From the NCBI RefSeq assembly GCF_900156165.1, contig NZ_FTMY01000016.1:1-64000 (forward strand): a DNA stretch of 64,000 nt, written 5' to 3'. Position numbers and translations under genes: made by a program. This DNA comes from Pseudacidovorax sp. RU35E. Lineage in GTDB: Bacteria > Pseudomonadota > Gammaproteobacteria > Burkholderiales > Burkholderiaceae_C. Below the pieces are notes generated by a model that saw only the letters and a list, made by a program, of their open reading frames with translations, made no database searches and was not told where the DNA came from. Positions 1 through 64,000 of this stretch are shown here, piece by piece (positions within the stretch are counted from its first letter, which is position 1; every line of letters begins with the position of its first letter).

Positions 1-44
1 ATGATAGTGCGGACTCCCGTGTGAAAGTAGGTCATCGTCAGGCT
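1..44 (+). rRNA. rrf: 5S ribosomal RNA, 3' end only
   Basis: The first 44 bases match the 3' part of a betaproteobacterial 5S rRNA: the segment around GATAGTGCGG followed by CCCGTGTGAAAGTAGGTCAT and the closing strand of helix I. The 5' portion lies before the window. The window therefore begins at the end of an rRNA operon, transcribed on the plus strand. The exact 3' end is estimated from the family and may be off by one or two bases. Confidence 0.9.
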
Positions 45-56
45 CTTACAGCCCTC

Positions 57-90
57 AAAAAGCCCCTCAGCCCTCGCTGCGGGGCTTTTT
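57..90 (+). terminator. Rho-independent terminator of the rRNA operon
   Basis: A stem formed by AAAAAGCCCC and GGGGCTTTTT flanks a GC-rich loop and runs into a T tract (TTTTTGTTTTTG), a dozen bases after the 5S rRNA end. This is the expected position and structure for an rrn operon terminator. Confidence 0.85.
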
Positions 91-197
91 GTTTTTGTCA
101 CCTACGCTGACGCGAATCCGGCTTCATTTCAGTTAAGGCGAAAACTGAGCCTGTCTGGGGCGCAATACCTCCAGCACGTTGCCGGTCAGACCACAGT

Positions 198-1190
198 TCA
201 ACTCACGTCTTCGATCCAGGCTCCGCTTCGCCGTGCGGCGCCGCTCCTGATCAGACTCTCCAGCGCCCGCGTCACAAGCGCGGCGCTTGGCTCGGACGCA
301 AAGTACCTCTGGCTCAGCCCACGCCCATGCGGCATGCACAGCGCCCACTTCAACAGCGAACTGCGCTCCATGCGCCCCTGCTCCAGCAACTTGAACTTCA
401 GCAGCACTTTCAGTGCGTGCCACGCGTGGGACTGCGGGTCGCTCCGCTGCTGATGAAGGCGGCGCCTCGCGCGGGCGAGTGCTTCTTCGACATCGACGAA
501 CACCGGACCGTGGCCTGGGATCACGATCTTCGGCGCGAGGCTTTCGATCACATCGAGCGTGGCAGCGACGTCGGCAAAGCCCCCTGCGCCATCGAGTTCG
601 GGAAAGACCACGCCATAGCCATGCTGCCAAAGTGCGTCCGCTGAAATGAGGATGCCATTCGTCTTCTCGAAGAACAGCACCTCGTCCGGATCATGGCCAG
701 CACCGCCGACGACCAGCCATGTCAGATCACCCATCTCCACCATATCGCCGGGGCGCAATCCATCATGGGCCTGAAACGGTGGGCATTGTTGGCCTGTCGC
801 TTGGTAGGTCAGCACGTCTTCCCGCCATGCCTGGACGTCGGCCAGCTGCGTATACGGAACGCTGATGCTCAGTGCCGGGTAGCGCTGTTTCAGCTGCGCG
901 TTGCCGCCGCAATGGTCGCTGTGTAGATGGGTGTTGACGATCCGGTCGAGGGGCCGGCGCTGCAGCGCGTCCTCCACCAACGCCACTGTCTGCGCACCGT
1001 GGGTGCAGTAGCCCGAGTCGACCAGAACGGCTTCGTGCGAACCGGTCAAAAGGACGTTATTGGACGACAGCCATCCCCGCTCGAAGACGGTGATCTGCGC
1101 AGGCAAGGCCGCAACCACGCAGCTCACTTCAGTGCGCGGGGCTGCTGCGGGTGGTTTGTCGAAGCTCCCGACGAAGAATCTTGCCCACAT
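198..1190 (-). CDS. MBL-fold metallo-hydrolase
   Basis: A metallo-beta-lactamase-fold hydrolase of about 310-330 residues. The metal motif HLHSDHCGG is present, with later metal-binding positions in GHDPDE, SADALW and PGHG. The C-terminal 90 residues form a helical extension that may be a winged-helix domain, as in LACTB2-like enzymes. Substrate is unknown. The longest reading starts at an ATG (1190) that overlaps the upstream acyl-CoA ligase by 62 bases. A GTG at 1127, two bases past that gene's stop codon, is the likelier start and would give about 309 residues. The gene is co-directional with the ligase, so the two are probably one transcript. Confidence 0.8.
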   Translation of the reverse strand: MWARFFVGSFDKPPAAAPRTEVSCVVAALPAQITVFERGWLSSNNVLLTGSHEAVLVDSGYCTHGAQTVALVEDALQRRPLDRIVNTHLHSDHCGGNAQLKQRYPALSISVPYTQLADVQAWREDVLTYQATGQQCPPFQAHDGLRPGDMVEMGDLTWLVVGGAGHDPDEVLFFEKTNGILISADALWQHGYGVVFPELDGAGGFADVAATLDVIESLAPKIVIPGHGPVFVDVEEALARARRRLHQQRSDPQSHAWHALKVLLKFKLLEQGRMERSSLLKWALCMPHGRGLSQRYFASEPSAALVTRALESLIRSGAARRSGAWIEDVS

Positions 1191-2832
1191 TCGTCTTGGG
1201 CAGGGCGTCGCGAAATTCGATGTACTTGGGCCGCTTGTAGCCCGTGAACTGCGCTTGGCAGTAACGCATCAGGGCGTCCTCGTCCAACTGCGCGTCCTTG
1301 CGCACGACGAAGACCTTGATCGCTTCACCCTGCTTGTCATCTGCAACGCCGACGGCAGCACATTCGAGCACCCCTGGGCACAGCGAGATGACGTTCTCCA
1401 ACTCGTTCGGAAAGACGTTGAAGCCGCTCACCAGGATCATGTCTTTCTTGCGGTCGATGATGCGAGCCTGGCCATCGGGCTGCATGACGGCGATGTCGCC
1501 GGTGCGCATGAACCCGTCAGGTGTGAACGCGGCCGCCGTCTCCTCGGGCTGACCGTAGTAGCCGGTCATCACGTTCGGGCCCTTGATGCACAGCTCGCCC
1601 GACTCTCCATGCGGCAGGGTGTGCCCTTCATCGTCCTTGATGGCGATCTCGATCCCGGGCAGCGGCAGGCCGATGGTCCCAGAGAAGCTCGTGTTGGTGA
1701 CGGGATTGTTGGTGCCGATCGCGCAGGTCTCGCTCATGCCCCAGCCTTCGATCATGGGACAGCCGGTGGCCTCGAACCACGCCCGCGCGGTGCCCTCGGA
1801 AGCGGCCATGCCGCCGGCCTGCGAGATGACGAGCTGCGAGCAGTCCACGTTCTTGAACTCTGGGTGCGCGAGCAGCGCATTGAACAGCGTGTTGACGGCC
1901 GGCAGCACGTGAAAGGGCCGCTTCTTGAGCACGTCGACAAACTTGCCCACGTCTCGGGGGTTGGGGACCAGCGTCATGTGTGAGCCTTGTCGAATCGCGA
2001 GCATGCACAGCGTGAGCGCGAAGATGTGATACAGCGGCAGGGCCGCGATACCGTTGATGCGCGCGGGATCCCCCACCTTGGCCATCGCCGGCGCGAACCA
2101 GGCTTCGGCCTGCAGCGTCGCCGCAATGATGTTCCGGTGCGTGAGGATCGCGCCTTTGGAGCGGCCCGTCGTCCCGCCCGTGTACTGGAGGAAGGCCGTG
2201 GAATCGAGCGTGCATGCGTCGGCAGCGAGTGTCCGGCCCTGTCCCTTCGACATCGCCTCGGACCACGTGCTGACGCTGTGCTCGCTGTCGATCGGCAGCT
2301 TGAAGGGGGGCACCATCTTGGCAAGATGCCGTACGGCCGTGGTGATCCAGGTGCCGTACAGCCCCCCGAGTTCATCGCCCATCGCCGTGAGCAGCACATG
2401 GCGCACCGGTGTACGCAGCAGCACCGGCTCCAGCGTGGCTGCAAAGTTCTCGAGGAGGATGATGGCACTCGCGCCCGAGTCGCTCAGTTGATGCTCCAGC
2501 TCACGCGGCGTGTAGAGCGGATTGACATTCACGCAGGTGTAGCCCGCGCGCAGCACGGCGATCATCGCGATGGCGAACTGGGGGATGTTGGGCAGCATCA
2601 GCGCTACGCGTGCGCCCCGTTCGAGCCCCAGCGACTGGAGCCAGCAGCCCAAGGTGCGGGACAGCACGTCCAGCTCTCCGTAGCTCATCCAGCGCTCCAT
2701 GCATACCGAAAAGGGCCGATTGCCATGGGCCTTGAACGAGGCCTCGAACAGTTGGTTGAGCGAGCAGTACTGCGCCGGGTCCACCTCGAAAGGCACTCCG
2801 GGCGGGTAGTAGGGGAGGGTGGACGGATGCAT
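1129..2832 (-). CDS. fadD: Long-chain fatty-acid-CoA ligase (AMP-binding)
   Basis: This acyl-CoA synthetase activates a fatty acid to its acyl-adenylate and then to acyl-CoA, feeding beta-oxidation or lipid synthesis. It belongs to the ANL superfamily: the P-loop YTGGTTGRSKGA, the GWGMSETCA motif, the hinge region RTGDIAV...DRKKDMI, and the C-terminal catalytic lysine in PKTNVGKILRREL are all present in order. At 567 residues it has the usual FadD length. I chose the ATG at 2832 because GGAG sits six bases before it; an ATG nine codons upstream has no such site. The substrate range cannot be read from sequence. It is followed closely by the MBL-fold hydrolase gene. Confidence 0.9.
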   Translation of the reverse strand: MHPSTLPYYPPGVPFEVDPAQYCSLNQLFEASFKAHGNRPFSVCMERWMSYGELDVLSRTLGCWLQSLGLERGARVALMLPNIPQFAIAMIAVLRAGYTCVNVNPLYTPRELEHQLSDSGASAIILLENFAATLEPVLLRTPVRHVLLTAMGDELGGLYGTWITTAVRHLAKMVPPFKLPIDSEHSVSTWSEAMSKGQGRTLAADACTLDSTAFLQYTGGTTGRSKGAILTHRNIIAATLQAEAWFAPAMAKVGDPARINGIAALPLYHIFALTLCMLAIRQGSHMTLVPNPRDVGKFVDVLKKRPFHVLPAVNTLFNALLAHPEFKNVDCSQLVISQAGGMAASEGTARAWFEATGCPMIEGWGMSETCAIGTNNPVTNTSFSGTIGLPLPGIEIAIKDDEGHTLPHGESGELCIKGPNVMTGYYGQPEETAAAFTPDGFMRTGDIAVMQPDGQARIIDRKKDMILVSGFNVFPNELENVISLCPGVLECAAVGVADDKQGEAIKVFVVRKDAQLDEDALMRYCQAQFTGYKRPKYIEFRDALPKTNVGKILRRELRQTTRSSPAH

Positions 2833-2922
2833 GCGGTCTCCAGACTCTGTTTGCCGCATTGTGGAATGTCAGCGTGACCCTTCGTCCCCGGGCTTGCCCG
2901 AAGCGCGTGCGATCATGGCGCG

Positions 2923-3816
2923 ATGATCGCGAGATGGCAGCGCTGGTTCGTGGTGGTCTGGTGCCTCACGGCATTGGGCTGGACGACATTCGCCGCGCAG
3001 CATTCCGTCGGATGGCTTGTTGGCGGCTGGGCGGTGCTGGTCGGTGGCCATGCACTGGTGCTGGCCGCGGAATTCGTGGCGAGCGCACTCGTCAATCGGC
3101 GCGAAGAGGGGCCCCACGCCAGCGCCAGCGACCTGCTGCGCGCCTGGTGGGCAGAGTGCCTGCTGTCACCACGCATCTGGGCATGGCGACAGCCCTTTCG
3201 ATCGACCGCCCTTCCGGACCATTTCCCGGCAACGGATGGCCGACGGGGCGTTGTCCTCATCCACGGCTTCTCATGCAACCGTGGCTTCTGGCTGCCTTGG
3301 CTGCAGCGCCTGACCTCGCAGGGGCGCTACGTCGTCGCGGTGGATCTCGAGCCGCCGCTCGGCAGCCTGGACGGCTTCGTCCAGACCGTCGATGAAGCCA
3401 TACGGCAGGTTCGCACCGCGACGGGCCTCCCGCCCATGGTGGTGGCCCACAGCATGGGCGGGCTCGTGGCCCGTGCCTGGTGGTGCCGCACCCGCGGCGC
3501 GCAGCCGGTCCACCGCATCGTGACGCTGGGCACCCCGCACGCGGGCACGTGGACCGCGCGCATCGGGCGGGCTGCGAGCAGCCTGGAGATGCGCATCGGC
3601 AGTCCCTGGCTGGCGGCCCTGGCGCATGCGCAACAGGGCTGCGAACCAGCGCGCTTCACCTGCTGGTTCTCCAACTGCGACAACATGGTGTTCCCCATGC
3701 ACACGGCCACATTGCCGGGCGCCGACAACCGGCCTGCGCACGGGCTGGCGCATGTGGAACTGGCGTTCGACGCCGCCGTCATGAACGGGACGTTGGCACT
3801 CCTGGACGAGGATTGA
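2923..3816 (+). CDS. Membrane-anchored alpha/beta hydrolase (lipase-like)
   Basis: A 297-residue alpha/beta hydrolase with two hydrophobic segments in the first 55 residues, so it is probably anchored in the inner membrane. The oxyanion region VLIHGFSCNRGFW and the nucleophile elbow AHSMGG (catalytic Ser) are clear. A catalytic His is likely in the late HGLAHVEL segment. The motif VTLGTPHAGT after the elbow is typical of triacylglycerol lipases and PGAP1-like esterases. It is divergent from the acyl-CoA ligase gene, which fits a role in releasing or remodelling acyl esters, but that is inference. Substrate is unknown. Confidence 0.8.
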   Translation: MIARWQRWFVVVWCLTALGWTTFAAQHSVGWLVGGWAVLVGGHALVLAAEFVASALVNRREEGPHASASDLLRAWWAECLLSPRIWAWRQPFRSTALPDHFPATDGRRGVVLIHGFSCNRGFWLPWLQRLTSQGRYVVAVDLEPPLGSLDGFVQTVDEAIRQVRTATGLPPMVVAHSMGGLVARAWWCRTRGAQPVHRIVTLGTPHAGTWTARIGRAASSLEMRIGSPWLAALAHAQQGCEPARFTCWFSNCDNMVFPMHTATLPGADNRPAHGLAHVELAFDAAVMNGTLALLDED

Positions 3817-3904
3817 GGCCGCCACCCCGCCGGTCGCCAGCGCGCGGCCGCCACGGCCGATGGGAACGCTCGCCGCTGCGCGCGATCGCGGCAAGAATCC
3901 ACCC

Positions 3905-4378
3905 ATGCACGCACTCGACAAGCAGGACCGGCTCATCCTCCAGCTGCTCCAGGCCGATGGCCGGGCCACCTACGAACAGATCGCCGAGCAGGTCAGCCTC
4001 TCGCCCAGCGCCGTGTTGCGCCGCGTCCGGCGGCTGGAAGAGAGCGGTGTGGTCGACCGCTATGTCGCCCTCGTGCGGCCGGAGGCCGTGGGGTTGGGCC
4101 TCACGGCCTACCTCAACGTGCGCCTCGAAAAGCACACCGAAACCCACAAGCGCAACCCGATGGACCTGTTCCGCGCCAGCATCCAGGCATGGCCCGAGGT
4201 GGTGGAATGCAGCGCACTGACAGGCGAGATGGACTACCTGCTGCGGGTCGTCGTCGCCGACATGGCGCATTACAGCCGCTTCATCATGGACACCCTGCTC
4301 AAGCACCCCAGCGTTCAGGACTGCAAGACCAGCTTTGTGCTCGACCGGGTGAAAGCGACGACGGCCGTGCCGGTGTGA
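3905..4378 (+). CDS. Lrp/AsnC-family transcriptional regulator
   Basis: A 157-residue regulator with an N-terminal AsnC-type helix-turn-helix (LDKQDRLILQLLQADGRATY and onward, with SPSAVLRRVRRLEESGVV as recognition region) and a C-terminal ligand-sensing RAM domain (YLNVRLEK..., GEMDYLLRVVVADMAHY). Such proteins are octameric or dimeric amino-acid-responsive regulators. An in-frame ATG 15 codons upstream would add an atypical basic tail; the start at 3905 gives the family's normal N terminus MHALDKQDR. The target gene cannot be deduced here: the neighbours are a hydrolase and an acetyltransferase. Confidence 0.9.
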   Translation: MHALDKQDRLILQLLQADGRATYEQIAEQVSLSPSAVLRRVRRLEESGVVDRYVALVRPEAVGLGLTAYLNVRLEKHTETHKRNPMDLFRASIQAWPEVVECSALTGEMDYLLRVVVADMAHYSRFIMDTLLKHPSVQDCKTSFVLDRVKATTAVPV

Positions 4379-4481
4379 TCTTGGTGGCCAAAGGTTGCTG
4401 CGCCGCAACATTCACGCGGATGCCCTCACCCCGTGACCGGTTGGCGACAGCGCCCCGCCTGCATCCATAGGGAAAACCCTT

Positions 4482-5240
4482 ATGATCGACCCTATGTTCC
4501 CCAAGGCTCTCGTTCAGACCGTGCGTGCTGGCGTGCAGTTGCTGCGCCCCGGCGTGGTCGCTGCCGATCCTGCGACCGCCGGCACGGCCCGCCCCCTGCG
4601 GCCCCGTCCCGCGGCGGGGATGGTTCCGATCCGGTCCGTCGGGCCCCGCGAACGTCACCGAATCCTGTCCCACCTGCTGGCGCTGTCGCAACGCGACCGG
4701 TACCTGCGCTTCGGCTATGCCGCATCGGACGAACAGGTCCAGCGCTATGTCGATGGTCTCGACTTCCAGCGGGACGAGATCTTCGGCATCTACAACCGCC
4801 GCCTTGAGATCATCGCGATGGCCCACCTTGCCTTCGCGCCGACGGGCCAGGATGGCAGCTGCGCGGAGTTTGGCGTCTCCGTATCAGAGCATGCCCGTGG
4901 CCGCGGCTATGGCGCGCGTCTGTTCGAGCGGGCCGTGACCGTTGCGCGCAACGAAGGCGTGAGCATGCTGTTCATCCACGCCCTGAGCGAGAACACGGCC
5001 ATGCTGAAGATCGCACGCAACGCAGGCGCCACCGTGGTGCGCAGCGGTTCGGAGTCCGAGGCCCACCTCGAGCTGCCTGCCGCCGACTTCGACAGCCGCG
5101 TCTCCGGCATCGCACTCGACCAATTCGGCGAAGTCGACTTCCAGCTCAAGGCGCGGGCCCATCAGTTCTGGACCTTCCTGGCCGGTCTGCAGGAAGTGCG
5201 CTCCGGCGTGCGTGAAGCGCGCCAGCGCTCGGCCCCCTGA
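4482..5240 (+). CDS. GNAT-family N-acetyltransferase
   Basis: A 252-residue protein with a central GNAT domain (about residues 45-190). The acetyl-CoA pyrophosphate-binding loop is visible as VSEHARGRGYGARLFERA, fitting the R/Q-x-x-G-x-G/A consensus, followed by a segment ending AMLKIARNAGATVVRSG that is typical of the domain's last strand-helix pair. N- and C-terminal extensions carry no recognised domain. The start is either 4482 or the ATG at 4494; a purine-rich AGGGAAAA lies upstream of both. The acceptor substrate (protein, amino acid or polyamine) is unknown. The gene appears monocistronic. Confidence 0.8.
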   Translation: MIDPMFPKALVQTVRAGVQLLRPGVVAADPATAGTARPLRPRPAAGMVPIRSVGPRERHRILSHLLALSQRDRYLRFGYAASDEQVQRYVDGLDFQRDEIFGIYNRRLEIIAMAHLAFAPTGQDGSCAEFGVSVSEHARGRGYGARLFERAVTVARNEGVSMLFIHALSENTAMLKIARNAGATVVRSGSESEAHLELPAADFDSRVSGIALDQFGEVDFQLKARAHQFWTFLAGLQEVRSGVREARQRSAP

Positions 5241-5341
5241 ACGGATGACCGCCCGCGCGCTGCTCGCGCAGGCGACGGCTGACACGAGGCCGCCAAGGCA
5301 TTCCGGTATCCTAGGCATCCCTCAACTACCGCCCTCACGCA

Positions 5342-6220
5342 GTGGCCGACCCCCACCCTGAACGCGCCTCCCATCCCCGGGACGACAAGCGCGGCCTGCT
5401 CCAGAAGATTGCCGAATTCATCCATCCCGGACCGGATTCGCGCGACGAACTGATCGAAACCCTCGCCGACGCCGAAGACAACGACATCATCGGCCCTGAT
5501 TCCCGCGTGATGCTCGAAGGCGTGCTGCGCATGGCCGACATGACGGCCGGCGACGTGATGGTGGCAGCCCCGCGCATGGATCTCATCGACATCGACGCGG
5601 CCTACGAGGACATCCTCTACCTCGTCATCGACACCGCGCACTCGCGCTTCCCGGTCTACGAGGGCGAGAAGGAAAACATCATCGGCATCCTGCTGGCGAA
5701 GGACCTGCTCAAGCTGCAGCGCTCGCCGGAGCTGAACATACGTGCCCTGTTGCGTCCCGCCACGTTCGTACCCGAGAGCAAGGGCCTGAACGACCTGCTG
5801 CGCGAGTTCCGGGGCAACCGCAACCACCTGGCGGTGGTGATCGACGAATTCGGCCGCGTGGCCGGCCTCATCACCATCGAGGACGTGCTGGAGCAGATCG
5901 TCGGCGAGATCGAGGACGAGTTCGACATCGCCGAGGACGAGGGCGACATCTTCGGCCTGGCCGACCACACCTACCGCGTGAGCGGTGACACGCCCATCGA
6001 GCGCGTGGCCGAAGCCTTTGGCATCCAGTTCAGCGAAGAGCAGCAGTCCGAGGACTTCGAGACCATCGGCGGGCTCATCGCGCACGAGATGGGCCATGTG
6101 CCCAAGCGCGGCGAACGCCACGAGGTGGGCGGCTTCGACTTCGTGGTGATGCACACCCGTGGTGGCGCGGTGCGCTGGTTCAAGGTCTCGCCCGCACGGG
6201 CCGAAGACACCACCGCCTGA
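5342..6220 (+). CDS. corC: CorC/HlyC-family transporter accessory protein (two CBS domains)
   Basis: A 292-residue cytosolic protein of the CorC family, linked to magnesium and cobalt efflux. It has two CBS domains (about residues 65-190, including VMVAAPRMDLIDID and IDEFGRVAGLITIEDVLEQIVGEIED split over the second repeat) and a C-terminal CorC_HlyC FAD-like domain (GDTPIERVAEAFG... ETIGGLIAHEMGHVPKRGE). It starts with GTG at 5342. Its stop codon overlaps the start of lnt by one base (TGATG). The corC-lnt pairing is a widely conserved proteobacterial operon, which supports both calls. Whether it transports ions or acts in membrane metabolism is not settled for the family. Confidence 0.9.
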   Translation: MADPHPERASHPRDDKRGLLQKIAEFIHPGPDSRDELIETLADAEDNDIIGPDSRVMLEGVLRMADMTAGDVMVAAPRMDLIDIDAAYEDILYLVIDTAHSRFPVYEGEKENIIGILLAKDLLKLQRSPELNIRALLRPATFVPESKGLNDLLREFRGNRNHLAVVIDEFGRVAGLITIEDVLEQIVGEIEDEFDIAEDEGDIFGLADHTYRVSGDTPIERVAEAFGIQFSEEQQSEDFETIGGLIAHEMGHVPKRGERHEVGGFDFVVMHTRGGAVRWFKVSPARAEDTTA

Positions 6221-7767
6221 TGCGCGCGCGCCGCCTCCCGGCCTATGCGCTGGCCGGTCTGGCCCAGGCGGCGTCGATGGCCTGGCCCTGGGGCGGCGAG
6301 CCGCTGTGGTGGCTGCAACTGCTGTCCCTGGCCGCGCTGGTTTTGCTGCTCGACGGCGAACAACGCCAAGGCCGTGGCTGGCGCATGCCGGCCCTGGGCG
6401 CCTGGCTCTATGCCACCGCGTGGTTGTGCGGCACCTTCTGGTGGCTCTTCATCTCCATGAACACCTACGGCGGCCTGCCGGCGCCGCTGGCAGCGCTGGC
6501 CGTGCTGTTCCTGGGTGGCGGGCTGGCGACCTACTACGGTGTGGCTGGCGGCCTGTGGGGCTGGCTGGCACCGCGGCTTTCCGCCGGAGGCCGTACGCTG
6601 CTCTTTGCCGCCCTCTGGACATTGGCCGAGCTGGTGCGAGGCAGCCTGTTCACCGGCTTTCCATGGGGCGCCGGCGGCTATGCGCACGTGGACGGGCCGC
6701 TGGCGGGCTATGCGCCGTGGGTGGGCGTCTATGGTCTCGGCACCGCGGCAGCTGCCATTGCGGCCTGTGCGGGCCTGTGGACGAGCCGGCGTCGCATGTG
6801 GGCTCTGCCGCTCACGGCCGCGGCGCTGATCGCGCTGCCACAGGCCCTGGGTCTCGTGCGCAGCGACGGTGGACCGAGGGCCAGCACCGGCCCGCTGAAA
6901 GTCGCTCTGCTCCAGGGCAATATCCCGCAGGACGAGAAATTCATTCCGGGCGCTGGCATCGACACCGCGCTTCGCTGGTACGGCGAGCAACTGCAGAAGA
7001 GCCGGGCCGCCTTGGTCGTCACGCCCGAAACTGCGCTCCCCTTGCTTCCGCGCCAATTGCCCGAGGGCTACCTGGGAGCCATTGCGCAGCGCTACGCACA
7101 GGGCGATCAGGCCGCCATCGTCGGCGTGCCGATGGAGGACGGCCCGGGCCGCTATGCCAACTCGGTGCTCGGCTTCGGCCCCGGGCTTGCCGAGCGACCG
7201 TACCGCTACGACAAGCACCACCTGGTGCCCTTCGGTGAATTCATCCCCTGGGGCTTCCGCTGGTTCACCGACATGATGAACATTCCGCTCGCCGACTTCG
7301 GCCGCGGCGGGCTTCCCCAGCGCAGCTTCGACTGGCAGGGCCAGCGCATCGCGCCCAACATCTGCTACGAGGATCTGTTCGGCGACGAGATCGGCGCCGG
7401 CTTCCGCGATGCCGCCGCTGCGCCGACCGTGCTGCTCAACGTGAGCAACATCGCCTGGTTCGGCGACACGGTGGCCATCGACCAGCACCGCGCCATCTCG
7501 CGCATGCGGGCACTCGAATTCGAGCGCCCCATGCTGCGGGCCACCAACACCGGCGCGACGGTGGTGATCGACCACCGCGGCCGCGTGACGCACGAACTGC
7601 CCCGCCTCACGCGCGGCGTGCTGGAGGCCGAAGTCGAAGGTCGCAGCAACATCACGCCCTTCGCCTGGTGGGTGTCGCGCTTCGGACTGGCGCCGCTGTG
7701 GCTGTTGTCGCTGGCCGTGCTGGGGCTGGCGGTCTGGCGGGCGCGACGGACACCTGAACGCACCTGA
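6220..7767 (+). CDS. lnt: Apolipoprotein N-acyltransferase
   Basis: Lnt transfers an acyl chain from phospholipid to the N-terminal cysteine of diacylglyceryl-modified apolipoproteins, the last step of lipoprotein maturation in the inner membrane. The 515-residue protein has six to seven N-terminal membrane helices, then a periplasmic nitrilase-like domain and a final C-terminal helix. The catalytic Glu-Lys-Cys triad can be placed in VVTPETALPLL, YRYDKHHLVPFGE and PNICYEDLF. Length is normal for the family. It is translationally coupled to corC by a one-base overlap and ends convergently with the flavin oxidase gene. Confidence 0.95.
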   Translation: MRARRLPAYALAGLAQAASMAWPWGGEPLWWLQLLSLAALVLLLDGEQRQGRGWRMPALGAWLYATAWLCGTFWWLFISMNTYGGLPAPLAALAVLFLGGGLATYYGVAGGLWGWLAPRLSAGGRTLLFAALWTLAELVRGSLFTGFPWGAGGYAHVDGPLAGYAPWVGVYGLGTAAAAIAACAGLWTSRRRMWALPLTAAALIALPQALGLVRSDGGPRASTGPLKVALLQGNIPQDEKFIPGAGIDTALRWYGEQLQKSRAALVVTPETALPLLPRQLPEGYLGAIAQRYAQGDQAAIVGVPMEDGPGRYANSVLGFGPGLAERPYRYDKHHLVPFGEFIPWGFRWFTDMMNIPLADFGRGGLPQRSFDWQGQRIAPNICYEDLFGDEIGAGFRDAAAAPTVLLNVSNIAWFGDTVAIDQHRAISRMRALEFERPMLRATNTGATVVIDHRGRVTHELPRLTRGVLEAEVEGRSNITPFAWWVSRFGLAPLWLLSLAVLGLAVWRARRTPERT

Positions 7768-7823
7768 TATCGACAGGCCGGAGAGCAGGCCGACGCGGAT
7801 CAATTCACCCGAGAGGGACCCGC

Positions 7824-9185
7824 TCAGCGCACGGGAAAGTGCCGCAGCTTGCCCGGGTTCAGCAGCCCCAGCGGATCGAAGCGCCGCTTGACCGCCACCA
7901 CCTCCTCCGGCAGGTCGCCGCCGGCCTTGCCGTCCTCGACGATGAAGGTGTGCGGGTTGTTGATGCGCACGCCGAATTCGCGGTGCTCGCGGATGATCTC
8001 GGCCAGCCGCTCTTCGGTCGTGAAGCGCACCAGTTGCAGCGCGCTGCAGCTCATCTGGCCGTCCATCGTGCGCAGGAACTCGGCGTGCATGAACACCTCG
8101 CCGGCATAGCGCTTCGTCAGCTCGGTGATCTGCTGCACATGCTGGCCGGCGGTGAAGCTGGTCTGCAGGTAGGTGAGGGTCTTGTCCACCTTCAGCGCAT
8201 GCAGCGTGGTGTGGTTCCAGGTGAACTCCATCAGCGTCTTGTGGCTGCGCGCCACTTCGTCCGCGGTGCGGCGGTAGCTGACGGTGCCGCCGCGGGCCGC
8301 CACCATCTCGTTCATCGCTTCCTCGCCCGGCTCGGCCACCAGCGAGAGCACGGCGTGGCAGCCCTTGGGCAGGTGCTCGGCCAGCTGCGAAAGATAGTCC
8401 GGCACGGGGCTGGCGAAGAAGGCGACCTCGCGCTTGGACAGGCCGGGCGCACGCGCCAGTTCGTCGGCGAAGGCAATGGCCTGGTCGAAGTCGCTGAAGG
8501 TGACCAGCGTTTCCAGCCAGGGCTGGCAGGGCGCGAGACCGACCTCGATCTCCAGCACCAGGCCGTTGGTGCCCCACAGGTGGTGCATGCGCATCGCCTC
8601 GGCGCCGCGCAGCTCGACGATCTGCGGCTCGGGCTCGATGGTCATGGCCCGGATGCCCAGCACGTTGCCGGGCGCGGCCAGCGGGCCGTGGTTGATCGAA
8701 CCGACGCCGCCGAAGCCGCCGCCGAAGAGCCCGCCCAACGTGGCGCTGCGGAAGGTGGAGGGCACGCAGCGCAGCTCCCAGCCGGTGGGGCGCGTGGCCT
8801 TCTCCAGCTCGTTCAGCCGGATGCCGGCCTGGGCGCGGGCCACGCCGGGTCGCGTCCACAGCACGCCGTTGTAGCCGGTCATGTCCAGCACCACGCCGCC
8901 GGCCAGCGGCGTCGTCTGCCCATAGTTGCCGGTGCCGCTGCCGCGGATGGTGAGCGGCAGCTTGAGCCTCGCGCAGGCGGCCACCAGGCGGCGGATCTCG
9001 TCCTCGGTGCGGGGCCGGACCACGCTGTCGGCCACCTTGCCTTCGAGCTGGCGCTTGAGCACCGGACTGAACCAGGAGAAGTCCTGCGACAGCCGCTCGA
9101 TGCGGTTGGGGTCGGTGATCCAGTCCAGGTCGGGCAGTTCGATGTGCAGCTGCTCGATGGCGTGCAGGCGGGCGTTCATGGTCAA
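7824..9185 (-). CDS. FAD-binding oxidoreductase (glycolate/lactate oxidase type)
   Basis: A 453-residue flavoprotein of the PCMH/VAO superfamily. The N-terminal FAD domain shows TIRGSGTGNYGQT and the glycine-rich LGGLFGGGFGGVGSINHG stretch; the C terminus has the family's FDPLGLLNPGK signature. Related enzymes oxidise 2-hydroxy acids such as glycolate or D-lactate. It is the last gene of a seven-gene minus-strand run, 34 bases after the ABC permease gene, so it may oxidise a product of the imported compound. The true substrate is unknown. The upstream genes are an importer, a creatininase-family hydrolase and a deaminase-like amidohydrolase. Confidence 0.8.
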   Translation of the reverse strand: MTMNARLHAIEQLHIELPDLDWITDPNRIERLSQDFSWFSPVLKRQLEGKVADSVVRPRTEDEIRRLVAACARLKLPLTIRGSGTGNYGQTTPLAGGVVLDMTGYNGVLWTRPGVARAQAGIRLNELEKATRPTGWELRCVPSTFRSATLGGLFGGGFGGVGSINHGPLAAPGNVLGIRAMTIEPEPQIVELRGAEAMRMHHLWGTNGLVLEIEVGLAPCQPWLETLVTFSDFDQAIAFADELARAPGLSKREVAFFASPVPDYLSQLAEHLPKGCHAVLSLVAEPGEEAMNEMVAARGGTVSYRRTADEVARSHKTLMEFTWNHTTLHALKVDKTLTYLQTSFTAGQHVQQITELTKRYAGEVFMHAEFLRTMDGQMSCSALQLVRFTTEERLAEIIREHREFGVRINNPHTFIVEDGKAGGDLPEEVVAVKRRFDPLGLLNPGKLRHFPVR

Positions 9186-9219
9186 GGGGTCCTCGGAATC
9201 GGATTCAGTCGTGCTGCAT

Positions 9220-10143
9220 TCAGTCGTGCGACAGCTCGCTGGCGTGCCAGCCGCCCAGCGCCACGCGCGTGAGCCAAGCCATGGCGGCGAAGAGCGCCAC
9301 GCCGGTCAGCGAGATGAGCAGCAGGGCCGCGAACATGCGCGGAATGTTCAGCTGGTAGCCCGCCATCAGGATCTGGTAGGCCAGGCCGGTCGCGTTGCCG
9401 CCGGTGCCGGCGACGAATTCCGCCACCACGGCGCCGATCAGCGCCAGGCCGCTGGAGATGCGCAGGCCACCGAAGAAGTAGGGCAGCGCGCTCGGGATGC
9501 GCAGGCGCATGAGCGTCTGCAACCGCGTCGCGCGGTTCATGCGGAAGTAGGCCTGCAGGTCGGGGTCGATGCTGCGCAGGCCCAGCGTGGTGTTGGAGAT
9601 GATGGGGAACAGTGCCACCAGCGCCGCGCAGATCACCAGCGAGGCCGTGGGCTCCTTCACCCAGATGATGATCAGTGGCGCCACGGCCACGATGGGCGTG
9701 ACCTGCAGCAGCACCGCGTACGGGAACAGCGCCGTCTCGATCAGGCGGCTCTGCACGAAGAGGAAGGAGATCAGCACGCCCACCACCGTGGCGACCACGA
9801 AGGACAGCACCGTGATCTTGAGCGTGACCAGCAGCGCGCCGCCCAGCACGGCCCAGTCGGTGACCAGCGTCTGCAGCATCAGCACCGGCGAGGGCACGAG
9901 GTAGGGCGGCAGCTCCATGCCGACGACCAGCGCCTGCCAGCCGCCCAGCAGCACCAGGCCGACGATCAGCGGCAGCAGGATGCGCTGCACGCGCGGCTGG
10001 CGCAGCAGCGGCACGCGGGCCGCGCGTGCGGGCGGACGTTGCGGCGCAGGCGCGAAAGCGGCGGGTGCCGGCGCGGCAACGGCGGGCGAAGCCGCCGGGG
10101 CGTCGGAAGGCGCCGGCGCGGCGGCGTTCCAGGTGATGCTCAT
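9220..10143 (-). CDS. ABC transporter permease (NMT1/taurine type)
   Basis: A membrane permease of the BPD_transp_1 family with an Ala/Pro-rich N-terminal extension of about 45 residues, then six predicted membrane helices. The EAA-like loop that contacts the ATPase is recognisable around MNRATRLQTLMRLRIPSALP. I start it at 10143 (MSITWN...), where GGAG lies eight bases upstream; an upstream ATG eight codons earlier lacks a site. It forms an importer with the ATPase and binding-protein genes immediately upstream. Permeases of this group import taurine, nitrate, pyrimidine precursors and similar small nitrogen or sulfur compounds. Confidence 0.88.
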   Translation of the reverse strand: MSITWNAAAPAPSDAPAASPAVAAPAPAAFAPAPQRPPARAARVPLLRQPRVQRILLPLIVGLVLLGGWQALVVGMELPPYLVPSPVLMLQTLVTDWAVLGGALLVTLKITVLSFVVATVVGVLISFLFVQSRLIETALFPYAVLLQVTPIVAVAPLIIIWVKEPTASLVICAALVALFPIISNTTLGLRSIDPDLQAYFRMNRATRLQTLMRLRIPSALPYFFGGLRISSGLALIGAVVAEFVAGTGGNATGLAYQILMAGYQLNIPRMFAALLLISLTGVALFAAMAWLTRVALGGWHASELSHD

Positions 10144-10216
10144 GGGATCGATCTCCGTGGCGGCCACAGCCGCCGGTCTGCGTGGCGAAAGCGGCGGGCG
10201 CGGGCGCCCGCCACGG

Positions 10217-11035
10217 TCAGGCCGTGTGTTCCTCGTCGGTGTTCTGGCTCGCGGCCAGCAGGCTGCGCTGCAGGTGCTTGGCGTAGTGCTGGAACTGCGA
10301 GGACACCATGAACTCGGCGCTGCGCGGATAGGGCTCGTCGATGCGCACCTCTTCCACGATGCGGCCGGGGCGGGCGGCCATCATCACCACGCGGCTCGAC
10401 AGGAACACCGCCTCGTGGATGGAGTGGGTGACGAACACCACCGTCAGCTTCTTCTTGCGCCAGAGTTCGAGCAGGTCGGCGTCGAGCTTGTGGCGCGTGA
10501 TCTCGTCCAGCGCGCCGAAGGGCTCGTCCATCAGCAGCAGGTTGGGCTGCACCACCAGCCCGCGGGCGATGGAGACGCGCATCTGCATGCCGCCCGACAG
10601 CGCCCGCGGCAGGGCGTTGGCGAACTTCGCCAAGCCCACCAGTTCCAGCGCCTCGGCCACGCGGGCATCGGCTTCGGCGCGGGGCACCTTGGCCAGGTCC
10701 AGCGGCAGCCGCACATTGGCCTGCACCGTGGCCCAGGGCATGAGCGTGGGCGACTGGAACACGAAGGACATCTTCTGCGTGCTCTCGTGCATCTGCTGCA
10801 CCGGCTTGCGCCACAGCAGCAGCCGGCCGTCGCTGGGTTCCAGCAGGCCGGCCACCATCTTCAGCAGCGTGCTCTTGCCGCAGCCCGAGGGGCCGAGCAG
10901 CGTGACGAACTCGCCTTCTTCGATGGTCAGGTCCACCGGCTGCAGCGCGACCGTGCCGTTGGGGTAGGTCTTCTGCGCCGACAGCACCTCGATGGCCGGC
11001 ACGCCCGCGGCGGGCGCGTGGACGCGATCGGTCAC
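10217..11035 (-). CDS. ABC transporter ATP-binding protein
   Basis: A 272-residue ABC ATPase. Walker A (GPSGCGKST), the Q-loop (FVFQSP), the signature (LSGGMQMRVSIARG), Walker B (LLLMDEP) and the switch His (VFVTHSIHEA) are all intact. It resembles the SsuB/TauB/NrtD group that works with NMT1-type binding proteins. Its ATG overlaps the stop codon of the binding-protein gene by four bases (ATGA), which indicates translational coupling. It energises uptake through the permease encoded just downstream. Confidence 0.92.
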   Translation of the reverse strand: MTDRVHAPAAGVPAIEVLSAQKTYPNGTVALQPVDLTIEEGEFVTLLGPSGCGKSTLLKMVAGLLEPSDGRLLLWRKPVQQMHESTQKMSFVFQSPTLMPWATVQANVRLPLDLAKVPRAEADARVAEALELVGLAKFANALPRALSGGMQMRVSIARGLVVQPNLLLMDEPFGALDEITRHKLDADLLELWRKKKLTVVFVTHSIHEAVFLSSRVVMMAARPGRIVEEVRIDEPYPRSAEFMVSSQFQHYAKHLQRSLLAASQNTDEEHTA

Positions 11036-12033
11036 GGCAGCACCTTGGCGTTGCGGGCCAGGTCCAGCTTGTAGGCTTTGGCCAGGTCCACCTTGGCAGG
11101 GTCGATGAATTTCTGGCCGACCAGGAAGTCGTAGTTGGCCTTGATGCGCGCCTCGGTCATGGTGCCGATACCGCTCTTGACGGCGTCGCCGGAACCGACG
11201 ATGCCCATCTCCTTCATCTTGGCCACGCTGTAGGCGAGCTGGTCGTCGGTCATGTTCGGGTTATCCTTCTTGATGAGGGCATTGCCCGGCGCCGGGTCGG
11301 CCAGGTAGCTCTTCCAGCCTTCGGCCGAGGCCTTGACGAAATCGGCCACGGCCTTTGCGCGGTCGTTCACCGTCTTCTCCATGCAGGAGATGGTGGTGGC
11401 GTACGAGGGATAGCCATGGTCCGCCAGCAGGAAGGTGTTGGCCTTGGCGCCGGCCTTCTGGATGGCGTAGGGCTCGGAGGTCAGGTAGCCCTGCTGCACC
11501 ATGTTCTTGTCGGCCAGGAAGGGCTGGATGTTGAAGGTGTAGGGCTTGGTCTGCGCATCGGTCAGGCCGTACTTGGACTTGACCCAGGCCCAGTAGCCCT
11601 GCTGCGCGCTGGCGGCGATGAGCACCGTCTTGGTCTTCATCTCTTCCATGGACTTCACGTCGTCATGGGCGATGAGCACCTGCGGGTCCTTCTGGAACAG
11701 CGCCGCCACGGTGACCACCGGCAGGCCGTTGTCGCGGGCCCGCATCATCTGCAGGTCGCTGGAGCCCATCACGCAGTCGGCCTGGCCGGCGCCCATGATC
11801 TGCAGGATGTTGACCTGCGGGCCGCCCATCTTGACGGTCACGTCCAGACCGTACTTCTTGTAGATGCCCGTGGCCACCGCCTGGTAGAAGCCGCCGTGTT
11901 CGGCCTGCGCGTACCAGTTGGTCATGTAGGTGAACTTTTCCTCGGCCTGGGCGCCGGAGGCGGCGAGCGCTAGGACGGCGGCGCCCAGGGCCAGGGCGGA
12001 TTGCGAAGCGAGGCGGGTGAAGCGGTGGTTCAA
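11032..12033 (-). CDS. ABC transporter substrate-binding protein (NMT1/THI5-like)
   Basis: A periplasmic solute-binding protein of the NMT1/THI5 family. It begins with a classical signal peptide (about 30 residues, ending near ASGAQA), and the mature part starts EEKFTYMTNWYAQAEHGG, typical for this family. I infer a TTG start at 12033: AGGAG lies seven bases upstream and it places the signal peptide at the N terminus, whereas the longest reading adds 34 charged residues in front. Relatives bind pyrimidine precursors, taurine or aromatic acids. The downstream deaminase- and creatininase-like enzymes suggest a nitrogen-containing ligand, but this is inference. Confidence 0.85.
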   Translation of the reverse strand: MNHRFTRLASQSALALGAAVLALAASGAQAEEKFTYMTNWYAQAEHGGFYQAVATGIYKKYGLDVTVKMGGPQVNILQIMGAGQADCVMGSSDLQMMRARDNGLPVVTVAALFQKDPQVLIAHDDVKSMEEMKTKTVLIAASAQQGYWAWVKSKYGLTDAQTKPYTFNIQPFLADKNMVQQGYLTSEPYAIQKAGAKANTFLLADHGYPSYATTISCMEKTVNDRAKAVADFVKASAEGWKSYLADPAPGNALIKKDNPNMTDDQLAYSVAKMKEMGIVGSGDAVKSGIGTMTEARIKANYDFLVGQKFIDPAKVDLAKAYKLDLARNAKVLP

Positions 12034-12141
12034 GGCAGGGCTCCTGGAAAGGTCGGACAAATCAGTACGGGGATGGGGACGAAAAGGGGGCGCGGGCCGG
12101 TGCGTTTCCCAAGCAAGAGCCGCACCGTTCGGCAAATGGCG

Positions 12142-12996
12142 TCAGCGGGCGCTCTCGATGTGACCCGTGAACTGACCTCGCTCCCAGGTGGGCTCCTCGC
12201 GCACCAGCCAGCGCAGTTGGTAGAGCTCGGTCAGCGCTTGGACCCAGCTGTCGGCCAGCGTGTCCAGGATCTCCTGGCCCTGCTCGCGCGTGGCGCTGGT
12301 GGGGTCGCCGATGACGCCGCTGGGGCCGAAGTCGCGTGCCGTCCAGGCGCAGGCGGGGCGGCCGTCGGGCGAGAGCAGCTTGATGGGGAAGGGCGGTGGA
12401 AAGTTGGCGGCGGCGCGCTCCATGTGCACCGTCTCGGGCGCCAGGGCCAGCATGAGCGCGGTCTCGGAATGGCCGGCGTGCATGGAGAGCTTCTTCTCCT
12501 GCTCGCTGACCTGCTTGCTGGCCGCGCTGGGCAGGCGGCTCACGCCATGGGGCACGACCACGAAGTCGCCGTGGCGCAGCCGAAGCTCGCGCGCGGCCAT
12601 CTCCAGCACCTGCGGCTGGCCGCCATGGCCGTTGGCCAGCAGCAGCTTGCGAAAGCCCGCGCGGTAGACCGACTCGCCGATTTCGGTGACGTTGGCGAGC
12701 AGCGTGGTGCCGGTCAGCGTCATCGTGCCGGGAAAGTGCAGGTGCTCTTCCGACTTGCCATAGGTGATGGGTGGCAGCGCGAAAGCGCGCACCGAGGCCG
12801 GCAGCCGGCGTAGCGCTTCGCCCATCACGCCGGAGGCGATCACGCTGTCGACCGAGCAGGGCAGGTGCGGGCCGTGCTGCTCGATGGCGCCGCAGGGCAG
12901 CACGATCACGGTGTTCTCGCGGTCGGGCAGCTGGTCGATCTCGGTCCAGCTCAGATAGGGCAGGAAGCGGTGCGGAGGGATGTAGCCGTGCAGCAT
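12142..12996 (-). CDS. Creatininase-family amidohydrolase
   Basis: A 284-residue hydrolase of the creatininase/creatinine amidohydrolase family. The metal-binding residues are recognisable: Glu39 and His41 in CGAIEQHGPHLP, Asp50, His124 in LANGHGGQ, and Glu178 in MHAGHSETA. Family members open cyclic amides (creatinine, dihydropyrimidine-like or formamide substrates) or act in cofactor synthesis. The start at 12996 has AAGGA eight bases upstream; the longer reading adds an Arg/Pro-rich shadow segment. It lies between the amidohydrolase and the importer genes, so it probably hydrolyses an intermediate of the same imported nitrogen compound. Creatinine itself is possible but unproven. Confidence 0.85.
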   Translation of the reverse strand: MLHGYIPPHRFLPYLSWTEIDQLPDRENTVIVLPCGAIEQHGPHLPCSVDSVIASGVMGEALRRLPASVRAFALPPITYGKSEEHLHFPGTMTLTGTTLLANVTEIGESVYRAGFRKLLLANGHGGQPQVLEMAARELRLRHGDFVVVPHGVSRLPSAASKQVSEQEKKLSMHAGHSETALMLALAPETVHMERAAANFPPPFPIKLLSPDGRPACAWTARDFGPSGVIGDPTSATREQGQEILDTLADSWVQALTELYQLRWLVREEPTWERGQFTGHIESAR

Positions 12997-13025
12997 GGCG
13001 GGAGTCCTTGTTCGGGGAAGGCGTG

Positions 13026-14321
13026 TCAGGCGGTGGCGGCGGCCCGGGGCGGCAGGAAGGCCGCCGGCGCTGCGCCATGGGCCATGCCGGTGCGCAGCAC
13101 CACGCGCGTGCCGGTGCGCGAGGGCCAGGCGCTGGCATCGGCCTGGGGAAAGATCAGCAGGTCGGCCGGCTGGCCTTGCAGCCGCGTGGGGCCGGGCGTG
13201 CCGCGGGCGAGGAAGTCGGCGCGGCACAGCGTGTCGGACCAGCGGTCGAAGGGGGCGTCCAGCTGGCCGGCGAGCACCGCCGCGGCCATGCCTTCGAGCG
13301 GGTCGTAGCTGCCGACGGGGCAGAACGGGTCCTGCACGTTGTCGCTGGCGAAGAGCAGCGGAATGCCGCGGGCGCGCGCCTCCTTCACCAGCGTCAGGCC
13401 GCGCTGGCGCGGCGTGCGGCCGGTGCGGGCGTCCTGCAGCAGCAGGTTGGTGATGGGCAGGCTGACCAGGGTGATGGGCGCGCGCGCCACCTCGTCCAGG
13501 ATGGCGAGGGCGCGGGATTCGGGCATGGCCGCCAGCGCGCAGACGTGGCCGCAGACGATGCGGCCGGCAAAGCCCAGCGCGCGGGCGATGCGCGCCGTGC
13601 CGAGCAGGCCTTCAGCCTCGGCGTGCAGTTCCTCGTCCACATGCAGGTCCACGTCCAGGTCCTGCGCCTGGGCCGCCTGCAGCAGATGGCGCATGGCCTG
13701 GGCGTCCCAGTTGGTGGAGTGCACGAAGCCGCCCATCAGCGCATGCGGTCCGGTGGTCTTGACCTGTGCCGCCACGGTGCGGGCGGCAGCCGGGCCGGCA
13801 AAGCTGTCGAGCTTGGTGAGGCTCACCAGCTGCAGCGCGAGGCGGTCGGCCCAGTCGTGGGCCAGGCGGTCCAGCACCGGCCAGGCGCCCGGCAGCGGAC
13901 CGATCTCGGACCAGTTGACGTGGGTGCGCAGCAGCGTGGTGCCGGCCTCCCAGGCCCACTGCAGGCCCTGGCTGGCGCGGGCATGGATGTCCTCGGGCGT
14001 CCAGCGGGCCATGTCGGCCACCGAGGCCTCGATGGCGCCGAGCAGGCCGGGCTGCACCTCGGGGATGCGCGCGAGGGTGAAGGTCTTGTCCAGGTGCACG
14101 TGGGCATCGACCAGGCCGGGCAGCACCAGGGCGCCGTGCAGGTTCCAGGCGTTGGGCTCGCAGGCGCGGTCGTCTTCGGGCGTCACGCTGCGCACGCGCC
14201 CCTGCGCCAGTTCGATGCGCGCCAGCGCGGTGCGGGTGGCCGTGTGCGGCCAGTCTTCGCCCAGCAGCCAGGCCGGCAGGCGGGCATGGCGCAGCACGGA
14301 TGGCGTGGAATGCGCGGTCAT
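13026..14321 (-). CDS. Cytosine-deaminase-like amidohydrolase
   Basis: A 431-residue metal-dependent amidohydrolase closest in motifs to cytosine deaminase (CodA) and isocytosine or N-isopropylammelide hydrolases. The metal site is traceable: GLVDAHVHLDKTFT (HxH), DLHVDEE, the conserved CGHVCAL His, and the late Asp in LFASDNVQDPFCPVGSYDP, which parallels CodA's GHDDVFDPWYP. Such enzymes deaminate pyrimidines, triazines or other heterocycles. The 29-base spacing to the creatininase gene and 51-base spacing to the flavodoxin-fold gene indicate an operon. The actual substrate is unknown; a pyrimidine-like ring is the best guess because the local regulator resembles RutR. Confidence 0.85.
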   Translation of the reverse strand: MTAHSTPSVLRHARLPAWLLGEDWPHTATRTALARIELAQGRVRSVTPEDDRACEPNAWNLHGALVLPGLVDAHVHLDKTFTLARIPEVQPGLLGAIEASVADMARWTPEDIHARASQGLQWAWEAGTTLLRTHVNWSEIGPLPGAWPVLDRLAHDWADRLALQLVSLTKLDSFAGPAAARTVAAQVKTTGPHALMGGFVHSTNWDAQAMRHLLQAAQAQDLDVDLHVDEELHAEAEGLLGTARIARALGFAGRIVCGHVCALAAMPESRALAILDEVARAPITLVSLPITNLLLQDARTGRTPRQRGLTLVKEARARGIPLLFASDNVQDPFCPVGSYDPLEGMAAAVLAGQLDAPFDRWSDTLCRADFLARGTPGPTRLQGQPADLLIFPQADASAWPSRTGTRVVLRTGMAHGAAPAAFLPPRAAATA

Positions 14322-14372
14322 GGCCGGGCCTCCGGTGCGCGGTATGCAGTGCGGGCGTGCATGGCGCGCTGC

Positions 14373-14960
14373 TCAGCGGAAGGCCGCCATGGCGGCGCCC
14401 ACGCGGGCCTTGAAGCGGCCCAGCTGCGCCTCGGTCGCCACGTTCATGTGGTAGTGCGCGTGGTAGTCCACCCGCGCCTGGGCGGCCGTGAGCCGCTTCA
14501 TGTAGCGGGTGATGATCTTGCGCGGCGGATCGCCCATGTACCAGGCCATCCAGCGCGGCCGGCCGTAGGTGACGACGGCGCTGATGCGCTTGATGTTGCG
14601 CAGCATCGGCCGGACGTTGGCCGGGTCGCTGATGTCGAAGGCCACGCCGGGCATCAGCAGGCGGTCGAACCAGCCCTTGAGCATCGCCGGCAGGCCGAAG
14701 CACCAGGTCGGGAAGCAGAACACGATGGCCTCGGCGCGCTCCAGCCGCTCGATGTAGGGCTGCAGCGGCACCCGGTTGGCGGGGACGTCGTGGTAGCCCA
14801 GGCGCTCGTCGCGCGACATCACCGGGTTGAAGCCCTCGGCATAGAGGTCGCAGTCGTCCACCTCGTGGCCCGCGGCGCGCAGGTTGCGCAGCACCTCCTG
14901 ATGCATGGCCGAAGCGAAGCTGGTTTCGACTGGATGGCAGTAGACGACGAGCACGCGCAT
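14373..14960 (-). CDS. NAD(P)H-dependent flavin oxidoreductase (flavodoxin-like fold)
   Basis: A 195-residue protein of the NAD(P)H dehydrogenase (quinone)/YwrO family. The N-terminal strand MRVLVVYCHP and the loop AIVFCFPTWCFGLPAMLKGWFDR are typical FMN-binding elements of this fold. It probably reduces quinones or supplies reduced flavin to a partner enzyme. It is the first gene of the minus-strand operon, and a perfect inverted repeat lies five bases upstream of its ATG, between it and the TetR gene. No clear Shine-Dalgarno sequence is visible, which fits a short leader. Confidence 0.83.
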   Translation of the reverse strand: MRVLVVYCHPVETSFASAMHQEVLRNLRAAGHEVDDCDLYAEGFNPVMSRDERLGYHDVPANRVPLQPYIERLERAEAIVFCFPTWCFGLPAMLKGWFDRLLMPGVAFDISDPANVRPMLRNIKRISAVVTYGRPRWMAWYMGDPPRKIITRYMKRLTAAQARVDYHAHYHMNVATEAQLGRFKARVGAAMAAFR

Positions 14961-14964
14961 GGTG

Positions 14965-14995
14965 TTTGACCGATGAGTCAGAGCAATCGGTCAAA
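14965..14995. promoter_or_regulatory. Perfect 10-bp inverted repeat, probable TetR/RutR-type operator
   Basis: TTTGACCGAT, an 11-base spacer, then ATCGGTCAAA: perfect arms immediately upstream of the flavin oxidoreductase start and downstream of the regulator gene. The half-site core TTGACC equals the half-site of the E. coli RutR box as I recall it (TTGACCANNTGGTCAA), although the spacing here is wider. A possible -10 (TTAATT on the minus strand) lies just upstream, so bound repressor would block transcription of the whole operon. Confidence 0.65.
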
Positions 14996-15057
14996 TTAAG
15001 CACGTGGCGTGCCAGCGCAGATGCACCGGGGCGGTGCGGACGGTTAGGAGTCTGCAG

Positions 15058-17041
<1,984 letters not shown>

Positions 17042-17053
17042 CACCCACCCCGT

Positions 17054-17113
17054 GTGCGGGCCTCACTGCGTGTGGCCCGCACTCCCCTCGAGGGGCTGCG
17101 CCACTGGCGCAGC
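17054..17113. repeat. Two adjacent hairpins downstream of asparaginase
   Basis: GTGCGGGCC (17054-17062) pairs with GGCCCGCAC (17074-17082) around an 11-base loop, and GCTGCGCC (17095-17102) pairs with GGCGCAGC (17106-17113) around ACT. There is no T tract, so these are not classical terminators. They lie in the 243-base space between the convergent asparaginase and antitoxin genes and may reduce read-through. The rest of that space shows nothing I can name. Confidence 0.5.
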
Positions 17114-17284
17114 GCGGTCTGCCAGACGCCCCAGCGGCCCGGCGGAGCCGGTTCCGCGTGGCCTGCTGGCATGGCCTGCTCCGCGGCCTTTCGATCCTTA
17201 TTGGGATGAGCCGTGCCGACGTTAGGGCCGGTCTGGCGATGATTCGCTTGTGATGCAGCGAGCAGCGAATGAAGGGCCTGTTTC

Positions 17285-17602
17285 TCACGCCGGCTGCGCA
17301 TGCAGCCGTACGCCCAGGGCCTTGGCCACCTTGAGCACCGTGGCGAAGCTCGGATTGCCGTCCGCGCTCAGCGCGCGGTACAGGCTTTCGCGGCTCAGGC
17401 CCGTTTCCCGGGCGACATCGCTCATGCCCTTGGCGCGGGCGATGTCACCGAGTGCGCGGGCGATGCCGGCGGCGTCGTCGGGCGCCTCTTCCAGCCAGGC
17501 GTCGAGGTAGGCCGCCATTTCCTCCGGTGTGCGCAGGTGCTCTGCCACGTCGTAGGCGGAGGTCTTCGTCTTCGACGGCTTGTCAGTGTGTGCCTTGGTC
17601 AT
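17285..17602 (-). CDS. Antitoxin of a HigBA-like addiction module
   Basis: A 105-residue putative addiction-module antidote (COG3636-type). The C-terminal half is a helix-turn-helix (MSDVARETGLSRESLYRALS) followed by NPSFATVLKVAKALGVRL, the standard signature of this antitoxin family. The N-terminal half, YDVAEHLRTPEEMAAYLDAW, is the usual toxin-contacting segment. It lies four bases after the toxin stop codon, with its ribosome site (GAAGGG) inside the toxin's last codons, so translation of the two is coupled. It should neutralise the toxin and, through its HTH, bind the palindrome at 17909. Confidence 0.88.
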   Translation of the reverse strand: MTKAHTDKPSKTKTSAYDVAEHLRTPEEMAAYLDAWLEEAPDDAAGIARALGDIARAKGMSDVARETGLSRESLYRALSADGNPSFATVLKVAKALGVRLHAQPA

Positions 17603-17606
17603 GCGC

Positions 17607-17900
17607 TTACCCTTCGTAGTCCTGTGCCAGTTGGAGGGCGGCGGCGATGTCGCGGCTCTGGGATGCCTTGTCTCCGCCCGCCAGCAGAAGCAGAAGTCGG
17701 TCGCCGCGCTGGCTGTAGTAGACCCGGTAGCCGGGGCCGACGTCGATCTTGAGTTCCGATACCCCGCCCGTCAGATGCCGATGCGCGCCGGGGTTGCCAT
17801 GGATCAGCCGGTCGACGCGCATCAGGATGCGTGCGCGGCCTGCCACGTCCTTCAGGCGATCAATCCACTCCCTGTACTCGTCTGTCTGCTCGACGCGCAT
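17607..17900 (-). CDS. RelE/ParE-family toxin (HigB-like addiction module killer)
   Basis: A 97-residue toxin of the RelE/ParE superfamily (COG3657-type). The pattern EYREWIDRLKDVAGRARILMRVDRL... HLTGGVSELKIDVGPGYRVYY...LLLLLAGGDKASQSRDI is complete and typical. Such toxins are ribosome-dependent mRNA interferases or gyrase poisons; this subgroup is usually assumed to cleave mRNA. Gene order is toxin first, as in higBA. The start codon lies eight bases from an 18-bp palindrome likely to be the autoregulatory operator. Nothing suggests damage, so the pair is probably functional. Confidence 0.88.
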   Translation of the reverse strand: MRVEQTDEYREWIDRLKDVAGRARILMRVDRLIHGNPGAHRHLTGGVSELKIDVGPGYRVYYSQRGDRLLLLLAGGDKASQSRDIAAALQLAQDYEG

Positions 17901-17908
17901 GCGTGGAT

Positions 17909-17926
17909 TGTAGCCTATGGGCTACA
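17909..17926. promoter_or_regulatory. Palindromic operator of the toxin-antitoxin pair
   Basis: TGTAGCC-TATG-GGCTACA is a perfect 7-bp inverted repeat with a 4-base spacer, eight bases upstream of the toxin ATG. Palindromes of this kind in front of higBA-like operons are bound by the antitoxin or the complex for autorepression. It is the only obvious regulatory signal in this short upstream region. Confidence 0.7.
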
Positions 17927-17986
17927 TGAGACCAGTGATTCATGCGCTTTTGCCTGCGTTTGAGGCGACTGACCCGGCCCGCCGTG

Positions 17987-18637
17987 TCATCCCAGCATCG
18001 GCACCAGATCCGGATCGCCCTTGGCCATCGCGCGCTGGTAGGCGGGGCGGGCGCCCATGCGTTGCAGCCATGCGCGGATGTTGGGGTAGGGCGCAAGGTC
18101 CACGGGCTGGAACAGGCGCATGGTGCTGAGCGAGAACACGCTCAGGATGTCGGCGGCGGTGAATTCGGCGCCGGCCAGATGGGCAGCCTCGCCCAGGCGC
18201 GCTTCCACCAGTGCCAGCACGCGGTCCAGCCTGCCCTGCACGGCCTGTTGCACCGGATGGTCGGCGGGCAGGCCGGCGCGGCTGACCATCATCAGGCGGC
18301 CCATCACCGGCTGCAGGTTGCCGTTGGCGAAGTGGAACCAATAGAGGTAGGCGGCGAAGTCGGGATGTTCAGGTGCCAGCCGCAGGCGGCCCTGGCCGTG
18401 GCGGGCGATCAGGTAGTCGACGATGGCGGCGGACTCGGCCAGCACCAGGCCGTCCTCCTCGATCACCGGCGCGGCGCCCAGCGGATGTAGTGCCTTGAGC
18501 GCCGGAGGCGACAGCATGGTCGTCGCGTCGCGCTGGTGGCGCACCAGTGTGTAGGGAAGGCCCAGCTCTTCGCAGAGCCAGAGGATGCGTTCGGACTGGG
18601 AGCGGCCCAGGTGATGGATCGTGAGCATGCGATGCAT
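17987..18637 (-). CDS. Glutathione S-transferase
   Basis: A 216-residue cytosolic GST. The thioredoxin-like N-terminal domain starts LTIHHLGRSQSERILWLCEELGLPY, with the probable catalytic Ser in SQSERI and the glutathione-binding GLVLAESAAIVDYL motif. The helical C-terminal domain ends ...YPNIRAWLQRMGARPAYQRAMAKGDPD, typical of bacterial GSTs. An alternative start is Met4 (18628). It lies 47 bases after the PAP2 gene on the same strand and may share its transcript. Substrate is unknown. Confidence 0.88.
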   Translation of the reverse strand: MHRMLTIHHLGRSQSERILWLCEELGLPYTLVRHQRDATTMLSPPALKALHPLGAAPVIEEDGLVLAESAAIVDYLIARHGQGRLRLAPEHPDFAAYLYWFHFANGNLQPVMGRLMMVSRAGLPADHPVQQAVQGRLDRVLALVEARLGEAAHLAGAEFTAADILSVFSLSTMRLFQPVDLAPYPNIRAWLQRMGARPAYQRAMAKGDPDLVPMLG

Positions 18638-18684
18638 TCTGCGGGCCGGCGCGTGGCCGTGTCGCGGTGCGGGTCAGTCCCGGC

Positions 18685-19515
18685 TCAGGCCGTGCGCATG
18701 TGCAGCCGTGCGCGCCGCCGGTGGCGCGCCGACTCGGCACTCACGATGCTGATGGCGAGCCAGGCCGCGCCCGAGCACAGGCCCGCAACCACATCCGTCA
18801 GAAAGTGCGCCTGCAGGAACACGCGGCTGGCCGGGATGGCCACGGCCATCGCCGCGGCCAGCGCCAGCATCGGCAGCCGCAGGCCCTTGGGCCCGATGCG
18901 CAGGCACAGGTAGGCCAGCATGCCCCACAGCACGATCGCGGCCGAGCTGTGGCCACTGGGAAAGCTGAAGCCCGGCGCGTTCACCAGCAGCGTGTCGTGC
19001 ACCGGCCGCACGCGCTCGAAGACCTGCTTGAGCGAATAGTTCAGCACTGCATTGCCCGCGTTGGCCAGCAGCCATCCCCAGGCGAAGCCGGGGTGCCCGC
19101 GCAGCCGCAGGAACAGCGCGAAGAGCAGCACGAAGACCGTCACCGGCAGCGGGTCGCCGATGTGCGTGAAGAGGGAAAAGGCTTGCCGTGCCCAGTCGGG
19201 CGTGTGGTTGCCCACGGCCACGCTCAGGGCGTCGTCCATGCGGCCCATGGGTCGACCGTCGCCCAGGTGCCGCGCGAAGAGCGTGAACAGGCTGGCCAGG
19301 CCGATGATGAGCACGAAGCCGGCGACGAGTCCGGGCACGATGCGTCCCAACTGCGGCGGCGTGTCGGGTTCGGGGCGGGTGCGCCGACGCCACGCCAGGC
19401 CGAGGCTGCCCGCAAGCAGCGCCAGCAGCATGGCTGCCAGCACGAGGAAGGGAAAGGCCGTCCAGGCCTGGCTGCCCATGCGGGCACCGAGTGCGCTCCA
19501 GTCGTCAGGGGTCAT
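18685..19515 (-). CDS. PAP2-family membrane phosphatase
   Basis: A 276-residue integral membrane protein with about six helices and the three-part phosphatidic acid phosphatase type 2 signature: KQVFERVRP (KX6RP), PSGH, and SRVFLQAHFLTDVVAG (SRX5HX3D). It probably dephosphorylates a lipid phosphate (phosphatidate, undecaprenyl pyrophosphate or similar) at the periplasmic face. The start at 19515 removes 90 residues of non-coding translation that would overlap the phosphoesterase gene. It follows genes for a metallophosphoesterase and a lipid kinase, a grouping that points to phospholipid turnover. Confidence 0.87.
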   Translation of the reverse strand: MTPDDWSALGARMGSQAWTAFPFLVLAAMLLALLAGSLGLAWRRRTRPEPDTPPQLGRIVPGLVAGFVLIIGLASLFTLFARHLGDGRPMGRMDDALSVAVGNHTPDWARQAFSLFTHIGDPLPVTVFVLLFALFLRLRGHPGFAWGWLLANAGNAVLNYSLKQVFERVRPVHDTLLVNAPGFSFPSGHSSAAIVLWGMLAYLCLRIGPKGLRLPMLALAAAMAVAIPASRVFLQAHFLTDVVAGLCSGAAWLAISIVSAESARHRRRARLHMRTA

Positions 19516-19555
19516 CGATCGTCGGTCGTCAGGGGTGGCTCCAAACCGGGTGGTG

Positions 19556-20461
19556 TCAGCCGTTGGCGGGGAGTTCCAGGGTGTCGGTGCGTGCCAGCGC
19601 AAAGGCCGTGCGGCGGGCGTCGAAATCCCACCGCTCCAGGGTGCATCGGCGGCGTGTGTCGCCGTCCGGTGCAGCCCAGCGCAGCAGGTTGACCGAGTTC
19701 GGCGCGCCGGATCGTATCCGCGAGGAAACGGCCGTCCCCGCCTGCACCGCCCAGGCGCCGCGGGCTTCGGGCAGCCGCACGGCAAAGGGCAGGTGGATGT
19801 GGCCGCCCAGCACCAGGTCCACGCCTGCCTCGGCCCAGCGTGCCAGCGCGGCCTCGCGGCCGTGCAGGAGGTTTTCGTGGTCCTCCGGCCGGGTGACGGC
19901 CACCGGCTGGTGGACCATCACGACGCGCAACTGGCCCGGCGCGGCGGCCGCCAGCCGCCGGGCAATGCGCTCGATCTGCGCAGCGTCGATCTGGCCGTCG
20001 CTGTGGCGCCAGCGTCGCGTGGTCTTGGCGCCCAGCACCAAGCTGTGAGGCAGATCCAGGACGGGCTCCAGTTCGTCGCCCAGCGCGGCCCGGTAGCGCC
20101 GATAGGGCGAAATCAGCCGCGTGCCCAGGTCGAAGAGCGGAATGTCGTGGTTGCCGGGGATGACGAGCAGCCGCGCAGCGCCCAGGCGCTGGAAGAAGTC
20201 GCGCGCCGCCATGAACTGCGCGCGGGTGGCGCGCTGGGTGATGTCTCCGCTCACGAGGACCGCGTCGGCGGCCTGCGCGCGCACCCAGCGCACCAAAGCC
20301 TCGACGACGGGGGGCTGCTCGGTGCCGAAGTGGGGATCCGACAGATGCAGCAGCACGCATCCGCGTGCGGCATGCGGTGCCAGGGCGGGATCGTTCATGG
20401 GACGACCGTCAGCGGTCCCTTCGATGCGGGCGCCGGTCGGCGCGGCCGGGCGTTCACTCAT
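19556..20461 (-). CDS. Metallophosphoesterase
   Basis: A 301-residue calcineurin-like phosphoesterase. The metal-site motifs appear in order: HLSDPHFG, VSGDITQ, IPGNHDIPLF, VMVHQPV and GGHIHLPF. The start ATG (20461) overlaps the stop codon of the lipid kinase gene (ATGA), which decides the start and indicates coupling. Relatives include cyclic-nucleotide phosphodiesterases and UDP-diacylglucosamine pyrophosphatases; I cannot choose between them. It sits between the lipid kinase and PAP2 genes. Confidence 0.87.
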   Translation of the reverse strand: MSERPAAPTGARIEGTADGRPMNDPALAPHAARGCVLLHLSDPHFGTEQPPVVEALVRWVRAQAADAVLVSGDITQRATRAQFMAARDFFQRLGAARLLVIPGNHDIPLFDLGTRLISPYRRYRAALGDELEPVLDLPHSLVLGAKTTRRWRHSDGQIDAAQIERIARRLAAAAPGQLRVVMVHQPVAVTRPEDHENLLHGREAALARWAEAGVDLVLGGHIHLPFAVRLPEARGAWAVQAGTAVSSRIRSGAPNSVNLLRWAAPDGDTRRRCTLERWDFDARRTAFALARTDTLELPANG

Positions 20462-21426
20462 GCGCGCTCGGCCTTCGCATCCAGGGGCTTGACCAGCCAC
20501 AGCGGCCGCGGCGACACGCGAAAGCGCAGCGGCATGTCCATCCATTGCACCTCGCCGTCGGTGGCCACGCGCACGCGTCGACGCCCGGAGGAGGCACCGG
20601 TCGCCGCCTGCACCTCGATCTCGCGGAACGTGAAACTGCGCACCTTGGAGGCGCTGCCCAGCCGGCCCAGGGCCGCACGCAGCACCAGCCCGATCATGGC
20701 GAGCCGGCCCAGCGGCTCCAGCGCGATGGCGGCCAGCGCGCCGCCTTCTTCCACGGCCTGGCCTTCCTCCACGCCCACCTGCTCGAACTGCAGCGCGTTG
20801 TTGCCGACGAAGAGCGTGGGTGTGCGCAGCACCTGCGTGCCACCGCCGGCGCTCACGTTGAGCGTCCAGGTGCGAAAGCCCTTGAGCAGCGTGGCCAGCG
20901 CGGCGCCGAAGGCGACCCAGCGTCGGCGGCCGAAGCGGGCCTTGAAGTCCTCGCGTTCTTCCAGCATGCGGGCATAGAGGCCCAGGCTGGCATTGACCAG
21001 GAAGGCGCGGTCGTTTACCTCGCCGGCCTGCACCGGCTGCGGCGTGCCGGTCAGCAGGGACTGCAGCGATTCCTCGATGGGCGCCGGGATGCCGTGCACC
21101 CGGCTGAAGTAGTTGAAGGTGCCCTGCGGCAGCACGCCGAAGGCGCAGCCGGCGCGCAGGGCCGCATGCGCCACCGCATTGATGGTGCCGTCGCCGCCGG
21201 CCGCCACCGCGATGCCACCCTGGGCCAGGGCCGATTCGACCGCCTCGCGCGCCAGGTCGGGCACGCGGCGCCCTTGGCCGACGACCCGCAGCGTCAGCGG
21301 CCGGCCGGCGGCGCGGCAGGCGGCCTCGATCGCCTTCCGCGTCTCGTCCGCGCTGCCGCGACCCGATCCACGGTTGAGCACCACGAAGAGCGGTGCGGCA
21401 GGTGCAAGTGCAGGGGCAGCGGGCAT
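20458..21426 (-). CDS. Diacylglycerol kinase-family lipid kinase
   Basis: A 322-residue protein with an N-terminal DAGK catalytic domain. The nucleotide-binding signature VAAGGDGTINAVAHA is intact, preceded by VVLNRGSGRGSADET, and the second domain has GVLPQGTFNYFSR and LFVGNNALQFEQVG as in YegS/DgkB-like lipid kinases. It would phosphorylate diacylglycerol or a related lipid. The start is the ATG at 21426. The reading frame stays open far upstream, opposite glyQ and glyS, but that is a GC-bias shadow. It leads a three-gene lipid phosphate module and is divergent from glyQ. Confidence 0.88.
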   Translation of the reverse strand: MPAAPALAPAAPLFVVLNRGSGRGSADETRKAIEAACRAAGRPLTLRVVGQGRRVPDLAREAVESALAQGGIAVAAGGDGTINAVAHAALRAGCAFGVLPQGTFNYFSRVHGIPAPIEESLQSLLTGTPQPVQAGEVNDRAFLVNASLGLYARMLEEREDFKARFGRRRWVAFGAALATLLKGFRTWTLNVSAGGGTQVLRTPTLFVGNNALQFEQVGVEEGQAVEEGGALAAIALEPLGRLAMIGLVLRAALGRLGSASKVRSFTFREIEVQAATGASSGRRRVRVATDGEVQWMDMPLRFRVSPRPLWLVKPLDAKAERA

Positions 21427-21627
21427 GGGGGACAGGCGGGGTGTCGGGCGAAGCCGACATGCTCCTGACGGCAAGCCGACTTCGCCAGGGCCGCGCGCCG
21501 CCAGCCCGTGTAGTCGTCCGCCGGCCTCGCATGCCCGCCGCGGCGCCGCACGGCGGGCACGCCCATAAAATGCGCGGTTCCCTGCGCCGGCGCTGCGACT
21601 GCCTCCGGCCTGCCTTCTTCCCGCACC

Positions 21628-22566
21628 ATGCTGACCTTCCAACAGATCATCCTCAAGCTCCAGGCCTACTGGGACGCCCAGGGCTGCGCCCTGCTGCAAC
21701 CCTACGACATGGAAGTGGGCGCCGGCACCAGCCACACCGCCACCTTCCTGCGCGCCCTGGGGCCCGAGCCGTGGAAGGCCGCCTACGTGCAGCCCAGCCG
21801 CCGCCCCAAGGACGGCCGCTACGGCGAGAACCCCAACCGCCTGCAGCACTACTACCAGTTCCAGGTGGTGCTCAAGCCGGCGCCCTCCAACATCCTCGAG
21901 CTCTACCTCGGCAGCCTGGAGGCCCTGGGCTTCGACCTCAAGAAGAACGACGTGCGCTTCGTCGAGGACGACTGGGAGAACCCCACGCTGGGCGCCTGGG
22001 GCCTGGGCTGGGAGGTCTGGCTCAACGGCATGGAGGTGACGCAGTTCACCTACTTCCAGCAGGTGGGCGGCATCGACTGCCGGCCGATCACGGGCGAGAT
22101 CACCTACGGCCTGGAGCGCCTGGCCATGTACATCCAGGGCAGGGAAAGCATCTTCGACCTGGAGTACGCCCCGGGCGTCAGCTACGGCGACATCTACCAC
22201 CAGAACGAGGTCGAACAGTCGACCTACAACTTCGAGCATTCCGACGCCGACTTCCTGTTCACCGCCTTCGGTGCGCACGAGAAGCAGGCCAGGCACCTCA
22301 TGCAGGAGAAGCTGGCGCTGCCCGCCTACGAGCAGGTGCTCAAGGCCGCCCACACCTTCAACCTGCTGGATGCGCGTGGCGCCATCAGCGTGACCGAACG
22401 CGCCGCCTACATCGGCCGCATCCGCAACCTGGCCCGTGCCGTGGCACAGAGCTACTACGACAGCCGCGAGCGCCTGGGCTTCCCGCTGGCGCCGCGCGAA
22501 TGGGTCGCGCAGATCCCCAAGAAGAACAACGAGTCCACCGCCGCCGGCGAGAAAGCCGCCGCCTGA
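21628..22566 (+). CDS. glyQ: Glycine-tRNA ligase alpha subunit
   Basis: GlyQ is the catalytic subunit of the bacterial alpha2beta2 glycyl-tRNA synthetase that charges tRNA-Gly. The 312-residue protein begins with the very conserved [20 protein letters not shown] and continues through [20 protein letters not shown], the class II active-site region, and [20 protein letters not shown]. Length is normal. A TAAAAT element at 21566-21571 could serve as a -10 promoter hexamer, with no good -35. It is followed three bases later by glyS. Confidence 0.97.
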
Positions 22567-22569
22567 GCC

Positions 22570-24708
22570 ATGAACGCCACGTCCTCGCATCCCAGCCTGC
22601 TCGTCGAACTCTTCGTCGAGGAACTGCCGCCCAAGGCGCTCAAGAAGCTCGGCGACGCCTTCGCAGGCGTGCTGCGCGACCAGCTGGTCGCCCAGGGCCT
22701 GGCCGGCGGCGCCTCGGCGCTCACCGCCTATGCCTCGCCGCGCCGCCTGGCCGCGCACCTGACCCACGTCGCGCCGCGCGCCGCCGACAAGGCCGTCTCG
22801 CAGAAGCTGATGCCGGTCAGCGTCGGTCTGGATGCCGCCGGCCAGCCCACGCCCGCGCTGGTCAAGAAGCTCGCCGCCCTGGGCCTGGAAGCCTCGGCCG
22901 CCGCCGGCCTGCGCCGCGCGCCCGATGGCAAGGCCGAGGCGCTGTTCCATGACAGCACCGTGGCTGGCGCCACCCTGGCCGAGGGCCTGCAGAAGGCCCT
23001 GGCCGAGGCCATCGCCAAGCTGCCCATCCCCAAGGTCATGAGCTACCAGCTCGAAGCCCGCTGCGAGCTGCCCGGCTGGAGCAGCGTGAGCTTCGTGCGC
23101 CCGGCGCATGGCCTGGTGGCGCTGCACGGCGCCGAGGTGGTGCCCGTCACCGCCCTGGGCCTGGAGGCCGGCCGCGACACGCACGGCCACCGCTTCGAAG
23201 CCGCCGTCGACCCGGTCGTTCTGCGCGACGCCGACCACTATGCGCTGCAGCTGGAGGAAGAGGGCGCCGTCATCGCCGGCTTCGAGGCCCGCCGCGCCGA
23301 GATCGCCCGCCAGCTGGCCGCCGCCGCGCTGGCCGTGGGCAACGGCTGCGAGCCCATCCGCGACGACGCCCTGCTGGACGAGGTCACGGCCCTGGTCGAG
23401 CGGCCCAACGTGCTCACCTGCAGCTTCGAGCAGGAGTTCCTGGACGTGCCGCAGGAATGCCTCATCCTGACGATGAAGGCCAACCAGAAGTACTTCCCGC
23501 TGCTGGACGCGCAGGGCCGGCTGACGCACCGCTTCCTGGTCGTGAGCAACATCCGCCCCGACGACGCGAGCGCCGTCACCGGCGGCAACGAGCGCGTGGT
23601 GCGCCCGCGCCTGGCCGACGCCAAATTCTTCTTCGACCAGGACCGCAAGAAGAGCCTCGAATCGCGCCTGCCGCTGCTGGACAAGGTGGTCTACCACAAC
23701 AAGCTGGGCACGCAGGGCGAGCGCGTGCAGCGCGTCGTGACCATCGCCAAGGCCATCGCCGCCCAGCTGGGCGAGGGCGCGCTGGCGGCCCAGGCCGAGC
23801 AGGCCGCCCGGCTGGCCAAGACCGACCTGGTCACCGACATGGTGGGCGAGTTCCCCGAGCTGCAGGGCATCATGGGCCGCTACTACTCGCTCAACGACGG
23901 CCTGCCCGCCGCGGTGGCCGACGCCATCGAGGACCACTACAAGCCCCGCTTCGCCGGCGACGAGCTGCCGCGCGGCACGGTCGGCCTGGCGGTGGCCCTG
24001 GCCGACAAGCTGGAGACGCTGGCCGGCATGTTCGGCATCGGCAACCTGCCCACCGGCGACCGCGATCCTTTCGCGCTGCGCCGCCATGCGCTGGGCGTGG
24101 TGCGCATGCTGATCGAGCGCGACCTGCCGCTCGAACTGCCCGCCCTGATCGACATCGCCCTCGGCGCCATGGGCCCGCTGGCCACCGAGGCCAACGCCCG
24201 CGCCCAGCTGCTGGACTTCATCCAGGACCGCCTGGCCGGCAGCCTGCGCGAGCAGGGCGCCAGTGCCCAGGAAGTCGACGCCGTGCTGGGCCAGCGCCCG
24301 CCGCGTCTGGCCGAGGTGCCGCGCCTGCTGGCTGCCGTGCGCGCCTTCGCCCGCCTGCCCGAGGCACCGGCCCTGGCCGCTGCCAACAAGCGCATCGGCA
24401 ACATCCTCAAGAAGTCGCCCGAGGCCGATGCCCACGTCACCGAAGGCCTGCTGCGCGAGCCGGCCGAGCAGGCGCTCTACCAGGCCATGCAGCAGGTGGT
24501 GCCGCAGGCCGACGCGCAGTTCGCTGTCGGCGACTACACCGCCTCGCTGCAGACTCTGGCCGCGCTGCGCGCGCCGGTCGATGCCTTCTTCGACGGCGTG
24601 ATGGTCAATGCCGAAGAGGCCGACCTGCGCCTGAACCGCCTGGGCCTGCTGGCCGCGCTGCACCGGGCGATGAACCGCGTGGCGCTGCTGGAGCGGCTGG
24701 CGGCCTGA
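22570..24708 (+). CDS. glyS: Glycine-tRNA ligase beta subunit
   Basis: GlyS is the tRNA-recognition subunit partner of GlyQ. The 712-residue protein begins LLVELFVEELPPKALKKLG and includes the conserved core QECLILTMKANQKYF and NERVVRPRLADAKFF. An HD-type domain follows around residues 430-470, and the C-terminal half carries the anticodon-binding DALR-like region ending DGVMVNAEEADLRLNRLGLL. Length is normal. The three-base gap after glyQ indicates one operon, which gmhB and plsC downstream may share. Confidence 0.97.
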   Translation: MNATSSHPSLLVELFVEELPPKALKKLGDAFAGVLRDQLVAQGLAGGASALTAYASPRRLAAHLTHVAPRAADKAVSQKLMPVSVGLDAAGQPTPALVKKLAALGLEASAAAGLRRAPDGKAEALFHDSTVAGATLAEGLQKALAEAIAKLPIPKVMSYQLEARCELPGWSSVSFVRPAHGLVALHGAEVVPVTALGLEAGRDTHGHRFEAAVDPVVLRDADHYALQLEEEGAVIAGFEARRAEIARQLAAAALAVGNGCEPIRDDALLDEVTALVERPNVLTCSFEQEFLDVPQECLILTMKANQKYFPLLDAQGRLTHRFLVVSNIRPDDASAVTGGNERVVRPRLADAKFFFDQDRKKSLESRLPLLDKVVYHNKLGTQGERVQRVVTIAKAIAAQLGEGALAAQAEQAARLAKTDLVTDMVGEFPELQGIMGRYYSLNDGLPAAVADAIEDHYKPRFAGDELPRGTVGLAVALADKLETLAGMFGIGNLPTGDRDPFALRRHALGVVRMLIERDLPLELPALIDIALGAMGPLATEANARAQLLDFIQDRLAGSLREQGASAQEVDAVLGQRPPRLAEVPRLLAAVRAFARLPEAPALAAANKRIGNILKKSPEADAHVTEGLLREPAEQALYQAMQQVVPQADAQFAVGDYTASLQTLAALRAPVDAFFDGVMVNAEEADLRLNRLGLLAALHRAMNRVALLERLAA

Positions 24709-24745
24709 CCGGCCTCGCGCGCCTTCCTTCACCAGTGAGCCCACC

Positions 24746-25393
24746 ATGCCCGAGAACGTCCGCCAGCAGCAGCGCAGCCAGGCCCTCAAGCTGGTGATCC
24801 TGGACCGCAACGGCAGCATCAACGAGCACCGCGACGACTTCGTCAAGAGCGACACCGAGTGGACGCCGCTGCCCGGCGCGCTCGAGGCCATCGCGCGGCT
24901 CAATCAGGCCGGCTGGCATGTGGTGATCGCTTCCAACCAGTCGGGCCTGGGCCGCGGTCTGTTCGACGTGGCTTCGCTCAACGCCATGCACGCCAAGATG
25001 CAGAAGATGCTGGCCACCTTCGGCGGTCGCATCGACGCCATCTTCTACTGTCCGCACAGCCCCGAGGACGACTGCGACTGCCGCAAGCCCAAGCCGGGCC
25101 TGTTCCGCCAGATCGGCGAGCGCTTCGGCATCGACCTGCGCGGCGTACCCACGGTGGGCGACAGCCTGCGCGACCTGCAGGCCGGCGCCGCCGCCGGCTG
25201 CGAGCCGCACCTGCTGCTCACCGGCATGGGCGCGGCCTGCCGCGGCGTGCATCCGCTGCCGCCGGAGTTTCCGCCCGGCACCCAGGTGCACGAGGACCTG
25301 GCCGACTTCGTCCGCTTCCTGCTGGCGCGCGAGGCCCACGCGGCGCCCGCGCCCTCGGCCCCGGCCAGTGCGCCGGCGGTGGCTCGCGGCTGA
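24746..25393 (+). CDS. gmhB: D-glycero-beta-D-manno-heptose 1,7-bisphosphate 7-phosphatase, DxD motif altered
   Basis: A 215-residue HAD-superfamily protein of the GmhB group, which removes the 7-phosphate in ADP-heptose synthesis for the lipopolysaccharide core. Supporting features are ASNQSGLGRGLF, the zinc-binding YCPHSPEDDCDCRKPKPG and VGDSLRDLQAG. The catalytic motif reads LDRNGSIN where the family has DRDG: the second Asp, normally the general acid/base, is Asn (codon AAC). This could reduce or abolish activity, or reflect a single-base change. The C terminus has an Ala/Pro-rich tail of about 20 residues. The glyQ-glyS-gmhB-plsC order is common in Burkholderiales. Confidence 0.87.
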   Translation: MPENVRQQQRSQALKLVILDRNGSINEHRDDFVKSDTEWTPLPGALEAIARLNQAGWHVVIASNQSGLGRGLFDVASLNAMHAKMQKMLATFGGRIDAIFYCPHSPEDDCDCRKPKPGLFRQIGERFGIDLRGVPTVGDSLRDLQAGAAAGCEPHLLLTGMGAACRGVHPLPPEFPPGTQVHEDLADFVRFLLAREAHAAPAPSAPASAPAVARG

Positions 25394-25503
25394 ACCGTCC
25401 CGCGCCGACCATGTCCTGCCGCCACGCCGCCCTTGCCCGGTCCTGAGTCGGGCCGATGCATCGAGGCCCCGCGCTTCCTCCTTCCTCTCCAAACCCGTCC
25501 CCG

Positions 25504-26238
25504 ATGGCCTTTCTCCGTTCGACCCTTCACGTGCTGTGGATGGCGGTCACCGTCGTCCCCTACGCCATCGCCCTGCTGGGGGCTTCGCTCTTCGTGCGCG
25601 GCGAGCCGCTCTACCGCATCGCCGCCGCCTGGCTGGGCGTCGCCATCGGCGGCGCGCGCTGGATCCTGGGCATCCGGCCCGTGGTCCTGGGCATGGAGAA
25701 CCTGCCGCAGGACAAAGAGGCCGGTGCGGTGCTGCTGGTCAAGCACCAGTCCACCTACGAGACCTTCCTGATGCCCACGCTCATGCCGCATCCGCTGGCT
25801 TACGTGTTCAAGAAGGAGCTGCTGTATGTGCCCTTCTTCGGCTGGGCCATGTCGCGGCTGGACATGGTGCACATCGACCGCAAGCAGCGCACGCAGGCCT
25901 TCCAGAAGGTGGTGGCGCAGGGCAAGAAGCTGCTGGCCAAGGGTGTGTGGATCATCATGTTCCCCGAGGGCACGCGCATCCCGCGCGGCCAGGTGGGCCA
26001 GTACAAGACGGGTGGCACGCGGCTGGCGGTGGAGACTGGCGCACCGGTCATCCCCATCGCCGTGACCTCGGCCCGCTGCTGGCCGCGCAAGGCCTTCGTC
26101 AAGACACCGGGCACGGTGCATGTGTCCATCGGCCCGGCCATCCCGAGCGCGGGCCGCAAGGCGGACGAACTCATGGTCGAGGTGCAGGCCTGGATCGAGG
26201 CCGAGATGCGTCGCCTGGACCCGGAGGCCTACCGCTGA
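25504..26238 (+). CDS. plsC: 1-acyl-sn-glycerol-3-phosphate acyltransferase
   Basis: PlsC acylates lysophosphatidic acid to phosphatidic acid at the inner membrane. The 244-residue protein has an N-terminal membrane helix and the acyltransferase blocks: KHQSTYETF (catalytic His, HX4E form), the FKKELLYVPFFGWAM block, FPEGTRIPRGQ and PVIPIAVTSA. The HX4E variant in place of HX4D is frequent in betaproteobacterial PlsC, so I do not read it as damage. I use the ATG at 25504; an in-frame ATG 16 codons upstream gives a Pro/Ser-rich leader. It lies between gmhB and the metallopeptidase gene. Confidence 0.93.
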   Translation: MAFLRSTLHVLWMAVTVVPYAIALLGASLFVRGEPLYRIAAAWLGVAIGGARWILGIRPVVLGMENLPQDKEAGAVLLVKHQSTYETFLMPTLMPHPLAYVFKKELLYVPFFGWAMSRLDMVHIDRKQRTQAFQKVVAQGKKLLAKGVWIIMFPEGTRIPRGQVGQYKTGGTRLAVETGAPVIPIAVTSARCWPRKAFVKTPGTVHVSIGPAIPSAGRKADELMVEVQAWIEAEMRRLDPEAYR

Positions 26239-26264
26239 AGGCGGCCGGCAAGCAGGGCGCGGGC

Positions 26265-27194
26265 ATGCACCGGCTGTTGCAGCTGACGCTGGACCTGTTT
26301 GGCGATTCGCAGGCGCCAGCGCCGGCGGTCGAGCCGCCCCTCCCGCCTGCGAAAGTGCGCGGCGTTGCGCCGACCCCCCAGGGCATGGCCGCGCCGGCGC
26401 AGCCGCTTCGCGCGCCGGACAGCCGCACCCTTGTCTTCACCCATCCGCGCGCCTCGCGCGAGATCGTGCTGGGCGACGTGCGCATCGCCTATGCCTTCGA
26501 CCGTGGCCATCGCCGCACCATCGGCTTCTCGGTGGGCACCGAGGGCCTGGCCGTGCGCGCGCCGCGCTGGGCGGCCATCCGCGATGTCGAGTCTGCCCTG
26601 CAGGAGAAGGCCGGCTGGATCCTGCGCAAGCTGTCGGAGGCGCGCCAGCGCGAGGCGCAACAGGAGGCCGGCCGCATCGACTGGTGCGATGGGGCGCAGT
26701 TGCCCTTCCTGGGGCGCATGGTCACCCTGCGCCTGGACCCGACCGACCGCCAGGCCGGCACGGGAGGGCTGCTGGACGTGGGCGATGGCAGCGCCGATGC
26801 GCCGCAGGTGCTGCGGCTGGCACTCTCGCCGGACGTGGGCGAGGCCCGCATCCGCGACGCGGCGCAGGCCTGGCTGACGCGGCAGGCGCGGCGCGTCTTC
26901 ACCGAGCGGCTGGCGCATTTCGCGCCCCAGTTGGGTGTGCAGTGGACCAAACTGTCGCTGTCCAACGCCGCCACCCGCTGGGGCAGTGCGAGCGCGGACG
27001 GCTCGATCCGCCTCAACTGGCGGCTGATCCATTACCGGCTGCCGATCATCGACTACGTCGTCGTGCACGAGCTGGCGCACCTGCGGGTGATGGACCACAG
27101 CCCGCGCTTCTGGGACGAGGTGGGGCGCGTGCTGCCGGACTATGCGCAGCGGCGGAAGGTGCTGAAGGACGAGCCGGCGCCGCGCTGGGGGTGA
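26265..27194 (+). CDS. YgjP-like zinc metallopeptidase (M48-related)
   Basis: A 309-residue protein of the YgjP/DUF45 family. The C-terminal domain carries the zinc-binding HELAHLRVMDHSPRFW, with HExxH-type geometry (HELAH plus a distal His). Upstream are the family blocks RRTIGFSVGTEGLAVRAPRW and LSNAATRWGSASADGSIRLN. The first 70 residues are Pro/Ala-rich and probably disordered. Function of the family is not established; it resembles WSS1/SprT-like proteases. It follows plsC by 26 bases, so it is likely the last gene of the glyQS operon, and it ends directly at a hairpin. Confidence 0.85.
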   Translation: MHRLLQLTLDLFGDSQAPAPAVEPPLPPAKVRGVAPTPQGMAAPAQPLRAPDSRTLVFTHPRASREIVLGDVRIAYAFDRGHRRTIGFSVGTEGLAVRAPRWAAIRDVESALQEKAGWILRKLSEARQREAQQEAGRIDWCDGAQLPFLGRMVTLRLDPTDRQAGTGGLLDVGDGSADAPQVLRLALSPDVGEARIRDAAQAWLTRQARRVFTERLAHFAPQLGVQWTKLSLSNAATRWGSASADGSIRLNWRLIHYRLPIIDYVVVHELAHLRVMDHSPRFWDEVGRVLPDYAQRRKVLKDEPAPRWG

Positions 27195-27213
27195 GGCTGG
27201 GCTTGCCCAGCCT
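27194..27213. terminator. Hairpin at the stop codon of the metallopeptidase gene
   Basis: AGGCTGGGC and GCCCAGCCT form a perfect 9-bp stem with only TT between them, beginning at the last base of the stop codon. There is no T tract, so termination is inferred from position. It is the first of several inverted repeats filling the 621-base gap before the convergent lldD gene. Confidence 0.45.
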
Positions 27214-27279
27214 GACCTGGTTCCAGTCCGGTCCGGGTCGGTTCGTCTGTGCTTGGGCCGGGGTGCATGCGCCAGAGCG

Positions 27280-27366
27280 CGCGCGGCGGGGCCGGGGCCT
27301 GGGGGCCGCGGGCTCATACTTTTTCAGAAATCGCCCGCGGCCCCCAGGCCCCGACCCCGCCGCGCG
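27280..27366. repeat. 34-bp near-perfect inverted repeat (hairpin element)
   Basis: Arms at 27280-27313 and 27333-27366 are complementary at 33 of 34 positions and almost entirely G+C, around a 19-base AT-rich loop (TCATACTTTTTCAGAAATC). The only mismatch pairs position 27293 with 27353-27354. It codes for nothing plausible. It could be a bidirectional terminator between convergent genes or a copy of a repeated palindromic element. Confidence 0.8.
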
Positions 27367-27483
27367 GGACACGGTGGTGGTGCACTGGGGGGAGGCCAGT
27401 GCTGGATTGAACGCACCGACGAAGCAAAGGTCTCGAGTGTTGGCGCAGCACTCATGCCGGCCGATCAACCATCCCGCAGGCCT

Positions 27484-27720
27484 TGGTGCCGGTGAGGGCG
27501 TGGCGGCGCGCCTGTGGGGCGCCGAGGAGCGCAGGGCGGACGGGCTGCGGGCCTGCCGGAGGACAGGCCCGCTTCGTGAACTGACTCGCGGCGTTTGTTT
27601 GAGCGCAGCGCGAAGCGCGTAGCGAGTTATGCCGCGGCCCGTCCGACCGAGCACCGGAGGGAAGTCGGCGCGCAGCGCCGACCGCCCCACTGAAGCGCCG
27701 ACGCGCCCTCACCGGCACCA
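27484..27720. repeat. 237-bp element bounded by 17-bp perfect inverted repeats
   Basis: TGGTGCCGGTGAGGGCG at 27484-27500 is exactly complementary to CGCCCTCACCGGCACCA at 27704-27720. Inside, further stretches near each end pair imperfectly, so the whole could fold into a long hairpin. It includes an oddly repetitive segment (GAGCGCAGCGCGAAGCGCG). No protein is encoded that I can recognise. The layout suggests a small non-coding repeat or MITE-like insertion. Confidence 0.65.
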
Positions 27721-27740
27721 GGGCCGGACCATCGCCACAG

Positions 27741-27788
27741 CGCACAACCGCACAACCGCACAACCGCACAACCGCACAACCGCACAAC
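27741..27788. repeat. Tandem repeat: six copies of the octamer CGCACAAC
   Basis: Six perfect consecutive copies of CGCACAAC, followed by a degenerate seventh (CGCATCAG). It lies 27 bases beyond the 3' end of the lldD gene. Eight-base units cannot keep a reading frame stable, so this is non-coding and likely prone to slippage. Confidence 0.9.
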
Positions 27789-27815
27789 CGCATCAGGGCG
27801 GCAGCGCAAACTACC

Positions 27816-28970
27816 TCAAGCCGTCGGATACGTCCCCGGCAACAGAATGCTCCGGTCCACGTTGCGCAACTGCGTATGCCCGCAGAAGGCCATGGTCGTG
27901 TCCAGCTCCTTGTGGATGATCTGCAGCGCCCGCGTCACGCCGGCCTCGCCCATCGCGCCCAGGCCGTAGACCATCGAGCGGCCGATCATCGTGCCGCGCG
28001 CGCCCAGGGCCCAGGCCTTGAGCACGTCCTGGCCGCTGCGGATGCCGCCGTCCATCCACACCTCCAGCCGGTGGCCCACCGCGTCCACGATGGCCGGCAG
28101 GGCCGAGATGCTGCTGGGCGCGCCGTCGAGCTGGCGGCCGCCATGGTTGCTCACCACGATGGCGTCGGCGCCGGCATCGGCGGCCATGCGGGCGTCTTCC
28201 TCGACCATGATCCCCTTCAAGATCAGCTTGCCGCCCCACTGCTGCTTGACCCATTCGATGTCGGCCCACGACAGGCGCGGATCGAACTGCTCGTTGGTCC
28301 AGGCGGCCAGCGAGCTCATGTCGCTCACGCCCTTCACATGGCCCACCAGGTTGCGGAAGGTGCGGCGCTTGGTCTGCGCCATGCCCATGACCCAGCGCGG
28401 CTTGGTCGCCAGGTTGAGGATGTTCTTGAGCGTCGGCCGCGGCGGCGCCGTCAGGCCGTTCTTGAGGTCCTTGTGGCGCTGGCCGATCACCTGCAGGTCC
28501 AGCGTCAGCACCAGTGCGCTGCACTTCGCCGCCTTGCAGCGGTCGATCATGCGGGCCATGGCGTCGCGGTCGCGCATCATGTACAGCTGGAACCAGAAGG
28601 GCGCCGACGTGTTCTGCGCGATGTCCTCGATGGAGCAGATGCTCATGGTCGAGAGCGTGAACGGAATGCCGAACTTCTCGGCCGCGCGCGCCGCATGGAT
28701 CTCGCCGTCGGCATGCTGCATGCCCGTCAGGCCCACCGGCGCGATGGCCACGGGCATCTTCGCGGGCACGCCCACCATGGTGGTGGCGGTGCTGCGGTTC
28801 TCCAGGTTGACGGCCACGCGCTGGCGCAGCTTGATCTTCTGGAAGTCCTCTTCGTTGGCGCGGTAGGTGCCTTCGGTCCAGGCGCCGGAGTCGGCATAGT
28901 CGTAGAACATGCGCGGCACGCGCTTCTGCGCCAGCACGCGCAGGTCTTCGATGTTGGTGATGACGGTCAT
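27816..28970 (-). CDS. lldD: FMN-dependent L-lactate dehydrogenase / alpha-hydroxy acid oxidase
   Basis: A 384-residue FMN-dependent alpha-hydroxy-acid dehydrogenase. The active-site motif SNHGGRQLD (catalytic His, substrate-binding Arg) is intact. The FMN-barrel elements MPVAIAPVGLTGM and LDLQVIGQRH and the late WMDGGIRSGQDVLKAWALGA are also present. It oxidises L-lactate to pyruvate and passes electrons to the respiratory chain. The start at 28970 has GGAA upstream. It lies 54 bases after a lactate permease gene on the same strand, which strongly supports lactate as the substrate. The product is normally membrane-associated. Confidence 0.92.
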   Translation of the reverse strand: MTVITNIEDLRVLAQKRVPRMFYDYADSGAWTEGTYRANEEDFQKIKLRQRVAVNLENRSTATTMVGVPAKMPVAIAPVGLTGMQHADGEIHAARAAEKFGIPFTLSTMSICSIEDIAQNTSAPFWFQLYMMRDRDAMARMIDRCKAAKCSALVLTLDLQVIGQRHKDLKNGLTAPPRPTLKNILNLATKPRWVMGMAQTKRRTFRNLVGHVKGVSDMSSLAAWTNEQFDPRLSWADIEWVKQQWGGKLILKGIMVEEDARMAADAGADAIVVSNHGGRQLDGAPSSISALPAIVDAVGHRLEVWMDGGIRSGQDVLKAWALGARGTMIGRSMVYGLGAMGEAGVTRALQIIHKELDTTMAFCGHTQLRNVDRSILLPGTYPTA

Positions 28971-29024
28971 GGAAGTTCCGGAAGGGCGGGCCCGGCGCAC
29001 GACAGGCGCGCCGGGCCGGCTTGT

Positions 29025-30686
29025 TCAGTGGACCACGGTCAGGGTGAAGGGCCAGACGTACGCCTGCAGCGTCACATACAGGCCCACCAGCGCCGCGAGC
29101 GCGATCGAGTGGAAGAAAACGTAGCGCAGGATATCGCCTTCGTGATTGAACCAGCGGGTGGCCGTGGAGGCCACGACGATGGACTGCGCGTCGATCATCT
29201 TGCCCATCACGCCGCCCGAGCTGTTGGCCGCGCCCATCAGGTTGGCCGAGAGGCCCAACTGCTCGGCTGCCACCTTCTGCATGCCGCCGAAGAGCACGTT
29301 CGACGCCGTGTCCGAGCCCGTGAGCGCCACGCCGATCCAGCCCATCAGCGTGCCGAAGAAGGGATACAGCACGCCGGTGTTGGCGAAGGCCAGGCCCAGC
29401 GTGGTGTCGGTGCCCGAGAAGCGCGTGAGCGTGCCCAGCGCCAGCATCAGCACGATGGTCAGCAGCGAGTAGCGCACCATCCACAGCGTGCGGAAGAAGG
29501 TGCCCACGATGGCCACCGGGCTGTACTTCATCAGCACGGCACTGAGCACCGCCGCCAGCAGGATGCCGCTGCCGGTGGCCGACAGCAGGTTCAGCACGTA
29601 GACGGCCGCCTCCTTGTGGGGCGTCGTCACCACCGGCGGCATCTTGTCGATCATGTTGTGCAGGCCCGGCATCGGGAAGCTGGGCGCGAACAGGCCGTTG
29701 AGCCAGGTCTTGACCGCCGGCAGGCCCCAGACGAAGACGAACACCGACAGGATCAGCCACGGCATCCAGGCCCGCACCAGCGCGGCGCGGCTGTGCTGGC
29801 GCACCGGCTGCGGGGGCTTGGCCTCGGCGGCGCTGGGGTCGTTGCCGCGCATCGACGGCGAGGTCCAGATGCGCTTGGGCTGCCACACGCGCAGGAAGGC
29901 CACCAGGCTCAGCATCGAGACGACGGCCGCGATGATGTCCACCAGCTCCGGCCCGATGAAGTTGGACACCAGGAACTGCGGCACCGCGAAGCTCACGCCC
30001 GTCACCAGGATCGCGGGCCAGATCTCCATCATGGCCTTGCGGCCGGCAAAGGCCCAGATCAGCCAGAAGGGCACCATCAGCGAGAAGAAGGGCAGCTGCC
30101 GGCCGATCATGGCCGTCACCTCCATCAGGTCGTAGCCATGCACCTTGGCCAGCGTGATCACCGGCGTGCCCAGCGCGCCGAAGGCCACCGGCGCGGTGTT
30201 GGCGATCAGCGACAGGCCCGAGGCCGCCAGCGGCGAGAAGCCCAGCCCGATCAGGATGGCCGCGGTCACCGCCACCGGCGTGCCGAAGCCGGCCGCGCCC
30301 TCGAAGAAGGCGCCGAAGCAGAAGGCGATCAGCAGCAGCTGGATGCGCCGGTCCTCGGTGATGCCCGAGAGCGAATCCTGCAGCACCGCGAAGCTGCCGT
30401 TCTGCTCGGTCAGCTGGTGCAGGAAGATGATGTTGAGCACGATCCAGCCGATGGGCAGCAGGCCGGTGAAGGCGCCGAAGAGCGCCGCGCGCCCGGCCAG
30501 GTCGGCGGGCATGCCGTAGGCGAAGACGGCCACCAGCAGCGCCGCGACGAGGCCCATGCCGGCGGCGATGTGCGCCTTGATGTGGAAGAAGCCCAGTGCA
30601 GCGAGCATCACCACCACCGGGATCGCCGCGAGGGCGGTGGAGATGAACATGTTGCCGAACGGGTCGTAGATCTGCTGCCAGGGCAT
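29025..30686 (-). CDS. lctP: L-lactate permease
   Basis: A 553-residue inner-membrane permease of the LctP/LldP family with about 12-14 hydrophobic helices. Conserved blocks include FCFGAFFEGAAGFGTPVAV, NTAPVAFGALGTPV and GSDTASNVLFGGMQ...ANSSGGVMGKMIDAQSI, the C-terminal signature of lactate permeases. It takes up L-lactate (and often glycolate) with protons. It is the first gene of a two-gene lactate operon with lldD. A LysR gene lies 216 bases upstream on the same strand and may control it. Confidence 0.93.
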   Translation of the reverse strand: MPWQQIYDPFGNMFISTALAAIPVVVMLAALGFFHIKAHIAAGMGLVAALLVAVFAYGMPADLAGRAALFGAFTGLLPIGWIVLNIIFLHQLTEQNGSFAVLQDSLSGITEDRRIQLLLIAFCFGAFFEGAAGFGTPVAVTAAILIGLGFSPLAASGLSLIANTAPVAFGALGTPVITLAKVHGYDLMEVTAMIGRQLPFFSLMVPFWLIWAFAGRKAMMEIWPAILVTGVSFAVPQFLVSNFIGPELVDIIAAVVSMLSLVAFLRVWQPKRIWTSPSMRGNDPSAAEAKPPQPVRQHSRAALVRAWMPWLILSVFVFVWGLPAVKTWLNGLFAPSFPMPGLHNMIDKMPPVVTTPHKEAAVYVLNLLSATGSGILLAAVLSAVLMKYSPVAIVGTFFRTLWMVRYSLLTIVLMLALGTLTRFSGTDTTLGLAFANTGVLYPFFGTLMGWIGVALTGSDTASNVLFGGMQKVAAEQLGLSANLMGAANSSGGVMGKMIDAQSIVVASTATRWFNHEGDILRYVFFHSIALAALVGLYVTLQAYVWPFTLTVVH

Positions 30687-30858
30687 GGCGTGTCTCCTGC
30701 GTGTTGTTGTGAACGGTGCGCTGCGTGGGGCGGCCCGCCGAGGCGGCCGTGCGGCGCGACGCCAATGTAGGAGCGCTGGGGGGGTGCAGGCCTGAAAACG
30801 ACGCGCGGGGGGCGTGAATCTTTTTCACGGCTTGCCGCGGCGCAAGGCGGCGGGACGA

Positions 30859-30879
30859 GGCTTCGACAGGCTCAGCCCG
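30859..30879. repeat. Short dispersed repeat, copy 1
   Basis: A 21-base sequence (core TTCGACAGGCTCAGCCCG) in the 216-base gap between LysR and lctP. An identical 21-base sequence in the opposite orientation occurs at 51238-51258. The motif is familiar as an abundant intergenic repeat in Burkholderiales and Xanthomonadales. The rest of this gap shows no feature I can support. Confidence 0.7.
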
Positions 30880-30902
30880 CGCTGAGAAAAACGCAGGCCT
30901 GC

Positions 30903-31796
30903 TCAGTCCCGCATCGCCTGCCGGATCCAGTCGACGAAGGCGGCGCATTCCCAGCGCTCCAGCGTGCCCGGCTTCCAGCACAGAAAGTAGTCGTGCGGCG
31001 AGCGCACGCTGCGCCGCGACAGTCGCACCAGCCGGCCGCTGTCCAGCCAGCCCTGGCCGAGCTTCAGCCGCATCAGCGCCACGCCGAAGCCAGCCACGGC
31101 GGCGTCCAGCACCAGGCCGAGGTCGTTGAACTGGTTGCCCGAGGCCGGCTCGGGCAGGCCGATGCCGCACGCGCGGAACCAGGTGCGCCAGGGCTCCAGC
31201 GGCGAGCGGATCAGGTGGGCGCGGCCGATCTCGGCCTCGGTGTCGAAGTCGCCCTCGAAGGGGCCGGCCTCGCCCAGGTATTCGGGGCTGCAGACGGGGC
31301 AGACCTCGTCGGAGAGCAGGTGCATCGACTCCCGGTCCGGAAAGGGTCCGACGCCGAAGCGCAGCTCGATGTCGGCCTCCTCGGCCGTCACGTTGTGGAT
31401 GGGAATGGCCACCTGCAGCATCAGCTCGATGTCGGGGTAGGCATGGCGGAACAGCGCCAGCCGCGGCAGCAGCAGCTGGCGCGAGAAGGTGGGCGTGACG
31501 GCCACGCGCAGCCGCGTGGCGGCCGGCGCCGGCCGGGCGGGGCGCGGCGCGTCCTGTAGCGCCGCCATCGCCTCGCGCACCCGCAGCAGGTAGGCCGCGC
31601 CTTCGGGCGAGGGCAGGAACTCACCGCGTGTGGCGAAGAGCTTGAGCCCCAGCTGCGTCTCCAGCTGACGGATGCGGTGGCTCACCGCGCTGGGCGTGAC
31701 CGACAGCTCGGCCGCCGCCTGCGTCACGCTGCGCAGACGCGCGACGGCCTCGAAGGCCAACAAGGACTGGATGGGCGGGATGCGGACGGCGGTCAT
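30903..31796 (-). CDS. LysR-family regulator (GcvA-like)
   Basis: A 297-residue LysR-type regulator. The N-terminal winged HTH begins IPPIQSLLAFEAVARLRSV with recognition segment LSVTPSAVSHRIRQLETQLG, as in the GcvA subgroup. The periplasmic-binding-protein-like effector domain follows (LRVAVTPTFSRQLLLPRL... ). It is co-directional with, and upstream of, the lactate permease-dehydrogenase operon and may regulate it, but LysR genes more often act on divergent targets; the divergent side here shows an unrelated SDR gene on the same strand. The effector is unknown. Confidence 0.88.
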   Translation of the reverse strand: MTAVRIPPIQSLLAFEAVARLRSVTQAAAELSVTPSAVSHRIRQLETQLGLKLFATRGEFLPSPEGAAYLLRVREAMAALQDAPRPARPAPAATRLRVAVTPTFSRQLLLPRLALFRHAYPDIELMLQVAIPIHNVTAEEADIELRFGVGPFPDRESMHLLSDEVCPVCSPEYLGEAGPFEGDFDTEAEIGRAHLIRSPLEPWRTWFRACGIGLPEPASGNQFNDLGLVLDAAVAGFGVALMRLKLGQGWLDSGRLVRLSRRSVRSPHDYFLCWKPGTLERWECAAFVDWIRQAMRD

Positions 31797-31902
31797 GGGC
31801 GGTCATGCGCCGGGGCGGGCCGCCGGCGGGTCGAAGACGGTCCCGCATTCTGGCGGCACGGCACGCCGCCGCCGCCGCTTCCCGAGCGGGCCGGGTGGGC
31901 GC

Positions 31903-32673
31903 TCAGCGCCCCCAGGCGCAGCCGCCGTCGACCACCAGCGTGGAACCGACGACGTAGTCCCCGGCGCGCGAGGCCAGGAAGATGGCGGCACCGGCCATGT
32001 CCTCTGGCGTGCCCACGCGGCCCAGCGGAACGCGGCCGGCCACCTCGTCGCCGTGGTCGCGCGCTTCCTTGTTCATGCTGGAGGCGAAAGGCCCGGGCGC
32101 GATGGCGCTGACCACGATGCGGTGCGGTGCCAGGTGCATCGCCATGCGCTTGGTCAGGTGGATCAGGCCGGCCTTGCTGGCCGCGTAGGAGTAGGTCTCC
32201 CACGGGTTGACCGAGATGCCGTCGATGGAGGCGATCTGAATCACCTTCGCCAGGTGGTCGGTGGCCGCCTTCTTGAGCATGGGCGTGAGCGCCTGCGTCA
32301 GGAAGAAGGGCGACTTCATGTTGAGGTCCACCACCTTGTCCCAGCCGCTCTCGGGGAACTCTTCATACGGCGCGCCCCAGGCGGCGCCTGCGTTGTTGAC
32401 CAGGATGTCGAGCGAGTCTTCGTGCTTTGCATAGGCGGCGACCAGCGCCTGCACGCCTTCCATCGTCGACACGTCCGCCGGCAGCGAGACGCAGTGGCCG
32501 AGCGCCGACAGCTCCTGGGCCGTCTGGTCGCAGGCGTCGGCCTTGCGGGCCGAGATGTAGACCCGGGCGCCTTGCGCCAGGTAGCCCTCGGCGATCATGC
32601 GGCCGATGCCGCGCGAGCCGCCGGTGATGAGGGCCGTGCGGCCCTTGAGCGAGAAGAGGTTCGAGGTGTCCAT
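31903..32673 (-). CDS. Short-chain dehydrogenase/reductase
   Basis: A 256-residue classical SDR. The NAD(P)-binding TGGSRGIGR, the structural NNAGAAWG, the catalytic Ser (IQIASIDG) and YSYAASK are all in place. The ending VVGSTLVVDGGCAWGR is typical of this subgroup, which includes 3-oxoacyl reductases and gluconate 5-dehydrogenase-like enzymes. An Arg after the glycine motif (ISARKAD) favours NADP(H). It is divergent from opgD with a 167-base space. Substrate is unknown. Confidence 0.88.
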   Translation of the reverse strand: MDTSNLFSLKGRTALITGGSRGIGRMIAEGYLAQGARVYISARKADACDQTAQELSALGHCVSLPADVSTMEGVQALVAAYAKHEDSLDILVNNAGAAWGAPYEEFPESGWDKVVDLNMKSPFFLTQALTPMLKKAATDHLAKVIQIASIDGISVNPWETYSYAASKAGLIHLTKRMAMHLAPHRIVVSAIAPGPFASSMNKEARDHGDEVAGRVPLGRVGTPEDMAGAAIFLASRAGDYVVGSTLVVDGGCAWGR

Positions 32674-32840
32674 GGTGCGTGTCTCCTTCTGGGGCGCAGC
32701 TTAAGAGCGCCCGCCCTGCGGGGCCGTCGCCAAGGCGCCAAACGCAACGGGATGCATCGAAGTGCAATTCCGACATGAGGGGAATCCCGGAGCGCGGTAT
32801 GGTTGCCCCCTTCACAAGAACAACGACCTTTCCCCTGCCT

Positions 32841-34439
32841 ATGCTCGACCGACGCTCCTTCGTCTCTTCCGGCGCCGCCGCCTTCGCCCTGGGTCTTCTG
32901 GGCCGGCCCGCCTCCGCTCAGAACGCCAAGGCCCTGCAGCTGAGCCAGCCGCGGCCCTTCTCGTGGGACGGCCTGGTGGCCGACGCCCAGGCCCTCGCCG
33001 GCCAGCCCTATGCGCAGGAAAACCGCCTGCCGAAGGACGTGCTGGAGCGCATCGACTACGACGCCCACGGCAAGATCCGCTTCGACACCGACTACGCCCT
33101 GTTCAAGGACGGGCCCGGCGCCTTCCCGGTCACCTTCTTCCACCTGGGCCGCTTCTTCCAGGTGCCGGTGCACATGCATGTGCTCGAGAACGCCGGCGGC
33201 GACGTGTTCTCGCGCGAGATCGTCTACGACAGCGCCTACTTCGACATGCCGGCCGACAGCCCGGCCAAGCAACTGCCCGATGGCGCGGGCTTTGCCGGCT
33301 TCCGCTTCCAGGAAAGCCGGCTGGGCGACCAGGCCAAGCTGGACTGGCGCAAGAACGACTGGGTGGCCTTTTTGGGGGCCTCGTACTTCCGCGCCATCGG
33401 CGAGCTCTACCAGTACGGCCTGTCGGCCCGCGGCATCGCGCTGGACGTGGCCCTGCCGGACCGGCCGGAGGAGTTCCCCAACTTCACCCGCTTCTGGTTC
33501 GAGCCGCCCAAGGACGACACCACGGTGGTCGTCTATGCGCTGCTGGAAGGCCCGAGCGTCACTGGCGCCTTCCGCTTCGTCATGCAGCGCAAGGCGGCGG
33601 TGATCATGGACATCGAGCAGCGCCTCTTCTTGCGCCGCGATGTGGGCCGCCTGGGTCTGGTGCCGCTGACCTCGATGTACTGGTATTCGGAGACGCTGGG
33701 CGCCCGCGGCATCGACTGGCGGCCCGAGGTGCACGACTCCGACGGCCTGGCGTTGTGGACGGGCGGCGGCGAGCGCATCTGGCGCCCGCTCAACAACCCG
33801 ACCGTCACCCGCGCCTCGCAGTTCAACGACCGCGGGCCCAAGGGCTTCGGCCTGCTGCAGCGCGACCGTGCCTTCGACCACTACCAGGACGGCGTGATGT
33901 ACGACAAGCGCCCCAGCCTGTGGGTGGAGCCGCTGGGCGACTGGGGCGACGGCTCGGTGCAGCTGATCGAGATCCCGACCGACGACGAGATCCACGACAA
34001 CATCGTCGCCTTCTGGGTGCCGGCCGCGCCCGCCGCCAAGGGCAGCAGCTACAACCTGCGCTACCGCCTGTACTGGCAGGCGGATGAGCCCTTCCCCGGC
34101 CCGCTGGCACGCTGCGTGGCCACGCGCATCGGCCGCGGCGGCCAGCCGGGCCAGCCGCGTCCGCAGGGCGTGCGCAAGTTCATGGTGGAGTTCGTGGGCG
34201 GCACGCTCAAGGACATTCCCTTCGGCGTCAAGCCCGAGGCGGTGCTCACCGCCTCGAGCGGCAGCTTCTCGTACGTCTTCACCGAGGCCGTGCCCAACGG
34301 CGTGCCGGGCCACTGGCGTGCGCAGTTCGACTTCACGCCCGCGCCCGGCAACAACGAGCCGGTGGACATGCGCCTCTACCTGCGCAACGGCGGCGTCACG
34401 CTGACGGAGACCTGGCTGTATCAGCTGCAGCCGGGCTGA
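32841..34439 (+). CDS. opgD: Glucan biosynthesis protein D (Tat-exported)
   Basis: OpgD (MdoD) is a periplasmic protein that shapes osmoregulated periplasmic glucans. The 532-residue protein starts with a twin-arginine signal (MLDRRSFVSSGAAAFALGLL), as OpgD proteins do. The mature protein holds the OpgG/D domain: LENRLPKDVLERIDYD-like start, QEFNDRGPKGFGLLQRDR-type block (here QFNDRGPKGFGLLQRDR) and DNIVAFWVPA. The reading frame is open 54 codons upstream, but only 32841 yields a signal peptide. Its 3' end overlaps the convergent kinase gene by 44 bases. No opgH glucosyltransferase is in this window. Confidence 0.92.
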   Translation: MLDRRSFVSSGAAAFALGLLGRPASAQNAKALQLSQPRPFSWDGLVADAQALAGQPYAQENRLPKDVLERIDYDAHGKIRFDTDYALFKDGPGAFPVTFFHLGRFFQVPVHMHVLENAGGDVFSREIVYDSAYFDMPADSPAKQLPDGAGFAGFRFQESRLGDQAKLDWRKNDWVAFLGASYFRAIGELYQYGLSARGIALDVALPDRPEEFPNFTRFWFEPPKDDTTVVVYALLEGPSVTGAFRFVMQRKAAVIMDIEQRLFLRRDVGRLGLVPLTSMYWYSETLGARGIDWRPEVHDSDGLALWTGGGERIWRPLNNPTVTRASQFNDRGPKGFGLLQRDRAFDHYQDGVMYDKRPSLWVEPLGDWGDGSVQLIEIPTDDEIHDNIVAFWVPAAPAAKGSSYNLRYRLYWQADEPFPGPLARCVATRIGRGGQPGQPRPQGVRKFMVEFVGGTLKDIPFGVKPEAVLTASSGSFSYVFTEAVPNGVPGHWRAQFDFTPAPGNNEPVDMRLYLRNGGVTLTETWLYQLQPG

Positions 34440-35775
34440 TCGCTGCCCAGCGGGCCGTGGCGGCGGCCAGGGCTGCAGCGCTGGGGCGTTGGGTGGCGTC
34501 GGCCTGCGTGCAGGCGGCTGCCCAGGCGCTGGGCGTGTCGGCCGGAGCCGCATCGGTCGCAGCGGCACCGTCGGCGAGCGCCAGAAGTTCTGACAGCAGC
34601 ACGCCCAGGGCCCGCACGTCCATGCGGCGAAGCGCATCCCCTAACTCCCCTTCTGGCGCGAAGGCCGCGGCGCCGAAGTCGCCGAGCAGCGCCGTCGCCT
34701 CGCCCTGGGGCGCATCCGGCCGCCACAGCAGGTTGTGGGCATACAGGTCGCCATGCACCAGTCCGCGTGCATGCAGGTGGGCCAGCGCCGACGCCACGTC
34801 GGCAGCGATGCGCAGCGCCACGTCGGCCGGCATGCGCAACCCGTCCGCGTACACATCGCGCGTGCAGCTGTCGAAGCTGGGCGGGCCGGCCAGCGTGCGG
34901 TAGTGCGGCGCGATGCGCGCCATAACCAAGCCCTGCGTGCCGGCTGGATGGCCCTGCAGCCGCCCGAGCACCGGGATCAGGCGCGGATGCGTGCCCGCCG
35001 CCAGGCTGGCCGCCATCTCGGTCAGTGGCCAGCCGTCGCTGGTGACCTCGCCCTTGAAGAGCTTGATGGCCACGTCCTGTGCCGCCGCGCCTTCGCCCAG
35101 CACGCCGGCATGGATGCGGCCCGAGGCGCCTTCGCCCAGCAACTCGCCGACCTGCAATGAAGACCAGTCGATGGCGTCCGAAGACTGGCCATGGCGCGCC
35201 GCGTCCTCGACCGCTGCGTTGAAGGCGTTGCCGCCGACGGCCAGCCACGACAGGGCCGGCAAGTCGGCCAGCCAGCCGGGCAGCGCCTCGAAGCGGTTGG
35301 CTGCGAGGCGCAGCAGTTCCAGCGCCTGGCACTGCCGCAGGTCGGGCAGGGCCGCGAGCCGGTTGCCGGCCAGCATCAGCTTCTGCAGCCGGGTGCGCCG
35401 GCCGAGTTCTTCGGGCAGTTCGGCGAGGTCGTTGTCGGTCAGGATCAGCCAGCGCAGCCGCGCGGGCAGTGCTTCGGGGGGCACATGGGCGATGCGATTG
35501 GCCTTGAAGCCGACCATCTCCAGCTGCGGGCAGGCGCCCAGCGCGGTGGGCAGCGCGGTGAAGCGGTTGGACGAGGCGAAGAAGACGCGCAGCCGGTGCA
35601 GGCGGTGCAGGTCGTCGGGGAGCGTGTCGAGCCGGTTGCCGGAAAGGTCCAGCACTTCCAGCGTGTCGGCCAGGTCGAAGATCTCGCGGGGGAAGGTGTC
35701 GAGGTCGGCGGCGATGCGCAGGCGCCGCGCGCCCACCAGGTCGCCGGCGCGCAGCCGTTGCAGGTCGTCGGTCAT
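34396..35775 (-). CDS. Leucine-rich-repeat protein kinase
   Basis: A 459-residue two-domain protein. Residues about 20-190 hold six to seven leucine-rich repeats (e.g. LEVLDLSGNRLDTLPDDLHR). Residues about 205-440 form a protein kinase domain: glycine loop LGEGASGRIHAG, VAIKLFK (Lys), HGDLYAHNLLW (catalytic loop, HGD in place of HRD) and GDFGAAAF (DFG). The catalytic Asp, Asn and Mg-binding Asp are kept, so it may be active; loss of the HRD Arg suggests no activation-loop phosphorylation control. No signal peptide or membrane helix is seen. It overlaps opgD tail-to-tail. Substrates are unknown. Confidence 0.85.
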   Translation of the reverse strand: MTDDLQRLRAGDLVGARRLRIAADLDTFPREIFDLADTLEVLDLSGNRLDTLPDDLHRLHRLRVFFASSNRFTALPTALGACPQLEMVGFKANRIAHVPPEALPARLRWLILTDNDLAELPEELGRRTRLQKLMLAGNRLAALPDLRQCQALELLRLAANRFEALPGWLADLPALSWLAVGGNAFNAAVEDAARHGQSSDAIDWSSLQVGELLGEGASGRIHAGVLGEGAAAQDVAIKLFKGEVTSDGWPLTEMAASLAAGTHPRLIPVLGRLQGHPAGTQGLVMARIAPHYRTLAGPPSFDSCTRDVYADGLRMPADVALRIAADVASALAHLHARGLVHGDLYAHNLLWRPDAPQGEATALLGDFGAAAFAPEGELGDALRRMDVRALGVLLSELLALADGAAATDAAPADTPSAWAAACTQADATQRPSAAALAAATARWAAISPAAADTARSPSA

Positions 35776-35820
35776 CGGGGCAGTTTAGGGGGCCGCCTCG
35801 ACCCGCGGGCTCACACCTTG

Positions 35821-36909
35821 TCAGGCCAGGCGGAAGCGGTAGATGCCGTCCTCGCCCAGCTCGCGGCGCAGCTGGCCGGCGAACCAGAGGCAGTGCAGGT
35901 GGGCGATGGTCTCGCCCAGGGCGAAGGTCATCTGGTGCAGGTCCAGCTCGCGCTTGAAGAGGATGGGCAGGGCCTCGGCTGCCGTGTGCGGCTTCTGCGC
36001 GCAGGCGGCCTGCAGTTCGGCCAGGCGGTCGCGGTGGTGTTCCTGCAGCTGCTCCACCCGGCGGTGGATGCCGCGGAAGGGCTTGCCGTGGGCGGGCAGG
36101 CCCAGGGTCTCGGCAGGCAGGGCGTTGAAGCGTTCGATGCTGTCCAGGAAGAGGCGCAGCGAGTTGGCCTCGGGCTCGCCCGCATGCACGCTCACGTTGG
36201 TGGAGATGCGCGGCAGCATCATGTCGCCGCCCAGCAGCACGCCCGCGTGGCGTCCGGTCTCGTCCTGCCATTCGAGCGAATCGCAGAACAGCGAGATGTG
36301 TTCCGGCGCGTGACCGTAGCCGACGATGCAGCGCCAGTCGTGGTCGCCGATGCGAATGACGTCGCCGTCCATCATGCGCACGAAGCGATCCGGCACGGCG
36401 GGCACCATGTTGCGGTAGTAGCTGGTGCGCGCGCGCAGCTTGTCCAGGGCCTCGGGGTCGGTGAAGCCGTGCGTGGCGAAGAAGGCCGCGGCTGCCTCGC
36501 CGCCGGCCAGGGTGTCGCCGGCGGTGCTGAGCACGCGGGCCACGTGGTAGTCGGTCGAGCTGATCCACAGCGGCGCGTTCCAGCGCTCGCACAGCCAGTG
36601 CGCCAGTCCGATGTGGTCGGGGTGCATGTGCGTGACGATCACGCGCAGGATGGGCAGGCCCTGCAGCTCGGTCTCGAACACCTGCTCCCACTGCTGGCGC
36701 GCCTCGTCGCGCGCGATGCAGCAGTCCACCACGCTCCAGCCCTCGCGGCCGTCGATGCGGTCGCGCAGCAGCCAGAGGTTGATGTGGTCCAGCGCGAAGG
36801 GCAGGCGCATGCGGATCCAGCGCACGCCGGGCGCGACCTCGAGGGTCTTGCCGGGCTCGGGCAGCGTGTCGCCCAGGGGGTAGTGGAGTTCGCGTTCGAG
36901 GAGGTTCAT
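35821..36909 (-). CDS. MBL-fold hydrolase with C-terminal winged-helix region
   Basis: A 362-residue metallo-beta-lactamase-fold protein. The metal motif THMHPDHIGLAHWL is intact, with later ligands in GYGHAPEH, GGDMMLPR and LPAHGKPF. The C-terminal part (HRRVEQLQEHHRDRLAEL to the end) matches the winged-helix extension seen in LACTB2-like and glyoxalase-type hydrolases. The start at 36909 removes 68 codons that run through the regulatory palindromes. It is divergent from the MerR regulator gene. In Burkholderiales this pair is often next to branched-chain acyl-CoA catabolism, so a thioesterase role is possible. Confidence 0.85.
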   Translation of the reverse strand: MNLLERELHYPLGDTLPEPGKTLEVAPGVRWIRMRLPFALDHINLWLLRDRIDGREGWSVVDCCIARDEARQQWEQVFETELQGLPILRVIVTHMHPDHIGLAHWLCERWNAPLWISSTDYHVARVLSTAGDTLAGGEAAAAFFATHGFTDPEALDKLRARTSYYRNMVPAVPDRFVRMMDGDVIRIGDHDWRCIVGYGHAPEHISLFCDSLEWQDETGRHAGVLLGGDMMLPRISTNVSVHAGEPEANSLRLFLDSIERFNALPAETLGLPAHGKPFRGIHRRVEQLQEHHRDRLAELQAACAQKPHTAAEALPILFKRELDLHQMTFALGETIAHLHCLWFAGQLRRELGEDGIYRFRLA

Positions 36910-36943
36910 GCGGCATTGCCGGCGGCAGCCGGCTCGGCTAGTA

Positions 36944-36964
36944 TTGACGTTTACGTCAACGTAA
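36944..36964. promoter_or_regulatory. Overlapping palindromes, probable MerR-family operator
   Basis: TTGACGTTTACGTCAA (36944-36959) is a perfect palindrome apart from its central TT, and it overlaps a second dyad, TTACG-TCAA-CGTAA (36951-36964). A possible minus-strand -10, TACTAG, lies at 36943-36938, 22 bases or so before the MBL start after transcription begins. The site is between the divergent MBL and MerR genes, the usual place for a MerR/LiuR-type site. Confidence 0.7.
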
Positions 36965-37048
36965 GAGTTGCGGTCATTGTAGGCAGCGCTGCCAGATGGC
37001 GCTGTCACCGGTGCGCGACCCTTCGCCGCGCGCGGCAATCCCTCTCGC

Positions 37049-37453
37049 ATGTCCAACACCACCTTCACCATCGGCGAACTGGCCAAGGAATTCGACCTCA
37101 CGACGCGGGCCATCCGCTTCTATGAGGACATGGGCCTGCTCACGCCGGAGCGCCAGGGGCGCAACCGCGTCTACACCGCGCGTGACCGGGCGCGGCTGCT
37201 GCTCACGCTGCGGGCCAAGCGCCTGGGCCTGAGCCTGACCGAGGCCCGCGACGTGCTGGACATGTACGACAGCCCGCGCGACACCGTGCCCCAGCTGGAG
37301 GCCTTCCTGCGTGTGCTGGGTGCCCACCGCGAGCGGCTGGAGGCCCAGATGGCCGAGCTGCAGGCCAACCTTGCCGAGGTGCGCGCGCAGGAGACCGCCA
37401 GCCGCTCGGCGCTGGCCCGCGCCCGCAAGGCCGCCACCAAGGCCACTGCGTAG
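37049..37453 (+). CDS. MerR-family regulator (LiuR-like)
   Basis: A 134-residue MerR regulator. The N-terminal winged HTH, FTIGELAKEFDLTTRAIRFYEDMGLLTPERQGRNRVY split over both helices, is followed by a long dimerisation helix rich in Leu, Gln and Ala. It lacks cysteine metal ligands, so it is not a metal sensor. The N terminus closely resembles LiuR, which controls leucine/isovalerate degradation. Acyl-CoA genes (thiolase, acyl-CoA dehydrogenase) lie downstream, though interspersed with others. It probably binds the palindromes at 36944. Confidence 0.88.
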   Translation: MSNTTFTIGELAKEFDLTTRAIRFYEDMGLLTPERQGRNRVYTARDRARLLLTLRAKRLGLSLTEARDVLDMYDSPRDTVPQLEAFLRVLGAHRERLEAQMAELQANLAEVRAQETASRSALARARKAATKATA

Positions 37454-37476
37454 GACGACGCGCCCCCACTGACACA

Positions 37477-38196
37477 ATGCCCGACATGACCGATCCGATC
37501 CAAGAACTGTTCGCCCACAACCGCGCCTGGTCCGCCCAGATGGAGCGCGACCGCCCCGGCTTCTTCACCAGCCTGGTCAAGCAGCAGACGCCCAAGTTCA
37601 TGTGGATCGGCTGCTCCGACAGCCGCGTGCCCGCGAACCAGATCACCGGCCTGGAGCCGGGCGAGGTGTTCGTGCACCGCAACGTGGCCAACGTGGTGGT
37701 CCACTCCGACCTCAACGCGCTGTCCACCATCCAGTTCGCGGTCGACCTGCTCAAGGTAGAGCACATCATGGTCGTGGGCCATTACGGCTGCGCCGGCGTC
37801 AAGGCGGCCATGAAGGGGGTGCGCGTGGGTCTCGCCGACAACTGGATCCGCCACATCCAGGACGTGCGCGATCGCCACCATGTGATGCTCGAGAGCCTGC
37901 CCGAGGCCGTGCGCGACGACGCGCTGTGCGAACTCAACGTGGCCGAGCAGGTGGTCAACGTGGCGGTGAGCACCGTCATGGTCGATGCCTGGAGCCGCGG
38001 CCAGAAGGTCACCATCCATGGCTGGGCCTTCGGTGTACACGACGGCCTGCTGCAGGACCTGGGCATCAGCGTCGACGGCGCCAAGCCGCTCGACGGCATC
38101 TACAAGGCCGCAGTGCAGCGCATCCGCGCCAAGTGGAGCACGCCTGCCGCCGCGACGCCGCAGCCGCGCGCGCAGGCGGCCATCCAGGGCGAGTGA
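37477..38196 (+). CDS. can: Beta-class carbonic anhydrase
   Basis: A 239-residue beta-carbonic anhydrase interconverting CO2 and bicarbonate in the cytosol. The zinc ligands and catalytic dyad are present: Cys46 and Asp48 with Arg50 in [11 protein letters not shown], His102 and Cys105 in VGHYGCAG. An alternative start is Met4. The Ala/Pro-rich last 20 residues are an extension. It follows the MerR gene by 23 bases and precedes aceK by 34. The same genome encodes a DabAB carbon pump at 52276, so bicarbonate supply seems important, but co-function is inference. Confidence 0.95.
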
Positions 38197-38230
38197 GGCC
38201 GGGCGCAGGGGCAAGAGGGGCGAGGCCGCC

Positions 38231-40144
38231 ATGTTTCCGCAGCGCCTGGATTCGCCGCTTGCCTATGGCATCGCCAAGGCGCTGATCGACGGCTTCAACC
38301 GCCACTACCGCCTGTTCCGCGCCGAGTCGGCGCGCGCCAAGCACCGCTTCGAGACGGCCGACTGGGCCGGCCAGCAACGGGCGCAGCGTGAGCGCATCGA
38401 GTTCTATGCCCTGCGCGTGGCCGAGGCGGTGGCCCGGCTCGAGAAGGAGTTCAGTGCCGGCACGCAGCCCATGGACGTGTGGCAGCAGGTCAAGCTGCAC
38501 TACATCGGCCTGCTGGTGGACCACCACCAGCCCGAGCTGGCCGAGAGCTTCTTCAACTCGGTCACCATCAAGATCCTGCACCGGGCCTACTTCCAGAACG
38601 ACTTCATCTTCGTGCGGCCTGCCATCAGCACCGAGTACATCGAGCCGCAGGGCGCCCCCACCTATCGCGCCTACTACCCGCGCGACGGTTCGCTGGCCGG
38701 CAGCGTGGCGCAGATGGTGAACGACTTCGGCCTGATCGTGCCCTTCGCCGACCTGGCCGGCGATGCGCAGCAGGTGGCGCAGGCCGTGCTGGGCGCGCTG
38801 GGGCCCGTGCGGCTGCGCGCCAACTTCCAGCTGCAGGTGCTGTCGGGGCTGTTCTTCCGCAACAAGGGCGCCTACGTGGTGGGCCGCGTGCTCAACGGCT
38901 TCACCGAGCTGCCCTTCGCCCTGCCCATCCTGCACGACGCGAACGGGCGCCTGGTGATCGACGCCGCCCTGTTCGGCGAGGACGAGCTGCAGATGCTGTT
39001 CTCCTTCGCGCGGGCCTACTTCATGGTCGACATGGAGGTGCCCAGTGCCTGGGTGCGCTTCCTGCGCGCGCTCATGCCCCACAAGCCGCGCGCCGAGCTC
39101 TACAGCGCGCTGGGGCTGGCCAAGCAGGGCAAGACGCTGTTCTACCGTGACTTCCTCTCGCACCTCAACTACAGCAGCGACCGCTTCCGCATCGCGCCGG
39201 GCATCCCGGGCATGGTGATGCTGGTGTTCGACCTGCCGTCGTTTCCGTACGTCTTCAAGGTCATCAAGGACTTCTACCCGCCGCCCAAGGACACGACGCG
39301 CGAGCAGGTCAAGCGCAAGTACCAGCTGGTCAAGCAGCACGACCGCGTGGGCCGCATGGCCGACACGCTCGAGTACAGCGAGGTGGGCTTTCCGCTGGAC
39401 CGCTTCGAGCCCGCGCTGGTCGAGGCGCTGCAGCGCTTCGCGCCCAGCCAGGTCGAGATCGGCGACCGCGACGGCAACGGCGAGATGGAGCTGGTCATCA
39501 AGCACGTCTACATCGAGCGGCGCATGATCCCGCTGAACATCCTGCTGGCCGAATGCCTGGAGCAGATCGCGCAGCCCGAGTCGCCGGCCGCGGCCGAGCG
39601 GGCGCAGCAGCAGCTGACGCAGGCGGTGGTCGAGTACGGCCACGCCATCAAGGACATGGTGGCCGCCAACATCTTTCCCGGCGACATGCTGTGGAAGAAC
39701 TTCGGTCTCACGCGCGGCGGCAAGGTGGTGTTCTACGACTACGACGAGATCGAATACCTCACCGACTGCCAGTTCCGCCGCGTGCCGCCGCCACGCTGCG
39801 AGGAGGACGAGCTGAGCGGCGAGCCCTGGTACAGCGTGGGCCCGCGCGACGTCTTCCCCGAGACCTTCGAACCCTTCCTGCTGGCCAATGACCATGTGCG
39901 CGCGGCGTTCATGGCGCACCATGCCGACCTGCTCGACGCCGCCTTCTGGCAGCGCCACAAGGAGCGCATCCTGGCGGGCCACATGCTGGACGTGTTTCCC
40001 TACGACGAGCGGCGACGCTTCAGCCGTGCTCAGGGCGGCAAGAGCGTCGGAGCGAACGAGGCCGACGACGTCGCCGACATGCCTGCCGCTGCCGAGCCGG
40101 CCCCGGCACCGAACGCCCGCGCTACCGCCGCCGCAACGCCCTGA
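38231..40144 (+). CDS. aceK: Isocitrate dehydrogenase kinase/phosphatase
   Basis: AceK phosphorylates and dephosphorylates isocitrate dehydrogenase, switching carbon between the TCA cycle and glyoxylate bypass. The 637-residue protein shows the N-terminal regulatory region and the kinase-like C-terminal half, with the block [18 protein letters not shown] (ATP-binding Lys), [20 protein letters not shown] (catalytic region) and [15 protein letters not shown]. The last 40 residues are an Ala/Pro-rich tail not typical of E. coli AceK. The start at 38231 gives [18 protein letters not shown], the expected N terminus. No glyoxylate-shunt genes are adjacent, but acetate/fat-use genes follow. Confidence 0.95.
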
Positions 40145-40180
40145 CCTTTCCACCCCCACTTGCACAAGGAGACTCCCGCC

Positions 40181-41365
40181 ATGTCCGACTCCATCGTCAT
40201 CCTCGGCGCCGCCCGCACGCCCATGGGCGCCTTCCAGGGCGACTTCGCCTCGCTCGCCGCCCACGACCTGGGCGGCGTCGCCATCAGGGCCGCGGTCGAG
40301 CGCGCCGGCGTCGCGCCCGAGGCGGTGGGCGAGGTGCTGTTCGGCAACTGCCTGATGGCCGGCCAGGGCCAGGCGCCGGCCCGCCAGGCGGCCTACAAGG
40401 GCGGCCTGCCCGACAGCGCGGGCGCCGTGACGCTCAGCAAGATGTGCGGCTCGGCCATGAAGGCCGCCATGCTGGCGCACGACCTGCTCCTGGCCGGCAC
40501 GCACGACGTGATGGTGGCCGGTGGCATGGAGAGCATGACCAACGCGCCCTACCTGATGCTCAAGGGCCGCGGCGGCTACCGCATGGGCCACGACCGCATC
40601 TTCGACCACATGATGCTCGACGGCCTGGAGGACGCCTACCAGCCCGGCCGCAGCATGGGCACCTTCGGCGAGGACTGCGCCGCCAAGTACCGGTTCACCC
40701 GCGAGCAGCAGGACGCCTTCGCCATCGCCAGCGTGCAGCGCGCCCAGCATGCGAGCCGCGACGGCCTCTTCAAGGCCGAGATCGCGCCGGTCACCGTCAA
40801 GGGCCGCGGCGGCGAGACCGTGATCGCGCTGGACGAAGGCCCGGGCAAGGTCAAGCTGGACAAGATCCCCACGCTCAAGCCCGCCTTCAAGAAGGACGGC
40901 GGCACCATCACCGCGGCCTCCAGCTCCTCCATCAACGACGGCGCCGCGGCGCTGGTGATGAGCACCGAGGCGCATGCGAAGAAGATCGGCGCGAAGCCCA
41001 TCGCCCGCCTGGTGGCCCATGCCACGCATGCGCAGCAGCCCGAGTGGTTCTCCACCGCGCCGGTGGGCGCCGTGCACAAGCTCTTCACCAAGACCGGCTG
41101 GTCGGTGAAGGACGTCGACCTGTGGGAGGTCAACGAGGCCTTCGCCGTGGTGCCCATGGCGCTGATGCACGATCTGGGTGTGTCGCACGACATCGTCAAC
41201 GTGCACGGCGGCGCCTGCGCGCTGGGCCATCCCATCGGCGCCAGCGGCGCGCGCATCATGGTCACGCTGATCCATGCGCTGCAGCAGCGCGGCAAGAAGC
41301 GCGGCGTGGCGACGCTGTGCATCGGCGGGGGCGAAGGCACCGCGGTGGCACTTGAATTGCTGTGA
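40181..41365 (+). CDS. Acetyl-CoA C-acyltransferase (thiolase)
   Basis: A 394-residue thiolase. The acyl-accepting Cys89 is in LSKMCGSAMKAAM, the catalytic His in VNVHGGACALGHPIGASGAR, and the second Cys in VATLCIGGGEGTAVALELL. It condenses or cleaves acetoacetyl-CoA or longer 3-ketoacyl-CoAs; the sequence fits the AtoB/biosynthetic-type group. AGGAG lies eight bases before the ATG at 40181, which sets the start. It follows aceK by 36 bases. With the acyl-CoA dehydrogenase at 43370 it suggests fatty or branched-chain acid breakdown. Confidence 0.92.
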   Translation: MSDSIVILGAARTPMGAFQGDFASLAAHDLGGVAIRAAVERAGVAPEAVGEVLFGNCLMAGQGQAPARQAAYKGGLPDSAGAVTLSKMCGSAMKAAMLAHDLLLAGTHDVMVAGGMESMTNAPYLMLKGRGGYRMGHDRIFDHMMLDGLEDAYQPGRSMGTFGEDCAAKYRFTREQQDAFAIASVQRAQHASRDGLFKAEIAPVTVKGRGGETVIALDEGPGKVKLDKIPTLKPAFKKDGGTITAASSSSINDGAAALVMSTEAHAKKIGAKPIARLVAHATHAQQPEWFSTAPVGAVHKLFTKTGWSVKDVDLWEVNEAFAVVPMALMHDLGVSHDIVNVHGGACALGHPIGASGARIMVTLIHALQQRGKKRGVATLCIGGGEGTAVALELL

Positions 41366-41428
41366 GACCGAGGGCGGCACAGTGCCGCCCTGCGCTTGCG
41401 TTTCCTATTTCCTGAACGACAACTTCCC

Positions 41429-42676
41429 GTGAACTCTTCCTTCAAGCTCCGTCCCCTGCTCGCCGGCCTGCTGGCTGCCTCCTTCCTCGCCGCCGCGCCG
41501 GCCCATGCCCGCGACGAGGCGCTGCTCAAGGCCGCCACGGCCGAGCAGCCGGCCGTGGTCCAGACGCTCGAGAAGCTGGTCAACATCGAGACCGGCACCG
41601 GCAATGCCGACGGCATTGCCGTGGCCGGCGCCTACCTGGAAGAGCGGCTCAAGGCCCTGGGCTTCACCGTGACGCGCAGCGCGGCGGCCGGCCCGGTGGT
41701 GGGCGACAACATCGTCGGCACGCTCAAGGGCAAGGGTGGCAAGCGCCTGCTGCTCATCTCGCACATGGACACCGTGTACCCCAAGGGCACGCTGGCCAAG
41801 TCGCCCTTCAAGATCGAGGGTGACAAGGCCTATGGCCCGGGCATCGCCGACGACAAGGGCGGCAACGCCGTCATCCTGCACGCGCTGCAGCTGCTCAAGG
41901 CGCGTGGCTTCCAGGACTTCGGCAGCATCACGGTGCTGTTCAACACCGACGAGGAGAAGGGCTCCTTCGGCTCGCGCGATCTGATCCAGCAGGAGGCGGC
42001 CAAGGCCGACTATGTGCTGTCCTTCGAGCCCTCGTCGGCCATCAAGGAAGGCTTCACGCTGGGCACTTCGGGCATTGCCTATGTGCAGGTCAACATCAAG
42101 GGCAAGGCCTCGCACGCGGGCGCCGCGCCTGAGCTGGGCGTCAACGCGCTGGTCGAGGCGTCGGACCTGGTGCTGCGCACCATGGACATCGACGACAAGG
42201 CCCGCGGCCTGCGCTTCAACTGGACCATCGCCAAGGCCGGCGCCGTGTCCAACATCATTCCCGACAGCGCCACGCTCAATGCCGACGTGCGCTATGCCCG
42301 CAACGAGGACTTCGAGGCGGCCATGAAGGAGCTGGAGGCCCGCGCGCAGAAGAAGAAGCTGCCCAATGCCGAGGTGCAGGTGCTGGTCACCCGCGGCCGG
42401 CCGGCCTTCAACGCCGGGGAGGCGGGCAAGGTGCTGATCGACAAGGCCGTGGGCTACTACACCGAGGCGGGCGGCAGCGTGGTCATCGAAGAACGCTCCG
42501 GCGGCGGCACCGACGCGGCCTATGCCGCGCTGGCCGGCAAGCCGGTGATCGAGAGCCTGGGCCTGCCGGGCTTCAACTACCACAGCGACAAGGCCGAGTA
42601 CGTGCAGATCGACGCGATCCCGCGCCGGCTGTACATGGCGACGCGCCTCATCATGGACCTGGGCGCGGGCCGTTGA
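41429..42676 (+). CDS. Exported M20-family carboxypeptidase (glutamate carboxypeptidase-like)
   Basis: A 415-residue M20 metallopeptidase resembling Pseudomonas carboxypeptidase G2. Zinc ligands can be placed in ISHMDTVYPKG, GPGIADDKGGN and FNTDEEKGSFGS (catalytic Glu and ligand), with a final His in FNYHSDKAEY. It has an N-terminal signal peptide (LLAGLLAASFLAAAPAHA), so it is periplasmic. The GTG at 41429 places the signal peptide at the start; a TTG 11 codons upstream is possible. It probably releases C-terminal glutamate from folates or peptides; this cannot be narrowed from sequence. Confidence 0.88.
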   Translation: MNSSFKLRPLLAGLLAASFLAAAPAHARDEALLKAATAEQPAVVQTLEKLVNIETGTGNADGIAVAGAYLEERLKALGFTVTRSAAAGPVVGDNIVGTLKGKGGKRLLLISHMDTVYPKGTLAKSPFKIEGDKAYGPGIADDKGGNAVILHALQLLKARGFQDFGSITVLFNTDEEKGSFGSRDLIQQEAAKADYVLSFEPSSAIKEGFTLGTSGIAYVQVNIKGKASHAGAAPELGVNALVEASDLVLRTMDIDDKARGLRFNWTIAKAGAVSNIIPDSATLNADVRYARNEDFEAAMKELEARAQKKKLPNAEVQVLVTRGRPAFNAGEAGKVLIDKAVGYYTEAGGSVVIEERSGGGTDAAYAALAGKPVIESLGLPGFNYHSDKAEYVQIDAIPRRLYMATRLIMDLGAGR

Positions 42677-42689
42677 AGCGCACGCTGCC

Positions 42690-43322
42690 ATGATCCAGAA
42701 CGCCGACCAACTTCGCGCGCTCTACGCCGCCCCCGGCGAGCGCGCGCTGCGCAAGCAGCTCGACCATCTCGATGTGCATGGCCGGCGCTTCGTGGCCTTG
42801 TCGCCCTTCTGCGTGGTGGCCAGTGGTGGCGTGCATGGCGCGCTGCTCGATGCGTCGCCGCGCGGCGGTTCGCCCGGCTTCGTCAAGGCCAGCGAGGACG
42901 GCCGCACGCTGCTGCTGCCGGACTCGGGCGGCAACAACCGGCTCGACACCTTCGAGAACCTGCTGGCCGATCCGCGCATCGCATTGATCTTCCTGGTGCC
43001 CGGCGTGGACGAGACGCTGCGCGTCAACGGCCGTGCCCGGCTGCGCGACGAGCCGGAGTTCACTGGCCAGTTCGAGGGTGAGCGCCAGCGGCCCAGACTG
43101 GTGGTCGAGGTGCAGGTGCACGAGGCCTACCTGCACTGCCCCAAGGCCTTCATGCGTTCGCAGCTGTGGAATGCATCGACCTGGGGGCCGCGTTCGGCAC
43201 TGCCCACGCTCAACCAGATGATCCATGACCAGATGGGCACGCCGGCTCCGGCGGAGTCGCAGGAGCAGATGCTGGCGCGCTACCGCACCCAGCTGGACGA
43301 GGAAGGGCGTCCCGGCCCCTGA
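42690..43322 (+). CDS. PPOX-type FMN-binding flavoprotein
   Basis: A 210-residue protein of the pyridoxamine 5'-phosphate oxidase-like split-barrel superfamily, closest to the MSMEG_1061 group. Typical blocks are FVALSPFCVVASGG, LLLPDSGGNNRLDTFENLLADPRIALIFLVPG (central FMN-binding strands) and VHEAYLHCPKAFMRSQLW near the end. It probably binds FMN or F420-like cofactors. The reaction is unknown. It lies 13 bases after the carboxypeptidase gene and 47 before the acyl-CoA dehydrogenase gene, suggesting co-transcription. Confidence 0.85.
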   Translation: MIQNADQLRALYAAPGERALRKQLDHLDVHGRRFVALSPFCVVASGGVHGALLDASPRGGSPGFVKASEDGRTLLLPDSGGNNRLDTFENLLADPRIALIFLVPGVDETLRVNGRARLRDEPEFTGQFEGERQRPRLVVEVQVHEAYLHCPKAFMRSQLWNASTWGPRSALPTLNQMIHDQMGTPAPAESQEQMLARYRTQLDEEGRPGP

Positions 43323-43369
43323 CGTCGGGCACTCAAGCATCCACACGAGAACGACAGGAGACACGACCC

Positions 43370-44500
43370 ATGCTGCTCACCCCCGACCAGGAAGCCATCC
43401 GCGACGCCGTGCGCGATTTCGCCCAGGCCGAGTTGTGGCCCCATGCCGCGCAGTGGGACCGCGACCACCATTTCCCCAAGGACGTGCACCAGGGCCTGGC
43501 CCAGCTGGGCGCCTACGGCATCTGCGTGCCCGAGGAGCACGGTGGCGCGGGCCTGGACTACCTGACGCTCGCGCTGGTGCTGGAGGAGATCGCCGCCGGC
43601 GACGGCGGCACCAGCACGGCCATCAGCGTCACCAACTGCCCCGTCAACGCCATCCTGATGCGCTACGGCAATGCGCAGCAGAAGAAGCAGTGGCTGGAGC
43701 CGCTGGCGCAGGGCCGCATGCTGGGTGCCTTCTGCCTGACCGAGCCGCAGGCGGGCAGCGACGCCAGCAGCCTGCGCACCACGGCCAGGAAGGACGCCGA
43801 CGGTTGGGTGATCGACGGCACCAAGCAGTTCATCACCAGCGGCAAGAACGGCCAGGTGGCCATCGTTATCGCCATGACCGACAAGTCGGCCGGCAAGAAG
43901 GGCATGAGCGCCTTCCTCGTGCCCACCGATGCGCCGGGCTATACCGTGGCCCGCCTGGAGGACAAGCTGGGCCAGCACAGCAGCGACACGGCGCTGATCC
44001 AGTTCGACGGCTGCCGCATTCCGGCCGAGAACCTCATCGGCGCCGAAGGTGAGGGCTACAAGATCGCCCTGGGCGCGCTGGAAGGCGGGCGCATCGGCAT
44101 CGCCGCGCAGAGTGTGGGCATGGCGCGCAGCGCCTTCGACTTCGCGCTGCAGTACGCCAAGGACCGCACGGCCTTCGGCGGCCCGATCTTCGACCAGCAG
44201 GCGGTGGGCTTCCGCCTGGCCGACTGCGCCACGCAGCTCGAAGCCGCGCGCCAGCTCATCTGGCATGCGGCCAGCCTGCGCGATGCCGGCCGGCCCTGCC
44301 TCAAGGAGGCGGCCATGGCCAAGCTCTTCGCCAGCGAGATGGCCGAGCGTGTCTGCAGCGCGGCCATCCAGACGCTGGGCGGTTACGGCTATGTGAAGGA
44401 CTTTCCGCTGGAGCGCATCTACCGCGACGTGCGGGTGTGCCAGATCTACGAAGGCACCTCGGACATCCAGAAGCTGTTGATCCAGCGCGCCCTGGCCTGA
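43370..44500 (+). CDS. Acyl-CoA dehydrogenase
   Basis: A 376-residue acyl-CoA dehydrogenase that introduces the 2,3-double bond of acyl-CoA with FAD. Signatures AFCLTEPQAGSDASSLRT and QTLGGYGYVKDFPLERIYRD are complete. The C-terminal IYEGTSDIQKLLIQRAL provides the flavin-contacting region with the Glu characteristic of short-chain and butyryl/isobutyryl types. AGGAG lies upstream of the ATG. It ends a plus-strand run starting at the MerR gene. Preferred chain length is unknown; short or branched is likely from the overall pattern. Confidence 0.92.
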   Translation: MLLTPDQEAIRDAVRDFAQAELWPHAAQWDRDHHFPKDVHQGLAQLGAYGICVPEEHGGAGLDYLTLALVLEEIAAGDGGTSTAISVTNCPVNAILMRYGNAQQKKQWLEPLAQGRMLGAFCLTEPQAGSDASSLRTTARKDADGWVIDGTKQFITSGKNGQVAIVIAMTDKSAGKKGMSAFLVPTDAPGYTVARLEDKLGQHSSDTALIQFDGCRIPAENLIGAEGEGYKIALGALEGGRIGIAAQSVGMARSAFDFALQYAKDRTAFGGPIFDQQAVGFRLADCATQLEAARQLIWHAASLRDAGRPCLKEAAMAKLFASEMAERVCSAAIQTLGGYGYVKDFPLERIYRDVRVCQIYEGTSDIQKLLIQRALA

Positions 44501-44530
44501 GCGATCACAAGCCGCTGCTATCCTGCCCCG

Positions 44531-46360
44531 ATGACGGGCGACAGGCTTCAACGGCTGCGGCGATGGTGGGGCGATGCGCCGCATGCCGATGCGCGCGTGG
44601 ACCTCACGCTGGCGCGGGCCTACATCCTCGACACGCGCGACACGCCCTTCGTCGCCGCACTCACGGCAGCTGCCTTCTGGATCAGCTTCGCGGTGCTCAC
44701 GCGCCAGGCCGGCGTGTTCGTGTGGGCCGTGATGGTCCATGCGATGCAGTGGCACATGTACCGCCACCTGCATGGCGTGGACCCGGACACCTTCCAGACG
44801 GCCGATGCGGCGCGCTGGCGCCGCCACCTGGAGTGGCGGATGCTGCTGCCGGGCCTGGTGTGGGCCGCCGCGCCCTGGCTGTTCTTCCCGCGGGGCGACC
44901 TCGCGCTCATCCTGCTGCAGTACTTCTTCATCAGCGGCGTGGCAAGCGTGTCCATCGCGGCCCTGGCGCAGTGGTGGCTCGCCACGCTGTGCTTCGGCGT
45001 GCCGCTGTACCTGAGCATCGCCGTGCGGCTGATGACGGCGGGCGAGGGTGGGCCCGCCGTGCTGATGGGCGTGCTGGCGCTGTCGCAGCTGCTGGCCACG
45101 CTGCACTACGCCCGCAAGCAGAACCTGCTGATCGTCGGGGCCATCGAGTCCGGCCTGGAGAACGCCCGCCTGGCCGAAGCCCTGCAGACCGAACTGGACC
45201 GCGTGGCCCATCTGGCCGCGCAGCGGGCGCGCATCTTTGCCGCAGCAAACCACGACCTGCGCCAGCCCATGCATGCGCTGGCCGTGTTCATCGATGCGCT
45301 GGAGGCCGGGCGGCCGGCCGCGCCGTCCAGCGTGCGCCACATGCAGGGCAGCATCGAAGCGTTGCGTGGCTCGGTCGACGCCCTGCTCGACATCGCCCAG
45401 CTGGACCGTGGCGCCATGGCCGTGCACCTGGCGCCGGTGGACCTGGGTGAGCTCTTCGAGTCGCTGCAGGGGCGCTTCGCGGCCACGGCGGCCACCAAGG
45501 GCCTGCGACTGTTCGCGCGCCCGACGCGCGCCCGGGTGCTCGCCGATGCGCAGATGCTCTCGCGGCTGCTGGCCAACCTGGTCGACAACGCACTCAAGTA
45601 CACCGAGCGCGGCTGCGTGCTGATGGCGGCGCGGCCCTGCACGCAGGACGGCACGGCCGGGTGGCGCATCGAGGTGCGCGACAGCGGCATCGGCATCGCA
45701 CCGGCCCTGCGCGAGCAGGTCTTCGAGGAATTCTTCCAGGTCGACAACCCGGGACGCGACCGCTCGCGGGGCCTGGGCCTGGGACTGGCCCTGGTGGCCA
45801 GCATGGCCCGCACGCTGGGCACCCGCATCGCGCTGCGCAGCGCGCCGGGCCAGGGCAGCACCTTCTCGCTCTGGCTGGCGGCCGCCATGCCGCAGCTGCC
45901 AGTGCGGGCTCCCGAGGCGCTGCCGCCCTGCGCCCCCGCACGCATCCTGGTGCTGGACGACGAGGCGCCCGTGCGCGAAGGCATGCGGGCGCTGCTGGGC
46001 GGCTGGGGCCACGAGGTGCAGGTCGCGGCCACGCCCGGCGAGGCGCTGGCGCTGCCGGGACGCTTCGACCTGCTCCTGAGCGACCTGCGCCTGGGCGAGG
46101 GCCTCTCCGGCCTGGCGGCGGCGCGCACGCTGCACGGGCTGGGCAAGGTGCGCGAGGTGTCGGTGGTGACCGGCGAAACCGCGCAGGCCGACCGGGCCCA
46201 GGTCGAGGCCGCGGGCTTCCAGCTGCTGTACAAACCCGTGCCCTCGACCCAGCTGCGGCTCGCCATCGCACGGGCCATGGGGCCCTGCCGCGAGACCGGT
46301 GGCGCCGCGGCCGGTCCGTCCGTTCCTGATGTCCCCGACCATGTCCGCACCTCTGCCTGA
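44531..46360 (+). CDS. Hybrid sensor histidine kinase/response regulator
   Basis: A 609-residue hybrid kinase. Residues 40-195 form about five to six membrane helices with no periplasmic sensor domain. A HisKA domain follows with phospho-acceptor His241 in AANHDLRQPMHALAVFIDAL. The HATPase_c domain has NALKYTERG, RDSGIGIAP and GLGLGLALVASM boxes. A C-terminal receiver (RILVLDDEAP...) has probable phospho-acceptor Asp518 in LLLSDLRLGEG. No partner DNA-binding regulator is adjacent, so it is an orphan here. The membrane part may sense membrane state or a quinone, but the signal is unknown. Confidence 0.9.
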   Translation: MTGDRLQRLRRWWGDAPHADARVDLTLARAYILDTRDTPFVAALTAAAFWISFAVLTRQAGVFVWAVMVHAMQWHMYRHLHGVDPDTFQTADAARWRRHLEWRMLLPGLVWAAAPWLFFPRGDLALILLQYFFISGVASVSIAALAQWWLATLCFGVPLYLSIAVRLMTAGEGGPAVLMGVLALSQLLATLHYARKQNLLIVGAIESGLENARLAEALQTELDRVAHLAAQRARIFAAANHDLRQPMHALAVFIDALEAGRPAAPSSVRHMQGSIEALRGSVDALLDIAQLDRGAMAVHLAPVDLGELFESLQGRFAATAATKGLRLFARPTRARVLADAQMLSRLLANLVDNALKYTERGCVLMAARPCTQDGTAGWRIEVRDSGIGIAPALREQVFEEFFQVDNPGRDRSRGLGLGLALVASMARTLGTRIALRSAPGQGSTFSLWLAAAMPQLPVRAPEALPPCAPARILVLDDEAPVREGMRALLGGWGHEVQVAATPGEALALPGRFDLLLSDLRLGEGLSGLAAARTLHGLGKVREVSVVTGETAQADRAQVEAAGFQLLYKPVPSTQLRLAIARAMGPCRETGGAAAGPSVPDVPDHVRTSA

Positions 46361-46784
46361 GTCCGACCAACCCTGTCCCTGCGGTCGCAAGGGCCGCGGC
46401 AGGCCCCTTGCCTTCGGCGCCTGCTGCGGCCGCTTCCTGGCCGATCCGCAGACGCCGGCCGACGAACGCGCCGCGCTTGTTCCCGACGCCGAGACGCTCA
46501 TGCGCTCACGCTACACCGCCTATGGCCTCGGCGACGAGGCCTGGCTGCTGGCCACCTGGCATCCGCGCACCCGGCCGGCATCGCTGCAACTGGACGCGTC
46601 GACACCGGTCCACTGGCTGGGGCTGGACGTGCGGGCGCACCTGCCGCTGGGCGCCGACCGGGCCGAGGTGGAGTTCGTCGCCCGCTCGCGCGATGCCGCG
46701 GGGCGCGCCTCGCGGCTGCACGAGCGCAGCCGCTTCGTGCGCGAGGATGGCCGCTGGTACTACGTGGACGGCGACCTGCGCTGA
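46329..46784 (+). CDS. YchJ-family protein
   Basis: A roughly 147-151-residue YchJ-like protein. The N-terminal cysteine motif PCPCGRKGRG with a following ACCGRFL is a SEC-C-like zinc site, and TLMRSRYTAYGLGDEAWLLATWHPRTRP is the family core. The C-terminal half folds as an NTF2-like domain (VEFVARSRDAAGRASRLHERSRF). Function is not established. The start overlaps the kinase gene's end: ATG at 46329 or 46341 are both possible. Its 3' end overlaps the convergent ferredoxin gene by 25 bases. Confidence 0.83.
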   Translation: MSPTMSAPLPESDQPCPCGRKGRGRPLAFGACCGRFLADPQTPADERAALVPDAETLMRSRYTAYGLGDEAWLLATWHPRTRPASLQLDASTPVHWLGLDVRAHLPLGADRAEVEFVARSRDAAGRASRLHERSRFVREDGRWYYVDGDLR

Positions 46785-47071
46785 GCTGCCGCCGCCGGAT
46801 CGCCAGGTCCGTCGGCCTTCGGGGCCGCTTTGCGCATCGTGATCGCGCGGAAGGGGCACACCACGGCGCAGTCGCTGCAGCCGGTGCAGCCCGGCGCGTC
46901 ATGCAGCACTGCATGTTTCTTCCAGTCGCGCGCCGCGAGGCTCAGCACGTGCGGCGGGCAGGCTGCCACGCACCAGCCGCAGCCGGTGCAGCGCGATGCG
47001 TCCACCACCGGCTGCCAGCCGGGGCGATGGCGCGCAGCGCGCAACGGGGAGGGTGGAGCGGCGGAGGCCAT
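46760..47071 (-). CDS. 4Fe-4S dicluster ferredoxin-like protein
   Basis: A 103-residue protein with two 4Fe-4S motifs, CTGCGWCVAACPP and CTGCSDCAVVCPF, both with all four cysteines. It should be a small electron carrier or an electron-transfer subunit. N- and C-terminal tails are Ala/Pro-rich and unstructured. It stands alone, divergent from the TetR gene and convergent with the YchJ-like gene, whose last 25 bases it overlaps. Its redox partner is not encoded nearby. Confidence 0.83.
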   Translation of the reverse strand: MASAAPPSPLRAARHRPGWQPVVDASRCTGCGWCVAACPPHVLSLAARDWKKHAVLHDAPGCTGCSDCAVVCPFRAITMRKAAPKADGPGDPAAAAQRRSPST

Positions 47072-47120
47072 GGTCCTGCGGGCCCAGTCTACGTTCGCTC
47101 GCCGGGCGACGGCCGCCGCC

Positions 47121-47126
47121 TATACT
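47121..47126 (+). promoter_or_regulatory. -10 promoter element of a probably leaderless TetR gene
   Basis: TATACT is a strong -10 hexamer. Only six bases (GAAAAA) separate it from the ATG of the TetR gene, so transcription should start at or next to the A of the start codon. No ribosome-binding site is present between them. No convincing -35 is seen. Confidence 0.55.
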
Positions 47127-47132
47127 GAAAAA

Positions 47133-47822
47133 ATGAACGAACTCGTCCATTCGCGTGCGCGCCGCAGCGCCGCCGCGAAGCCCGCCGCCAAGGCACCGGC
47201 CAGCCGCACCAACGACCCGGAGCGCACGCGCGCCAACATCCTGGATGTGGCGGCCGAGGAGTTCGCGGAGAAGGGCCTGGCCGGCGCGCGCATCGACGAG
47301 ATCGCCGCGCTCACGCAGACCAGCAAGCGGATGATCTACTACTACTTCGGCAGCAAGGAAGGCCTGTACCTGGCCGTGCTGGAGGAGTCGTACCGCCAGG
47401 TGCGCGAGATCGAGGCCGACCTGCGCCTGGACGACCTGGAGCCCGAGGCGGCGCTGCGTCGGCTGGTCGCCTTCACCTTCGACCACCACCTGCAGCACGA
47501 GCGCTTCATCCGCCTGGTGATGAGCGAGAACATCCACCGCGGCCAGTACATCGCGGCCTCGCAGCGCATCCAGGAACTCAACGTCCCGGCCATCGCCGCC
47601 ATCGAGCGGCTGTACGCGCGCGGCCTCGCCAGCGGCCTCTTCCGGCCGGGGCTGGATGCAGTCGACATCCATGCGTCGATCTCGGCGCTGAGCTTCTTCA
47701 ACGTCGCCAACCGCCACACCTTCGGCACGCTGTTCAAGCTCGACACCGCCTCGGCCGCCTACGTGGCGCACCGCCGCGACAGCGTGATCGACATGGTGGT
47801 GCGCTTCATGCGGGCGCCCTGA
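47133..47822 (+). CDS. TetR-family regulator
   Basis: A 229-residue TetR regulator. A basic Ala-rich N terminus precedes the HTH, ANILDVAAEEFAEKGLAGAR with recognition helix AALTQTSKRMIYYYFGSKEGLY. The C-terminal domain (LVAFTFDHHLQHERFIRLVMSENIHRG...) matches the TetR_C domain of AcrR-like regulators associated with carboxylic-acid transport in Burkholderiales. It lies 104 bases upstream of, and co-directional with, the TRAP transporter genes and probably controls them. It appears to be translated from a leaderless message. Confidence 0.88.
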   Translation: MNELVHSRARRSAAAKPAAKAPASRTNDPERTRANILDVAAEEFAEKGLAGARIDEIAALTQTSKRMIYYYFGSKEGLYLAVLEESYRQVREIEADLRLDDLEPEAALRRLVAFTFDHHLQHERFIRLVMSENIHRGQYIAASQRIQELNVPAIAAIERLYARGLASGLFRPGLDAVDIHASISALSFFNVANRHTFGTLFKLDTASAAYVAHRRDSVIDMVVRFMRAP

Positions 47823-47881
47823 GCGGACGGCAGCGCGCCAAGCCACGGGGTGCGCATCCCCGGGTTTGCCCCGACCCACAA

Positions 47882-47896
47882 AACTAACCAGTTCGT
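47882..47896. promoter_or_regulatory. Candidate TetR operator upstream of the TRAP genes
   Basis: AACT-AACC-AGTT (47882-47893) is a perfect 4-bp dyad within the broader imperfect palindrome ACTAACCAGTTCGT (47883-47896), about 30 bases before the small-permease start. This AT-richer patch stands out in the GC-rich surroundings and lies just upstream of the AAGGAG ribosome site region. Binding by the adjacent TetR protein is inference. Confidence 0.45.
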
Positions 47897-47926
47897 ACAA
47901 ACTTCGCCCCACTTCAAGGAGCGTGT

Positions 47927-48469
47927 ATGTGGGGGACGTGCCTCGACCGGCTGTGCCGGCTCTTTTCCTTCGCCATGGTGGTCTGCCTGGCGTTGATGGT
48001 GGTCATGGTGTTCGGCAACGTCGTGCTGCGCTATGGCTTCAACGACGGCCTGCTGATCTCCGAGGAGCTCTCTCGCTGGCTCTTCGTGTGGATGACCTTC
48101 CTGGGCGCGCTGGTGGCGCTGCGCTCGCACCAGCACCTGGGCACCGACACCCTGGTGTCGCGCCTGCCGCGCCTGGGCAAGAAGCTGTGCCTGGGCGCGA
48201 GCCACCTGCTGATGCTGATGCTCTGCTTCTTCATGCTGCAGGGCTCCTGGACGCAGATGCAGATCAACCGCGAGAGCACGAGCGCCGTCATGGAAGTCTC
48301 CATGGCCTGGTTCTACGGTGCGGGCGTGTTCTTCTCGGCCATCGCCATGGTCTTCATCACCACCGAGTTCGTGGCGCTGCTGGCGGGGCGGCTGGCCGAG
48401 TCCGAGTTGATCGGCGTGACCGAATCCGAGGATGCGCCGCACGAGGCGGCCTCCCAACCCGTGCGCTGA
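47927..48469 (+). CDS. dctQ: TRAP transporter small permease (DctQ)
   Basis: A 180-residue membrane protein with four hydrophobic helices, matching the DctQ subunit of tripartite ATP-independent periplasmic transporters. The conserved SEELSRWLFVWMTFLGALVALRSHQHLG region, in which the Glu-Glu...Arg pattern is typical, is present. It partners DctM in sodium- or proton-driven uptake of an organic acid captured by DctP. AAGGAG lies upstream of the ATG. The C terminus is an acidic cytosolic tail. It precedes dctM by ten bases. Confidence 0.92.
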   Translation: MWGTCLDRLCRLFSFAMVVCLALMVVMVFGNVVLRYGFNDGLLISEELSRWLFVWMTFLGALVALRSHQHLGTDTLVSRLPRLGKKLCLGASHLLMLMLCFFMLQGSWTQMQINRESTSAVMEVSMAWFYGAGVFFSAIAMVFITTEFVALLAGRLAESELIGVTESEDAPHEAASQPVR

Positions 48470-48479
48470 AAGGACGGCC

Positions 48480-49760
48480 ATGACCATCGCAATCTTCCTC
48501 GGCGCCCTGCTCGGCGCCATGGCCCTGGGCGTGCCCATCGCCTTCTCGCTGCTGGCCTGCGGCGCGGCGCTGATGTGGCACATGGACATGTTCGATCCGC
48601 AGATCCTGGCGCAGAACACGCTGGAGGGCGCCAACAGCTTCCCGCTGCTGGCCGTGCCTTTCTTCATGCTGGCCGGCGAGATCATGAACGCCGGCGGCCT
48701 GTCGCGCCGCATCGTCAATTTCGCGATGACGCTGGTGGGCCATGTGCGCGGCGGCCTGGGCTACGTGGGCATCATGGCGGCCATCATCATGGCTTCGCTG
48801 TCCGGCTCGGCCGTGGCCGATGCGGCGGCGCTGGCGGCGCTGCTGCTGCCCATGATGAACCGCGCCGGTTACGACAAGGCGCGCTCGGCCGGCCTGCTGT
48901 CGGCCGCCTCGATCATCGCGCCCATCATCCCGCCCTCCATCGGCTTCGTGGTCTTCGGCGTGGCCGCCAACGTGTCGATCTCCAAGCTCTTCATGGCCGG
49001 CATCGCGCCGGGTGTCATGCTCGGCGCCGCACTGTGGTTCACCTGGTGGTGGCTGGTGCGCAAGGAGAAGATCGAGCCCGCCCCGCGCGCCAGTCGTGCC
49101 GAGGTGCTCACGGCCCTCAAGGACGCCACCTTCGCCCTGGTGCTGCCGGTGATCGTGATCGTGGGCCTGAAGTTCGGCGTCTTCACGCCCACCGAGGCGG
49201 CCGTGGTGGCTGCCGTGTATGCGCTCTTCGTCTCGACCGTGGTCTACAAGGAGCTCAAGCTCTCGCAGCTCTACGGCCTGTTCGAGGCCGCAGCGCGCAC
49301 CACCGCCGTCATCATGTTCCTGGTGGCCGCGGCCATGGTGTCGGCCTGGATGATCACCGTCGCCAACCTTCCGGCCGAACTGGTGGCCGTGCTGCAGCCG
49401 CTGCTGGACCGGCCCATCCTGCTGATGGTGGTCATCATGGTCATCACGATGCTGGTGGGCACGGCCATGGACATGACGCCCACCATCCTGATCCTCACGC
49501 CGGTGTTCATGCCCATCATCAAGGCCGCCGGCATCGACCCGGTGTACTTCGGCGTGCTGTTCATCATCAACAACGCCATCGGGCTGATCACGCCGCCGGT
49601 GGGCACGGTGCTCAGCACCGTGGCCGGCGTCGGCAAGGTCAGCATGGACGAGGTCACCAAGGGCGTGTGGCCCTTCATGGTGGCGCAGTTCGCCGTCATG
49701 TTCCTGATGGTGTTCTTCCCCGCACTGGTCATCGTGCCGGCGCGCTGGTTCCACGGCTGA
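48480..49760 (+). CDS. dctM: TRAP transporter large permease (DctM)
   Basis: A 426-residue DctM-type membrane protein with about 12 helices. Signatures include FPLLAVPFFMLAGEIMNAGG near the N terminus, MASLSGSAVADAAALAALLLP, IIPPSIGFVVFGVAANVS and INNAIGLITPPVGTVL. It is the transport channel of the TRAP system. The start at 48480 gives MTIAIFLGALLGAMALGVPI, the expected N terminus; the upstream open frame overlaps dctQ. The ligand is a carboxylate or related acid, unspecified. Confidence 0.93.
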   Translation: MTIAIFLGALLGAMALGVPIAFSLLACGAALMWHMDMFDPQILAQNTLEGANSFPLLAVPFFMLAGEIMNAGGLSRRIVNFAMTLVGHVRGGLGYVGIMAAIIMASLSGSAVADAAALAALLLPMMNRAGYDKARSAGLLSAASIIAPIIPPSIGFVVFGVAANVSISKLFMAGIAPGVMLGAALWFTWWWLVRKEKIEPAPRASRAEVLTALKDATFALVLPVIVIVGLKFGVFTPTEAAVVAAVYALFVSTVVYKELKLSQLYGLFEAAARTTAVIMFLVAAAMVSAWMITVANLPAELVAVLQPLLDRPILLMVVIMVITMLVGTAMDMTPTILILTPVFMPIIKAAGIDPVYFGVLFIINNAIGLITPPVGTVLSTVAGVGKVSMDEVTKGVWPFMVAQFAVMFLMVFFPALVIVPARWFHG

Positions 49761-49810
49761 GCGAGCCGTCCTTTCCTTCCTCTCATTGCTACCCACCCAG
49801 GAGACCCCCC

Positions 49811-50809
49811 ATGAAGCGACTGTTCCTCAAGACCGTGGTGGCCGCCGTGGCCCTCGCCGCTGCCGGCATGGCACCCGCGCAGACGCGCACCATCAAGTTC
49901 GCCAACCAGAACGCCAAGGGCCATCCCATCGTGCTGGGCATGGAGAAGTTCGCCGAGCTGGTCGACAAGAAGTCCGCCGGCCGCCTCAAGGTGCAGGTCT
50001 TTCCCGGCGGCGTGCTGGGCAGCGACCAGGCCAACGTCTCGGCCCTGCAGGGCGGCACGCTGGAGATGGCCTCCATGAACTCGGGCATCTTCTCCAGCCT
50101 GGTGAAGGACTTCGCGATCTACGACTTCCCCTTCCTGTTCGGCAATGCGCGCGAGGCCGATGCGGTGGTGGACGGCCCCTTCGGCCAGAACCTGCACAAG
50201 AAGCTGGAAGACAAGGGCCTGGTCGGCCTGGCCTACTATGAGCTGGGCTTCCGTCAGCTCACCAACAGCAAGCGGCCGATCCAGAAGGTGGAGGACATCG
50301 CCGGCCTCAAGCTGCGCGTGATCCCGAGCCCGATCAACGTGGACTGGGTCAAGGCCCTGGGCGCCAACCCCACCCCGCTGCCCTTCCCCGAGCTGTATGC
50401 CGCGCTGGAGCAGAAGGCGGTGGACGGCCAGGAGAACCCGGTGGCCACCATCAAGGGCGCCAAGCTCAATGAGGTGCAGAAGTACATGACCATCACCAAC
50501 CACCAGTACAACCCGCAGTCGGTGGTGATCAGCAAGAAGTTCTGGGACCAGCTGCCGCCGGCCGATCAGAAGATCCTGAAGGAGGCTGCGGTCGAATCGG
50601 CCCAGTACGAGCGCACCCAGTCCCGCGCCATGCTGCAGAGCGGCCTGGAAGACCTGAAGAAGAGCGGCATGGAGGTCAACGAGCTGTCCGCCGCCGAGGT
50701 GACCAAGCTGCGCGAGAAGATGAAGCCCGTGATCGACAAGCACTCGGCCAGCGTGGGCGAGGGCACGGTGCAGGCCATGATGGCCGAGCTGGCCAAGCTG
50801 CGGAAGTGA
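49811..50809 (+). CDS. dctP: TRAP transporter substrate-binding protein (DctP)
   Basis: A 332-residue periplasmic DctP protein with a signal peptide (MKRLFLKTVVAAVALAAAGM, cleaved near APAQ). The family core is present: TLEMASMNSGIFSSL, DFPFLFGN, the substrate-carboxylate-binding Arg in LKLRVIPSP, and DGQENPVATI. AGGAG precedes the ATG. It captures an organic acid and delivers it to DctQM. It is the last gene of the TRAP operon and is followed by a terminator. Confidence 0.93.
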   Translation: MKRLFLKTVVAAVALAAAGMAPAQTRTIKFANQNAKGHPIVLGMEKFAELVDKKSAGRLKVQVFPGGVLGSDQANVSALQGGTLEMASMNSGIFSSLVKDFAIYDFPFLFGNAREADAVVDGPFGQNLHKKLEDKGLVGLAYYELGFRQLTNSKRPIQKVEDIAGLKLRVIPSPINVDWVKALGANPTPLPFPELYAALEQKAVDGQENPVATIKGAKLNEVQKYMTITNHQYNPQSVVISKKFWDQLPPADQKILKEAAVESAQYERTQSRAMLQSGLEDLKKSGMEVNELSAAEVTKLREKMKPVIDKHSASVGEGTVQAMMAELAKLRK

Positions 50810-50844
50810 TGGCCTCGGGCCGCACAGGCGGCTCCGGTCGACGA

Positions 50845-50866
50845 GGCGGCCTGCGGGCCGCCTTTT
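50845..50866 (+). terminator. Rho-independent terminator of the TRAP operon
   Basis: GGCGGCC-TGCG-GGCCGCC followed by TTTT, 36 bases after the dctP stop codon. Stem and T run are in the right order for plus-strand transcription. Confidence 0.8.
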
Positions 50867-50911
50867 CACTGGGCCGGCGGGAAGGGCGGCCGTGTTTTCT
50901 ATGATCCCGTC

Positions 50912-51178
50912 ATGGCCACTCTCTATGACCTCGCCCTCCAAGCCATCCGCAAGCACTGGGCCGAGAACGACAACGCGTATCCGCAGAAGCTGTTGCTCAC
51001 GCCAGCGCAATACGACGAACTGATGCGCGCGCGCCGCAACGGCCGCGTCGCCATCAACATGGGTGACGAAGGCATGGACAAGGAGCGCTTCATGGGCGTG
51101 CCGCTGACCCAGAGCGACACCACGCCGGGCGTGCTGGTGGCGGCCGACGGCCAGGAGTGGCCCCTGGCCGGCGGTTGA
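50912..51178 (+). CDS. Hypothetical 88-residue protein
   Basis: An 88-residue soluble protein with no domain I recognise. It starts MATLYDLALQAIRKHWAEND and has an amphipathic N-terminal helix, a charged middle (LTPAQYDELMRARRNGR) and a likely beta-rich C-terminal half ending GVLVAADGQEWPLAGG. No signal peptide, cysteine or membrane segment. Codon use resembles the neighbours, which supports it being real. It stands alone between a terminator and the LysR gene that converges on it. Function unknown. Confidence 0.6.
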   Translation: MATLYDLALQAIRKHWAENDNAYPQKLLLTPAQYDELMRARRNGRVAINMGDEGMDKERFMGVPLTQSDTTPGVLVAADGQEWPLAGG

Positions 51179-51237
51179 GGCCGCAGGCCATCGCAAGCAG
51201 CAAGCGGCAGGAGTGGCTCCGCGCCCCCCAAGCCGTT

Positions 51238-51258
51238 CGGGCTGAGCCTGTCGAAGCC
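51238..51258. repeat. Short dispersed repeat, copy 2
   Basis: Reverse complement of the 21-base sequence at 30859-30879, identical at every position (core CGGGCTGAGCCTGTCGAA). It lies between the hypothetical gene and the LysR gene. The two copies in opposite orientation fit a dispersed intergenic repeat family. Confidence 0.7.
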
Positions 51259-51283
51259 GGGCATGCCTCGGCCCGCGCGCCCT

Positions 51284-52177
51284 TCAGCCCGCCGCCGGCG
51301 CCTGCGCCATCAACCGCTCCAGCACCTCGATGCGGTGCCGGTGCGGTGTCGTGATGGCATAGAAGCGCTCCTGCAGCGCGTCCGAGCGCCCGACGATCAC
51401 CAGCGCACCGTTGCGCAACTCGTCCTGCACCACCACCTCGGGCAGCACCGTCAGCCAGCCGCTGTCGCGGGCGATCAGGCGCAGCATGGCCATGTCGTCC
51501 ACCTCGGCCCGCAGGCGCGGCATCACGCCGGCCGAGGCGCACAGGCCGTCGAACTGGCCGCGCAGCGCATGGCGCGGGCCGGGCAGGGCGATCTCCAGCC
51601 CGTCCAGGTCCTCGGGGATGCGCAGCGGCCGGCCTTGCCAGCGGCTGGCCGGGCCCACCAGCGAGATCGACTGGCTGCCGAGCAGGCGGCAGTGCAGTGG
51701 CCGGTCGGGGTCGGCGGGCACCGTCTCGGTGGCCAGCACCACGTCGAGCTGGTGCTGCACCAGGCGCTCGACCAGGCCTTCGAGCAGCCCCGACTCCAGG
51801 GTCAGCACCACCGCCGAGTCGGCCAGCAGCGGGCGCAGCCAGTTCTCCTGGTAGTTGCGCGAAAGCGTGGCCACCGCACCCACGCGCAGCCGCGTCACGC
51901 CGTCGCTGCGGCCCTGCAGCCGGCCCAGCATCTCCTGGCCCAGGCCGAAGATGTTCTCGGCATAGGCCAGCACCAACTGGCCGGTGTCGGTCAGCACCAG
52001 GCGCCGGCCCTCGCGGGTGAACAGCGCCTCGCCCAACCGGTCTTCCAGCTGGCGGATCTGCGCCGACACGGCCGACTGCGAGGTGTGCAGCTCTTCGGCC
52101 GCCCGCGTCAGGTGCCCCAGCGTGGCCACGCGCCAGAAATAGAACAGGTGGTGGAAGTTGAGCTGCTCCAGCTGCAT
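51284..52177 (-). CDS. LysR-family regulator (NhaR-like), divergent from dabBA
   Basis: A 297-residue LysR regulator whose N terminus, LNFHHLFYFWRVATLGHLTRAAEELHTSQSAVS split across the HTH, is characteristic of the NhaR subgroup. The effector-binding domain follows from about residue 95. It is divergent from the DabB gene with a 98-base intergenic space containing an ATTGAT-N8-ATCAAT dyad. LysR regulators beside carbon-uptake genes commonly respond to inorganic-carbon status, so it probably controls dabBA. NhaR itself responds to sodium, so a cation signal is the alternative. Confidence 0.88.
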   Translation of the reverse strand: MQLEQLNFHHLFYFWRVATLGHLTRAAEELHTSQSAVSAQIRQLEDRLGEALFTREGRRLVLTDTGQLVLAYAENIFGLGQEMLGRLQGRSDGVTRLRVGAVATLSRNYQENWLRPLLADSAVVLTLESGLLEGLVERLVQHQLDVVLATETVPADPDRPLHCRLLGSQSISLVGPASRWQGRPLRIPEDLDGLEIALPGPRHALRGQFDGLCASAGVMPRLRAEVDDMAMLRLIARDSGWLTVLPEVVVQDELRNGALVIVGRSDALQERFYAITTPHRHRIEVLERLMAQAPAAG

Positions 52178-52192
52178 CGTTCTAATTTGTGG

Positions 52193-52212
52193 ATTGATTG
52201 GTTCTTATCAAT
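52193..52212. promoter_or_regulatory. LysR-type operator between the regulator and dabB
   Basis: ATTGAT, eight bases, ATCAAT: perfect 6-bp arms with the T-N11-A core expected of a LysR box. It lies 15 bases from the LysR start and 64 from the dabB start in a distinctly AT-rich stretch. GTTCT (52201-52205) and AGAAC (52222-52226) form a second dyad overlapping it. Confidence 0.65.
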
Positions 52213-52275
52213 GTAATTTACAGAACGAAAGCCGCCAAGCATCATCGCGCCCAGTTTTCATTCGGAGGGTTCGCG

Positions 52276-53829
52276 ATGGACTTCGCACACATCCCGGGGC
52301 CGGCGCTGTCGGTGCTGCCGCCCCTTGCCATGGGTCTGGCCGCGGTGCTCGCCCTGTCGGGCCGGCTCACCGTGGCCGCCAGCTGGCGCGGCTTCCAGGC
52401 GCTGTGTGGCGTGGCGCTCACTGCGGCCGGACTGGGACTGCTGGCCGGGCCGTCGCTGCTGCAGGGCCTGCCCGGCCTGCAGCCCACGGTGCTCGGTCTG
52501 GTGCTGGCGCTGCTGGTACAGGGCTTGGGCACGGTGATCGCCAGCTTCTCAACCCGCTACCTGGAGGGCGAGGCCGGCCAGCGCCGCTATGCGGCCGCGC
52601 TGGGCGGCGTGCTGGCGGCCGTGCACCTGCTGCTGATGGCCGACCACTGGCTGGTGCTGATCGCTGCCTGGGCGGCGGTCGGTGCGGCCCTGCAGTCGCT
52701 GCTGTGCTTCTACCCGGACCGTCCCTTCGCGCTGCTGGCGGCGCACAAGAAGCGCATCGCCGACCGGGCCGCCGACGGGTTGCTGCTTCTGGCCGCAGGC
52801 CTGACCTGGCATGAGGTGGGCAGCGGTTCGCTGTCGGCGCTATGGGCGCATGTGGCGCAACAGGGCCTGTCCCTGTCCCTGCAGGTGGCCGCCGCGGCGC
52901 TGGTGCTGGCGGTGGTGCTGCGCACGGCGCTGCTGCCGGTGCACGGCTGGCTGACCCAGGTGATGGAGGCGCCCACGCCGGTGTCGGCTCTGCTGCATGC
53001 GGGCGTGGTCAACCTGGGCGGCTTCGTGCTGATCCGGTTTGCGCCGCTGCTGGACGCCGCGGCGCCTGCGCGCTGGCTGTTGCTGGGCTTCGGCCTGGCC
53101 ACGGCGGTGCTGGCGGGGCTGGTCATGCTCACGCGCATCAGCATCAAGGTGCGGCTGGCCTGGTCCACCGTGGCGCAGATGGGCTTCATGCTGGTGGAGT
53201 GCGCGGTCGGCCTGTACACGCTGGCGGCGCTGCACCTGATCGGCCATTCGCTCTACAAGGCGCATGCCTTTCTGTCGGCCTCGGGCGTGGTGCGCGACAC
53301 GCGGCGGCAGGCGCTGCATGCGCCGGCCGTGCCAACTTCGCTCAGCCTGCTGCTGGCGCCGGTGCTGGCCGTTTGCGCGGTGCTCGTCGTGCTCGCCGCC
53401 GTGGGCGGCCCGGCCTGGCCGCTGTGGTGGAGCGCGCTGCTGGGCCTGGCCTGGGCGCCCATGCTCTGGTTGCCGGCCACGCCGGCGGCGGTCGGTGCCC
53501 GGGCGCGGGCGCTGCTCTGGGGCCTGCTGATGATCGGCGGCCTGGCCCTGGCCGCACGGCTCATGCATGCGCTGCCGCTGGGCCTGCAGGACGCACCGCA
53601 GGCGCTGGCCGGCGCCGTCGCGGTGCTGGGCATGGCCCTGCTGTACCTGGCTCTGGCCACGCTGCAGTGGCGGCCCCAGGCCCTCGCCCGCGCGCGGCGC
53701 TGGAGCTATGCCGGCTTCTATGTCGACGAGGTCTACACCCGGCTGGCGCTGCGGCTCTGGCCCGCCCGCTGGACGCCCGAGGCGCGCCGCCATGCACAGG
53801 CCGGCCGGCTGTCGGCCCCTGTGGCCTGA
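52276..53829 (+). CDS. dabB: DabB, membrane subunit of an inorganic-carbon pump (NuoL-like)
   Basis: A 517-residue multi-helix membrane protein of the proton-conducting NADH dehydrogenase/Mrp antiporter family (Proton_antipo_M), with the diagnostic TPVSALLHAGVVNLGGFVLIR and a long run of helices. Next to a DabA homologue this identifies it as DabB, the cation-conducting subunit that energises DabA. GGAGG lies seven bases before the ATG at 52276; the upstream ATG at 52198 lies in the regulatory region. There are no other complex I genes nearby, so it is not part of respiratory complex I. Confidence 0.92.
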   Translation: MDFAHIPGPALSVLPPLAMGLAAVLALSGRLTVAASWRGFQALCGVALTAAGLGLLAGPSLLQGLPGLQPTVLGLVLALLVQGLGTVIASFSTRYLEGEAGQRRYAAALGGVLAAVHLLLMADHWLVLIAAWAAVGAALQSLLCFYPDRPFALLAAHKKRIADRAADGLLLLAAGLTWHEVGSGSLSALWAHVAQQGLSLSLQVAAAALVLAVVLRTALLPVHGWLTQVMEAPTPVSALLHAGVVNLGGFVLIRFAPLLDAAAPARWLLLGFGLATAVLAGLVMLTRISIKVRLAWSTVAQMGFMLVECAVGLYTLAALHLIGHSLYKAHAFLSASGVVRDTRRQALHAPAVPTSLSLLLAPVLAVCAVLVVLAAVGGPAWPLWWSALLGLAWAPMLWLPATPAAVGARARALLWGLLMIGGLALAARLMHALPLGLQDAPQALAGAVAVLGMALLYLALATLQWRPQALARARRWSYAGFYVDEVYTRLALRLWPARWTPEARRHAQAGRLSAPVA

Positions 53830-53862
53830 CTACGCCCACCCCATTCCCGCACGGAGAACACC

Positions 53863-56406
53863 ATGACGGATGTCCTGAACCCTACGCGCCCGGCCTCCGC
53901 CTCGGCGCCCATCGATGCCGCGGCGTGGCCTCATCCCGACGGCCTGCAGGCCGACCGGATCGATGCCGCCTGCCGCCGCGCCTGCGAGGCCATCGCGCCC
54001 GCCTGGCCGCTGGAAAGCGCCATCGCCGTCAACCCGCACTGGTCGCGCATCGGCATGCCGGTGCGCCGGGTGGCGGCGCGCATGGCCGTGCTGGGCGGCA
54101 TCCAGGTCTTCCCGCCGCGCGAGCGGCAGGCGCAGGCCTGGGCCGACGGCCGCATCACCGCGGCCGACCTGCAGCAGGCCCTGCAGCAGTTGCATGAAGC
54201 GGAACTCACGCCCGAGGCCTGCGTAACCGCGCTGGCCCGGCCCCTGCCGGTGCAGCCGCTGCCGCTGCTGATCGACGTGCTCGACAACGACCCGCAGCGC
54301 CACACGCGCCTGGCCTGGCGGCAGGCCATCACCCACCAGGTCAGCCAGACCTGTGCCGCCTGGTTCGACATGCACCAGGCCGACTGGCAGCCGGCGCGCG
54401 CCCAGGGCCTCTACGCCTTCTGGCGCGAGACCCTGCAGCACGACCACGGCATCGGCCTGCTCATGGGCCTGCCGCACATCGGCCGCAGCATCGACGCGTT
54501 GCCGCCCACGGCCCGCGAGGCCGAGCAGTGGGTGATCGAGCGCCTGGGCCTGCCGCCGGCCGTGTGGGCCGACTACCTGGAGTCGGTGCTGCTCACGGTC
54601 AATGGCTGGGCGTCGTGGTGCGCCTACCTGGGCTGGCAGGCCCGGCTGGCGGGCCGCGAGGACCCGCACCTGCGCGAGCTGCTGGCCATCCGCCTGGCCT
54701 GGGGCGCGTTGCTGCTGGACTGCAAGGACGACCTCGCCGCGCGGCAGGCCTTCGCCACCGTGCAGCGCGAATGGGGCCGGGCGCCGGAGGCGCTGGCCCA
54801 GGCCGAAGTGGCGCTGCGTGTGGACGAGGTCTGGCAGGTGGCTCTGGAGATGGGTTACCAGCGCGGGCTGGCCGCCTCGCTGGCCGGCCGTGCGTCTTCC
54901 AACGGCCCGTCTGCGGCGACGCCCGAGGTGCAGGCCGCCTTCTGCATCGACGTGCGCAGCGAGCCGCTGCGCCGCGCGCTGGAGGCCGCCTGCCCCGGCA
55001 TGCAGACCCTGGGCGTGGCCGGCTTCTTCGGCCTGCCACTGGCGTACACGCCGCTGGGCACCGCCACCCAGCGGCCCCAACTGCCCGGACTGCTGGCGCC
55101 GGCCGTGACGGTGGGCGATGTGCTCGTGCCGACCGACGCCCGCGACGCTGCCGCAGCGCCGCAGCTGCAGCGGCAGGCCGGACAGGCCCGCCAGCATCGC
55201 TTCGCGCTCGGCGACCAGTGGCATGCGGCCAGCCGCTGGCCGGGCGCGGCCTTCTCCTTCGTCGAGGCCGCAGGGCTGGGTTATCTGGGCCGGCTGGGCC
55301 GCTGGCTGCGGCCTGGCTTGCAGGACCGCGCGCGCGACGATCTGGACGGCGTGCCCGCGCGCTATCGGTCGGTGTGCCGGCCGCAGCTGCTCGGCCTCGA
55401 TGCCGAGGCGCGTGTGGCCCTCGCGGCGCGCGTGCTGCAGTCCATGGGCCTCGTGCAGGGGCTCGCGCCCCTGGTGCTGCTCGTCGGCCATGGCAGCCAG
55501 TCGGCCAACAACGCGCATGCGGCTGCGCTGGACTGCGGTGCCTGCTGCGGCCAGACCGGCGAGGTCAATGCGCGCAGCCTGGCGCAGCTGCTCAACGATG
55601 CAGCGGTGCGTGCAGGCCTGAAGACGCAGGGCATCGACGTGCCCTCGGCCACGGTGTTCGTGGCCGCGCTGCACAACACGTCCACCGACGAGATCGAAGG
55701 CTTCGACCTCGACCGGCTCTCACCCGAGGCCCGTGCCCATTGGGACCGGCTGCAATCGGTCTTCGAGGCCGCCGCCGACCAGGTGCGTCGCGAGCGCGCG
55801 CCGCGCCTGGGGCTGGATCCGAAGGCGCCGGCCGATGCGCTGCATCGCCAGCTGCGCCGCCGCGCCAACGACGGAGCGCAGACCCGCCCCGAATGGGGAC
55901 TCGCGGGCAACGCCGCCTTCGTGATCGGGCCTCGGCATCGCACGCAGGGCGTGGACCTGCAGGGCCGGGCCTTCCTGCACGACTACGACGCCGCACAGGA
56001 CCCCGGGGGCCAGTTGCTCACGCAACTGATGACGGCCCCCATGCTGGTCACGCACTGGATCAACTGGCAGTACCACGCATCCACCTGCGACCCGGTGCGG
56101 CTGGGCAGCGGCAACAAGCTGCTGCACAACGTGGTGGGTGGCACCCTGGGCGTGTTCGAGGGCAATGGCGGCGACCTGCGCATCGGCCTGTCGCGTCAGT
56201 CGCTGCACGATGGACAGCGCTGGGTGCACGAGCCGCTGCGACTCACGGTGGTCATCGATGCGCCGCAGGCCGCCATCGATGCGGTGATCGCGGAGCATGC
56301 CGTGGTGCGCGATCTGCTGGCCAATGGCTGGCTGCATCTGTGGCGCTTCGAAGGCCTCACCCTGCAGCGCCTTGCCGAAGGCCGGTGGCAGATGCTGGCC
56401 TGCTGA
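53863..56406 (+). CDS. dabA: DabA, carbonic-anhydrase-like subunit of an inorganic-carbon pump (DUF2309)
   Basis: An 847-residue DUF2309/UPF0753 protein. DabA is thought to hydrate CO2 vectorially in the cytosol, driven by cation flow through DabB, raising bicarbonate. The zinc-site residues known for DabA are kept with the right spacing: Cys361 and Asp363 in AAFCIDVRSEPLR, His543 in LVGHGSQSANN, and Cys558 in LDCGACCG. Start has GGAGAA upstream; it follows dabB by 33 bases. DabAB is found in autotrophs and in some heterotrophs that need bicarbonate. No RuBisCO or carboxysome genes are in the window. Confidence 0.93.
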   Translation: MTDVLNPTRPASASAPIDAAAWPHPDGLQADRIDAACRRACEAIAPAWPLESAIAVNPHWSRIGMPVRRVAARMAVLGGIQVFPPRERQAQAWADGRITAADLQQALQQLHEAELTPEACVTALARPLPVQPLPLLIDVLDNDPQRHTRLAWRQAITHQVSQTCAAWFDMHQADWQPARAQGLYAFWRETLQHDHGIGLLMGLPHIGRSIDALPPTAREAEQWVIERLGLPPAVWADYLESVLLTVNGWASWCAYLGWQARLAGREDPHLRELLAIRLAWGALLLDCKDDLAARQAFATVQREWGRAPEALAQAEVALRVDEVWQVALEMGYQRGLAASLAGRASSNGPSAATPEVQAAFCIDVRSEPLRRALEAACPGMQTLGVAGFFGLPLAYTPLGTATQRPQLPGLLAPAVTVGDVLVPTDARDAAAAPQLQRQAGQARQHRFALGDQWHAASRWPGAAFSFVEAAGLGYLGRLGRWLRPGLQDRARDDLDGVPARYRSVCRPQLLGLDAEARVALAARVLQSMGLVQGLAPLVLLVGHGSQSANNAHAAALDCGACCGQTGEVNARSLAQLLNDAAVRAGLKTQGIDVPSATVFVAALHNTSTDEIEGFDLDRLSPEARAHWDRLQSVFEAAADQVRRERAPRLGLDPKAPADALHRQLRRRANDGAQTRPEWGLAGNAAFVIGPRHRTQGVDLQGRAFLHDYDAAQDPGGQLLTQLMTAPMLVTHWINWQYHASTCDPVRLGSGNKLLHNVVGGTLGVFEGNGGDLRIGLSRQSLHDGQRWVHEPLRLTVVIDAPQAAIDAVIAEHAVVRDLLANGWLHLWRFEGLTLQRLAEGRWQMLAC

Positions 56407-56430
56407 GAACACGGACGCACAAAAGAAAAA

Positions 56431-56452
56431 GGGCCCGCCGTAAAGCGGGCCC
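56431..56452 (-). terminator. Terminator read on the minus strand (fasciclin gene)
   Basis: GGGCCCGC-N6-GCGGGCCC is a perfect 8-bp stem. On the minus strand it is followed by TTTTTCTTTT, so it works as a rho-independent terminator for transcripts coming from the fasciclin gene about 135 bases away. On the plus strand it follows dabA but lacks a T run, so termination there is less certain. Confidence 0.75.
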
Positions 56453-56587
56453 CAAGACAGTCCGGGTGTGGAGGGGAAGCAAGAGTCGGAGAAGATCGGA
56501 CTGCCGAGAACGAAGTATGTCGGGGTGCCCTGAGTGGCACCTGACGGTCCGCACGCAAAGGTAACGGACCGTGCATGCCTTCTCTGT

Positions 56588-57154
56588 TTACTTGGGCAGC
56601 AGCACCTTGTCGACGACGTGGATCACGCCGTTGGACTGGTAGACGTCGGCGATGGTCACGTCGGCCGAGCCACCCTTCTCGTCGGTGATCTTCACGGTGT
56701 TGCCACTGCGCGTGGCCTTGAGGCTGCCGCCCGCGGCGGTCTTGAGCATGGCCTGGCCCTTGCCGTCGTCGATCATCTTCACGAGCGCCGCCGAGTCGAC
56801 CTTGCCGGGCACGACGTGGTAGGTCAGGATGGTCGTCAGCTGGCCCTTGTTCTCGGGCTTGAGCAGCGTGTCGACGGTGCCGGCGGGCAGGGCGGCGAAG
56901 GCCGCATTGGTGGGCGCGAAGACGGTGAAGGGGCCCGGGCCCTTGAGGGTCTCGACCAGTCCGGCGGCCTTGACGGCGGCCACGAGCGTGGTGTGGTCCT
57001 TGGAGTTGACGGCGTTGTCGATGATGTCCTTGGTGGCATACATCGGCGCGCCACCCACCGTGACCTGGGCCAATGCACCGATGGCGGCGCCGCCGAGTGC
57101 GAAGGCGGTGAGGGTGGCGGCGAGGATGCGGGTGGTCTTCTTCGAGAAAGTCAT
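56588..57154 (-). CDS. Secreted fasciclin-domain protein
   Basis: A 188-residue exported protein with one fasciclin (FAS1) domain. Signal peptide: RILAATLTAFALGGAAIGALAQ. The FAS1 H1 box is GPGPFTVFAPTNAAFAALP, and the domain ends GVIHVVDKVLLPK, the H2 box. FAS1 proteins mediate adhesion or surface binding; M. tuberculosis MPT70/MPT83 are relatives. AAGGAG lies six bases before the ATG at 57154. A candidate ECF promoter (57206-57230) shared with the sigma-factor and DUF3455 genes lies about 50 bases upstream. Confidence 0.92.
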   Translation of the reverse strand: MTFSKKTTRILAATLTAFALGGAAIGALAQVTVGGAPMYATKDIIDNAVNSKDHTTLVAAVKAAGLVETLKGPGPFTVFAPTNAAFAALPAGTVDTLLKPENKGQLTTILTYHVVPGKVDSAALVKMIDDGKGQAMLKTAAGGSLKATRSGNTVKITDEKGGSADVTIADVYQSNGVIHVVDKVLLPK

Positions 57155-57205
57155 GGGAGGCTCCTTGGGATGTTGTACCGCCGGATATGCGGCAGGCTCT
57201 TCAGA

Positions 57206-57230
57206 TACGGGTCTGTGCATCGCCTGGATG
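57206..57230 (-). promoter_or_regulatory. Candidate ECF-sigma promoter of the fasciclin gene
   Basis: On the minus strand, CATCC (57230-57226) and CGTA (57209-57206) are separated by exactly 16 bases. The same two boxes with the same spacing are found upstream of the ECF sigma gene and of the DUF3455 gene. The preceding base makes it CCATCC, which matches the mycobacterial SigK -35 as I recall it. Start of transcription would be about 40 bases before the ATG. Confidence 0.72.
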
Positions 57231-57397
57231 GCATCGGCCTGCAGTGCGTCCGGGAATGCATCCGCAGCGCGGTGTTCTGCGTAGATGGACCCCCTTCGTT
57301 CTGCGCTGCGCTGGTTGGTGTGTTGAAGGCTCGCGATTGTCGTGACGTGCCTTGCAGGGGCAGGCGCTTGACTTCCTTGATGGGGCACATGGGGCGC

Positions 57398-57566
57398 GCC
57401 GCTAACCGGCAGAGGGCACCGGCATGCGCGCTCCCGGTGCACGCTCGCGCCAACCGGCTTGCCTCACGTCGCGGGTGCCCGCATTCCACCGACGTGCTTG
57501 CCGTACTGCACGGCGCCGCGAATGGCACCTCCGCACGCACACCGGTGCCCTCTGCCGGTTAGCGGC
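57398..57566. repeat. 169-bp element with 25-bp perfect inverted repeats
   Basis: Bases 57398-57422 are exactly complementary to 57542-57566 (25 of 25). Pairing continues imperfectly for a few bases inside. The 119-base interior has no recognisable gene. It lies in the 490-base gap between the fasciclin promoter and the anti-sigma gene, most of which otherwise shows nothing. The structure suggests a palindromic mobile repeat or a strong hairpin terminator for the anti-sigma transcript. Confidence 0.8.
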
Positions 57567-57644
57567 ACAGCGGTAGAAGGAGCGACGTCCGTCGTCGCGC
57601 AGACCCCGATCAGTCCACTCGGGTGACCGGATGCCGTGAACCCA

Positions 57645-58394
57645 TCACAGCGTCTTCTCGATCAACGCCCCATGGAACAGCACCGGCCCCGTCGGCCCAC
57701 GGTCGCCGGACACCCCGCCCTTGGGTTCCAGGCTGACCGCGAGCGCCGGTGCCTGCTGCAGCATCTGCGCGCTGGCCGCCAGGCGCATGCCCGCGGGCGA
57801 ATCCACCACCCCCAGCGACTGCGGCGTGCGCCCTGGCGGCAGGGCCCACAGCTGCAGCGACCGATCGGCCGCCACGCTGAAGTCGCCTACGCGCTGCAGC
57901 GTCAGCTGACGGTGCTTCGCATCGAAGGTCACCAGCATCGACGCGGCCGAGCGATCGTCGTTCAGCACCGCCACGTACTTGACCTGCTGCGCCTCGCGCG
58001 CCTGATACCAGAACTGCAGGCCGATCACGCCCGCCAGCACCGTGGCCGCCAGGCCCGCGGCCGATGCGCCGCGCCATATCGCCAGGCTTCCCCACCAGCC
58101 GGTGGTGCGTACCGGCGGCGTCGGTGCCGCCTTCTGCTGGGCCAGACGGGTCTCTTGCAGGTCGGCGTCGACCAGGTTGCGGATGCGGGTCCACACCGCG
58201 GCGGGCGGGTTCACCGCGGGCGCGAGTTCGACGAAGCCCGTGAGCCGCTCGCGCCACAGCAGCGCGCTCGCCCGCACGGCGGGCTGCTCGCGGGCCAGGG
58301 CCTCGAAGCGTCGGCGTGCGCCGCCGCGCAGCGTGCCCAGGGCATGGGCGGCCGACAGCAGGGCCAGCAGGCGGGCATTGGCGGCGATGTTCAT
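57645..58394 (-). CDS. Membrane anti-sigma factor (RskA-type)
   Basis: A 249-residue single-pass anti-sigma factor. The cytosolic N-terminal domain (LLALLSAAHALGTLRGGARRRFEAL) lacks the HxxxCxxC zinc motif, as in RskA-type proteins. One membrane helix is at about residues 105-127 (GLAATVLAGVIGLQFWY). The periplasmic RskA-like domain ends with SGDRGPTGPVLFHGALIE, typical of the family. It lies 43 bases after the ECF sigma gene and should hold that sigma factor inactive until regulated proteolysis releases it. The inducing signal is unknown. Confidence 0.88.
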   Translation of the reverse strand: MNIAANARLLALLSAAHALGTLRGGARRRFEALAREQPAVRASALLWRERLTGFVELAPAVNPPAAVWTRIRNLVDADLQETRLAQQKAAPTPPVRTTGWWGSLAIWRGASAAGLAATVLAGVIGLQFWYQAREAQQVKYVAVLNDDRSAASMLVTFDAKHRQLTLQRVGDFSVAADRSLQLWALPPGRTPQSLGVVDSPAGMRLAASAQMLQQAPALAVSLEPKGGVSGDRGPTGPVLFHGALIEKTL

Positions 58395-58437
58395 GAGAGT
58401 CTCCTCGGGCCGGTGGCGGTGGAAGGACGGGGCCGGG

Positions 58438-59016
58438 TCATGACGCCTGCTCCATGCAGCCGCGCAGCTTTTCCAGCCCGCGCCGGATCCAGGTCTTGAT
58501 GGTGCCCAGCGGCTGCGCCAGTCGGGCGGCCAGTTCGCTGTGGCTCAGGTCGCGCAGATAGGCAAGCGACAAGGCCTCGCGCTGGGCATTGGGCAATTGC
58601 TGCAGGCACTGGTGCAGGAGCCAGGCCTGCTCGCTCGCATCGGCCAGCTCCTGCGGACCGGGTTCGGCCGCGGGCAGGGTGTCGGCCAGCGTCTCGCTGA
58701 ACTCCTGCGTCACGTCGCTGCCCTGGCTGGTCTGGCGGCGCAGCAGGTCGAGTGCCCGGCTGCGCACGATCAGCGACATCCAGGCCATCGGCGGGCTGAG
58801 CGTCGCGCGGTAGTCGGGCGCCGAGCGCCAGATGGTGAGGAAGGCCTCCTGCAACACGTCCTCTGCCCACTCGTGCTGCCGCACCACGCGCATCGCAAGG
58901 CCGAAGAGCCGGGACGACGTGCGTTCGTACAGCGTCTGAAGGGCAGAGGCGTCGCGGCGGGCGACACGGTCGAGCAGACGCAGCAGCTCGTCGTCGGGCG
59001 TCGTGGCAAAAGGCAT
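58438..59016 (-). CDS. ECF sigma factor (SigK/ECF19-like)
   Basis: A 192-residue extracytoplasmic-function sigma factor. Region 2 contains FGLAMRVVRQHEWAEDVLQE and AFLTIWRSAPDY; region 4 contains REALSLAYLRDLSHSELAAR with LAQPLGTIKTWIRRGLEKLR as the -35-binding helix. The start at 59016 is supported because the longer open frame would run back through the gene's own promoter. With an RskA-type anti-sigma factor and a fasciclin gene downstream it matches the SigK-RskA arrangement. It is divergent from the DUF3455 gene. Confidence 0.92.
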   Translation of the reverse strand: MPFATTPDDELLRLLDRVARRDASALQTLYERTSSRLFGLAMRVVRQHEWAEDVLQEAFLTIWRSAPDYRATLSPPMAWMSLIVRSRALDLLRRQTSQGSDVTQEFSETLADTLPAAEPGPQELADASEQAWLLHQCLQQLPNAQREALSLAYLRDLSHSELAARLAQPLGTIKTWIRRGLEKLRGCMEQAS

Positions 59017-59052
59017 CAGGGGATTGTGCTGGAGCGGCGGCCATCCGTCGGG

Positions 59053-59077
59053 TACGCACGCCACGACCGGACGGATG
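59053..59077 (-). promoter_or_regulatory. Candidate ECF-sigma promoter of the sigma-factor operon
   Basis: On the minus strand, CATCC (59077-59073), a 16-base spacer, then CGTA (59056-59053), about 37 bases before the sigma-factor ATG. Same motif and spacing as upstream of the fasciclin and DUF3455 genes, which implies positive autoregulation. Confidence 0.72.
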
Positions 59078-59129
59078 CGGGTGGCTGCCGCCGTCGAATT
59101 CACAAATCCTTCAACTTTCGCAGGGTATG

Positions 59130-59154
59130 CATCCGCACCATGGCGGCCGCCGTA
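59130..59154 (+). promoter_or_regulatory. Candidate ECF-sigma promoter of the DUF3455 gene
   Basis: On the plus strand, CATCC (59130-59134), a 16-base spacer (59135-59150), then CGTA (59151-59154), facing the DUF3455 lipoprotein gene. Both this and the opposite-strand sigma promoter share GCATCC. The leader to the ATG would be about 95 bases. Confidence 0.7.
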
Positions 59155-59255
59155 AGTCGAGGAGGGGCAGGCAGCAAGGACAGGTCGCGGAGGGCGACCG
59201 CCGACTGCCACCCCTGAACCTCAACCCTGTTGCTGCCCATCGAAAGGAGCATTCC

Positions 59256-59804
59256 ATGCGCATGACCGCCCCCCTGGCCACCGTGGCCGCCGCCGTCCTT
59301 CTGTCCGCCTGTGCCACCGCGCCCATGCCGGCCCCGTATTCCCAGGCCAGCCTGCCCGCACCGGTGCAAGTCCCGGCGGGCCAACGCGTGGCCCTCGAGA
59401 CGGTGGGCGCCGGCACCATCACTTACGAATGCCGTGCCAAGGCCGACATGGCCGGCCAGTTCGAATGGTTCTTCGTGGGCCCCGACGCTCGCCTGATGGA
59501 CCGCAGCGGCAAGGCCATCGGCCGTTACTACGGCCCGCCCGCCACCTGGGAGAGCATGGACGGCTCCAAGGTCACCGCCACGCAGGTCGCCGTCGCGCCG
59601 GGCGGTGCCGGCAACATCCCGCTGCAGCTGGTCAAGGCCAACCCGGCGATGGGCATGGGCGCCATGCAGGGCGTGAGCTACATCCAGCGCGTGGCCACCA
59701 AGGGCGGCGTCGCACCCATGATGCCCTGCGGCCAGGCGACCCTGGGCCAGAAGCAGGTGGTCAACTACCAGGCCGACTACATCTTCTACAAGCCGACGAT
59801 GTAA
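59256..59804 (+). CDS. DUF3455 lipoprotein
   Basis: A 182-residue predicted lipoprotein. The signal peptide ends in lipobox LLSAC (Cys19), so it is anchored in a membrane, probably the outer one. The mature part is a DUF3455 domain, seen in VALETVGAGTITYECRAK, AGQFEWFFVGPDARLMDRSGK and ...KQVVNYQADYIFYKP near the end. Function of DUF3455 is unknown. AAAGGAG lies upstream of the ATG at 59256. It is divergent from the ECF sigma gene and shares its promoter motif, so it should be co-induced with the fasciclin protein. Confidence 0.88.
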   Translation: MRMTAPLATVAAAVLLSACATAPMPAPYSQASLPAPVQVPAGQRVALETVGAGTITYECRAKADMAGQFEWFFVGPDARLMDRSGKAIGRYYGPPATWESMDGSKVTATQVAVAPGGAGNIPLQLVKANPAMGMGAMQGVSYIQRVATKGGVAPMMPCGQATLGQKQVVNYQADYIFYKPTM

Positions 59805-59813
59805 GGCACATGT

Positions 59814-59836
59814 CCCTCTCCCCTTGCGGGAGAGGG
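59814..59836. repeat. Perfect 9-bp hairpin after the DUF3455 gene
   Basis: CCCTCTCCC-CTTGC-GGGAGAGGG, ten bases after the stop codon. It lacks a T run. This sequence type recurs in intergenic DNA of many Burkholderiales and Xanthomonadales, and may help end the DUF3455 transcript. Confidence 0.55.
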
Positions 59837-59982
59837 TCACAAGACGGGGCGCCGGCCGGCCCCCCCCGTGTTGTTCGCAAAGGACGTGGGCATCCGTCCG
59901 ACAAGGCACCGCGGCTTTGCCGTCCGGCCTCCTTCCTGCTGGCGGGGTACAACCTTCGTTGACCTTCACGCCCCCCGGCATC

Positions 59983-61937
<1,955 letters not shown>

Positions 61938-61941
<4 letters not shown>

Positions 61942-64000
61942 GCGCTCCCGTTCTGCTCAGCGCCCAGCCCCTGGTGCATCCCATCGGTCTCGAAGACGGC
62001 CGGCAGCGTGCCGTGATCGATGCCGTCCTGCCCTGCGTGGACAACGGCCGCTTCGCCGCCAAGTGCGTCGCGGGCGAGCCCTTCGCGGTCGAGGCGCACT
62101 GCTTCGCCGAAGGCCACGACATGCTGCGCGTGATGCTGCACTGGCAGCGCGAGGGCGAGGCCACCTGGACCGAGGTGGAAATGGCCCTCAAGTGGAACGA
62201 CGAATGGCATGCGCGCTTCATGCCGCCGGTGCCTGGGCGCTACCGCTACACGGTCGAGGCGTGGGTCGATGCCTTCGAGTCGTGGCATCACGAACTGGAG
62301 CGGCGCGTCGACGCCGCGGACATCCGCATCGCCGCCCGCGTGGGCGCGGCCGAGATCCTGGCCGCCGCCGGCCGGGCGCGCGAGGCCGGCCAGTCGCAGG
62401 ACGCCACGCGCCTGCAGGGCTGGGCTCATGCGCTCGAGGCCCGCGCGGCCGACGCGAGCGAGGATGCCGCCCTGCTCAAGGCCCATGCGCTGGATGAGGG
62501 CCTGGCGGCCATCGTGCGCCGCTATCCCGACCGCCGGCATGCCACGGCGCTCAAGCCCGGCTTTCCGCTGGTGGCCGACCGGGCGCTGGCGCGCTACTCG
62601 ACCTGGTACGAACTCTTTCCCCGCTCCGCCTCGCCCGAGCCGGGTCGCCACGGCACCTTCGCCGATGTGCAGGCCCTGCTGCCGGGCATCGCGAAGATGG
62701 GCTTCGACGTGCTGTACTTCCCGCCCATCCATCCGGTGGGCCGGATGCAGCGCAAGGGCCGCAACAACGCGCTGGTGACGGAAGAGGGCGACGTGGGCAG
62801 CCCGTGGGCCATCGGGGCCGACGAAGGCGGGCACGACGCCATCCTGCCCGCGCTGGGCACGCACGAGGATTTCCGCGCGCTGGTCAAGGCCGCCCGCGGG
62901 CATGGGCTGGAGATCGCACTGGACATCGCGTTCCAGTGCGCGCCCGACCATCCCTGGGTCAAGGAACATCCGGCCTGGTTCAAGTGGCGGCCCGACGGCA
63001 CTGTGCAGTACGCCGAGAACCCGCCCAAGAAGTACCAGGACATCTACCCCTTCAACTTCGAGAGCGAGGACTGGCAGGGCATGTGGGTCGCGCTCAAGGG
63101 CGTGCTGGACCACTGGATCGCGCAGGGCGTGACGGTGTTCCGCGTGGACAACCCGCACACCAAGGCCTTTCCCTTCTGGGAGTGGGCGATCGGCGAGGTC
63201 AAGCGCGAGCATCCCACCGCGATCTTCCTGGCCGAGGCCTTCACCCGCCCGAAGGTGATGCACCGGCTGGCCAAGGCCGGCTTCTCCCAGTCGTACACCT
63301 ACTTCACCTGGCGCAACACCAAACGGGAGCTGGTGGCGTACTTCACCGAGCTGTCCACACGGCCGGGGCTGGACTACTTCCGCCCCAACGTGTGGCCAAA
63401 CACGCCGGACATCCTGCATGCGCAGCTGCAGACGGGCTCGGACGCCATGTTCCGCCTGCGGCTGGTGCTGGCGGCCATGCTGAGCGCCAGCTACGGCATC
63501 TACGGCCCGGCCTATGAGCTGAAGGAACACCTGCCGCGCCATGAGGGCAGCGAGGAATACCTCGACTCCGAGAAGTACCAGCTTCGCCACTGGGACCTGG
63601 GCCGGCCGGACAGCCTGGCGCCCTACATCGCGCACCTCAACGCCATCCGCCGCGCGCATCCCGCGCTGCAGCGCAACGACGGCCTGACCTTCCTGCCCAT
63701 CGACAACGATCAGCTCATCGCCTGGGCCAAGCAGTCGCCGGACGGGCAGGACGTGATCGTCACCGTGGTCAACCTCGACCCGGACCACGCGCAGTGGGGC
63801 ATGCTGGACTTCGACCCGGTGGCCCTCGGCCTGGGCGTGGAGCCCGGCCAATGGTTCCAGATGCACGACCTGCTGGGCGGCGAGCGCTTCCTCTGGCAGG
63901 GCGGCCGTCACTACGTGCGCCTGGACCCCGGCGTCAACGTGGCACACGTCATGCAGCTGCTGCGCAAGACGCGCAGTGAGCGCGACTTCGATTACTACCA
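61938..64000 (+). CDS. glgE: Alpha-1,4-glucan:maltose-1-phosphate maltosyltransferase, 3' end beyond window
   Basis: GlgE extends alpha-1,4-glucan chains with maltosyl units from maltose-1-phosphate. The frame reads without a stop from the ATG at 61938 (overlapping the glgB stop, ATGA) to the window edge: 687 codons. Family features: the N-terminal all-beta domain, HPVGRMQRKGRNN, LDIAFQCAPDHPWVKEHP, KYQDIYPFNFESEDW, the nucleophile region VFRVDNPHTKAF and the acid Glu in IFLAEAFTRP. The visible end SERDFDYY is close to where GlgE proteins usually end, unless it is fused to a following domain such as trehalose synthase. It pairs with glgB in the trehalose-to-glucan route. Confidence 0.92.

Follow-up and report, generated by a model that had tools for sequence, protein, structure and literature searches.

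The mycobacterial SigK promoter consists of CCATCC in the -35 region and CGAAT in the -10 region, and the mycobacterial proteins MPT70 and MPT83 are fasciclin proteins. The SigK-RskA system is also found beyond mycobacteria: a fasciclin-sigK-rskA cassette has been published for Gram-negative bacteria, and the mpt83-sigK-rskA cassette of Yersinia has a SigK site upstream of mpt83; the available text of the same paper gives the roles of redox cysteines 133 and 183 in M. tuberculosis SigK and calls the start signal of the SigK cascade unknown (PMC7509140). According to the accessible part of a second paper, little is known of the role of the SigK regulon (PMC5547695). M. tuberculosis SigK itself is placed in ECF18 by one published paper and its anti-sigma factor in AS19 by PMC7406223, both sources being available in excerpt. 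Among open-licence papers, we found no description of such a regulon in the family of the host studied here.

We analyzed a 64,000-nucleotide stretch of DNA from Pseudacidovorax sp. RU35E (the window) that carries a locus of this kind. From its sequence, we estimate a probability of about 85% that the locus forms the core of an envelope stress regulon of the SigK/RskA type; it is one variant of an already published kind, the fasciclin-sigK-rskA cassette known in Gram-negatives. The sigma gene (58438-59016, minus strand) encodes a SigK-like protein with Sigma-70 regions 2 and 4 (Pfam Sigma70_r2 and r4) and no other domains, the architecture of an ECF sigma factor. We took the ATG at 59016 as its start; searches used the reading frame from 59034. 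A likeness to SigK had been claimed in a preliminary description from the -35 box, and the protein comparison bears this out: the best solved relative is M. tuberculosis SigK (4nqw, E 1.3e-27), and SigK is the best NCBIfam model listed, at 142.3 bits against a cut-off of 226. Because this score is under the cut-off, we term the protein SigK-type, not SigK. Both redox cysteines of 4nqw are aligned in the window protein and, by our own count, which allows for a 17-residue tag on the 4nqw chain, they fit residues 133 and 183 of M. tuberculosis SigK. The nearest named relatives of the protein are Pseudacidovorax records.

The gene adjoining sigma (57645-58394, minus) encodes a membrane anti-sigma factor that matches the RskA_C domain only (PF10099, 78.5 bits, E 7.5e-22), and not the ChrR cupin that marks ECF11; compared with solved structures, it gave one match, at chance level. 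An anti-sigma homolog lies beside sigma in 80 of 82 loci outside the genus and in 12 of 12 within it, and the relationship of the pair to SigK and RskA is established. The fasciclin-domain gene follows (56588-57154, minus; PF02469, 125.7 bits), and divergent from sigma is a DUF3455 gene (59256-59804, plus; PF11937, 119.6 bits). Judged by eye, the fasciclin N-terminus resembles a signal peptide and the DUF3455 N-terminus that of a lipoprotein (LSAC). PADLOC found no match for either protein, and a tRNA search of the window found none. Between the fasciclin and anti-sigma genes, at 57398-57566, is a 34-base inverted repeat, 91% complementary, with 101 bases between its arms; in alignments inspected by eye, four of five clade relatives have related sequence, differing in length, between these two genes, and one (L029) lacks it. 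Just past the fasciclin gene lies the gene for DabA, an inorganic carbon transporter subunit (53863-56406).

The preliminary description had reported three CATCC-N16-CGTA promoter sites, and all three are exact, each aimed at its own gene. The predicted promoter of the sigma/anti-sigma operon (59077-59053, minus) places 36 bases between CGTA and the ATG at 59016, and the predicted DUF3455 promoter lies at 59130-59154 (plus). The predicted fasciclin promoter (57230-57206, minus) reads GCCATCC-N16-CGTATCT, so that a predicted sigma site stands upstream of a fasciclin-type gene, as in SigK systems; its family-matrix score is low (8.3), GC taking the place of the TG that precedes CATCC or AATCC in the family. 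The count of three overlooked a fourth exact copy at 57259-57283 (plus), back to back with the fasciclin site. Against these four copies, 100 dinucleotide shuffles of the window averaged 0.19 copies and never exceeded 2, and spacers of 10-23 other than 16 yielded a single CATCC/CGTA match (N12). The motif and its fixed spacing are established; their origin in composition or chance is rejected on the shuffles, the spacer controls, and the conservation described below. The original chance argument, one occurrence per 4^9 positions, is rough as an estimate: the whole genome holds 25 copies of CATCC-N16-CGTA, along with 12 of the AATCC form. We take the majority of the copies outside the window to be chance, as a group rather than site by site. 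The case is carried by four sites packed in ~2 kb plus conservation in relatives.

Sigma homologs at E 1e-30 or better occur in 197 of 399 genomes of the host's family. We compared the 86 listed loci from genomes other than G000 that matched at E below 1e-55, of which 82 belong to other genera, together with 14 more distant loci and 8 named loci. Checked in these relatives, the N16 motif is kept upstream of sigma and fasciclin orthologs alike. A dyad search upstream of sigma at the 82 loci (5+4 bases, gaps 10-21) returned GAATC-N17-CGTA (47), TGAAT-N18-CGTA (47), and AATCC-N16-CGTA (45) at the top. ATCC-N16-CGT precedes sigma in 63 of these 82 close orthologous loci and at all 12 loci from the genus, a set in which some genomes appear twice. 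The remaining 19 comprise 12 in which a same-strand site lies 0.8-2.3 kb upstream, 3 with a site on the opposite strand only, and 4 without any site (L101, L104, L112, and L073, the last with 752 bases upstream only). Conservation upstream of close sigma orthologs is thereby established. Four of the 14 distant ECF loci carry ATCC-N16-CGT; the other 10 have no site within 3 kb. Elsewhere in the host's taxonomic class, where 65 of 369 genomes have a sigma match at E 1e-25, we found ATCC-N16-CGTA in 6 of 28 loci examined out of 74 listed, in some cases far upstream, and in none of the other 22. TGCATCC-N16-CGTAT precedes sigma on a Thiothrix plasmid and fasciclin on a Pantoea plasmid, and two Caballeronia plasmid loci have no sigma-adjacent, sigma-directed ATCC-N16-CGTA. 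A Variovorax plasmid (L416) carries the same four genes, at 65-75% protein identity, with four sites in the same arrangement.

The fasciclin genes follow the motif closely. Orthologs with 60% identity or more have an N16 site in 26 of 32 distinct upstream regions, compared with 0 of 21 for paralogs, and 17 of the 26 site-bearing orthologs are more than 500 kb away from sigma or on a different contig. Whole-genome motif matches in four genomes (G099, G262, G383, G225) land just upstream of fasciclin. Six orthologs have no N16 site: two have none at all and four have N17. The N17 orthologs (L204, L210, L215, L216) come from one genus (g40) and have the same boxes. DUF3455 orthologs have a site directly upstream in only 25 of 47 cases. 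In several other genomes (L075, L139, L150, and others), DUF3455 genes form a row with ferritin-like and cytochrome-c-like genes, divergent from sigma, and the order within the row differs between genomes. At the sequence level, the conserved N16 motif supports the proposed autoregulation and the promoters proposed for sigma, DUF3455, and fasciclin.

The same description had predicted a self-contained regulon of three transcripts, and this did not hold up: besides the fourth site in the window, sites stand before other genes in the host genome and in relatives, and we reject a three-gene regulon. Some high-matrix-score sites among the 37 of the host genome precede DUF4331, amine oxidase, and DUF4148-like genes (the last assignment is below the Pfam cut-off); another site precedes a low-molecular-weight phosphatase gene, and a lower-scoring one a molybdopterin oxidoreductase gene. 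A relative, G177, has sites before look-alikes of the DUF4331, amine-oxidase, DUF4148-like, and low-molecular-weight phosphatase genes, matched by eye from protein starts. The collected loci contain 192 distinct TGMATCC-N16-CGTA sites, and the genes that recur downstream, besides sigma and DUF3455, are DUF3034 (23), fasciclin (18), ferritin-like (9), cytochrome-c-like (8), alpha/beta hydrolase (6), DUF1365 (5), DUF4331 (4), HupE (4), cupredoxin-like by eye (3), and MsrP-like (2), MsrP being our own label for a molybdopterin oxidoreductase match. Pfam searches with representatives support these names, save for the cytochrome-c-like protein (no Pfam match) and the cupredoxin-like protein (weak matches only). 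In the host genome, the site with the highest score of all (L022) is not followed by any clear gene. In our judgement, some matches in relatives look like coding coincidences, such as one upstream of a hisE-like gene and one near the end of the amine-oxidase gene before DUF1365.

Genome-wide counts establish the tie between motif and sigma gene. TGMATCC-N16-CGTA occurs at 72 sites in 12 sigma-bearing genomes, hand-chosen among those with close orthologs, versus 4 when the pattern is reversed; in 12 genomes that lack a homolog at E 1e-30, drawn from 20 listed without a match, there are 13 sites and 1 reversed. For TGAATCC-N16-CGTA, the counts are 61 in the sigma-bearing and 4 in the sigma-less set. 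Because the pattern was partly derived from the sigma promoters of these genomes, we also left sites near sigma out of the count, and 43 TGAATCC sites more than 5 kb from sigma remain, versus 4 in the sigma-less genomes (p 2e-8). TGCATCC-N16-CGTA, which is closer than TGAATCC to the CATCC sites of the window, shows no enrichment (11 sigma-bearing versus 9 sigma-less).

Could another sigma factor account for these sites? The host genome encodes an RpoE-ChrR (ECF11-type) pair at L379:9288-10618 (contig C11), where an ECF sigma gene is followed by that for a ChrR cupin protein, with an amine oxidase gene divergent from this sigma and a cyclopropane-synthase-like gene also beside the pair. It is possible, if rather doubtful, that this sigma factor partly or mainly reads the promoters as part of a shared response to singlet oxygen or peroxide. 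Its own promoter, TGATCC-N16-CGTAA in the host genome, G177, and G320, equals the P. syringae consensus TGATCCn16CGTA given in the available text of PMC5507510, and a similar consensus appears for S. oneidensis in that of PMC4336711. In excerpts of two further papers, the table of the RpoE regulon of R. sphaeroides includes the fasciclin RSP_1409 (PMC7074977), and an A. brasilense fasciclin is said to be under RpoE-ChrR (PMC10949492). With promoters this nearly identical, the ChrR-linked sigma could read some window-type sites, and the amine-oxidase, DUF1365, and cyclopropane-synthase sites are ambiguous as targets of the SigK-like sigma because the RpoE-ChrR pair adjoins them. The genome of G320 counts against the SigK-type reading: it has the ChrR pair and no close SigK-like ortholog, its best sigma match being the ChrR-linked sigma, and still keeps the fasciclin site pair. 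The base before ATCC, however, differs between the two promoter types. All three RpoE promoters examined have G there, whereas the 75 SigK-like sigma promoters have A 52 times, C 22 times, T once, and never G; at fasciclin sites we find A 19 and C 7, and at DUF3455 sites A 16, C 9, and G 1. The TGAATCC sites, moreover, track the SigK-like gene in the 61-to-4 comparison above, although the presence of the ChrR pair may be correlated with it.

We would be far more surprised if the motif were no sigma promoter at all and instead marked the binding site of a transcription regulator, or merely reflected composition or coding. The further copies scattered through the genome lean that way, and a crude codon-composition test flagged 24 of the 37 sites in open frames, though it flagged all four window sites too and is thus of little use. 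But the two blocks share a single spacing typical of ECF -35 and -10 boxes and are rare together at others, the sites are aimed at genes mostly tens to ~150 bases downstream, and the fourth site has constant boxes around a variable spacer.

The -35 box of that fourth site lies 28 bases from that of the fasciclin site at all 6 loci compared within the window's clade and also in G320, and 27 bases separate the equivalent pair in the Variovorax locus; none of the other 26 fasciclin orthologs compared has the site. Within the clade, its boxes are invariant (9 of 9 bases) as the spacer drifts (6 of 16 invariant). The site is aimed at the 3' end of the anti-sigma gene, and in L029 and L416 the -10 box ends ~30 bases from the stop codon. 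It might conceivably be a sigma-driven promoter of an antisense RNA into the 3' end of that gene, an improbable role; if this were so, active sigma factor would help to silence its own inhibitor. Two observations count against it: in the window, ~360 bases, among them the 34-base inverted repeat, intervene between the -10 box and the anti-sigma gene, and in G320 there is no anti-sigma homolog in the stretch examined. We saw no conserved gene downstream of the site. A known RNA family there is rejected: the three matches from an Rfam scan of 56300-60100 stayed under their gathering scores and fell together at 56421-56512, immediately beyond the stop codon of fasciclin.

Under the SigK/RskA-type reading that we favor, the RskA-like membrane protein would hold the sigma factor at the membrane until an extracytoplasmic signal, probably oxidative, frees the sigma factor, which would then direct RNA polymerase to promoters resembling TG[A/C]ATCC-N16-CGTA. 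Its own operon would be one target, giving positive feedback; fasciclin, DUF3455, and, in other parts of the genome, several more genes for exported or redox proteins would be further ones. Many related bacteria keep this shared promoter signal even with the target genes far apart, and a conserved promoter rule with a multi-genome target list in environmental bacteria makes the SigK question approachable outside mycobacteria. Root-colonisation data for Delftia, as presented in the available text of PMC7725335, include a rise in four genes, one for fasciclin, a ferritin-like one that bears the next locus tag, and two for DUF3455; by analogy, a shared promoter may be one candidate explanation.

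How does the locus compare with known systems? It shares with mycobacterial SigK-RskA the closest solved sigma factor, an RskA_C anti-sigma factor, both redox cysteines, and a fasciclin-family target. The window -35 box resembles CCATCC, present in full at the fasciclin site only, but the -10 box is CGTA(T), not CGAAT. Unlike the mycobacterial system and the Yersinia cassette, it has a divergent DUF3455 gene, and fasciclin often lies elsewhere in the genome. With RpoE-ChrR (ECF11) regulons, it shares a nearly identical promoter, TGATCC-N16-CGTA in the available text of PMC5507510, and overlapping kinds of target in the published excerpts, namely fasciclin and cyclopropane fatty acid synthase. 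It differs from them in having a membrane anti-sigma factor of the RskA_C type and not a ChrR cupin, and in having A or C, not G, before ATCC; the window sigma shares 30% identity with the ChrR-linked sigma encoded in the same genome. The Pantoea plasmid cassette (L419) also has TGCATCC-N16-CGTAT before fasciclin, with sigma and anti-sigma downstream, and its sigma and fasciclin proteins are 43% and 59% identical to those of the window. There, however, the genes form one tandem cassette, with no DUF3455 match in the 8.5 kb examined, whereas the window sets a DUF3455 gene divergent from sigma.
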